DNA from: Actinomycetes bacterium
GTDB lineage: Bacteria > Actinomycetota > Acidimicrobiia > Acidimicrobiales > Palsa-688
Assembly: GCA_021838445.1 (NCBI GenBank)
Contig: JAKCDU010000037.1
Coordinates: forward strand, 1 to 36,024
Direction: 5' to 3'
DNA length: 36,024 nucleotides
The notes beneath the pieces were generated by a model, which ran no database searches, had not been told where the DNA came from, and saw only the letters and a list, made by a program, of their open reading frames with translations. Positions 1-36,024 of this stretch are shown here, one piece after another. The translations under genes were made by a program, and so were the position numbers. Numbering within the stretch: the first letter of the stretch is position 1; every line of letters begins with the position of its first letter.

Positions 1-1011
1 GGTTAGGCGCGGGTCAGCGTGTCCGAGACGGGTCTGGACCGTCTTTACATCGACCCCGGCCAGTACCAGCTGCGTTGCGTTCGTCCTTCGCAGGTCGTGG
101 AAGCTGGCTTCCGGTACGCCAGCCGCTTGCACGGCCGGTAGCCAGACCCGTCGTCGCCAGTTCGAATAGTCGATCGGCTGGCCGTCGGGAGAGGTGAACA
201 CGAGGCCGTGGGTGTCTGCGCCGGTCAGACCGGCCGTTTGGAGATGCGAGGCCAGTGCACCGACCAGCGCGGCGGGTAACGACACCGATCGGCGGCCGGC
301 ACTCGACTTGGGTGGGCCCGCCGGCCCGTGCGCCGGGCGTTGCTCGGCGACTCGCAGGATGCCCTTGAGCAGGTCGAGGTCGCCCACTCGAAGGCCCGCT
401 ACCTCTCCCCAGCGCAATCCAAGGGCTGCTCCGCACCAGACCATCGGGGCGTAGCGGACGCCGACCGCGTTGGCGATTGCCTCGACATCCTCGGGGGTCA
501 GCTGCAGGCGGTTGCCGGGCGGGATGGCCGGCAGTTTGATCCGCCGGCATGGTGAACGGACCAGCCAGTCCGAATCGGCTGCGTAGGCGAACATGGCCCG
601 CAGAACGGCGTAGTCCCTCCTTACGGTTCTCGCTGCTCTGGACCCGACCCAGGCGTTGACGAGTCGCTGGATGTCGGGCGCCGTGACCGCGCTCAACTTC
701 TTGTCACCGAGCGCAGGGACGATATGCAGGCGGATAGCCAGCTCGTCCCTGGTAAGGGTGTTGGGCCGCTTTCCAGGATCAGAGGCCTTCCAGCGGCTGG
801 CGAGCTCGGCGACGGGCATCTGGGCCCCACCGGGGTCCATCCAGGCACCGCGATTGATGTCAGCCTCGATGCTGGACAGCCACCTCTGGGCGTCGCCCTT
901 GGAAGGGAACGTGTCGGGGGCGACGTGGCGGGTGACGTTGTGCCAGTAGCTGGCTTGGTAACGGCCGGAGGGGAGTCTGCGGACGGAGCCGAAGTGGCGG
1001 CGGGCGGGCAT
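1..1011 (-). CDS. Tyrosine recombinase (phage-type integrase), 3' end beyond window
   Basis: The reverse strand is open from an ATG at 1011 to the window edge (337 residues visible). It would catalyse site-specific integration and excision of a mobile element. The N-terminal part (about 1-60) is the Arg/aromatic-rich arm-binding region usual in actinobacterial integrases, followed by a SAM-like core-binding domain (about 65-155). The catalytic domain shows Arg200 in LGLRWGEVAGL, Lys235 in the beta hairpin, His305 and Arg308 in FHDLRRT, and His331 in LGHADPRL. The nucleophilic Tyr would lie about 10 residues past the left edge and is not visible. The frame stays open upstream of 1011, so a longer N-terminus is possible, but homology begins at ARRHFGSVRRL. 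Its 3' end points left, where a host tRNA would be expected. The family call is firm; intactness cannot be judged. Confidence 0.93.
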   Translation of the reverse strand, partial: MPARRHFGSVRRLPSGRYQASYWHNVTRHVAPDTFPSKGDAQRWLSSIEADINRGAWMDPGGAQMPVAELASRWKASDPGKRPNTLTRDELAIRLHIVPALGDKKLSAVTAPDIQRLVNAWVGSRAARTVRRDYAVLRAMFAYAADSDWLVRSPCRRIKLPAIPPGNRLQLTPEDVEAIANAVGVRYAPMVWCGAALGLRWGEVAGLRVGDLDLLKGILRVAEQRPAHGPAGPPKSSAGRRSVSLPAALVGALASHLQTAGLTGADTHGLVFTSPDGQPIDYSNWRRRVWLPAVQAAGVPEASFHDLRRTNATQLVLAGVDVKTVQTRLGHADPRLT

Positions 1012-1426
1012 GGGGGCCCCAGGGCGTTCGTGGCGACGAGGTGGAGGCTCTTGGGCGTCCCCGGGCCGGGCGGAGCCTCGAGCCGGGCCGGGATCGGCCG
1101 CCAAAAACGGTCGCCATCGTACCGCCAGACAGAGACCAGCCACGCGATGCCGGCCTCTCTCGCCTCTGGACCGAGGAGTGTCACTCCCGGGAAATGACAC
1201 TCGCCTGGATGTTGGTGAGGAGGTCTTGTCATGGTCACTCACCCGATTGCCGACAGCTGGCGGCCAGGTGGCGCTCATGGCGGAAGGCGTTCGCTGCCGG
1301 CTACCGGTGCCGCTTCCTGTCCACTTGGCGGCTGGTCTTTCGGACTGTGTGAGTTGAATGGGGGCCTGACGGGATGTGTTCGGCGGGGAGGCGCGGCGGA
1401 GACGATCTTGGTGCGTGTAAACCGTT
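1012..1426. other. Gene-free stretch upstream of the integrase
   Basis: No convincing gene is seen here. A reverse-strand frame beginning at 1238 gives about 75 residues that match no family I recognise before it runs into the integrase in another frame. An excisionase-type helix-turn-helix gene, often found beside such integrases, is not visible. The only clear structure is an inverted repeat at 1176-1202, listed separately. Confidence 0.5.
1176..1202. repeat. 8-bp inverted repeat upstream of the integrase
   Basis: Arms GAGTGTCA (1176-1183) and TGACACTC (1195-1202) are perfectly complementary around an 11-base spacer that contains CCCGGG. It lies 165 bp upstream of the integrase start. It could be an operator or a recombinase/excisionase binding site. 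There is no T-run on either side, so it does not look like a terminator. Confidence 0.45.
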
Positions 1427-1966
1427 GTGGCCGGCTGCGACTCTTTATGGGTAGTGAGATCGCCTGGCCCAGAAGGGGCACCCGAGTCGGGGCTGGTACC
1501 CGGTCCGAGGGTCGAGGATGACTTTCGTCGTCTTCGACGCTCGTTGACGCAGTTTGCATTCGTGATGACCGGCAGCCGAGTCGACTGCGATGACCTGGTG
1601 GCTGAGGCGTTCGCCCGATCCTGGCGGGCCTTGGCCGAGGGTGAGATCCGCGATCCGGGGGCCTACCTGCGCCGGGTGATCGTGAACGAGGTGGCTCGTC
1701 GGCGGCGATGGGCGCGTCTGGTTCCGCTGCGTCATGGAAGCGTTGAGCCGGCCGGTTTCGAGGACAGCCACGCCGAGCGTGACGGGCTGCTACAGGCCAT
1801 GGACCTCCTTCCGGCCAAACAGCGGGCGGTCGTGGTCCTGCGCTACTGGGAGGACCTGAGCGAGGCGCGCACCGCGGAGGTTTTGGGGATCTCGGTGGGC
1901 GCCGTGAAAAGTCACGCCCATCGCGGCCTGGGCCGGCTGCGGGCCATCCTGGAGGACAGACAGTGA
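1427..1966 (+). CDS. ECF RNA polymerase sigma factor, SigE-like family
   Basis: This 179-residue protein is a group 4 (extracytoplasmic-function) sigma factor that would direct RNA polymerase to a small regulon. Region 2 runs about 31-87, with DDLVAEAFARSWRAL as the -10 recognition helix area and AYLRRVIVNEVARRRR as region 2.4. Region 4 runs about 118-175 and ends in the helix-turn-helix AEVLGISVGAVKSHAHRGLGRLR. The GTG at 1427 has no visible ribosome site; a second in-frame GTG at 1454 is equally possible, and homology starts only at about residue 31. Its stop overlaps the start of the next gene by 4 bases (GTGA), which suggests translational coupling with a probable membrane partner. It lies within the putative integrated element, which is less usual cargo. 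Confidence 0.88.
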   Translation: MAGCDSLWVVRSPGPEGAPESGLVPGPRVEDDFRRLRRSLTQFAFVMTGSRVDCDDLVAEAFARSWRALAEGEIRDPGAYLRRVIVNEVARRRRWARLVPLRHGSVEPAGFEDSHAERDGLLQAMDLLPAKQRAVVVLRYWEDLSEARTAEVLGISVGAVKSHAHRGLGRLRAILEDRQ

Positions 1967-3015
1967 CCGACCATCTCGAAGACGCTCTGCGGCACAAGCT
2001 GAAGGCAATGGGGGCCGACATCGACGCCGCTTGGGACCTGGAGCAGCGGATCGCCCGCAAGCGGGCCGCCCGCAAGCTGCGCCGGTCCCACCAGAAGATC
2101 GGGGCCACCACAGGAGCGCTGATTGCCGCTGTAGCCGCCACCGTTCTGGTCGTCGTGTCGCCAGGAGGCCACTCGCAGCGGGTTACCACAGCCGTCCCGC
2201 CCCCGGCCGGACCGCGGAGCGCCGGGCCGGCCGGGTCGGGACCTGCAAGCGGAGATGTCTCGGCCGGCAAGTTCACCCGGACCGTGGTCCTCGATGACGG
2301 AGGCCTGACCATCACGCCTGCCCCGCCGAGCGTGCAGCCGCAGATCCCCCAGACCCAGGCACAGGTCCTGGTGGGTTCCGACTCGCAGGTCTACATGAGA
2401 GGCTGGACCGGTGCCGTCGGGTTCGCCGAGGTGTCCATCAACCCCAAACTGGTATCGGGGGTGGACCACACACCGGCCTGGGTGGCTGTCATCAAGCAGG
2501 AGGCTCCGTTCTGTCCGAACACGGCCTCGCCGTCCACCCCGGCCACCACTGCGCCCACACAGAGCTGGTCGCCGGGCTATCTGGCGGTCATCGTGGCCGG
2601 CGACGGGACCAAGGTGCTCGACTACCACAGCCGCTCCCAGGTCTGCGACTTCCCGGCCAAAGGCCCGTCGGTGAGTGACGCCACCCAGTTGGTCTCCATC
2701 CCCTGGCAACTGGTCTCCCTGAAGGGGCAGACGCTCACCCTCCGCTACCACAAGCCGGCCTGCGATCCCTACGCGGCCGGGACATCGGGGCCTTCCCTGT
2801 CTGTGGGAGGCAACGCCAAGACCGGACAGTGGAGCCTGGAGGCCTTCATCGAATCCCCCTACACCCTCGCCTACCACGACCTGCTCGACTGCGGCGGGCC
2901 CTTGGCCACCGCCACCACCCGGATCGGCCCGATCCCCGGCGGCCCCGGAGCACCCACGCCAGCGGTCAACACCGTCAACCACGCCCCCACCGGGCCCGTC
3001 GGAGCTACTACCTGA
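1963..3015 (+). CDS. Single-pass membrane protein coupled to the sigma factor (putative anti-sigma or sensor)
   Basis: The 350-residue protein starts at a GTG that overlaps the sigma-factor stop. It has a charged cytoplasmic N-terminus (1-45, rich in Arg/Lys, with an HLEDALRHKLKAMGADID segment), one membrane helix at about 47-65, and a long Pro/Thr/Ser-rich external part containing several Cys residues. This is the layout of membrane-bound anti-sigma or co-regulatory proteins encoded directly after ECF sigma factors of the SigE-like group. No zinc-binding H-x3-C-x2-C motif is present, so it is not a ZAS-type anti-sigma factor. The external region is not a domain I recognise. The role as regulator of the preceding sigma factor is inferred from position and topology. 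Confidence 0.72.
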   Translation: MTDHLEDALRHKLKAMGADIDAAWDLEQRIARKRAARKLRRSHQKIGATTGALIAAVAATVLVVVSPGGHSQRVTTAVPPPAGPRSAGPAGSGPASGDVSAGKFTRTVVLDDGGLTITPAPPSVQPQIPQTQAQVLVGSDSQVYMRGWTGAVGFAEVSINPKLVSGVDHTPAWVAVIKQEAPFCPNTASPSTPATTAPTQSWSPGYLAVIVAGDGTKVLDYHSRSQVCDFPAKGPSVSDATQLVSIPWQLVSLKGQTLTLRYHKPACDPYAAGTSGPSLSVGGNAKTGQWSLEAFIESPYTLAYHDLLDCGGPLATATTRIGPIPGGPGAPTPAVNTVNHAPTGPVGATT

Positions 3016-3359
3016 CCGCCCCCGACCCCAGAACGGCCGGAACGATACCGCCCCGAACGCGCACGCAGTCCGTTACCCCACGACAACGGGCGGGAGCGCC
3101 GAGTCGGCGACGCCACGCCCTGCTCGTTGACGCCGGCGCGCTTCGGCGTGGCCGACCACTGTCCCGGCGCAGCCTTCCGGCGAACGCATAATCTCTCGGC
3201 GAGCGCGAACCCGGGACCCTCGAACGTTATGCTCACGGTGGGGGTTCGACCAGGTGTTCCCGAACGCCGATTCGGTATCTGTCAAGAGGGCTCTCTCTAC
3301 AGGAGGGGTGCCGGGCCGGGCGGACGTTATGGGCGCCAGATATCTGATAATCTGATTCT
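3016..3359. other. Intergenic stretch before the toxin-antitoxin pair
   Basis: No gene is supported in these 344 bases. The last 25 bases carry the promoter-like element of the antitoxin gene, an AGATATCT palindrome (3338-3345) and a direct repeat ATCTGAT (3342-3348 and 3350-3356). Such short repeats beside an antitoxin start are typical places for autoregulatory binding. The rest shows nothing I can name. Confidence 0.5.
3338..3359 (+). promoter_or_regulatory. Leaderless-type promoter and possible operator of vapB
   Basis: TAATCT (3348-3353) lies six bases before the GTG start at 3360, so transcription would begin at or next to the start codon; no ribosome-binding site is present. The -10 box overlaps two ATCTGAT direct repeats and an AGATATCT palindrome, a plausible operator for repression by the VapB/VapC complex. 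Confidence 0.5.
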
Positions 3360-3602
3360 GTGCCTGAAGTTAGTGCGACCGACGCAGCAAGGAACTTCTC
3401 CGACATCCTCGACGCCGTGGAGCACCGTGGCGAGCATTACACGATCATGCGCCGCGGCAAGGTGGTCGCCCAACTCGATCCCGTCCAGACAGGGCGAGGC
3501 GCCGAAGTGAAGGCCCTGCTAAGACGTCATCGCCTCGACCCTGGTTTCGCCGCAGATGTCGAGTCCGCCAGGGAACTACTCGAGATCGAGACCCGACCCT
3601 GA
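3360..3602 (+). CDS. vapB: Antitoxin of the Phd/YefM type (VapB partner)
   Basis: The 80-residue protein begins EVSATDAARNFSDILDAVE and continues with HYTIMRRGKVVAQLDP, the classic Phd/YefM DNA-binding fold in which the N-terminal half dimerises and binds the operator. The C-terminal tail (about 50-80, RHRLDPGFAADVESAREL) would wrap around and neutralise the toxin. It starts with GTG directly downstream of a -10 box, apparently as a leaderless message. Its stop codon overlaps the most likely start of the PIN toxin. In plasmids and islands such pairs stabilise the element. Phd-type antitoxins paired with PIN toxins are common in actinobacteria, so the vapB name denotes the pair rather than an AbrB-type fold. 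Confidence 0.9.
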   Translation: MPEVSATDAARNFSDILDAVEHRGEHYTIMRRGKVVAQLDPVQTGRGAEVKALLRRHRLDPGFAADVESARELLEIETRP

Positions 3603-4000
3603 GCCGAATTCTGCTTGACACCACGTTTCTGATCGACGCTGACCGTTCCGGGTCATCACTCGAAGATCTCATCGCTGATGACGACGAGGTAGCCGTCGCC
3701 GCCATAACCGTTGCCGAGCTCCTGGTCGGAGTGCACCTGGCCGACAGCAGTCATCGATCGGCGCGCCAGCAGTTCGTTGAGGATGTTACAGCGGCCATCC
3801 CCATCGTCGACTACGACTCAGCAGTCGCCACATCCCACGCCGAACTGCTCGTGGCGGTGCGACGCCAGGGCCGACCGAGAGGCGCCCACGACCTGATCAT
3901 CGCAGCTTCGGCCAAAGCCACGCAGCGAGAAGTCGTCTCCGCCGACCGATCCGCCTACGACGACTTGCCCGGAATCGCCGTCCGCTCCCATCGACCCTAA
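3599..4000 (+). CDS. vapC: PIN-domain ribonuclease toxin VapC, probable CTG start
   Basis: Translation from 3599 gives a full-length 133-residue PIN protein beginning SRILLDTTFLID. The four acidic metal ligands are all present: Asp7, Glu40 (ITVAELLVG), Asp98 (GAHDLIIAAS) and Asp116 (VVSADRSAYDDL). It should cleave a specific RNA, usually a tRNA or rRNA site, when freed from its antitoxin. No ATG, GTG or TTG exists in frame between the antitoxin stop and a GTG at 3731, which would remove the first catalytic Asp. The codon at 3599 is CTG and overlaps the antitoxin stop as CTGA, exactly where coupled vapC starts normally lie. I therefore annotate a CTG start; the alternative is a mutated start codon and a silenced toxin. 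Confidence 0.85.
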   Translation: MSRILLDTTFLIDADRSGSSLEDLIADDDEVAVAAITVAELLVGVHLADSSHRSARQQFVEDVTAAIPIVDYDSAVATSHAELLVAVRRQGRPRGAHDLIIAASAKATQREVVSADRSAYDDLPGIAVRSHRP

Positions 4001-4469
4001 TCCGACCAGGCCCGCAACAATATGCGCCACCTCTCTCCACGCTAGCCCCTCGCCGGGCGAGCCCGTTGCCGACTCGGCGCGGATCCCGCAGGACCGCCGT
4101 AGCTGAATGCGCTGATGTTCGGCGCTCCCCCTCTGGCCGGGCAAGATGGGTCAGTGGATGACCATTAGAGGTCGAATTCGACACGGAGGCTGGGCGCAGT
4201 CAACGACTTCCGAGCCGGTCCGGACGACATCGGTCGGACCTCCCGCAGCTTCTACCGTGTCGTCAGATCCCACACCGCGGACGTCATAATTGACGACACC
4301 CCTCGGAGCGGACCGATCAACGCTGAGAAGTTATCGGATTGCACGACGCTCACGAACCTCAACGGACCGATAGAGGCGACAAACTGCCATCCCTCTACTC
4401 CCGGCTCCGGATGACACCAACCTCATCGGGGTTGGTGACCACGCTGGGGATAGTCTACTCTGGCGTAGT
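4001..4469. other. Intergenic stretch between vapC and the ATPase gene
   Basis: No gene is supported here. It contains an inverted repeat at 4257-4299. Near its right end lie a direct repeat TAGTCTAC (4451-4458 and 4466-4473) and a small hairpin TCTACC/GGTAGA (4469-4484) over the stop codon of the reverse-strand ATPase gene. Confidence 0.5.
4257..4299. repeat. 9-bp inverted repeat in the vapC-ATPase gap
   Basis: Arms GTGTCGTCA (4257-4265) and TGACGACAC (4291-4299) are perfect reverse complements separated by 25 bases. There is no T-run, so a terminator is unlikely. A recombination or regulator site within the element is possible. Confidence 0.4.
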
Positions 4470-5870
4470 CTACCTACGGGTAGATTCGTCGGCGAGCGCT
4501 GCCGGGACATCTACCAAGATGAGGTTGGCGTCCTCGGTGGCGGCCTTGTGCACCTGCTCGGTGTAGCCGCTGCGGGCCATGAGAACGGTCGTGAGGCCGG
4601 TGGCCAGCTTGAAGCCGGCCTGGCGCAGGGCCGGTGTCTTGAACTCACGCAGGTCACGAAGCACGGCGAAATCGAGCGGTTTGTTCTGCCACTTGGCTTC
4701 GCCGACGACGGTCACCCGTCCTCGTCCGACGCCGACGATGTCGATCTCCTCGCTGGTGCGTTCCTCGGTGCGCCGTAGAGCGTCAAGGGCAGGGCCCCAC
4801 CAGGCCCCGACGGTGCTGGCCCGCTCGCCGAGATGGGAGGGAACCCAGCTGCGGCACCACGACTCGAACTCGGGGGCGACGTGGTCGTTGAGCACCGGGG
4901 TCACCTCACCGTCGAAGAGGTCCTCGGCCCGTAGACCGCTTTCGAGGTCCTCCTGGTAGGGGAACACGAACCGGAACCAGAACCGGAAGAAGGGGTCTTC
5001 GAGATGCCACTGTCCCCTGCGAGCCTCCGATGAGGCCAGCACCGGCAGTCGGCGGCGGACGATGCGCATGTCTTCGAGGACGGAGAGGTACTTGCTGGCA
5101 TGGGAGGTCGTGAGCCGAGCCCGGTCGGTGATCTCACCGAGCTCTTTGTCGCCGCTGGCCAGCTGGGTCAAGATGGCGAAGTACACCTTCGGCTCCCGCA
5201 GCTCCTGCTCGAGGATGGTCCGGCCCTCGTCCCACAGGGCGCAGTTACGGTCCAGGACCTTGCTGCACAGCGCCTTCTCGAGGTTGGGGCCGCCAAGGTC
5301 GGCCAGATAGCGCGGCATCCCGCCGGCGATGGCGTAGCGCTCGAAAGACCTGACCGGGTCGAGACCGGCCAGGAACTCCGTGGCCTGCCGGTACGGCAGC
5401 GGCCGCAGCTGCAGGGGCCGCACCCTTCCATGCAGCGGGCTACGTTCCGCCTGAAGAGCCTCCATCTGCCCGACCAGTGACCCGCACAGCACCAGCTTCA
5501 GCTCCGACTCGTCGCGCTCTTCCTCAAATACGGCCTGGATGGTGCTGAGGACCTCCTCGTCACCGCTGGCCGTGCCGGGCAGTAGCCACGGGAACTCGTC
5601 GACGACCGCCAGGAGCTTCGCGTTCCGTCCAGCCCGGAACAGCACGCGAAACAGCGAGGCCACATCCGGCAGGTCGGGACGCACGCCCAAAAGCGGCTCG
5701 AGCTGCTCGGCGAACTTGCCGAGCTGTGACCCAGCCGGAAGCCGGTGGGCGACAAGGAGGACCGCCGGCTTGGCGTGAGCGAAACGCCGGAACAGCCAGG
5801 ACTTGCCGACACGGCGACGGCCGAACAAGTTGACCGGCATGCGGTCGTTGCCCGACCACCACTCCTCCAA
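4470..5870 (-). CDS. AAA-type ATPase with C-terminal DUF234 nuclease-like domain
   Basis: The protein resembles the archaeal-type ATPase family (STAND/AAA-like) fused to DUF234. Walker A is GRRRVGKS (17-24) and Walker B is LLAVVDEFPWLL (86-97). A winged-helix segment follows around 225-275, and the DUF234 restriction-endonuclease-like core is at about 372-400, with E-I-D (375-377) and G-E-A-K (390-393) acidic/Lys residues. The function of the family is not well established; a role in defence or DNA processing has been suggested from the nuclease-like fold. The TTG at 5870 gives 466 residues, but the homologous N-terminus (FLDRQAELAVLEEWW) extends upstream to an in-frame stop near 5930 with no ATG/GTG/TTG. 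A CTG at 5912 could start it, or the 5' end has been damaged. It is typical accessory cargo. Confidence 0.82.
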   Translation of the reverse strand: MEEWWSGNDRMPVNLFGRRRVGKSWLFRRFAHAKPAVLLVAHRLPAGSQLGKFAEQLEPLLGVRPDLPDVASLFRVLFRAGRNAKLLAVVDEFPWLLPGTASGDEEVLSTIQAVFEEERDESELKLVLCGSLVGQMEALQAERSPLHGRVRPLQLRPLPYRQATEFLAGLDPVRSFERYAIAGGMPRYLADLGGPNLEKALCSKVLDRNCALWDEGRTILEQELREPKVYFAILTQLASGDKELGEITDRARLTTSHASKYLSVLEDMRIVRRRLPVLASSEARRGQWHLEDPFFRFWFRFVFPYQEDLESGLRAEDLFDGEVTPVLNDHVAPEFESWCRSWVPSHLGERASTVGAWWGPALDALRRTEERTSEEIDIVGVGRGRVTVVGEAKWQNKPLDFAVLRDLREFKTPALRQAGFKLATGLTTVLMARSGYTEQVHKAATEDANLILVDVPAALADESTRR

Positions 5871-5962
5871 GACCGCCAGCTCAGCCTGCCGGTCAAGGAA
5901 CGAGTCCGTCAGAACTGAGCAGGGGTTTTACGATGAGCCCCTGAGCGGCTGAACCCGCTGGA

Positions 5963-5996
5963 ACGCCCTCGTAACGCGTAGGTCAGCGGTTCGATC
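5963..5996 (+). other. tRNA-Thr(CGT) 3'-half remnant, candidate attachment site
   Basis: Bases 5968-5974 read CTCGTAA, a seven-base anticodon loop with anticodon CGT. They are flanked by ACGC (5963-5966) and GCGT (5976-5979), which pair as an anticodon stem with one mismatch at the loop-closing pair. Then come the variable loop AGGTC (5980-5984), the T-stem half AGCGG and the loop start TTCGAT (5990-5995). The tRNA likeness stops there: the second half of the T-stem, the acceptor stem and CCA are missing, and no D-arm lies upstream. A tRNA 3' half at the far end of an integrase-bearing segment is the usual footprint of integration into a tRNA gene; the intact tRNA would be left of the window. 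Confidence 0.5.
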
Positions 5997-6032
5997 GGCG
6001 CCTTTCCCCCTCGGGCGCCCGAGTCAAACGGC

Positions 6033-6419
6033 TCAGCCCTGGCTGCGGCTCCGTTCCGGCTCGATCTGCAGGATCACCCGCTCGGAGCTGATCGGGTTGG
6101 CGTAAGGGCCCCCGGTGTACTTGTGGCTCACCTTGTCGATGTGCTCACGGGCCTCGACCCCGGTGATGGTGCCCACGACCCGGCCGCGGATCTCGGCGTA
6201 GCGGTACGGGTTGGACGGATCGAAGATCATTACCGCGACCCGCGGGTCATGGCGGACGTTCTTGAACTTCTGGCGTTCCACCTCGGTGTTGATGAGGATG
6301 TGGCTGTCGTCGGCGTCGACCCACATCATCTGCGTGGAGAGCTGATCGCTCGGGGTGACCGTGGTGAACGCGGCGTAGGCTTTGCTGGCTAGGAGCTCAC
6401 GGGTCGTGTCGTCGAACAT
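6033..6419 (-). CDS. PPOX-class split-barrel protein, probably F420- or flavin-dependent reductase
   Basis: The 128-residue protein has the pyridoxamine-phosphate-oxidase-like split-barrel fold: an N-terminal AAFTTVTPSDQLSTQMMWV strand pair, then INTEVERQKFKNVRHDPRVAVMIFD and a RYAEIRGRVVG strand. This arrangement is typical of small actinobacterial F420-dependent FDOR proteins; the RQKFKNVRHDPRV segment is the cofactor phosphate-binding region. Substrate is unknown. A GTG at 6425 would add two residues, but a TAGCTT box ends exactly six bases before the ATG at 6419, matching the leaderless spacing seen elsewhere in this window, so I prefer 6419. It is the first gene to the right of the putative att site and is divergent from glsB. 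Confidence 0.85.
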   Translation of the reverse strand: MFDDTTRELLASKAYAAFTTVTPSDQLSTQMMWVDADDSHILINTEVERQKFKNVRHDPRVAVMIFDPSNPYRYAEIRGRVVGTITGVEAREHIDKVSHKYTGGPYANPISSERVILQIEPERSRSQG

Positions 6420-6425
6420 ATCCAC

Positions 6426-6431
6426 AAGCTA
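6426..6431 (-). promoter_or_regulatory. -10 box (TAGCTT) of the split-barrel gene
   Basis: On the reverse strand TAGCTT is followed by six bases and then the ATG at 6419. The spacing implies a leaderless transcript and decides the start. No clear -35 was recognised. Confidence 0.45.
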
Positions 6432-6469
6432 CCTGGAGACAAAGGTCCACGATCGTCCGCGACCGACGG

Positions 6470-6475
6470 TATTTT
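6470..6475 (+). promoter_or_regulatory. -10 box (TATTTT) of the GlsB-type gene
   Basis: TATTTT is followed by six bases (GGGACC) and the GTG at 6482. Transcription would begin at the start codon. It forms a divergent pair with the -10 box at 6426-6431. Confidence 0.5.
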
Positions 6476-6481
6476 GGGACC

Positions 6482-6811
6482 GTGATCCTCGCCATCTTCG
6501 CGGTGCTGGTGCTCCTCTTCGTGGTGCTACCGATCATCGGCATGGCGCTGTGGGCCCTTCTCACCACGATCGTCGTGGGGCTGATCGTCGGCGGCCTGGG
6601 TCGCCTGGTGCTACCGGGCAGCCAGCCCATCGGATTCCTGGCGACTGTGGGAGCCGGTCTGTGTGGGAGCATCCTCGGCGGCTTCTTCGGCCAGCACGTA
6701 CTGGCTATCGGCTGGCTCGGCACCCTTCTACTCGAGGTGGCCATCGCCGCCGCTCTGGTGGCTCTCCTGGCCGGACGCATGAGGCGCACCGGGGTCGGTA
6801 CCCGGCTGTGA
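6482..6811 (+). CDS. GlsB/YeaQ/YmgE-type small membrane protein
   Basis: This 109-residue, very hydrophobic protein has three predicted membrane helices (about 3-24, 26-46 and 55-100, the last part possibly as two segments), with the Gly-rich GLIVGGLGRLVLPG turn and GSILGGFFG typical of the transglycosylase-associated / GlsB family. Members are small stress-linked membrane proteins of unknown biochemical role; despite the family name no transglycosylase activity is shown. The start is GTG immediately after a -10 box. Its stop overlaps the GTG of the crotonase gene (GTGA at 6808-6811), so the two are almost certainly cotranscribed and translationally coupled, although no functional link between the families is known to me. 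Confidence 0.85.
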   Translation: MILAIFAVLVLLFVVLPIIGMALWALLTTIVVGLIVGGLGRLVLPGSQPIGFLATVGAGLCGSILGGFFGQHVLAIGWLGTLLLEVAIAAALVALLAGRMRRTGVGTRL

Positions 6812-7593
6812 GCACAGAGGTCCTGCTCGTCGAGGTGGCCGACGAGGTCGCGGTGGTCACCATGAACCGCCCCGAGTCCCGCAACGCGCTGTCAGCACAT
6901 CTGCTGGGTGCGCTGCAGTCGGCCATGGCCGACCTCGCGGCGCGAGAAGACGTGGCGGTCGTGATCCTCACCGGCTCCGACCCGGCGTTCTGCGCCGGGC
7001 TCGACTTGAAGGAGCTGGGTCGGAGTAGCCGGCTCCTCGAAGGGGGCGGCGCATCCGATCAGGCTTCGAGCGCCCCGTGGCCATCGCTGGGCAAGCCGCT
7101 GATAGGAGCGGTCAACGGGGTGGCGGTCACCGGTGGACTCGAGCTGGCTCTCAACTGTGACTTTCTGATCGCTTCGGAGAGGGCCAAGTTCGCCGACACC
7201 CACGCCCGGGTCGGGGTCATGCCCGGGTGGGGGCTCACGGTGCTCCTACCTCAACGGGTCGGCGTGGCCATGGCCCGACGCATGAGCTTCACGGGCGACT
7301 TCGTCGACGCCGCAGCCGCTCTGCGTGCCGGCCTGGTCACCGAGGTCGTGTCTCACGACGAGCTCCTACCGGCGGCTAGGCGCGTGGCCCGCACCATCGC
7401 CGCCAACAACCGATCCGGAGTCCTCGGTATCTACGACACCTACCGGCGCCTCGACGCGATGGCCACCATGGCCGGGCTGGCCCTCGAGCTGGAAGCGTCG
7501 CTCCGCTGGCGGCGGGAGGGGCGAACCGACGGCCTGGCCGAACGGGTCCCCGGTGTCATCTCCCGCGGCCGCGACCAGCTCGGCCCCATCTGA
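6808..7593 (+). CDS. Enoyl-CoA hydratase/isomerase (crotonase) family protein
   Basis: The 261-residue protein has the crotonase fold. CoA-binding and oxyanion-hole segments are AFCAGLDLKEL (60-70) and GVAVTGGLELALNCD (104-118). The first catalytic glutamate is present as Glu112, but the position of the second one (in FxxPEx-type motifs) is His132 in FADTHARVG, so water addition by the classical two-Glu mechanism is doubtful. Other reactions of the superfamily (isomerisation, hydrolysis, or non-catalytic acyl-CoA binding as in EchA6-like proteins) are possible. The start GTG at 6808 overlaps the glsB-type stop. The liv transporter follows 198 bp downstream, suggesting a link with acyl-CoA catabolism of an imported acid. 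Confidence 0.87.
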   Translation: MSTEVLLVEVADEVAVVTMNRPESRNALSAHLLGALQSAMADLAAREDVAVVILTGSDPAFCAGLDLKELGRSSRLLEGGGASDQASSAPWPSLGKPLIGAVNGVAVTGGLELALNCDFLIASERAKFADTHARVGVMPGWGLTVLLPQRVGVAMARRMSFTGDFVDAAAALRAGLVTEVVSHDELLPAARRVARTIAANNRSGVLGIYDTYRRLDAMATMAGLALELEASLRWRREGRTDGLAERVPGVISRGRDQLGPI

Positions 7594-7791
7594 GGATTAC
7601 CGGCGGTTCGACCGATCCCCCGAGGAAATCGGAGGATTGAGAGGATTGTCCGTTTCCACGGACCAACCGTTGCGTGTCACCCAATGGAACAGGTCGGATG
7701 CCTGCCCGGCCACCGGCCTTCAGCCGGCTGAGGCCATTCGATATGTTCTAGCCCGAGTAGCATCCTTTTCGGGGGGAACCGCAGCAGGGCA

Positions 7792-9720
7792 ATGAACGAA
7801 TTCATTTCACTCACCGTCGCTGGCATCGCGACCTACGGGTGTGTATACGCCCTCACGGCCATGGGCCTGGTGGTCACCTACACCACGTCGGGCATATTCA
7901 ACTTCGCCCAGGGCGCCATCGGGATGATCGGCGCCTTCTTCTTCTACGAGCTGTCGAGGGTCTGGCACATCCCGTCGCTGCTGTCGTTGATCATCGCCGT
8001 CTTCATATTCGCCCCGTTGATCGGCGCCCTGCTGGAGCGGCTGGTGATGAGGCGTCTCGAGAACGCCGCGCTCGAAGCCAAGCTGACGGTCACCATCGCC
8101 CTGCTGCTGCTGGGGATCGCTCTGGCCACGGCCATCTGGAACCCGCAGACGGTCAGGAACCTGCCCAGCTTCTTCAACGGCCACCAGGTCTCGGTGGGCG
8201 GGGTGAACCTGACCTACCAGCAGGTGATCGTCGTCCTGGCTGCCATTCTGGCCGCCGTCCTCCTGCGCTTGTTCTTCATCTACACCCGGGCCGGCATCGC
8301 CACCCGGGCCGTCGTCGACGACCGGGACCTGGCCGCCCTCACGGGGGCCAGCCCAGCCCGCTTCGCTCAGCTCGGCTGGGCCATGGGGTGTGCCCTGGCT
8401 GCGCTCGCCGGAATCCTGATCGCCCCGCAGAACGGGGCCCTCGACATCACCAACCTGACCCTCCTGGTGGTCAACGGCTACGCCGCCGCCATGGTCGGCC
8501 GACTGCGCAGCCTGCCCCTCACCTTCGCCGGAGCCATCGTGCTCGGGGTTCTGTACTCCTACGCCCTGGGCTACCTACCGAGCACGTTGGTGTGGAACGA
8601 CTTCGCCAACATCACACCGATGATCTTCCTACTCCTGGTTATCCTGGTCCTGCCGCAGTCCCGAGCAGTGCTGTCGCGGCGGATCATGGTGAGGGCCCCC
8701 CGGGTGGTCGGCCTGAGGGAATCGCTCATCGCCGGCGGAGCCCTGATCCTCGCCGGGGTCCTGTTCTCGAGGCTGCTGTCGGGCAACAACCTGTCCTACG
8801 CCAACACCGGGGTGTCGCTCGGCATCATCATGCTGTCCCTGGTGCTCCTGACCGGCTACGGAGGGCAGGTCTCCCTTTGCCAGTTCAGCTTCGCCGGGCT
8901 CGGCGCCTACGCCATGTCCAAGGTCGGAGGGACCCACGGCTCGCTGCTCGGCATCCTGGCCGCCATGGGTCTGGCCGGGGCGGTCGGGGGTCTGGTGGCG
9001 CTCCCCTCGCTGCGGCTCAGGGGTCTTTATCTGGCCCTCGCCACCCTGGCTTTCGCTCAGGGTATGGACACCTACTTCTTCGGCAACCCGCAATTCTTCG
9101 GGGTGGCCGGGAGCATCTCGGTGGCCCGTCCCGATCTCTTCGGGTTCCAGCTGAGCAGTAGCCGGACCCTTCTGATAGCCCTTACCGTGGTGTTCGCCCT
9201 GATCGCCACGCTGATCCTCACCTTCCGGAGATCCCGATTCGGTCGGCGGCTCGTGGCCATCAACGACAGCCCCGCCGCGTGCCTGACCGTGGGTGTGGAC
9301 ATGACCCGATCAAAGTTGGCCGTGTTCATCATCTCGGCGGCCATTGCCGGGCTGGGGGGCGCCCTCTACGCCGGCGCCCAGACCCAGGTGGGGCCCAACG
9401 ACTTCCAGTTCATCCTGTCCCTGACGCTGCTGCTGATCGCCGTCGTCTGGGGTATCCGGACCACGGCCGGGATGCTCTTCGGAGGCATCGTGTTCTCTCT
9501 CGGGCCTCTCCTCGGCCAGCACCTGACCCACCCCCGGGACGCTTTCGACCTGTTGGTCGGCCTGGCCGCCATAGGCGTGTCGCAGAACCCGGAGGGCACC
9601 TTCGGCGGAAACACACTGCTCCAGAGGTGGCGTAACTCCAGGGAGGCCCAGCCGCCCCAAGCGGCCGGTGCGCTGGCCGCCGACTCGGGGGAGGAGAGGT
9701 TGAGCCATGCTGCAGGTTGA
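7792..9720 (+). CDS. Fused LivH-LivM permease of a branched-chain-amino-acid-type ABC importer
   Basis: The 642-residue membrane protein joins two permeases. Residues 1 to about 295 match LivH (GLVVTYTTSGIFNFAQGAIGM near the start, then the AALTGASPARFAQLGWAMG coupling segment). Residues about 310-610 match LivM (LLTGYGGQVSLCQFSFAGLGAYAM, LRLRGLYLALATLAFAQGM, and SPAACLTVGVDMTRSKL as the coupling segment). It would form the whole translocation pore for a HAAT-type importer; substrates of this family include branched-chain amino acids, amides and aromatic acids. The two halves are separate genes in E. coli, whereas fusions are common in actinobacteria. Start ATG at 7792 follows a GCAGGG-type ribosome site. 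The 3' end overlaps livG by 14 bases. Confidence 0.93.
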   Translation: MNEFISLTVAGIATYGCVYALTAMGLVVTYTTSGIFNFAQGAIGMIGAFFFYELSRVWHIPSLLSLIIAVFIFAPLIGALLERLVMRRLENAALEAKLTVTIALLLLGIALATAIWNPQTVRNLPSFFNGHQVSVGGVNLTYQQVIVVLAAILAAVLLRLFFIYTRAGIATRAVVDDRDLAALTGASPARFAQLGWAMGCALAALAGILIAPQNGALDITNLTLLVVNGYAAAMVGRLRSLPLTFAGAIVLGVLYSYALGYLPSTLVWNDFANITPMIFLLLVILVLPQSRAVLSRRIMVRAPRVVGLRESLIAGGALILAGVLFSRLLSGNNLSYANTGVSLGIIMLSLVLLTGYGGQVSLCQFSFAGLGAYAMSKVGGTHGSLLGILAAMGLAGAVGGLVALPSLRLRGLYLALATLAFAQGMDTYFFGNPQFFGVAGSISVARPDLFGFQLSSSRTLLIALTVVFALIATLILTFRRSRFGRRLVAINDSPAACLTVGVDMTRSKLAVFIISAAIAGLGGALYAGAQTQVGPNDFQFILSLTLLLIAVVWGIRTTAGMLFGGIVFSLGPLLGQHLTHPRDAFDLLVGLAAIGVSQNPEGTFGGNTLLQRWRNSREAQPPQAAGALAADSGEERLSHAAG

Positions 9721-10431
9721 CGGCGTCACGGTCGCCTTCGGGGGCATCAGAGCCCTCATGGATGTCAACATCGATGTGGAGGGCAACCGGATCACCGGGC
9801 TCATAGGGCCCAACGGCGCGGGCAAGACGACCTTGTTCAACGTCATCACCGGTCTCCAGCGACCGAGAAGCGGGCGGGTCCTGCTCGATGGCGTGGACGT
9901 CACCGGCAAGGGACCGCGGACCCGGGCCAAGCTGGGGATGGGCCGCACCTTCCAGCGCCTCGAGGTGTTCGGTTCCCTGACCGCCCTGGAGAACGTTCTC
10001 GTCGCCGTCGAGAACCGTGGCGGTATGGGGCGGGCCGCCCGTCAGCGGGCCACCGACCTGCTCGGTCGTGTCGACCTGGCCCGGATGGCCGGGGTGCAGG
10101 CCGATGTGCTGCCCACTGGTCAGGCCCGGCTGCTCGAGCTGGCCCGGGCTCTGGCCTGCGAGCCCAAGGTGCTGCTTCTCGACGAGCCCTTCTCCGGGCT
10201 CGACGCCAACGAGAGCGCCCGCCTGGGAGATCTGCTGGAGAGCCTGACGTCGGAAGGTCTGGCCATCCTGCTCGTCGAGCACGACATGGAGATGGTCATG
10301 CGGCTCTGCACTCGTATCCATGTCCTCAGCTTCGGGTCGATCATCGCCGCGGGAACACCGGGTGAGATCAAGGCCGATGCCGCCGTCCAGGAGGCCTACC
10401 TCGGCGCGCCGGTCGGCGCCGGGTCGGGATC

Positions 10432-10435
<4 letters not shown>
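9707..10435 (+). CDS. livG: LivG-type ABC transporter ATP-binding protein
   Basis: The 242-residue ATPase of the importer has Walker A GPNGAGKTT (34-42), the LivG-type insertion GMGRTFQRLEVFGSLTALENV with its Q-loop, a signature-like LPTGQARLLELARAL in place of the canonical LSGGQ, Walker B VLLLDEPFSGLD and the switch His in LLVEHDMEMVM. LivG-type proteins often carry degenerate signatures of this kind. It pairs with LivF to power the fused permease. A GAGGAGAGG ribosome site precedes the ATG inside the end of the permease gene. The stop overlaps the livF start as ATGA. Confidence 0.93.
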
Positions 10436-11202
<767 letters not shown>

Positions 11203-11226
11203 CAACTAAGAAAGGGAAACCTGATA

Positions 11227-12561
11227 GTGATACCGCACAAGAGGCGTGCCGCGCTGGCCTGTCTGGCCAGCGTCGCCGTAGTGGGCCTGGCGGCCTGTTC
11301 GAGCTCCAGTTCCAAGGGGGGCGGGGCCAGCCCCGCCACGACGGTCGCCAACGCCAACCCGTCGTCGTATCCCACGCTTCCCCCGAACCCCAAGGTCGCT
11401 GGCACGCTCAGCGGCCCCGGAGTGACGGCCACCACCATCACCATCGGCCAGATAGCCACCACCACCGGGCCGGTGCCCGGCTTGTTCCAGGGTGCCTTCG
11501 ACGGCCTCGACGCCTGGGTGGCGTGGGTCAACGCCAACGGCGGCATCGCCGGCCGCCAGGTCAAGATCGACCGGGTTGACGACGGGTTCAACTGCAGCAC
11601 CTACACCAACGCCATGACCAACTTCGCCACCTCGGCGTTCGCCGTCATCGGGAACATCTCGCTCGAGGACACCTGCGGTAAGAAGGTGCTGCAGGCCAAC
11701 CCGAACATGATCGACATCCAGGCGCTGACCCTCGACCCGACGCTCTACTCGATCCCCAACGTGTTCGCCGGGGAGTCGACGCCGCCGGGGGCCATCACCA
11801 CCGGCCTCGAGTACATGAAGAAGAAGTTCCCCGACGCCGTCACCCACGCCGCTCAGCTGGTCGGGGCGGCGGCGGCGGCCAACGGCAAGGAGGAGCAGCT
11901 CACCGCCGAGTCACTCGGCTACAAGTACCTCTACGTCCGCGACATCCCCGACCTGACCACCAACTTCACCACCTACATCCTGGCCATGAAGGCCCAAGGG
12001 GTGAAGTTCGTGGACATGACCGACCTGGCTGACACCAGCGATGCCAATTTCTTGCAGCAGGCCGCCCAGCAGAACTTCCACCCTGACGTGGTCTACGGGG
12101 CATCCGCCTACGACGCCAACCTGTTCAAGCTGCTCGGCAACGCCTCCCTGGCCAACAACGTCCTGTGGTCGGCTCTGTTCACCTCCATGTACCTCGGTCA
12201 GGACCGGGCCACGGTTCCGGCGGTCAACACCTACCTGACGTGGATGGTCAACGCCCACCCGAGCGCGGCCTCGACGCTGTACTCGGTGGACGCGTGGGCT
12301 GCCGGTCAGCTGCTCGTCCAAGCCATGCAGAACGCTGGCGCGAGCGTCACCCAGAGCACCGTGCTGTCAGCTCTGAAGAACATCAACAATTTCAGCGCCG
12401 GCGGCCTGGTCGCTCCGTCCGATCCCGGCCTGAAGCAGGGCACGCACTGCGTGGTCATGGCCAACGTGCAGAACAGCCAGTGGGTGCGGGTCGAGCCGGC
12501 CTCGGGCTTCGACTGCAGCGGCACCTACCACACCATTCCGTTGAGCGAAGTCAGCAAGTAG
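11227..12561 (+). CDS. Liv-type ABC transporter substrate-binding lipoprotein
   Basis: The 444-residue protein has a lipoprotein signal: positively charged KRR (5-7), a hydrophobic core and lipobox LAAC with Cys24 as the acylation site. It is followed by a Ser/Gly linker, so the mature protein is membrane-anchored outside the cell. The remainder is a periplasmic-binding-protein type I fold (TITIGQIATTTGPVPGLFQGAFDGLDAWVAWVN... split over two lobes), as in LivJ/LivK and aromatic- or amide-binding relatives. GTG at 11227 follows an AGAAAGGGA ribosome site 24 bases after livF. The binding pocket cannot be read well enough to name the ligand. The gene is followed by a strong hairpin terminator, so it ends the operon. 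Confidence 0.92.
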   Translation: MIPHKRRAALACLASVAVVGLAACSSSSSKGGGASPATTVANANPSSYPTLPPNPKVAGTLSGPGVTATTITIGQIATTTGPVPGLFQGAFDGLDAWVAWVNANGGIAGRQVKIDRVDDGFNCSTYTNAMTNFATSAFAVIGNISLEDTCGKKVLQANPNMIDIQALTLDPTLYSIPNVFAGESTPPGAITTGLEYMKKKFPDAVTHAAQLVGAAAAANGKEEQLTAESLGYKYLYVRDIPDLTTNFTTYILAMKAQGVKFVDMTDLADTSDANFLQQAAQQNFHPDVVYGASAYDANLFKLLGNASLANNVLWSALFTSMYLGQDRATVPAVNTYLTWMVNAHPSAASTLYSVDAWAAGQLLVQAMQNAGASVTQSTVLSALKNINNFSAGGLVAPSDPGLKQGTHCVVMANVQNSQWVRVEPASGFDCSGTYHTIPLSEVSK

Positions 12562-12590
12562 CGGCTCTCCTCGAGGAGGGGTACCGAAAG

Positions 12591-12621
12591 AACCGGCCGG
12601 CGCCATGGGCGCCGGCCGGTT
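12591..12621 (+). terminator. Strong hairpin terminator of the liv operon
   Basis: A perfect 14-bp stem (12591-12604 with 12608-12621, sequence AACCGGCCGGCGCC on the left arm) closes a three-base ATG loop. Only a weak T-rich tail (CACGTTTGCTT) follows. It lies 30 bases after the binding-protein stop, and the convergent dioxygenase gene ends 67 bases further on, so it can serve both strands. Confidence 0.8.
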
Positions 12622-12687
12622 CACGTTTGCTTCGCTGTGGTCGAAGGCAGGGGGCGCCGGGTCGGGCCGCCCGTTGCCTCTGACGGT

Positions 12688-13584
12688 CTACAGGGTGGGG
12701 AAGTTGATGAACTTGTGTCCCCAGAACTCGCCTTCGGTGATCTCGTAGACCGGCACTTCCTCGGTCACCCTCAAGCCGTCGTAGCCGACCTCTACGACGA
12801 AGCCGCCGGGTCCGATGACGTAGAAGGACACCATGTGGTCATTGGTGTGGCGGCCGAGAGTCTGCATGATGGGCAGCTCCATCTTCTCGGCCCGGTCCCA
12901 GGCCCGTCCCACGTCGTCGAGCGTGGCGGCTTCGAGCATGAAGTGGATGAGCCGTCCCGGTCCGGCCATGGGTAGCAGCCCCACGGTGTGGTGGCGGGGA
13001 TTGCAGCCGAGGAACCACAGGGTCTCGAACTGAGGGGTCCCGTCGGCGGCCGGGGCGGCGGGAAGGCGCATGGTGTTGCGCGGTCGGAAACCCAGGGTCT
13101 CGGTGTAGAACCGGTAGGCGGCTTGGCCGTCGGCGACGGTTAGGACCACGTGGCCCATGCCCTGGTCCCCGGTGACGAACGAGGAGACCTTGGGGGTGTT
13201 GACCGGGCGGTGAGCCAGGGCCACCCCCCAGAACAGCTCGACGGGGTTGCCGCCGGGATCGTCGAAGGTGACCGCCGCGGTCACCCGCCGGTCCCGGCAC
13301 GCCGACTGGTCCAAGACGGTGACCTTGGTCCCGGTCGCCTCGACGGCCGCCACCATCAGGTCCATTTCCTCGGGCCCGCTCACCTGGAACCCGATGGCTT
13401 CCACGGAGCTCTGGGCCGAGGGGATGACCACCAGTCGGTGGGGATGATCGTCGATCCGGAAATAGGAGTACTCCGAGGTGTCCCCTTTGACGGCTTCGAG
13501 GCCGAGGAAGTCCACGGCGAAGCGGTTCCAGGCGTCGACGTCCTCGGCGGCGATCCTTATGTAGCCGAGCGATTGAACCGGCAT
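12688..13584 (-). CDS. Type I extradiol ring-cleavage dioxygenase (BphC/HsaC-like)
   Basis: The 298-residue protein consists of two vicinal-oxygen-chelate modules (about 1-120 and 140-285). The Fe(II) ligands expected for catechol 2,3-dioxygenase-type enzymes are at His145 (GMGHVVLTV), His214 (GRLIHFMLEA) and Glu265 (FVVEVGYDG). Nearby are the second-sphere His/Tyr in GRHTNDHMVSFYV, and the terminal EFWGHKF motif seen in BphC. It should open a catechol-type ring next to the two hydroxyls with O2; substrates in relatives include dihydroxybiphenyl and steroid-derived catechols. A GGAGG ribosome site precedes the ATG. The gene converges with the liv operon and diverges from the alpha/beta hydrolase. 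The latter could be the C-C hydrolase acting on the ring-opened product, but that is inference. Confidence 0.88.
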   Translation of the reverse strand: MPVQSLGYIRIAAEDVDAWNRFAVDFLGLEAVKGDTSEYSYFRIDDHPHRLVVIPSAQSSVEAIGFQVSGPEEMDLMVAAVEATGTKVTVLDQSACRDRRVTAAVTFDDPGGNPVELFWGVALAHRPVNTPKVSSFVTGDQGMGHVVLTVADGQAAYRFYTETLGFRPRNTMRLPAAPAADGTPQFETLWFLGCNPRHHTVGLLPMAGPGRLIHFMLEAATLDDVGRAWDRAEKMELPIMQTLGRHTNDHMVSFYVIGPGGFVVEVGYDGLRVTEEVPVYEITEGEFWGHKFINFPTL

Positions 13585-13683
13585 GTACGCCTCCAGTCAG
13601 CGAGTCGGTGGCGCGCTCAGCGTATGGTCCGGCGGTTCGCCTCTCCGGGCCTACGTCCCGGCGAGCGGGACGGCGCCGGCCGG

Positions 13684-13689
13684 TACTGT
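13684..13689 (+). promoter_or_regulatory. -10 box (TACTGT) of the alpha/beta hydrolase gene
   Basis: TACTGT is followed by six bases (GAGCCG) and the ATG at 13696, implying a leaderless transcript and supporting this start over the much longer upstream open frame. Confidence 0.5.
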
Positions 13690-13695
13690 GAGCCG

Positions 13696-14604
13696 ATGCG
13701 AGCTGAGCAGGTACCCGAGTGGTTCACTCAGGCCCTGAACCATCAACCGGAGGTCGGCCAGGTCGAGGTGTCAGGTTGCCCGATCGCCTTCCGCAGGTGG
13801 GGCGACCCATCCCGCCCGGGGCTGCTGTTGGTGCACGGTGGGGGTGCCAACAGCCGGTGGTGGGACCACGTGGCTCCGTTCTTCGCCCGGGAGTGTCGCG
13901 TCACCGCCATCGACCTCTCCGGGCACGGGGACTCGGGGCGTCGGGCGTCCTACACCCATGACGTGTGGGCCGAGGAGATCGCCGTCCTGGCCGGCGCATC
14001 GGCAGGTTCGTCGCAGCCGCCGGTCGTGCTGGCCCACAGCCTGGGCGGCCTGGCCACCTTCCGGGCCGCGGCCCTCTACGGGGACCGCTTCGAGGGGGTG
14101 ATAGTCATCGATTCCCCGGTCCACGAGGAGCCGCCCGAGCAGGTGGCCAGCCGGCGCCGGGAGGCGTTCGGGCCGCTGCGCACCTACCTCACACCCGAAG
14201 AGGCGCTGTCCCACTTCCGCACCGTCCCCGACCAGCCGGTGCTGCTCCCCTACGTGGTCGACCACGTGGCGCGGAACTCCATCCGTCCGGCCAACGGAGG
14301 CTGGACTTGGAAGTTCGACCCGGCATTCTTCAGCGACCTGGCCCAGATCGGCGCCGAGACGCTCGGCGCGATCGGCTGCCGGGTGGCGGTGCTGCGCGCC
14401 GAGCACGGCCTGGTCACCCCTGACGTGGGACGGCACATGTACCAGCTGCTGGGGCGGACCGCCCCGGTCATCGAGATTCCCCTGGCCTATCACCACGTGA
14501 TGCTCGACCAGCCCCTTCTCCTGGTCACCGCGGTATTGGCCCTGCTGGCCGACTGGCGTCATTCTTATGCCATACAGGTGCCGGCAGCCTCGGAGGGGTG
14601 GTAG
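13696..14604 (+). CDS. Alpha/beta hydrolase
   Basis: The 302-residue protein has the alpha/beta-hydrolase fold: oxyanion-side LLLVHGGGANSRWWDHV (43-59), ITAIDLSGHGDS-like strand (69-80), the nucleophile elbow AHSLGG with Ser115, and a C-terminal catalytic His in YHHVMLDQP (His266/267). The acid is probably in the RAEHGLVTPD region. The reaction cannot be named from sequence; candidates are ester, lactone or C-C bond hydrolysis in a ring-cleavage pathway, since the gene is divergent from an extradiol dioxygenase with a 111-bp gap. The open frame extends to 13150, but that part is antisense to the dioxygenase and lacks homology. The following membrane-protein gene begins nine bases after its stop. 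Confidence 0.85.
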   Translation: MRAEQVPEWFTQALNHQPEVGQVEVSGCPIAFRRWGDPSRPGLLLVHGGGANSRWWDHVAPFFARECRVTAIDLSGHGDSGRRASYTHDVWAEEIAVLAGASAGSSQPPVVLAHSLGGLATFRAAALYGDRFEGVIVIDSPVHEEPPEQVASRRREAFGPLRTYLTPEEALSHFRTVPDQPVLLPYVVDHVARNSIRPANGGWTWKFDPAFFSDLAQIGAETLGAIGCRVAVLRAEHGLVTPDVGRHMYQLLGRTAPVIEIPLAYHHVMLDQPLLLVTAVLALLADWRHSYAIQVPAASEGW

Positions 14605-14613
14605 TCAGAGGGG

Positions 14614-15867
14614 ATGGAAACGGTCGAACAATCCTCGGTCGCCTCCCGCCGGCCCTCCGCCTTGGACCTGGTCGCAGCCGCCGGGCTGGTGGCGACCGTG
14701 GTGCTGCACGTCGTCGCCATGGCACCGACCTACTTCGTGGGGACCGGTTCGCTCATGTCCCAACCCGACCAGGCGACCATCTACTCGGTGGTGGCAGCGG
14801 CCTGGGCTCTGGCCCTGGTCATCGGCCTGACCGGGCCCAACCGCACGCAGGTGGCGGCGGCCCTGGCGGTCGGCGTGGCGGCGAGCGAGCTCGGGTTCCG
14901 TGTCGCCGACCTCGGTGACGCCCTGCGCTACGGCACCCAGACGGTCGGCTCGGGTCTGTGGCTGATGGAAGCGGCGTGGGTCGTCGGGGCGGTCGCCGCC
15001 GGGCTGGCTGTGGCCGCCGCCCGGCGCCGCCACACCCCCAGACCTCCGAAGCGCTCCGAGGTCGCGGGCGCCCCCGAGCCGTGGTCTGGCCCCCAACCGG
15101 GGCCCGGAGCCGCTGCCGACGGGTCTGACGCGGCCGGGACCGCCGCCTACGGGCCTGACGCAGCCAGGGCTGACACGCCCGACAGCATCGACTGGACGGC
15201 GCCGCTCACCGTTGGTGACGGCCGCCCCGAGCCCGGTTTCGTGCCCGTCCCTGTAGCGGTCGCCGTCGGCGGGGCCGGCGGGGCGACCGACGAGCCCGGC
15301 GTTTCCCCCTCCGCCGAGGACGATCACGAGAGGGCGGCCTGGACACTGCTGGTGATCATTCTCGCCGCCGTCACCGCCGGGGCGTTCCTACCGGCATGGG
15401 ACCACGCGGTGGCCACCAGCGCGGTCACGGGGAGATCGGTCGGTGTCGACCTGGGTAACGCCTTCAGCCATCAGCCCTGGCAGCAGGTCGTGGGAACGGT
15501 GCTGGCCGCGCTCAGCCTGCTGGTGGTTCCGGCGGTGGCTGTGCGCCTGCGCAACAAGGCGGTCGGTGCGGCCGCGGTGTGCGGGAGCCTGCTCGTTCTG
15601 GCCGCGCAGCTGGCTTCAGCGGTGGTCCAGGTCGACCAGCCGGTTTCCCCGTCCTATTTCGGCCTCACGGCCGGCCAGGTGCAGCAACTCGGACTGTCGC
15701 TGTCGCTGCGCCTGACCGACTGGTTCACCGTCGACGCCCTGGCGGCCTACGCCCTGCTCGCCGCGGTCATGGTGTGGTCCACGCTGAGGGTGGCTCACGA
15801 CAACTCGGCGGGGACCGTCCCGAAAGCCCCTTTCGAGCGCAACGAGGCGATGCCCTCGGCGTCGTAG
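14614..15867 (+). CDS. Polytopic membrane protein of unknown function
   Basis: I do not recognise this 417-residue protein. It shows two hydrophobic halves, with helices at about 18-38, 55-73, 78-95 (weak) and 112-136, then 241-261, 292-311, 317-339 and 372-390. They are separated by a Pro/Ala/Gly/Asp-rich linker of about 100 residues (140-240) that is probably disordered. There are no obvious catalytic motifs. A GAGGGG ribosome site precedes ATG 14614. It is likely cotranscribed with the alpha/beta hydrolase. Its last 73 bases overlap the 3' end of the convergent CoA-transferase gene, so both tails are coded on opposite strands of the same DNA. Confidence 0.7.
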   Translation: METVEQSSVASRRPSALDLVAAAGLVATVVLHVVAMAPTYFVGTGSLMSQPDQATIYSVVAAAWALALVIGLTGPNRTQVAAALAVGVAASELGFRVADLGDALRYGTQTVGSGLWLMEAAWVVGAVAAGLAVAAARRRHTPRPPKRSEVAGAPEPWSGPQPGPGAAADGSDAAGTAAYGPDAARADTPDSIDWTAPLTVGDGRPEPGFVPVPVAVAVGGAGGATDEPGVSPSAEDDHERAAWTLLVIILAAVTAGAFLPAWDHAVATSAVTGRSVGVDLGNAFSHQPWQQVVGTVLAALSLLVVPAVAVRLRNKAVGAAAVCGSLLVLAAQLASAVVQVDQPVSPSYFGLTAGQVQQLGLSLSLRLTDWFTVDALAAYALLAAVMVWSTLRVAHDNSAGTVPKAPFERNEAMPSAS

Positions 15868-16997
15868 CCGGCCTCCATCAGCACCTCCTCGGTGTGCTCG
15901 CCGATGAGGGGGGCGGGTCGGCGCACCGACTGAGGGGCCCGTTCGAAGCGGACCGCCGGGGGGATGGAATGGAATGCGCCGGCGGCGGGGTGGACCTCGA
16001 CGGGGAGGGCCTCGACCAGCGCATCGAGGGAAGCCACGGGGGCGGCCGGGACGTCCTGTTCCCGGAAGAATTCCAGCCACTCGCTGGTGGTCCTCTCGGC
16101 CATCATCTGCCGCACCTCGCGGTAGAGGAAGGCGGCGTTGGTGATACGCAGCCGGGCCGTCGAGTACCGGACGTCACCGAGCAGATCGGTGCGCCCAGCC
16201 GCGGCGAATATCGAGTCGTAGTGTTCCTTGGTGTAGGGCAGCGCCATGATCCAGCCGTCGCGGGTGGGCCACGGTCCTCTCTCCTCGTTCAGCACCCGGC
16301 TGTAGCCGGCTGGCCCGAGGGATGGGACAGGTATGGCCGCGGCACCGTGCTCGACCAGGGTGAAGGCGGTCATGGTCTCCACCATGGGCACTTCGATGCG
16401 CTCGCCGTCGCCGGTCATGGCCCGCCGGTAGAGGGCGGCGCTGACGGCGTAGACAATGGTCAGACCGCACACCTTGTCGGCCATGATGGTGGCCGACACC
16501 ATGGGTCGTCCCGTCAGCCTCGAGGTGGCGTCGGCGATGCCGGTCTCGGTCTGCACCACGTCGTCGTAGGCCGGCTCGTCGGCGCGCGGCCCGTCGCTCG
16601 GGTACCCGTGGGCCTGGCAGTAGACGATGTCGGGGCGGCGGGCGGCCACTTCCTCGTAGGCCAGGCCGGCCCGGGCCAGGGTGCCGGGACGGAGGTTGGT
16701 CACCATGACGTCACAGGTGGCCACCACGTCGAGCAGGGCGGCGAGCCCTGCGGGGTGCTTGAAGTCGATGGAGATGTTGCGCTTGTTGCGGAGCAGGTTG
16801 AGCGCGACCCCCGAGAGCTGGGGGATCGGCCCCGGCCCCATGGACCGGTTGGCTTCCCCGCGGGGCGGTTCGACGGTTATGACGTCGGCACCGAGATCGC
16901 CGAGCACTTGGGTGGCGTACGGACCCATGACGACCGAGGTCAGGTCGAGGACGCGGATACCGGCGAGAGGGCCGCCGGCGATCGGGTGGATGGTCAC
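15795..16997 (-). CDS. Class III (CaiB/BaiF-type) CoA-transferase
   Basis: The 400-residue protein starts with GIRVLDLTSVVMGPYATQVLGDLGADVITVE, the hallmark N-terminus of the CaiB/BaiF family (formyl-CoA transferase, alpha-methylacyl-CoA racemase). The catalytic Asp is most likely Asp145 in EPAYDDVVQTETG, and NLRPGTLARAGL (101-112) matches the CoA-binding region. It would move CoA between acyl groups, or racemise a 2-methylacyl-CoA. Length is normal. The GTG start lies six bases after a TAGCCT box and only 24 bases from the divergent epoxide-hydrolase start. Its 3' end overlaps the convergent membrane-protein gene. Substrate is unknown; the context suggests activation of an acid imported by the neighbouring transporters. 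Confidence 0.9.
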   Translation of the reverse strand: MTIHPIAGGPLAGIRVLDLTSVVMGPYATQVLGDLGADVITVEPPRGEANRSMGPGPIPQLSGVALNLLRNKRNISIDFKHPAGLAALLDVVATCDVMVTNLRPGTLARAGLAYEEVAARRPDIVYCQAHGYPSDGPRADEPAYDDVVQTETGIADATSRLTGRPMVSATIMADKVCGLTIVYAVSAALYRRAMTGDGERIEVPMVETMTAFTLVEHGAAAIPVPSLGPAGYSRVLNEERGPWPTRDGWIMALPYTKEHYDSIFAAAGRTDLLGDVRYSTARLRITNAAFLYREVRQMMAERTTSEWLEFFREQDVPAAPVASLDALVEALPVEVHPAAGAFHSIPPAVRFERAPQSVRRPAPLIGEHTEEVLMEAGYDAEGIASLRSKGAFGTVPAELS

Positions 16998-17021
16998 CCG
17001 GAGAGGCTACGTTGAGCCACG
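16998..17021. promoter_or_regulatory. 24-bp divergent gap with two overlapping -10 boxes
   Basis: On the reverse strand TAGCCT (17009 to 17004) lies six bases before the CoA-transferase GTG. On the forward strand TACGTT (17008-17013) lies eight bases before the epoxide-hydrolase ATG. The boxes share the self-complementary TA step at 17008-17009, so both promoters must compete for the same melted region. There is no room for untranslated leaders. Confidence 0.5.
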
Positions 17022-18158
17022 ATGACCACAGCAATCGAGCCGTTTCAAGTCGCCGTAACCTCGTCGGCCATCGGCGACCTCAGGGAGCGGCTGAACCGCG
17101 CCCGCTGGCCCGAGCCGGCGACTGTCACCGACTGGTCCCAGGGGGTGCCCCTCGGGTACCTGCAGGACCTCTGCCGCTACTGGCGGGACGACTACGACTG
17201 GACCGCCCGCCAGGACCGGCTCAACTCGTTCCCCCAGTACCGCGCCGAGATCGACGGGCTGGGCGTCCATTTCATCCACGTCCCCTCACCCCATCCGGGG
17301 GCCCTGCCGCTGATCCTCACCCATGGCTGGCCCGGCTCGGTGGTGGAGTTCCTCGAGGTCATACCGGCGCTGGTGGATCCCACGCTCGAAGGCGGGGACC
17401 CGGCCGACGCCTTCCACGTGGTCGTACCGTCACTGCCCGGCTACGGCTTCACCGACAGGCCGGCGGAGACGGGATGGGGGATCGAGCGCACGGCCCGGGC
17501 CTGGGCCGAGCTGATGAGCCGTCTCGGCTACCGGCGCTACGGGGCCCAGGGAGGCGACTGGGGATCGATGGTCACCACCAGTATCGGCCAGCAGGACCCC
17601 GGCCACGTCGCCGGTATCCACCTGAACATGGTGCTCGGCTTCCCCGGGCCCGATGACGGCGAGATGACCGAGATGGAGCAGTCGGCCATGGCCCGTGTCC
17701 AGGACTACAACGAGTGGGATTCCGGCTACATGAAGCAGCAGGGCACCCGGCCGCAGACCCTCGGGTACGGCCTGGTCGATTCCCCGGTGGGCCAGTGCGC
17801 CTGGATACTGGAGAAGTTCTGGTCGTGGAGCGACACCGACGGTGATCCCGTAGGGGCCCTGGGAGCTGACCGCATCCTGGACAATGTGATGCTCTACTGG
17901 CTGACCGCCACCGGCGCATCGTCGGCCCGCATGTACTGGGAGTCCATCCGCAACCCTCCCTTCGGTCCGGTGTCGGTGCCCATGGGGGCATCGGTGTTCC
18001 CCAAGGAGATATTCCGCTGCTCCCGGCGCTGGGCCGAGCGGCAGTTCGCCGACATCCGCTACTGGGGCGAACCCGAGGTCGGCGGCCATTTCGCCGCTTT
18101 CGAGCAGCCGGCCATCTTCGTCGAGGAGCTACGCCGGTTCTTCGCCACGGTGCGCTGA
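17022..18158 (+). CDS. Epoxide hydrolase (EHN-domain alpha/beta hydrolase)
   Basis: The 378-residue protein has the N-terminal EHN lid-associated domain (about 5-110, with RWPEPATVTDWSQGVPLGYL and WRDDYDWTARQDRLNSFPQY). This is followed by the alpha/beta-hydrolase core: oxyanion HGWPGS (101-106), nucleophile Asp179 in GAQGGDWGS and the catalytic His356 in GGHFAAFEQP. This matches microsomal-type bacterial epoxide hydrolases that convert epoxides to vicinal diols through an ester intermediate. Length is normal. It diverges from the CoA-transferase and ends at a hairpin shared with the MFS gene. A role in detoxifying or using ring- or alkene-epoxide intermediates is inferred from neighbouring catabolic genes. 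Confidence 0.92.
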   Translation: MTTAIEPFQVAVTSSAIGDLRERLNRARWPEPATVTDWSQGVPLGYLQDLCRYWRDDYDWTARQDRLNSFPQYRAEIDGLGVHFIHVPSPHPGALPLILTHGWPGSVVEFLEVIPALVDPTLEGGDPADAFHVVVPSLPGYGFTDRPAETGWGIERTARAWAELMSRLGYRRYGAQGGDWGSMVTTSIGQQDPGHVAGIHLNMVLGFPGPDDGEMTEMEQSAMARVQDYNEWDSGYMKQQGTRPQTLGYGLVDSPVGQCAWILEKFWSWSDTDGDPVGALGADRILDNVMLYWLTATGASSARMYWESIRNPPFGPVSVPMGASVFPKEIFRCSRRWAERQFADIRYWGEPEVGGHFAAFEQPAIFVEELRRFFATVR

Positions 18159-18178
18159 AGGTTGCGCTGAACGCGAGG

Positions 18179-18204
18179 GAGCCGGGGCCTTGCGGCCCCG
18201 GCTC
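18179..18204. terminator. Bidirectional hairpin terminator
   Basis: An 11-bp GC-rich stem (GAGCCGGGGCC at 18179-18189 with its complement at 18194-18204) closes a TTGC loop. It lies between the convergent epoxide-hydrolase and MFS genes, 20 and 36 bases from their stops. No T-run follows on either strand. Confidence 0.75.
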
Positions 18205-18239
18205 CGGCTACTGCTAGGAGCGTGAGGTGGGTCTCGCCG

Positions 18240-19952
18240 TCAGGCGTTGGCGGTGAGGCCCATCTTGGCCATCTCGGCCTGGACCATGGCCTCGTGAGCG
18301 GCCTCGTCCTCCTTGGCCTTGGCCGTGGTCCACCGGCCCCGCATCAGCGGCACGGTGAGCAGGAAGAAGATCATGCCGCCGAAGCAGATCCAGTACCAGT
18401 TCTGCCACTTGCCCGGGTTCTCGGCGGCGGCCTTTTCAACCGCGGGGGCGTGGGACAGGGTGGCCGTGGCGCTGGCCGGGAGCTTGCTGATAGCTATGAG
18501 GTCCGACAGGGCCTTGGACGGGCTGACGTGGAGGCCGGCGGCGATCTGGCCGATGGCGGCGGCGTCGGTCTTGGAGTCGGTCGGGTGGGCCTTGAGGGCG
18601 GCCAGGGTATCGGGGTGGATCGTGCTCAGGGCTGCCACCTGGGTGGGGTACTGGGCGACGACCGCTTTGAGGGAGGTCCCATAGGTGACCAGCGGGTTCA
18701 TGGAGCTGATGACCGAGGGCAGGATCATGGTGGAGGCGAAGACCACCACCCGGATGATCCAGCCCCAGATGGCCAGGCCGGTAGCGGTGAGGGCCGGGTT
18801 GTGGGACTCGACGGTCTCGGTGAAGCTGGCCATCCACGGCACGTAGGCGATACCCAGCGCGAACGACAGGATGGCGGCCAGGATGGCCAGCTTGTAGTAG
18901 CCGGTGGTGGGGTGATGGGCCTGGGAGAGGTAGATGACCATCATGATCGCCGACCCAACGCCGCCGACGACCATGAACGGCTTGCGCACCCGGACCTTGT
19001 CCGACAGGAACCCGCAGCCGATGACGGCGATGACGTTGAAGCCCCAGCTCCAGTTGAGCAGGCCGTTGGCGTCTTTGGTGGAGAAACCGAAGACTGTGGC
19101 GTAGTACAGCAGGCCGAAGCCGACCAGGGTGTAGTACACGAGCAGGAAGATGGCGATTCCGGTGGCCGACACGATGACGTCGAGCTTCAGGAGCTGCCGC
19201 CATGGGTTGCGAAGGGACGCCTCGACGTCGATGCCCTTGGCCCGGGCCTCGATCAGCGTCCGGTCCTGCATGGTGACCATGAGCTGGTCGCGCAGGCCGG
19301 GGGACAGCTCCTTGAGCCCGATCAGGGCGACCACGGCGACGATGAGGCCGACTACGCCGCAGATGTGGTACTCGTGGGTCCAGAACGAGGTGCTCGGGTT
19401 GGCTCCGATGGTGTTGGTGGCGACGGTGGCCACGACCAGGCTGCCGAGCACCGGCCCGGCGGTCCAGAAGCCCATGGCGGTGGCCCGCCCGACCTGGGGA
19501 GAGAAGTCTCGGATGAGGGCGGGGGTGGCCACCAGGCAGATGCCCTCGACCACTCCGACGAAGAACCCGAAGATGGTGAACTCCCACTTGCTGGTCGACA
19601 AGGGGATGATGAACTCGACGAACACCCCCGTGATGATCAGACCGGCCACGACCAGGTTGGTTCGGCCGAGCCGGTCGGTCAGGCCGGCGAAGAGGGAGCC
19701 GAAGGCGCCGATCAGGTTGCTGATGGCCACGGTGTACACGTAGAACGTGAACGTCATGTGGAGTTTCGGCAGGAACAGCGTGGACACCGACCCACCGACG
19801 TACAACTCGTAGTACAGCGTCACCGTCGCCAGCACCGTGATGGCCAGGTACAACATGCGCGGCCCGGTGTCCGGATAGGTGTCGAGCTGTCGGTTCCAGA
19901 GGCTGGATATGCCCCTCGAACCGGTGCCCGATTCGGCGGCAGCTACGGTCAT
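18240..19952 (-). CDS. MFS transporter with an extra helical insert before the last helix
   Basis: The 570-residue membrane protein has the major-facilitator fold with the signature loop FAGLTDRLGRTNLVVAGL (88-105, GxxxDRxGRR-like) between helices 2 and 3 and about 12 helices. Residues 418-516 form an unusual hydrophilic, Ala-rich helical segment (KAVVAQYPTQVAALSTIHPD and following) between the penultimate and last helices. ATG 19952 has a GGGGGG ribosome site and gives a sensible N-terminus; the open frame runs on to 20039 without homology. Substrate is unknown; an organic or aromatic acid would fit the neighbourhood. The gene follows gpsA-GDPD on the same strand but has its own candidate promoter. 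Confidence 0.88.
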   Translation of the reverse strand: MTVAAAESGTGSRGISSLWNRQLDTYPDTGPRMLYLAITVLATVTLYYELYVGGSVSTLFLPKLHMTFTFYVYTVAISNLIGAFGSLFAGLTDRLGRTNLVVAGLIITGVFVEFIIPLSTSKWEFTIFGFFVGVVEGICLVATPALIRDFSPQVGRATAMGFWTAGPVLGSLVVATVATNTIGANPSTSFWTHEYHICGVVGLIVAVVALIGLKELSPGLRDQLMVTMQDRTLIEARAKGIDVEASLRNPWRQLLKLDVIVSATGIAIFLLVYYTLVGFGLLYYATVFGFSTKDANGLLNWSWGFNVIAVIGCGFLSDKVRVRKPFMVVGGVGSAIMMVIYLSQAHHPTTGYYKLAILAAILSFALGIAYVPWMASFTETVESHNPALTATGLAIWGWIIRVVVFASTMILPSVISSMNPLVTYGTSLKAVVAQYPTQVAALSTIHPDTLAALKAHPTDSKTDAAAIGQIAAGLHVSPSKALSDLIAISKLPASATATLSHAPAVEKAAAENPGKWQNWYWICFGGMIFFLLTVPLMRGRWTTAKAKEDEAAHEAMVQAEMAKMGLTANA

Positions 19953-20010
19953 CAAGAACCCCCCGTTCAGGTGAATGGAACCCGGGACCGTCGGCCCCGG
20001 GGCGCCTGTG

Positions 20011-20039
20011 ACGCTAGCCACACCATACGTCTTGCACAA
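20011..20039 (-). promoter_or_regulatory. Candidate promoter of the MFS gene
   Basis: On the reverse strand TTGTGC (20039-20034) and TAGCGT (20016-20011) are spaced by 17 bases, predicting transcription from about 20004 and a leader of about 50 bases. An imperfect inverted repeat ACGTCAG / CTGAACGT (20039-20062) overlaps the -35 side and could be an operator. No regulator gene is adjacent. Confidence 0.35.
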
Positions 20040-20114
20040 CGTCAGATCGCGTTACTGAACGTCGTTACCCGAACAGACGTGCCGGATCCTAGCCTCGACG
20101 AGCAAATGCCCGAT

Positions 20115-20969
20115 TCAGGAAGTGTGTTCCCACTGTCGGCGATCCACCAGGATCTCCTTGAGGGTGGCCGGCCGGTCGGTCATGATGCCGTCCACGCCGA
20201 GGTCCAGGAGTCCCTCCATGGTCGCCCGGTCGTCGATGGTCCACACGTGCACGGCGATCCCCAGGCGGTGGGCGGTATCGATCAGGCGCCTGTCCACGAG
20301 TGGTATGCGGCCCTGGCGGATGGGTATCTGGGCCGCGCCGAACCCGGTGAGCCGGTCACCGAGGGACCGGGCCCCGGCGGGGCCCAGAACGCTGGCCAGG
20401 CGCAGGGCCGAGGTGGCCAGCGGGCCCATCCCGGTGCACAACCGGGGACCGAGGGCCCGACGGATCCGGGCCAGCCGGCGGTCGTTGAAGGACGTGATGC
20501 AGACCCGATCGAGTGCTGCCGAGCGGTGGATGGTCTCGATCAGGGGCCCGACCACGCGGTCGTGCTTGGCGTCGATGTTCCAACGCACCTCGGGCCAGGC
20601 CTCGAGCACCTCATCGAGGCGGGGTACGGGTTGGTCGGAGCCGCTCAAGCGGACCGTGGCCAGCTGTGACCACGACAGGTCCCGTACCGCGCCGCCCCGC
20701 TCGCTGGTGCGGCTCAGATCGGGGTCGTGGATGGTGACGACGGTCCCGTCGGAGGTGGCGTGAACGTCGGTCTCCACGTACCGGTACCCGAGGTCCACGG
20801 CGTGGCGGAAGGACTCCCAGGTGTTCTCCGGGGCCTCGAGGGCGCCGCCTCGATGGGCGAAGGCGAGGGCATGGGGGTGGTCGAGGAAGGCGAAGCGCGG
20901 CGAATCCACCGCCGGGAGGCTACCGCCACTTTCGGCGGCGGCGCCCCGCTCAGCCGGGGTCCGATTCAT
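20115..20969 (-). CDS. Glycerophosphodiester phosphodiesterase
   Basis: The 284-residue TIM-barrel enzyme would hydrolyse glycerophosphodiesters to sn-glycerol 3-phosphate and an alcohol. Catalytic and metal residues are visible: His39-Arg40 in AFAHRGG, Glu48-Asn49 in APENTWESF, Glu66 and Asp68 in YVETDVH, and His81-Asp82 in TIHDPDLSRT. The end shows VHVWTIDDRATM and GVDGIMTDRP, as usual in the family. No signal peptide is seen, so it is cytoplasmic. It begins inside the last 20 bases of gpsA; together they act on the glycerol-3-phosphate pool for phospholipid metabolism. Confidence 0.93.
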   Translation of the reverse strand: MNRTPAERGAAAESGGSLPAVDSPRFAFLDHPHALAFAHRGGALEAPENTWESFRHAVDLGYRYVETDVHATSDGTVVTIHDPDLSRTSERGGAVRDLSWSQLATVRLSGSDQPVPRLDEVLEAWPEVRWNIDAKHDRVVGPLIETIHRSAALDRVCITSFNDRRLARIRRALGPRLCTGMGPLATSALRLASVLGPAGARSLGDRLTGFGAAQIPIRQGRIPLVDRRLIDTAHRLGIAVHVWTIDDRATMEGLLDLGVDGIMTDRPATLKEILVDRRQWEHTS

Positions 20970-21939
20970 GGCCGGGGTGGCGCAAGCCGCGGTAGGCGTC
21001 GAGGGGTTTCTGTCGGCCCATCACCACCTCGTGGATCTCGTGGCAGATCGGGAGGTCGACGCCGTACTGGGCGGCCAGGCCGAGGGCCAGGCGAGCGGTG
21101 TTGACGCCCTCGGCGACCATGTGCATCTCGGACAGGATGCCCTCGAGGGGACGCCCCCTGCCGAGCATCTCGCCCACCGTCCGGTTGCGGCTGTAGGGGC
21201 TCATGCACGTCGCCATCAGGTCCCCCATGCCGGCCAGGCCGGCCAGGGTCTGGGGTTCGGCCCCCATGGCCACCCCGAGTCGGGTCAGTTCGGCCAGGCC
21301 CCGGGTGATGACCGCGGCCCGGGTGTTGTCCCCCACGCCCAGGCCCTCGCCGATCCCGGCGGCGATGGCTATCACGTTCTTGAGGGCGCCGCCTATCTCA
21401 CAGCCGATCACGTCGTGGTTGCGGTAAACCCGGAACAAACGGTGCTGGAGGACGCCCTGCAGGGCGGTGGCCACCCCCTGGTCCTCGGTGGCGATGACGC
21501 TGGCTGCGGCCTGCCCGGCCATGATCTCCCGGGCCAGGTTGGGCCCCGACAGCGCCGCCCTCGGGTGGCCGGGCAGCAGTTCCTGGACCACCTGGGTCAT
21601 GCGCTTGAAGGTTCCGGCCTCGATGCCCTTGGTGAGGCTGACGACCGGGACCCAGGGGCGCAGCCAGCTACGAGTCTCCTGCAGCGTGGCGCGAAAGCCG
21701 TCAGAGGGGACGGCCACGACCAGCACGTCGGCGTCGCGCACCGCCTCCTCCATGTCGGCTGTGGCCCTGAGCCGCCGGGGGAGGGTGGCCCCGGGCAGGT
21801 ATCTCTGGTTGGTACGCGAAGAGTTGACCTCCTCGGCCACCTCGGGGTTGCGGGCCCAGAGGATGGTGGGGTTCAGAGCAGTGGTGAGGCTGGCCACCGT
21901 CGTGCCCCACGAACCGGCACCGAGCACCGTCACGTTCAT
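20950..21939 (-). CDS. gpsA: NAD(P)H-dependent glycerol-3-phosphate dehydrogenase
   Basis: The 329-residue enzyme reduces dihydroxyacetone phosphate to sn-glycerol 3-phosphate, the backbone for phospholipids. The N-terminal Rossmann motif is GAGSWGT (7-13). The catalytic Lys187 is in GGALKNVIAIAAG, and the substrate-binding GDNTRAAVITRGLAE and GLAGMGDLMATCMSPYSRN follow. ATG 21939 has a GGGGGAGG ribosome site; the frame is open to 22683, but the extra residues are antisense to the sigma-factor gene. It is divergent from the SigR-like gene with a 51-bp gap and overlaps the phosphodiesterase gene by 20 bases. Confidence 0.96.
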   Translation of the reverse strand: MNVTVLGAGSWGTTVASLTTALNPTILWARNPEVAEEVNSSRTNQRYLPGATLPRRLRATADMEEAVRDADVLVVAVPSDGFRATLQETRSWLRPWVPVVSLTKGIEAGTFKRMTQVVQELLPGHPRAALSGPNLAREIMAGQAAASVIATEDQGVATALQGVLQHRLFRVYRNHDVIGCEIGGALKNVIAIAAGIGEGLGVGDNTRAAVITRGLAELTRLGVAMGAEPQTLAGLAGMGDLMATCMSPYSRNRTVGEMLGRGRPLEGILSEMHMVAEGVNTARLALGLAAQYGVDLPICHEIHEVVMGRQKPLDAYRGLRHPGHESDPG

Positions 21940-21978
21940 TTTGCCTCCCCCTGGCTCGGGACGGTCACAGGTGGAGGG

Positions 21979-21984
21979 TAGGGT
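21979..21984 (+). promoter_or_regulatory. -10 box (TAGGGT) of the SigR-like gene
   Basis: TAGGGT is followed by six bases (AGGCAC) and ATG 21991. The upstream GTGGAGGG could instead act as a ribosome site for a transcript started further upstream, so both modes are possible. Confidence 0.4.
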
Positions 21985-21990
21985 AGGCAC

Positions 21991-22572
<582 letters not shown>

Positions 22573-22624
22573 CCACTCCGGCCCGTCGAAATATCCTTTT
22601 CTATCCGGGACATCGCTGCCGAAT

Positions 22625-22933
22625 ATGGACGACTCAAACTCTCGATACGACGTTGGGGACCTGATGAGAGCAGGCGACTGCAATGACGCACTCCATACGC
22701 TCTACCACTACCTCGACGGCGAACTGACTGACTCGCGCCGCCAGGCCATCCGGGAGCATCTCGACCTGTGCCAGCCGTGTCTGCACGCTTTCGACTTCGA
22801 GGCCGAGCTGAAGGTGGTGATCGCCCGATCCTGCCGGGATCAGGTACCGGACCAGCTTCGACGCAAGATCGCCGAGGCCATCGCTCACGAATGCCAGGAA
22901 GGGACATCCGAAGCGGGCCTGGGAAGCGTATAG
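22625..22933 (+). CDS. rsrA: RsrA-type zinc-binding anti-sigma factor (mycothiol system)
   Basis: The 102-residue protein shows the zinc anti-sigma (ZAS) ligands with exact RsrA spacing: Cys19, His45, Cys49 and Cys52, in CNDALHTLYHYLDGEL and REHLDLCQPC. A further Cys lies in ARSCRDQVP, and Cys89 is near the C-terminus. It would bind and block the preceding sigma factor in reducing conditions and release it when disulphide formation expels zinc. The ATG at 22625 has no good ribosome site. The in-frame ATG at 22664 (MRAGDCNDALH) has GGGGA four bases upstream and keeps all ligands, so it is a serious alternative. Confidence 0.92.
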   Translation: MDDSNSRYDVGDLMRAGDCNDALHTLYHYLDGELTDSRRQAIREHLDLCQPCLHAFDFEAELKVVIARSCRDQVPDQLRRKIAEAIAHECQEGTSEAGLGSV

Positions 22934-22976
22934 GCACGGGAACAACCGCTGTTCCGACGAGGTTGAGAGGTGCAGG

Positions 22977-23165
22977 ATGAGCGAAAGATCTTTGGGAGGT
23001 CACTCCCTCACCAGCAGCGAGCGTCCCTCGCGCTCGTTCGGTAAGAACCGGACGTGCAAGGAGCCGGGCTGCGAGACGCAGCTGTCCATGTACAACAGCG
23101 GTAAGTACTGCTACCGCCACGAGCCGATGGCCGTTCCCCGGACGCGGGGCAAGAAGATCGCCTGA
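22977..23165 (+). CDS. Small Cys/His protein, probable zinc-binding
   Basis: The 62-residue basic protein has Cys47-type ligands in the pattern C-x4-C then C-x2-H: TCKEPGCETQLSMYNSGKYC followed by YRHE. This looks like a compact zinc ribbon, and similar tiny proteins occur near regulatory genes in actinobacteria. Residues 1-25 and the RTRGKK tail are Ser/Arg/Lys-rich and probably flexible. GAGAGGTGCAGG precedes the ATG. It follows rsrA by 43 bases and may be cotranscribed with the sigma/anti-sigma pair. Function unknown. Confidence 0.75.
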   Translation: MSERSLGGHSLTSSERPSRSFGKNRTCKEPGCETQLSMYNSGKYCYRHEPMAVPRTRGKKIA

Positions 23166-23190
23166 GTGGGACCTCTCTGCACGGAGCTGG

Positions 23191-23469
23191 GTGCCGGTGA
23201 CCGTCGGATCGTTCTCTTCCGACGGCCCGGTGGTTTCCATGATTCCCGAGACTCCCGTGGTTCTCGATGGGCCCGTGGTTCTCGACGGGCCAGCGGTTCT
23301 CGACGGGCCAGCGGTCGTCAAGGTGGTGCAGCCGGTACCATGCGCCATGGCTGCCACGACCCGTCATCGTCACGGGAGCCGACCGCCGCTACGTGAACCC
23401 GAGCCGGCCGTCGCGGTGGGGATCAGGTCGGGCGGCCCCGAGGGCGGCCCCGCGGTAGCAAGGCCGTGA
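23191..23469 (+). CDS. Doubtful 92-residue ORF with VLDGP repeats, coupled to the zincin gene
   Basis: This ORF is uncertain. It starts at a GTG with CGGAG upstream, contains in-frame six-residue repeats (VVLDGP, VVLDGP, AVLDGP) encoded by 18-bp tandem DNA repeats, and ends in a GTGA overlap with the next gene. The tail is Pro/Gly/Arg-rich. No family is recognised. The overlap is as expected for a coupled gene, but a four-base overlap can also arise by chance in GC-rich DNA. Confidence 0.25.
   Translation: MPVTVGSFSSDGPVVSMIPETPVVLDGPVVLDGPAVLDGPAVVKVVQPVPCAMAATTRHRHGSRPPLREPEPAVAVGIRSGGPEGGPAVARP
23256..23309 (+). repeat. Three 18-bp tandem repeats
   Basis: Units begin at 23256, 23274 and 23292 with consensus CGTGGTTCTCGACGGGCC; the third starts AGC and a fourth, degenerate unit follows to 23327. 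The period of 18 keeps a reading frame. It fills the gap between the small Cys protein gene and the zincin gene. Confidence 0.8.
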
Positions 23470-24560
23470 CCGACCTCATCGCCTGGGACACCGCCACCCA
23501 GGTCGCCCGCCGGGTCGCATCGCCGAGGACCCCCCTGACCGATTACGAAATGCGCTCGCTCGAACAGGATTTCGAGGCCATGACGGCCCAGGCCGAGCGG
23601 CTCGTCGAGCTCGAGACGGGGCTGCGTTCCCAGTTCGGGCCGGCCCGGGCCCGAGTCGCCGACCGGGCCCAGTGGGTGGACGTCAACGTGGCGTCCTTCC
23701 AGCGCCTGCTCCGCCCCGTCATGGCCAAGCTCTCCGAGCGTATGAGCGCCAAACGGGGGCTCTCCCCCGTGCCGATGTCGGTCACCCGGCAGCTGGCCGG
23801 GACCGAACTGGGCCTGGTCCTCGGCTGGATGTCGGGGCGTGTTCTCGGCCAGTACGACCAGCTCCTGATCGAGGACGAACGACCCGAAGATCAGGACATG
23901 GTGTACTACATCGGTCCGAACGTGGTCGGGGTGGAGCGCCGCTACGGTTTCGCCCCGGCGGAGTTCCGACTGTGGTTGGCGCTCCACGAGGTGACCCACC
24001 GGATGCAGTTCACCGGGGTGCCGTGGCTGCGGGCCCACTTCCTCGGGCTCGTCGAGCGCACCCTGGCCGGGCTCGATCCCGACCCCAAGGCGCTGATGGC
24101 CGCGCTGCGCCGCAGCGCCGACAGCATCCGGGCGGGGCGCAATCCGCTCGACGAGGGAGGGCTGGCCGCCCTATTCGCCGGGCCGGAGCAGCACGCCGCC
24201 ATCCAGGAGATCGGCGGCCTCATGAGCCTGCTGGAGGGTCACGGCGACATCGTCATGAACCGGGCCGCGACCGACCTGATCCCGGGCGCCCCGCTCTTCG
24301 CCCGAACCCTCCACGAGCGCCGCCAGCAGCGAGGGGTGGCCCGGGTGGCATCGGTGCTTCTCGGTCTCGACGCCAAGATGCGCCAGTACGAGCAGGGCGA
24401 ACGCTTCGTCACCGCGGTCGAAGCGGCCGGCGGGAGGGAGCTGTTCTCCAAGGTCTGGTCGGGACCGGAGTGGCTGCCCGGCTGGGGCGAGATTCGCTCC
24501 CCGCAGCTGTGGATCGACCGGGCCAGCCGTGACCGTGCGGACCGCCCCCCGATCGGGTGA
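23466..24560 (+). CDS. Zincin-like metalloprotease family protein (DUF2342)
   Basis: The 364-residue protein carries HEVTH (174-178) within a long helix, the metal-binding core of the Zincin_2/DUF2342 family, found almost only in actinobacteria and sometimes labelled F420-biosynthesis-associated. DMVYYIGPNV (144-153) and GGLMSLLEGHGDIVMNRA (downstream third-ligand region) fit the family. Activity and substrate are unproven for the family. The GTG start at 23466 lies in a GTGA overlap with the doubtful ORF, and its stop overlaps tilS in the same way. The position just before tilS-hpt is conserved in actinobacteria to my knowledge. Confidence 0.9.
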   Translation: MTDLIAWDTATQVARRVASPRTPLTDYEMRSLEQDFEAMTAQAERLVELETGLRSQFGPARARVADRAQWVDVNVASFQRLLRPVMAKLSERMSAKRGLSPVPMSVTRQLAGTELGLVLGWMSGRVLGQYDQLLIEDERPEDQDMVYYIGPNVVGVERRYGFAPAEFRLWLALHEVTHRMQFTGVPWLRAHFLGLVERTLAGLDPDPKALMAALRRSADSIRAGRNPLDEGGLAALFAGPEQHAAIQEIGGLMSLLEGHGDIVMNRAATDLIPGAPLFARTLHERRQQRGVARVASVLLGLDAKMRQYEQGERFVTAVEAAGGRELFSKVWSGPEWLPGWGEIRSPQLWIDRASRDRADRPPIG

Positions 24561-25726
24561 ACGAACTGAGCGGGCGCCTGCCATCGCGCCCGTCGGCGAG
24601 ACCGAGCGGGGAGGACGACGCCGGGGACGGTGACCCATCCGGTGCCACCGAAGACGGAACGGCCGCCCCGGGCGGGGAATGGGCCGCCCGGGGCCGGGTC
24701 GGGCGGGGCGGGGACTGGGCCGCCCGGATCCTCCCCTCATGCCGGTTCCCGGCCCCCGAGGCCGGTCCCGTGGCGCTGGCCGTGTCAGGAGGGCCGGACT
24801 CTCTCGCATTGATGGTGCTGGCCGCCCACGCCGGGCTGACCGGGGTCGTGCTGCACGTGGATCACGGGCTCCGGCCGGGGTCGGGGGCCGAGGCCGCGCT
24901 GGTCGCCGAGGCCGCCGGGAGTTTCGGGTTCGCTTTTCGTGCCGAGCGCGTCCATCTGGCCCCCGGACCCGACCTGGAGGCGCGGGCCCGCCGGGCCCGC
25001 TACTCGGTGCTGCCGGCGGGGGTGCTCACCGGCCACACCATGGACGATCAGGCCGAGACTGTCCTGCTCAACCTCTTGAGGGGGGCCGGGGTGGACGGGT
25101 TGGCGGCCATGCGGGACGCCCCGCCGGCCACCCCGCTCGCCGCCCGGGGCGCAGCCCACCCGCAGGCCCATCGGGACGGGGCCATTCCCACCGTCCGCCG
25201 GCCGCTGCTCGGGATCCGCCGGCATCACACCATGGAGGTCTGCCGCGGGGCGGGACTGGCCCCCTTCGAGGACCCCACCAACGCCGACGGCCGCTACCGG
25301 CGCAACCGGGTCCGAGCCGACCTGATCCCGTTGATGAACGCCATCGCCGAACGCGACGTCGTGCCTCTGCTCGCCCGCCAGGCGAGCGTGATGGGGGCCA
25401 CCGCCGATCTTCTCGACGTCCTGGCCGCAGGTATCGACCCCACCGATGTGGAGGGACTGCGCTCGGCTCCTGCGGTGCTGGCCCAGCGCTCCCTTCGGGC
25501 CTGGCTGCGCTCCGGGGCGGGTCACCATCCCCCCTCGGCGGCCGAGGTGGCCCGGGTGATGGACGTGGTCCACGGGCGCTTCGTCGCCTGCGAGTTGAGT
25601 GGCGGGCGCCGGGTGGCGAGGCGTCGGGGCCGGCTGTCGCTGTCGACCCCCCACCCGCCCCCACCCGGTGCGAGCGACGGGTGGAGCGGAACCCAGGGCG
25701 ACAGGCAAGAGAAGGGAACAGGATGA
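24557..25726 (+). CDS. tilS: tRNA(Ile)-lysidine synthetase
   Basis: The 389-residue enzyme modifies C34 of tRNA-Ile(CAU) to lysidine using ATP and lysine, changing codon reading from AUG to AUA. The PP-loop ATP-pyrophosphatase motif is SGGPDS (77-82), followed by VVLHVDHGLRPGSGAEA, GHTMDDQAETVLLNLLRG and RRPLLGIRR, and by DPTNADGRYRRNRVR, the usual signature near the end of the catalytic domain. The first 65 residues are low-complexity Gly/Asp/Arg/Pro sequence absent from typical TilS. GTG 24557 overlaps the zincin stop; no better start lies closer to the PP-loop. The stop overlaps hpt as ATGA. Confidence 0.93.
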   Translation: MNELSGRLPSRPSARPSGEDDAGDGDPSGATEDGTAAPGGEWAARGRVGRGGDWAARILPSCRFPAPEAGPVALAVSGGPDSLALMVLAAHAGLTGVVLHVDHGLRPGSGAEAALVAEAAGSFGFAFRAERVHLAPGPDLEARARRARYSVLPAGVLTGHTMDDQAETVLLNLLRGAGVDGLAAMRDAPPATPLAARGAAHPQAHRDGAIPTVRRPLLGIRRHHTMEVCRGAGLAPFEDPTNADGRYRRNRVRADLIPLMNAIAERDVVPLLARQASVMGATADLLDVLAAGIDPTDVEGLRSAPAVLAQRSLRAWLRSGAGHHPPSAAEVARVMDVVHGRFVACELSGGRRVARRRGRLSLSTPHPPPPGASDGWSGTQGDRQEKGTG

Positions 25727-26286
25727 TTTCTGCCGATGGATCGGACTTCGTGATCGCCGACAGCTGCATCGGTCGCGTCGTGGTGTCCGAGTCGGACCTG
25801 CAGCGTCGGGTCGCCGAACTGGGACGCACCATCACCGCCGACTACGCCGGGAGGCCCCCTCTCCTGGTGGGGGTCCTGAAGGGGGCGTGCTTCTTCCTGG
25901 CCGATCTGGCCCGCGCCATCGACCTGCCCATCGAGATCGATTTCATGGCGGTTTCGTCCTACGGCAGCGCCACCACCACCAGCGGGGTGGTGCGCATCGT
26001 CAAGGACCTCGACGCCGACCTGACGGAAAGGCACGTGCTCATCGTCGAGGACATAGTCGACTCCGGCCTGACCCTGTCCTACCTGCGGCGCAACCTGCTG
26101 GCCCGCAACCCGGCGTCACTCGAGGTCGTCGCCCTCCTGGTCAAAGAGGGCCTGCAGTCGGTGGATCTCGATCTGGCCTACCAGGGATTCAGCATCCCCC
26201 CCGACTTCGTCATCGGCTACGGCCTGGACGTGGCCGAGAGGTACCGGAACCTGCCGTACCTGGCCACCTACGTCGAGGGCGGTTAG
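25723..26286 (+). CDS. hpt: Hypoxanthine phosphoribosyltransferase
   Basis: The 187-residue purine-salvage enzyme converts hypoxanthine or guanine plus PRPP to IMP or GMP. The PRPP-binding motif is VEDIVDSGLTL (108-118). LLVGVLKGACFFLADL (48-63) and SSYGSATTTSGVVRIVKDLD hold the flexible loop and base-binding Lys. ATG 25723 overlaps the tilS stop by four bases and follows a GAAGGGAACAGG ribosome site. In many actinobacteria ftsH follows here; in this window the next gene is folE. Confidence 0.96.
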   Translation: MISADGSDFVIADSCIGRVVVSESDLQRRVAELGRTITADYAGRPPLLVGVLKGACFFLADLARAIDLPIEIDFMAVSSYGSATTTSGVVRIVKDLDADLTERHVLIVEDIVDSGLTLSYLRRNLLARNPASLEVVALLVKEGLQSVDLDLAYQGFSIPPDFVIGYGLDVAERYRNLPYLATYVEGG

Positions 26287-26300
26287 CCACCCCCGCCCGC

Positions 26301-26306
26301 TACCTT
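26301..26306 (+). promoter_or_regulatory. Possible -10 box (TACCTT) upstream of folE
   Basis: TACCTT lies 59 bases before the folE ATG, just after the hpt stop. No matching -35 is clear, so an internal promoter for the folate genes is only tentative. Confidence 0.25.
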
Positions 26307-26365
26307 GTAGGCGCCCCCGAAAGAGGTTCTGGTCGACGCACCGACCATCGACCGAAAGCGAGTGA

Positions 26366-27001
26366 ATGTTGAGTCCGAACCAGCCCGAGGTGTTACCGCT
26401 CAACGGGAACGGATCGGCAGCGTCGCCCGGCGTGGATCTGGCGCGTATCGAGGCCGCCGTCCGGGAGATCCTGCTGGCCATCGGCGAGGACCCCGACAGG
26501 GACGGCCTGCTCGACACGCCGCGCCGGGTGGCTCGCATGTACAACGAGATCTTCTCGGGCCTGAAGGAGGACCCCGGTGACCATCTCAAGGTGGTGTTCG
26601 AAGCCGACCACGACGAAATGGTCATGGTCAGGGACATACCGATCTACAGCATCTGCGAGCACCATCTGGTCCCCTGGTTCGGTCACGCCCACGTTGCCTA
26701 CATTCCCAACGACGAGGGTCGGATAACCGGGTTGTCCAAGCTGGCCCGCTTGGTCGACGGCTTCAGCCGCCGGCCCCAGGTGCAGGAAAGGCTGACCACC
26801 CAGGTCGCCGACTGCATCCAGTCGGTCCTCGAGCCCCGCGGGGTGCTGGTGGTGGTGGAAGCCGAACACCTCTGCATGGCCATGCGCGGTGTCCGCAAGC
26901 CGGGGGCTATAACGGTCACCTCTGCGGTCAGGGGCCTGATGCGCGACAGCGTCAGCACCCGGACCGAAGCCATGGGTTTCATACAGGCTGGTCGCCGATA
27001 G
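26366..27001 (+). CDS. folE: GTP cyclohydrolase I
   Basis: The 211-residue enzyme converts GTP to 7,8-dihydroneopterin triphosphate, the first step of folate synthesis. Zinc ligands Cys97 (ICEHHLVPW), His100 and Cys170 ([11 protein letters not shown]) are all present, as is the [27 protein letters not shown] core. ATG 26366 gives a short variable N-terminus of about 22 residues before homology. It is separated from hpt by 79 bases and from folP by 56. Confidence 0.96.
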
Positions 27002-27045
27002 TGGATTGACCCCCCGAACCGCAGGTCCGGCGGTTCCCGCCCCGG

Positions 27046-27051
27046 TACTCT
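27046..27051 (+). promoter_or_regulatory. -10 box (TACTCT) of folP
   Basis: TACTCT is followed by six bases (GGCCCA) and the GTG start of folP at 27058; no ribosome site is present. This implies an internal leaderless promoter within the folate block. Confidence 0.5.
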
Positions 27052-27057
27052 GGCCCA

Positions 27058-27879
27058 GTGGCCCTGGTGATGGGCGTCCTCAACGTGACGCCCGATTCTT
27101 TTTCTGACGGTGGCCGGTGGCTGAGTCCCGAGTCGGCCGTCGTCCACGCTGAGCAGATGATCCGGGACGGGGCCGACATCATCGACGTGGGCGGGGAATC
27201 CACCCGACCGGGCGCCGCGCCGGTCGAGGACTCCGAGGAGTTGCGCCGGGTCATGCCGGTCATCGAGGCGCTCGCTGGGAGGGTCAAGGTCTCGGTGGAC
27301 ACCCGCAAGGAGGTCGTGGCGCGTGCCGCAGTGGCGGCCGGGGCGACCCTGATCAACGACGTTTCAGCCACCCTGTGGCCCGTCGCCGCCGAGACCGGCG
27401 CCGGCTGGGTGGCCATGCACATGCCCGCCGACCCGCTGGTCATGGCCCAACACGCCACCTACGACGACGTCGTGAGCGAGGTCAGGGACTTCCTCGTGGC
27501 CCGAGCGGAGAAGGCCGCGGCCGCCGGGGTCGAGGAGATCTGGATCGATCCTGGCATCGGCTTCGCCAAGACCGCCGAGCACAACCTGGCGCTCCTCCAC
27601 CGCCTCGACGTGCTGGTAGGCACGGGCTGGCCGGTACTGGTCGGGACCAGCCGCAAATCCTTCCTGGGGCGTATCGCCGGGTCCCCCCTGGAGGTCTCCG
27701 ACCGGCTGGAACCGAGCGTCGCCACCGCAGCCTGGGCCGCCCTGGAGGGCGCCGCCATGGTCCGGGTTCACGACGTGCGGCCCACCCGAATGGCCATGGA
27801 ACTGGCCGGGCCGACGACGCGACGGCCGGTCGCGAAGGGGCGAAGCGACCGATGCGATGCAGTAGGAGGGTTGGCGTGA
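27058..27879 (+). CDS. folP: Dihydropteroate synthase
   Basis: The 273-residue TIM-barrel enzyme condenses p-aminobenzoate with hydroxymethyl-dihydropterin pyrophosphate. The family signatures are MGVLNVTPDSFSDGG (4-18), DIIDVGGESTRPGA and VGTSRKSFLGRI near the end. It starts directly at MALVMGVLNVT with a GTG apparently at the transcript 5' end. The last 20 residues (RRPVAKGRSDRCDAVGG) are an Arg-rich tail beyond the fold. The stop overlaps the phosphatase-like gene by four bases (GTGA). Confidence 0.96.
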   Translation: MALVMGVLNVTPDSFSDGGRWLSPESAVVHAEQMIRDGADIIDVGGESTRPGAAPVEDSEELRRVMPVIEALAGRVKVSVDTRKEVVARAAVAAGATLINDVSATLWPVAAETGAGWVAMHMPADPLVMAQHATYDDVVSEVRDFLVARAEKAAAAGVEEIWIDPGIGFAKTAEHNLALLHRLDVLVGTGWPVLVGTSRKSFLGRIAGSPLEVSDRLEPSVATAAWAALEGAAMVRVHDVRPTRMAMELAGPTTRRPVAKGRSDRCDAVGGLA

Positions 27880-28403
27880 AGGGTAAGTGGGCCAAGGGGA
27901 TTCCGCCGCGCTTCTTCGCGTGGATCATCAAAGGCAAGTTGGCGGTCAGCGAACGCCCGGGGGGCTACGCCCGCAACCATCGCAAGGTGCGCCGCCAGGA
28001 GGAGATCCTCTGGCTGAGAGGTGAGGGCTTCACCCGTATCGTCTCGCTCCTGCCCTCCCCGCACAACCTTCACGCTTACGACGAGCTCGGCGTCACCTGG
28101 TCGCACGTGCCCTTCGGTCCCCACGACGACGCCGGGGCGGTGCTCGGCGAGTTGTACATCCAGCTCAGGGACTGGCTGAGCGCCGGTGAGCGCATACTGA
28201 TCCATCAGGAGGAGCTGGGCGACCGTCTCATGGGCGTGGTGGCCGGGTACCTGAGGTGGTCGGGAATGGTGCCGAGCGGGCCCAAAGCCATAGCCATCGT
28301 CGAGCGGATCCTGGGACGCCAGATGGGGCCGGCCGGCCGCCAGATCGTGGCCCTGGTCCCCAACATCGTAGGCAGCGCCCCGGAGCCGGCCGCGGCCGAA
28401 TAG
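27876..28403 (+). CDS. Dual-specificity-phosphatase-like protein lacking the catalytic Cys
   Basis: The 175-residue protein is patterned like the cysteine-phosphatase fold: GFTRIVSLLPSPHNLHAYDE (51-70), a GVTWSHVPFGPHDD strand/acid loop (72-85), an amphipathic helix, then ILIHQEELGDRLMGVVAGYL (107-126), and a final helix (PKAIAIVERIL). The last motif matches the HC-x5-R loop in position and spacing (His110, Arg117), but Cys is replaced by Gln111, so phosphatase catalysis is not expected. The basic N-terminus (KGKWAKGIPPRFFAWIIKGK) is distinctive. GTG 27876 overlaps the folP stop and follows TAGGAGGG. It may be a binding or regulatory pseudo-enzyme in the folate operon; function unknown, fold inferred by eye. 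Confidence 0.7.
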   Translation: MKGKWAKGIPPRFFAWIIKGKLAVSERPGGYARNHRKVRRQEEILWLRGEGFTRIVSLLPSPHNLHAYDELGVTWSHVPFGPHDDAGAVLGELYIQLRDWLSAGERILIHQEELGDRLMGVVAGYLRWSGMVPSGPKAIAIVERILGRQMGPAGRQIVALVPNIVGSAPEPAAAE

Positions 28404-28413
28404 GGGCTGTCCA

Positions 28414-28833
28414 GTGACCGACAGCATCGAGTTGCGAGGGCTGCGCGTCGTGGGCCGCCACGGCGTCCTGGCCGAGGAGCACCAGCGGGCCCAGCCTTTC
28501 GAAGTGGACCTGGACCTCGAAGTGGACCTCCACCGGCCCGGCCGCAGCGACGCCCTGGCCGACACCGTCGACTATGGAAGCGTCACCGCGGCCGTCGCCG
28601 ACGTGGTCGCCGGCGAGCACTGCCAGCTCCTCGAGCGTCTGGCCGAGCGGATCGCCGTGGCCGCGTGGCGCAGCAGCGGCGGTGACGGGGGTGGGGTCCG
28701 CTCGGTGACGGTGACGGTGCGCAAGCTACGTCCCCCTGTGCCGCACGACCTGGCCTCGGCCGGGGTTCGCATCCACCGCCAAAGCCGCGAGTTGAGCAGC
28801 GACGAGCCCCCGGTTACTAGTCTCCCCGCCTGA
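28414..28833 (+). CDS. folB: Dihydroneopterin aldolase
   Basis: The 139-residue enzyme cleaves 7,8-dihydroneopterin to hydroxymethyl-dihydropterin and glycolaldehyde. It begins IELRGLRVVGRHGVLAEEH with the family Glu/His pair and contains FEVDLDLEVDL, DTVDYGSVTAAV and LLERLAERIA, with the Lys-containing VTVTVRKLRPPVP strand. GTG 28414 follows an AGGGG ribosome site ten bases after the preceding stop. A C-terminal tail of about 20 residues (RIHRQSRELSSDEPPVTSLP) goes beyond the usual end. The stop overlaps folK by one base (TGATG). Confidence 0.94.
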   Translation: MTDSIELRGLRVVGRHGVLAEEHQRAQPFEVDLDLEVDLHRPGRSDALADTVDYGSVTAAVADVVAGEHCQLLERLAERIAVAAWRSSGGDGGGVRSVTVTVRKLRPPVPHDLASAGVRIHRQSRELSSDEPPVTSLPA

Positions 28834-29414
28834 TGCCGGCGCGCCGATCCCGCTCGCAGCCCAACCCTCCTCCTCCCCGCCGCCGGCAGCCCCGGCCCGG
28901 CGACGCGCCGGCGCGTCCGACGGCCGAGAGCGCCCTGCAGGAGCGGCGCCAACCACGTACCCCGGTACGGGCCTTCCTCGGTCTCGGCTCCAACCTGGGT
29001 GACCGCCGGGCCTACCTCAAGGCCGCCATCGACCGGCTTCCCCACGTGGTGGCCGTATCGCAGCTCTACGAGACCGACCCGGTCGGCGGCCCACCCGGCC
29101 AGGGAGCCTTCCTGAATTGCGTGGTGGAGCTGCGCACCGCCCTCACCCCGCGTGAGCTGCTCGCCGAGGCTCAAGCGGCGGAGGCGGCGGCCGCCCGCCT
29201 GCGAATCGAGAGGTGGGGGCCGCGCACCCTTGACGTCGACGTCCTGCTCGTCGGCGACGACGTGGTCGAAGAGGCCGACCTGGTCGTCCCCCACCCCCGC
29301 ATGTGGGAGCGAGGTTTCGTGCTGGTGCCGCTAGCCGACCTGGCCCCCGAGCTGGTCGTCGGGTACCTCTCGTCGGACATCGGACGAGGGGTGCGGCGCG
29401 TCGGGGGTCTGTAG
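28833..29414 (+). CDS. folK: Hydroxymethyl-dihydropterin pyrophosphokinase
   Basis: The 193-residue kinase transfers pyrophosphate from ATP to 6-hydroxymethyl-7,8-dihydropterin, making the substrate of FolP. The core begins at AFLGLGSNLGDRRAYL (47-62) and includes SQLYETDPVGGPPGQGAFLN and the signature RWGPRTLDVDVLL. The first 46 residues are a Pro/Arg-rich, probably disordered extension not found in typical FolK. No in-frame start lies nearer the core, and the ATG overlaps the folB stop, so the extension appears genuinely translated. Confidence 0.94.
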   Translation: MPARRSRSQPNPPPPRRRQPRPGDAPARPTAESALQERRQPRTPVRAFLGLGSNLGDRRAYLKAAIDRLPHVVAVSQLYETDPVGGPPGQGAFLNCVVELRTALTPRELLAEAQAAEAAAARLRIERWGPRTLDVDVLLVGDDVVEEADLVVPHPRMWERGFVLVPLADLAPELVVGYLSSDIGRGVRRVGGL

Positions 29415-29530
29415 CCACCTGCCGTCACCTCCTCGACTTCCTCGTCGTTCTTGCCGACCGGGTGACGTCACCTTGCGGACCGGTGACGACAGCCGCCGGG
29501 GCGGCCGTGGCCGAACCGACGACGGGTGGC

Positions 29531-29536
29531 TATCCT
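29531..29536 (+). promoter_or_regulatory. Possible -10 box (TATCCT) upstream of panC
   Basis: TATCCT in the 176-bp folK-panC gap predicts transcription from about 29543, giving a 48-base leader before the proposed TTG start. No clear -35. Confidence 0.3.
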
Positions 29537-29590
29537 GGCGCCGTTACGAACGGCACCCCCGGTGGGGCCGGAACGTGGAAAGGCCCCAGG

Positions 29591-30523
29591 TTGCCCGTCG
29601 AAGTGATCCAGCAGATGGCAGTCTGGCGCGAGCGGTTGGACGCCTGCCGCCGGGAAGCGGCATGGTCCGAGTCGGCGGCCACCGGCCCATCCGGCGGTCC
29701 CGTCGCCCTGACATCGCACATCGGGTTGGTTCCGACCATGGGGGCCCTGCACGCCGGGCACATGTCGCTGATCCGTAGGGCGGCGGGGGAGTGCGGGCCC
29801 GCCGGCCGGGTGGCGGTGACGATCTATGTCAACCCCCTCCAGTTCGGGGCCGGGGAGGACCTGGAGTCCTATCCCCGCCAGCTCGAGACCGACCTGGAAC
29901 GAGCCGAAGAGGCCGGCGCCCACCTGGTCTTCGCCCCCGCGGTGGAGGACATGTGGCCCGACGCCCCCGCCACCACCGTCGCGGTGAGCGGTCTGACCGC
30001 GGACATGGAGGGGGAGAGGCGCCCCGGCCACTTCGATGGGGTCACGACCATCGTCGCCAAGCTCCTCTGCCTGACCGGAGCCTGCTGGGCCTACTTCGGC
30101 GAGAAGGACTACCAGCAGCTGGCGGTGGTCCGCCGCATGGTCGGTGATCTCGGGCTACCGGTCGAGTTGATCGGCTGTCCCACCGTCAGAGACGTCGACG
30201 GGCTGGCCCTCTCCAGCCGCAACGCCTACCTGTCGGCCGAGGAGCGGGCCGTGGCCCCCAACCTCTACTACGCGCTGCTCGCCGGGAAGCGGGCCATAGA
30301 AGACGACGGCATCGACGACCCCGCCGGCGTGGAGAAGGTCATGGCCGAGTCCCTGGGCCGGCACGCCCCGTTCCACCTGGACTACGCCAGGGTCGCTTCA
30401 CCATCCGACCTGACCCGCCCGGCCCGCATCGGTAGCGAGGTTCGGCTCTTCATGGCCGCCCGCCTGGGCCGGACCCGCCTGATCGACAACGTGGACGCCA
30501 ACCCACCGGCGGACGACCGGTGA
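29591..30523 (+). CDS. panC: Pantothenate synthetase (pantoate-beta-alanine ligase), TTG start
   Basis: The 310-residue enzyme joins pantoate and beta-alanine using ATP. It has GLVPTMGALHAGHMSLIRRA (with His54 and His57 of the HxGH motif), TIYVNPLQFGAGEDLESYPR, YFGEKDYQQLAVVRRM and LALSSRNAYLSAEER. The open frame extends to 29303, but the extra part overlaps folK and has no homology. I chose TTG 29591 because VEVIQQMAVWRERL aligns with the usual N-terminal strand and helix, and GGAAAGG sits upstream; GTG 29603 and ATG 29615 are alternatives. The loop between residues 20 and 42 is longer than usual. panD follows and supplies beta-alanine. Confidence 0.94.
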   Translation: MPVEVIQQMAVWRERLDACRREAAWSESAATGPSGGPVALTSHIGLVPTMGALHAGHMSLIRRAAGECGPAGRVAVTIYVNPLQFGAGEDLESYPRQLETDLERAEEAGAHLVFAPAVEDMWPDAPATTVAVSGLTADMEGERRPGHFDGVTTIVAKLLCLTGACWAYFGEKDYQQLAVVRRMVGDLGLPVELIGCPTVRDVDGLALSSRNAYLSAEERAVAPNLYYALLAGKRAIEDDGIDDPAGVEKVMAESLGRHAPFHLDYARVASPSDLTRPARIGSEVRLFMAARLGRTRLIDNVDANPPADDR

Positions 30524-30569
30524 CCCGCTGCCGTTCGGCGAGGTCCGAACCCAACTCTGAGGGAGACAA

Positions 30570-31037
30570 ATGATGCGCCGCCGCATGATGAAGTCGAAGA
30601 TCCACCGGGCCACCGTGACCGAGGCCGACCTCAACTACATCGGGTCGATCAGCATCGACCCCGAGCTGATGCGAGTCGCCGACATTCTCGAGAACGAGCA
30701 GGTGGCCGTCCTCGATATCGACAACGGGGCGCGTTTCGAGACTTACGCCATCGTCGGTCAGCCGGGCCAGATCTGCCTCAACGGGGCGGCGGCGCGCCTG
30801 GTCCAGCCCGGGGACAAGGTCATCGTCCTCACCTATGCCGACTACGAGCCCTCGGAGCTCGAGACCTACGAGGCGACCGTGGTGCACGTCGACCAGTGGA
30901 ACCGACAGGTTCCCGCCGACGCCGTCGTCGACGGTCGCACCTGGCGGGGCCGACCGGCGTCGCCGGCCCCCCCGGCTGGCGCGCCCCACAGCCCGAGCCC
31001 GTCGGGCTCCGCCCGGCCCGCGCCTCAGACGGCGTAG
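30570..31037 (+). CDS. panD: Aspartate 1-decarboxylase (pyruvoyl enzyme)
   Basis: The 155-residue proenzyme makes beta-alanine from aspartate. Self-cleavage between Gly25 and Ser26 in LNYIGSISID creates the pyruvoyl group. KSKIHRATVTEADL, GARFETYAIVG, CLNGAAARLVQPGDKVIVL and YADY complete the fold. The last 35-40 residues are a Pro/Ala/Ser-rich tail absent from the E. coli enzyme but common in actinobacteria. ATG 30570 has GAGGGAG seven bases upstream; the initial MMRRRMM gives several possible Met starts with no effect on the fold. Confidence 0.96.
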   Translation: MMRRRMMKSKIHRATVTEADLNYIGSISIDPELMRVADILENEQVAVLDIDNGARFETYAIVGQPGQICLNGAAARLVQPGDKVIVLTYADYEPSELETYEATVVHVDQWNRQVPADAVVDGRTWRGRPASPAPPAGAPHSPSPSGSARPAPQTA

Positions 31038-31046
31038 CGACCGCCC

Positions 31047-32657
31047 GTGGACAAGACGGCGCAGGCCCGCTCCGCCACGGGTCCTGGCGCGGCCCCGGCG
31101 ACGCCGACAGACCTCGATCTGCTCGTCGTGGGCAGCGGCGTGGCTGGCCTGACCGCGGCCCTGCGGGCCCGGGCCGTCGAACCCGGTCTGCGGGTCGGGC
31201 TCATATCCAAGCACCGCCTGGCCGATTCGGCGACGGGGTGGGCCCAGGGCGGCCTGGCTGCGGTGCTCGGCTCTGACGAGGCCGCCGCCGACGGGAGCGA
31301 CACGCCCGAACGCCACGCCGCCGACACCATCCGGGCCGCCTGCGGACTGGCCGACCACGAGGCAGTAGACGTGCTGGTGAGGGAGGGTCCGCAACGGCTA
31401 CGGGACCTCGCCGCCCTCGGCGCCTTCTTCGATCGCGACCGGGCCGGTCGCTGGCTGCTGTCGCGCGAAGCCGGGCACTCGGCGGCCCGGGTGGTCCACG
31501 CCGGCGGCGCAGCGACCGGCGCCGAGGTGGAGCGGGCTCTCATCGAGGTGGTACGGGCCACCGTGGACACCGTGGTCGAGGAGTGCTCGGCGCTGGACCT
31601 CGTGATCGACGGGGGCCGCTGCGTCGGGGTCGTCACCTCCAAGGGTCCGATTCGGTCCCGCCACACCGTGGTCGCCACGGGCGGCTCCGGGCAGCTCTAC
31701 CCGGTGACGACCAACCCCCCCGAGGCCACCGCCGACGGCCTGGCCATGGCCATCCGGGCCGGTGCGGCCGTCGCCGACATCGAGTTCGTGCAGTTCCACC
31801 CCACGGCATTGAACATCGAGGGATGGGAGGGGCCCCGCCTCCTGCTCAGCGAAGCGCTGAGGGGCGAAGGGGCCCTCCTGCGCGACGACCGCGGCGAGCG
31901 GTTCGTGGACGAGCTGCTGCCGAGGGACGTGGTGGCGGCGGCCATCGCCACCCGGGGCGGAGCTTGGCTCGATCTGACGCCGGTGGAGGACTTCGAAACC
32001 CGCTTCCCGACCCTGGCCCAGGCGGTGCGGGCGGCCGGTCTCGACCCGGCCGGCGACCGCCTCCCGGTGGCGCCGGCGGCCCACTATCACTGCGGCGGCA
32101 TCATGACCGACCTGTCCGGCGCCACCACCTTGCCGGGCCTGTGGGCCGCCGGCGAGGTGGCCTGCACCGGCATCCACGGGGCCAACCGCCTGGCCTCCAA
32201 CTCCCTCGTGGAGGGACTGGTCATGGCGACCCGCGCCGTCGACGCCTTGGCCGCCGGGCGGGACGGACCGCAGCCCACGGGGGCTCTACGGGCCCTTCTG
32301 GAGCCCGAACCGCCCCGTCCCGGGTCGGTGCCCGTCCGCTGCATGGCTGCCCCTCGGCGTCCCGTGATCCGACCCGGCGCAGGCGACCCCGGGGGGGTTC
32401 TCGGCGCTCTCCGCGAGTGCATGTCGAGCGGGGCGGGCGTCGAGCGGTCAGCCGCCTCGCTGGATGCCGCCGGGTCGCAGCTCGAGAGGTTGGCCGCGAC
32501 GGGGGTCCCCGCCGGCGAGGCGGCCAACCTCTTGACCGTGGCCCGGGCCCTGGTCGCGGCCGCCACGGCCCGCACCGAGAGCCGGGGTGGCCACCGCCGT
32601 CGGGATCATCCGTCCACCGACGCCAGGTTGTCGCTTAGGTTCGTGCAGTGGCAGTGA
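31047..32657 (+). CDS. nadB: L-aspartate oxidase
   Basis: The 536-residue flavoprotein oxidises L-aspartate to iminoaspartate for quinolinate synthesis. The FAD-binding GSGVAGLTAAL (29-39) is preceded by a Thr/Pro/Ala-rich lead. Family segments ADSATGWAQGGLAAVLG, IEFVQFHPTALNI, HYHCGGIMTD and GIHGANRLASNSLVEGLVMA are present. A GTG at 31047 begins nine bases after panD; the ribosome site is weak. No nadA (quinolinate synthase) lies between it and nadC or elsewhere in the window, so that partner must be encoded outside. Confidence 0.95.
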   Translation: MDKTAQARSATGPGAAPATPTDLDLLVVGSGVAGLTAALRARAVEPGLRVGLISKHRLADSATGWAQGGLAAVLGSDEAAADGSDTPERHAADTIRAACGLADHEAVDVLVREGPQRLRDLAALGAFFDRDRAGRWLLSREAGHSAARVVHAGGAATGAEVERALIEVVRATVDTVVEECSALDLVIDGGRCVGVVTSKGPIRSRHTVVATGGSGQLYPVTTNPPEATADGLAMAIRAGAAVADIEFVQFHPTALNIEGWEGPRLLLSEALRGEGALLRDDRGERFVDELLPRDVVAAAIATRGGAWLDLTPVEDFETRFPTLAQAVRAAGLDPAGDRLPVAPAAHYHCGGIMTDLSGATTLPGLWAAGEVACTGIHGANRLASNSLVEGLVMATRAVDALAAGRDGPQPTGALRALLEPEPPRPGSVPVRCMAAPRRPVIRPGAGDPGGVLGALRECMSSGAGVERSAASLDAAGSQLERLAATGVPAGEAANLLTVARALVAAATARTESRGGHRRRDHPSTDARLSLRFVQWQ

Positions 32658-32715
32658 GGGAACCGGCGCCGGTACCGGCCAGGGAACCAAGACGACCGAC
32701 GGGCAGGGGGCAGGT

Positions 32716-33555
32716 ATGAGCTGGGTCGAACCGCCGTTCAGCGCGGTCACGGACGTGGTCAGCCGGGCCCTCGCCGAGGACCTCGGGGTGTTCGGCGACA
32801 TCACCGCCGCCCTCGTACCCTCCGAGGCCACCGTCGCCGCGATCCTGCGCTCGCGCGCCCCGGGGGTCCTCGCCGGGAGGGCCTGTGCCACCGAGGCGTT
32901 CCGTCGGGTCGACCCGACGACCGAGGCGGAGTGGGTCCTCGGCGACGGGGACGTCCTGGCCGCGGGCAGCGTGATCGGCCGGGTGAGCGGCCGTCTCGCC
33001 TCGGTGCTGACCGCCGAGCGCACCGCCCTCAACCTGCTCGGCCATCTCTCGGGGGTGGCCACGCTCACCCGGCGCTACGTCGAGGCGGCCGGTCCCCGGG
33101 CCCGCATCCGGGACACCCGCAAGACCACGCCCGGGTTGCGGGCCCTCGAGAAGGCTGCAGTGCGCGCCGGCGGAGGGGTCAACCACCGGGGGTCGCTTTC
33201 CGACGGGATCCTCGTCAAGGACAACCACCTGGCTGGTTTGTCCATCGCCGAGGCGGTGGCCACCGCCCACGCCCGGTGGCCGGGGATCGCCTGCCAGGTG
33301 GAGTGCGACACCCTGGATCAGCTCGCCACGGCTCTCGAGGCCGGCGCCGATATGGTCCTCTTGGACAATATGGACCTCGCCACCGTGGCCGCTGCGGTGG
33401 CCGCCGTTGCCGGGCGCATACCGGTCGAGGTGTCGGGCCGGGTGGACCTCGACTCGGTTGCCGCCTACGCCGCCGCCGGCGCCGACCTCATCTCGGTGGG
33501 CGCCCTGACCCATTCCGCTCCGGTACTCGACATCGGGCTCGACCTGGAGGCCTGA
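32716..33555 (+). CDS. nadC: Nicotinate-nucleotide pyrophosphorylase (carboxylating)
   Basis: The 279-residue enzyme converts quinolinate and PRPP to nicotinate mononucleotide. It shows LAEDLGVFGDITAALVP, TAERTALNLLGHLSGVATLT, RDTRKTTPGLRALEKAAVRA, GGGVNHRGSLSDGILVKDNH and VEVSGRVDLDSVAAYAAAGAD, with all expected Arg/Lys/His substrate ligands. The frame runs upstream to 32587, but that part overlaps nadB; ATG 32716 has a GGGGGCAGG ribosome site and gives the normal length. Confidence 0.96.
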   Translation: MSWVEPPFSAVTDVVSRALAEDLGVFGDITAALVPSEATVAAILRSRAPGVLAGRACATEAFRRVDPTTEAEWVLGDGDVLAAGSVIGRVSGRLASVLTAERTALNLLGHLSGVATLTRRYVEAAGPRARIRDTRKTTPGLRALEKAAVRAGGGVNHRGSLSDGILVKDNHLAGLSIAEAVATAHARWPGIACQVECDTLDQLATALEAGADMVLLDNMDLATVAAAVAAVAGRIPVEVSGRVDLDSVAAYAAAGADLISVGALTHSAPVLDIGLDLEA

Positions 33556-33558
33556 CAG

Positions 33559-34350
33559 TTGCTCGTAGCCATAGACGTCGGCAACACCCAGACCGTGATC
33601 GGACTCTTCGGCCCCGGGGACGGCCCGGCCGGGAGCGGCCCGGAGCTCGTCTACCACTGGCGGGTCGCGACCGTCGCCTCCCGCACGGCCGACGAGCTGG
33701 CCATGTTGATCGACCAGCTGTTCCAGCTGCAGGGTCTCGACCCGGAGGAGTCCATCACCGGGATAGCCGTGGCATCGGTGGTGCCCCGTCAGCGCACCGC
33801 CCTGCGCGAGATGACCCAGAAGTGGTTCAAGGTGGAGACGGTCATCGTCGAACCGGGCGTCCGCACCGGGATGCCGATCCACTACGACAACCCCAAGGAG
33901 GTCGGGGCCGACCGGATCGCCGATGCCGTCGCCGCCTTCGAGCGCTACGGGGGTCCGACCATAGTCATCGACTTCGGGACGGCCACGACCTTCGAGGTGG
34001 TGTCGGCCAAGGGCGAATACCTGGGCGGGGTCATCATCCCCGGCATCGAGATCTCCCTCGAGGCGCTGTTCAGCCGCGCCGCCCTCCTCCCACGCGTCGA
34101 GCTGGTCGAGCCGAGGAACGTCCTGGCCAAGAACACCGTCGAGTCGGTCCAGTCCGGCGTCATCTACGGTTTCGCCGCCCAGGTCGACGGGCTGTGCCGG
34201 CGCCTCGAGGACGAGCTCGGAACCTGCACGGTGGTGGCGACCGGCGGCTTGGCCGGCCTGATCGGACCCCATTCGGCGGCCATCGAATACCACGAACCGT
34301 GGTTGACCCTCGAAGGCCTGCGGATCATATTCGGGAGGAACCAGAAGTGA
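33559..34350 (+). CDS. coaX: Type III pantothenate kinase, TTG start
   Basis: The 263-residue kinase phosphorylates pantothenate, the first step to CoA. It belongs to the ASKHA fold with DVGNTQTVIGLF (6-17), VGADRIADAVAAFERYGG and VIDFGTATTFEVVSAKGEYLGG, followed by PGIEISLEALF. The TTG start sits three bases after the nadC stop with GGAGG eight bases upstream. Together with panC and panD it ties pantothenate synthesis to CoA formation. Confidence 0.95.
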   Translation: MLVAIDVGNTQTVIGLFGPGDGPAGSGPELVYHWRVATVASRTADELAMLIDQLFQLQGLDPEESITGIAVASVVPRQRTALREMTQKWFKVETVIVEPGVRTGMPIHYDNPKEVGADRIADAVAAFERYGGPTIVIDFGTATTFEVVSAKGEYLGGVIIPGIEISLEALFSRAALLPRVELVEPRNVLAKNTVESVQSGVIYGFAAQVDGLCRRLEDELGTCTVVATGGLAGLIGPHSAAIEYHEPWLTLEGLRIIFGRNQK

Positions 34351-34381
34351 TCGCTCGTTGTCACCGGGCGGCGGGGCCCCC

Positions 34382-34450
34382 GACGGTGGGTCTCACGACG
34401 GTGGGTCTCACGACGGTGGGTCTCACGACGGTGGGTCTCACGACGGTGGG
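34382..34450 (+). repeat. 15-bp minisatellite between coaX and lysS
   Basis: Four identical units GACGGTGGGTCTCAC start at 34382, 34397, 34412 and 34427, followed by nine bases of a fifth (34442-34450). The period is a multiple of three and the lysS frame is open through it, encoding DGGSH repeats. It lies 55 bases before the preferred lysS start. Confidence 0.95.
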
Positions 34451-34504
34451 ATCGGCCGCAGGAGGTTGGCGTTTCGGCGCCGACCGGACGTCAGGGGAGT
34501 CCCT

Positions 34505-35926
34505 GTGAGCCTGGAACCGCCCTATCGCCTGGCACCGGACGCGACTGCAGCTGCCCTCGCCTCGCGTCACCGCGACCTGGGGGCCGGCGAGGAGACCAAC
34601 GAGACGGTCACCGTGGCCGGAAGGATCATGCTGCGCCGGGAAATGGGCAAGCTCGTCTTCGCCACTCTACGTGACTCCTCGGGTGGCATTCAGCTCTTCG
34701 CCGGGGCTAAGTGGACCGCCGACTTCGAGGCGTTCGGCCGGCTGTCTCTGGGGGACTGGATCGCCGCGACCGGCGAGGTCGTTCGGACCCGGACCGGCGA
34801 GCTGTCGGTCAAGGTGCGGGAATGGGTGCAGCTGGCCGAAGCCCGCCGCAGTTTCGGGGACAAGTTCCGGGGTATCTCTGATGTCGATACCCGCTATCGG
34901 CAGCGTTATGCCGATCTCTGGGCCAACGAGGAGTCGCGCCGGGCTCTCCTCCTGCGCAGCCGGATCATCTCGTGGACCCGGCGTTGGCTGGAGGATCAGG
35001 GCTTCGTCGAGGTCGAGACCCCCATCTTCCATCCCATGCCCGGGGGCGCCGCGGCCCGGCCCTTCGTCACCCACCACAACGCTTTGGATACGGACCTGTA
35101 CCTGCGGATCGCTCCCGAGCTCTACCTGAAGCGGCTGGTCGTCGGTGGTTTCGAGCGGGTGTTCGAGATCGCCCGGGTGTTCCGCAACGAGGGGTTGTCC
35201 CCCCGGCACAATCCCGAGTTCACGATGCTCGAGCTCTACCAGGCCTACGCCGACTACACCGACATGATGGACCTGGTGGAGCGGCTGGTCGCAGGCGCCG
35301 CCGAGGAGTTCCTCGGGACCACCGAGGTCACCTACGGTGGCCGGGAGTTGTCGCTTGGCGCGCCCTGGAGGCGGGCCACCATGACCGAGCTGATCGAGGA
35401 GCACGCCGGTTCGAAGGTTGACCTCAACACCCCGGCCGAGGAGCTGCGCCAAGTCGCCCAATCGGCGGGGGTCCGGGTAGAGCCCGGTTGGGGGCCGGGG
35501 AAACTTCTACTCGAGATTTTCGAGAAGACCACCGAGGCCTCGCTGTGGGGACCGGTGCACGTCATGGACTACCCCAAGGAGGTGTCCCCGCTGGCCCGCG
35601 ATCATCGCAGCCGTCCTGGCTACGTCGAGCGCTTCGAGTCGATCGTGGCCGGGCGGGAGCTGTGCAACGCCTTCAGCGAGTTGATCGACCCCGACGAGCA
35701 GCGGGCCCGCTTCGAGGACCAGGCCCGGGCCAAGGCGTCCGGCGACGAGGAGGCCATGGCTATGGACGAGGATTACGTGCGGGCCCTCGAGTACGGGCTG
35801 CCCCCGACCGGGGGTATCGGCGTGGGAGTGGACCGCCTGGTGATGCTTCTCAGCGATTCCGATGCCATCCGGGATGTTATTGCATTTCCTACGTTGCGCC
35901 CGGAGATTTTCACCTCTGATACCTGA
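34505..35926 (+). CDS. lysS: Lysyl-tRNA synthetase, class II
   Basis: The 473-residue enzyme charges tRNA-Lys. It has the N-terminal OB-fold (about 30-130, VTVAGRIMLRREMGKLVFA), class II motif 1 (QGFVEVETPIFHPMPGGAAA), motif 2 (VFEIARVFRNEGLSPRHNPEF) and motif 3 (GIGVGVDRLVMLLS). GTG 34505 has AGGGGAG five bases upstream. The frame also stays open to 34358 through the 15-bp repeats, so an N-terminal DGGSH-repeat extension with a TTG start is formally possible but lacks homology and a good ribosome site. It ends the biosynthetic block. Confidence 0.94.
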   Translation: MSLEPPYRLAPDATAAALASRHRDLGAGEETNETVTVAGRIMLRREMGKLVFATLRDSSGGIQLFAGAKWTADFEAFGRLSLGDWIAATGEVVRTRTGELSVKVREWVQLAEARRSFGDKFRGISDVDTRYRQRYADLWANEESRRALLLRSRIISWTRRWLEDQGFVEVETPIFHPMPGGAAARPFVTHHNALDTDLYLRIAPELYLKRLVVGGFERVFEIARVFRNEGLSPRHNPEFTMLELYQAYADYTDMMDLVERLVAGAAEEFLGTTEVTYGGRELSLGAPWRRATMTELIEEHAGSKVDLNTPAEELRQVAQSAGVRVEPGWGPGKLLLEIFEKTTEASLWGPVHVMDYPKEVSPLARDHRSRPGYVERFESIVAGRELCNAFSELIDPDEQRARFEDQARAKASGDEEAMAMDEDYVRALEYGLPPTGGIGVGVDRLVMLLSDSDAIRDVIAFPTLRPEIFTSDT

Positions 35927-35945
35927 ATACCGAGAGGCCCCGGGT

Positions 35946-36013
35946 GGCAGGGGGATGCGGACGGGCGGGCCCCAGGGCTGCGGGCGGCAGGGGGCGGACG
36001 GGCGGCCCCAGGG
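35946..36013 (+). repeat. G-rich imperfect direct repeat after lysS
   Basis: Two copies of about 30 bases (35946-35977 and 35986-36013) share GGCAGGGGG, CGGACGGGCGG and CCCCAGGG, differing by small deletions, and G-runs continue to the window end. The forward strand is strongly G-rich with many runs of three or more G, so quadruplex formation is possible. No gene is seen. Confidence 0.7.
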
Positions 36014-36024
36014 CGGGGGGCGGC

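Follow-up and report, generated by a model that had tools for sequence, protein, structure and literature searches.

Bacterial bidirectional promoters, as described by Warman, Grainger, Wade and colleagues, start transcription divergently from -10 elements that have bases in common (PMC12825309, PMC10268837), and are defined by divergent transcription starts lying 7-25 bp apart (PMC10268837). In E. coli the commonest distance between divergent starts is 18 bp, an arrangement with reciprocal -7/-11 bases (PMC12825309, PMC10268837), and distances of 10 and 23 bp are also common (PMC12825309). Binding of two polymerases to such a promoter at once is reported to be sterically impossible, and the basal activity of five E. 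coli bidirectional promoters that were tested was too low for competition; competition can appear once transcription is raised, and strong activation of one side represses the divergent RNA (PMC12825309). For M. tuberculosis, leaderless promoters are described as TANNNT boxes with no recognisable -35 element and with the transcription start at ATG or GTG; closely juxtaposed divergent promoters are called common, and prpD and its divergent regulator Rv1129c are both leaderless (PMC3898074).

The window considered here, i.e. the whole analysed stretch of 36,024 nucleotides, is one contig, C21, of the 117 that make up a 3.99-Mb genome (hereafter G000). A CoA-transferase family III gene (COT) and an epoxide hydrolase gene (EH) diverge in it, and the locus is a predicted new member of the promoter kind outlined above, near the published 23-bp class. 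According to our own calculation, a TA common to both directions at -12/-11 gives, with 6-nt spacers, 23 bp from start to start, so that the published 23-bp class would correspond to the common-TA geometry, while the spacers of 6 and 8 nt found at COT/EH give a predicted distance of 25 bp. Like the E. coli bidirectional promoters, COT/EH would start divergent transcription from -10 elements with common bases, the key bases of the two directions overlapping on opposite strands; unlike in E. coli, both RNAs are predicted to be leaderless, and promoter geometry would therefore also determine how far apart the start codons lie. The likeness to the leaderless promoters of M. tuberculosis lies in TANNNT without a recognisable -35 element and in the ATG and GTG starts, whereas two leaderless genes with one common -10 TA are not described in the excerpted parts of that account (PMC3898074). 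A search of the open-access literature on leaderless bidirectional or divergent promoters likewise yielded no description of leaderless gene pairs with a shared box.

Gene starts and -10 boxes in the COT/EH gap

The sequence-only reading had placed the two divergent genes 24 bp apart and had noted that a reverse TAGCCT and a forward TACGTT have one TA in common; the gap and both boxes lie where it put them (Table 1), and both gene starts are forced. The COT frame is closed by an in-frame TAG four codons upstream of the start, which is the TAG of the reverse box itself, and its next start codon comes not before codon 24, inside the PF02515 domain (beginning at residue 11). The EH frame is closed by an in-frame TGA three codons upstream, and its next start codon comes not before codon 42, inside PF06441 (beginning at residue 5). 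Owing to these in-frame stops and domain limits, the start codons of both genes are unambiguous. A TTG at 17012, with GGAGAGG at the ideal Shine-Dalgarno (SD) distance, was ruled out as the EH start, being in a different frame.

Table 1. Features of the COT/EH locus and of one divergent pair of genome G016. Positions are those of the window unless a contig is named.
Feature	Position	Strand	Details
COT, CoA-transferase family III gene	15795..16997	-	GTG start at 16997; PF02515, E 2e-91
Divergent COT/EH gap, 24 bp, entire intergenic promoter region	16998..17021	.	read from sequence
GGAGAGG, Shine-Dalgarno-like	17000..17006	+	15 nt before EH ATG
Reverse -10 box TAGCCT	17004..17009	-	6 nt before COT GTG; 80th percentile among 110 leaderless-type boxes
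TA step common to both boxes, predicted -12/-11 of both promoters	17008..17009	.	kept in 3/3 genus genomes
Forward -10 box TACGTT	17008..17013	+	8 nt before EH ATG; 21st percentile among 110 leaderless-type boxes
Predicted COT transcription start, first base of GTG	16997	-	from TANNNT-N6-start peak
Predicted EH transcription start, at or within ~2 nt of the A of ATG	17022	+	from TANNNT-N8-start peak
EH, epoxide hydrolase gene	17022..18158	+	ATG start at 17022; PF06441 EHN, E 5e-39, plus PF00561
G016 divergent pair, TAGGTT and TACTAT with one common TA, gap 26	contig C10, L284-L289 joined, 109376-109403

TAGCCT is the commonest hexamer at the leaderless-type starts of the genome (14 of 110), and TACGTT is an ordinary to weak one (3 of 110). 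Both genes have start codons of the kind expected for leaderless genes, with no SD at a working distance; GGAGAGG was judged too far away to serve EH, because the distribution of SD-like tetramers in this genome has its peak 5-10 nt before starts. A scan of positions 16500-17500 for consensus sigma-70 promoters (-35 and -10) and terminators gave no matches, a result that is uninformative for TANNNT promoters lacking a -35 element.

We consider it likely that the gap is one bidirectional promoter from which both mRNAs are leaderless, with the two genes probably independent at basal strength. A single ten-base element, ANNNTANNNT (AGGCTACGTT), would supply both strands with a TANNNT -10 box built on the same TA, and RNA polymerase carrying the main sigma factor would melt this TA in either orientation. 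The COT mRNA would be leaderless from G16997 of the GTG, and the EH mRNA would begin at or next to A17022 of the ATG, about 25 bp away; translation of both would start at the mRNA 5' end without an SD. At any instant one polymerase would exclude the other, as the sequence-only reading had proposed and as is stated for the promoter class (PMC12825309), from which the point is carried over by analogy. Such exclusion at the level of binding does not entail exclusive or balanced expression: the basal activity of the five E. coli promoters tested was insufficient for competition, and COT and EH are probably expressed independently at ordinary basal strength. The consequence for the two enzymes would accordingly be modest, namely compact and probably independent basal expression.

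Genes for branched-chain amino-acid-type ABC transporter components, an extradiol dioxygenase (BphC-like) and an alpha/beta hydrolase, at 7792-14604 of the window, adjoin COT and EH; this neighbourhood is perhaps an aromatic-compound catabolic region.

Positional signal and chance expectation

The positional behaviour of TANNNT was assessed in 1,013,991 bases of G000 (about a quarter of the genome) with our own simple codon-usage gene finder, whose starts are approximate; it returned 850 genes, with 839 starts used. TANNNT occurs at spacers 6, 7, 8 and 9 in 49, 20, 30 and 12 cases, respectively (111 matches in total); by comparison, spacers 11-19, nine in number, have 15 between them, and each position from 20 to 50 has 3.6 on average. 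The spacers of 6 and 8 nt seen at COT/EH are the two largest peaks of this sample. The 110 genes with a start-adjacent TANNNT begin with ATG (68) or GTG (42) and never with TTG, and an SD-like tetramer lies upstream of 8% of them, compared with 35% of the other 729. By analogy with the starts mapped in M. tuberculosis, this combination of box position, start codon and SD depletion is a signature of leaderless transcription. Since TANNNT is concentrated 6-9 nt before starts, both COT/EH boxes stand at positions predicted for leaderless-mRNA promoters. The earlier expectation that transcripts in both directions begin at or near the start codons is in line with these peaks, with the few SDs, the absence of TTG and a gap kept within the genus (see below), and we retain it as a prediction.

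A single TANNNT match says little, because only three of its bases are fixed. In a chance model of random 24-nt gaps at genome composition, with TANNNT allowed 6-9 nt before the start, a forward box arose in 1.4% of gaps and a pair of boxes, one per side, in 0.16%; for shuffles of the COT/EH gap the latter figure was 0.15%. Once a forward box is given, the probability of a reverse box is 0.0016/0.0139, or about 12%, as one extra base is needed. The common-TA geometry implies a gap of 10+s1+s2, where s1 and s2 are the two spacers (10+6+8=24 for COT/EH), and a common TA is thus near-automatic for a 24-bp gap with two boxes, because the second box needs only that one extra base.

The COT/EH pair in related genomes

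A search for EH homologues in 99 relatives gave a match at E<=1e-60 in 40 of them; in genome contigs, the closest named matches among the best 80 kept belong to MAGs labelled Acidobacteriota (96% identity), Actinomycetes (84-73%) and Acidimicrobiaceae (70-69%). COT is divergent from EH in G000, G001, G002, G003 and G008, and also in G013, where the two genes are 1,317 nt apart. The gaps of G000 and G001 are identical. In G002, whose EH is 84% identical, the aligned ATG (gap 42) was replaced by an in-frame GTG six codons upstream; this start is our own choice, preferred because the GTG (in GTGACC) lies 6 nt after TAGCCT, as in the other genomes of the genus, and it results in a 24-bp gap. Given this chosen start, the gap, boxes and spacers are kept in all three same-genus genomes and changed in other genera, which is the outcome of the comparison among relatives that the sequence-only reading had proposed. 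The three genomes amount to little independent evidence, as G000 and G001 have one and the same gap sequence, from which that of G002 departs at few positions.

Outside the genus the arrangement varies. In G003 the alignment gives a gap of 141, with TAGCCG as the reverse reading. In G008 the ATG of COT has a reverse box TACCGT 8 nt in front of it; this box and a forward TACGGT overlap in the palindrome TACGGTA, an arrangement corresponding to the 18-bp geometry of the literature. The EH of both genomes is preceded by a leader containing the SD GGAGG some 7-8 nt from the start codon. In G009, G011 (at a contig edge) and G015, COT has no EH next to it; conversely, in G014, G016, G023 and G029 the kilobases fetched around EH contain no COT.

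These comparisons bear on three other explanations. According to the first, only one box is functional: the conserved GGCTACGNT would drive EH, TAGCCT would be accidental, and COT would be transcribed from inside EH or hardly at all. The chance of about 12% for a reverse box once the forward one is present is compatible with this, as are the TAGCCG of G003 and the GCTAC[GC][GT]T-like elements found upstream of EH in other genera regardless of COT (e.g. in G016 and G013). The reverse box, however, stands at the modal spacer of 6, is the commonest leaderless hexamer and outscores the forward box, the sole COT start has no TANNNT other than TAGCCT 5-10 nt before it, and G008 carries a different reverse box in front of COT; we therefore regard a single functional box as unlikely.

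The second explanation, in which the EH transcript starts upstream and GGAGAGG acts as a distant SD, is in our view very improbable: although EH does have a leader in G003 and G008, and GAGAGG is kept in G002, a distance of 15 nt exceeds the SD peak of this genome, and no TANNNT was seen at the required position in the upstream sequence that was read.

The third would make the overlap a selected regulatory switch, rendering the two enzymes mutually exclusive or fixing their ratio. Steric exclusion in this promoter class and repression of the divergent RNA under strong one-sided activation in E. coli (both PMC12825309) would suit a switch, but the five E. coli promoters tested were too weak at basal activity to compete (PMC12825309), and an informal inspection of the 24 bp revealed no operator. 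The conserved pairing expected of a switch is also not found: beyond the genus the genes are respaced in G003 and G008 and far apart in G013, and COT occurs without EH in three genomes. As the pair is respaced or split outside the genus, it appears to be recent or labile, and as the gap, the leaders and the pairing itself change there, there is no evident conserved coupling between the two enzymes. We hold a selected switch to be quite unlikely. Of the earlier proposal, then, the bidirectional promoter stands as a prediction, whereas mutually exclusive or balanced expression is not upheld, given the low basal activity of the E. coli promoters tested and a pairing that is not conserved beyond close relatives.

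Common-box architecture at other divergent pairs

The G000 sample comprises 148 divergent pairs. Boxes next to the start lie on both sides in 19 of them, and in four of the 19 the boxes are adjacent or overlapping, with an exact common TA in two, namely COT|EH and JAB|smpB. At the pair C2 103488|103515 the boxes overlap in a different register. Control spacers of 12-15, 16-19 and 20-23 gave 0, 0 and 1 adjacent or overlapping pairs, respectively, the single one being a chance common TA. In G016 there is one common-TA pair among 49 divergent pairs (Table 1), and no overlapping boxes were found among the 64 and 57 divergent pairs sampled in G033 and G037. The pair GH77|DUF72 was rejected as a common-box pair, as TANNNT lies 5-10 nt before GH77 in 0 of 12 loci and before DUF72 in 8; having a forward box and never a reverse one, it indicates that short gaps alone do not yield the two-box pattern.

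A JAB-domain peptidase gene and smpB diverge in G000 across a 26-bp gap with the palindromic ACGGTACCGT (L127:6290-7233, contig C4), with a common TA and spacers of 7 and 9. The pair was traced through 32 genomes, 30 of which matched; 30 loci were fetched and 29 scored, one being dropped at a contig edge. Of the 18 family-f1 genomes, 15, representing 12 genera, combine a common TA with a start-adjacent box in each direction, as does 1 of 11 others. The three f1 exceptions (G010, G018 and G004) keep A...TA...T, with a forward start that is more distant or was not found. Fourteen of the 16 common-TA loci have a reverse spacer of 7, and in G033, G036 and G037 the start-adjacent boxes are separate. 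The three variable reverse bases vary freely while A, TA and T are constant, which is the best evidence that the element works both ways. As a prediction from sequence comparison, JAB|smpB is a stronger case for the promoter class than COT/EH itself.

An AMP-binding ligase gene and a DUF520 gene diverge in G000 across a 22-bp gap with an overlapping palindromic TAGCGTA (L136:9625-9648, contig C12). In 12 family loci traced, 11 of them scorable, start-adjacent boxes occur on both sides in 10 and overlap in five. The palindromic TAGCGTA overlap is present in all three genus genomes, a common TA in two (G011, gap 27; G012, gap 22), and separate boxes in five family genomes, where the gap is constant at 38. 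This pair, too, supports the promoter class more strongly than COT/EH does.

These series suggest a broader reading, tentative and in our estimate somewhat less than an even chance, in which selection in this actinobacterial family has favoured the doubly leaderless bidirectional promoter as a gene architecture. The 10-bp ANNNTANNNT would then constitute both promoters, with fixed spacers of 6-9 nt that determine where each mRNA has its 5' end and where its start codon lies. At JAB|smpB the element would have come about by the merging of two leaderless promoters that are unmerged to this day in G033, G036 and G037, and would then have been kept across 12 genera. AMP-ligase|DUF520 would display separate, common-TA and palindromic stages in different genera, and EH|COT would be a younger instance. 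For leaderless mRNAs the geometry of the promoter can be read from DNA alone, because the start codons mark the transcription starts. Bidirectional promoters, known mainly through transcript mapping, could in this way be predicted for uncultured genomes, and comparison of gaps would show how they evolve; JAB|smpB and AMP-ligase|DUF520 provide many-genome series in which separate and common -10 elements can be compared for the same two genes.

Finally, three other divergent arrangements were observed. On contig C23 of G000 (L154:3457-3475), an inositol-monophosphatase-family gene diverges from another gene across a 17-bp gap that contains a near-perfect inverted repeat, CGGGTAGGGTCTACCCG. In the window, a glycerol-3-phosphate dehydrogenase gene diverges from an ECF-type sigma factor gene across 51 bp (20950-22572), the latter with TAGGGT 6 nt before its ATG, and an F420-dependent PPOX-type oxidoreductase gene diverges from a small ORF (6033-6811), with start-adjacent but separate TANNNT boxes on both sides.
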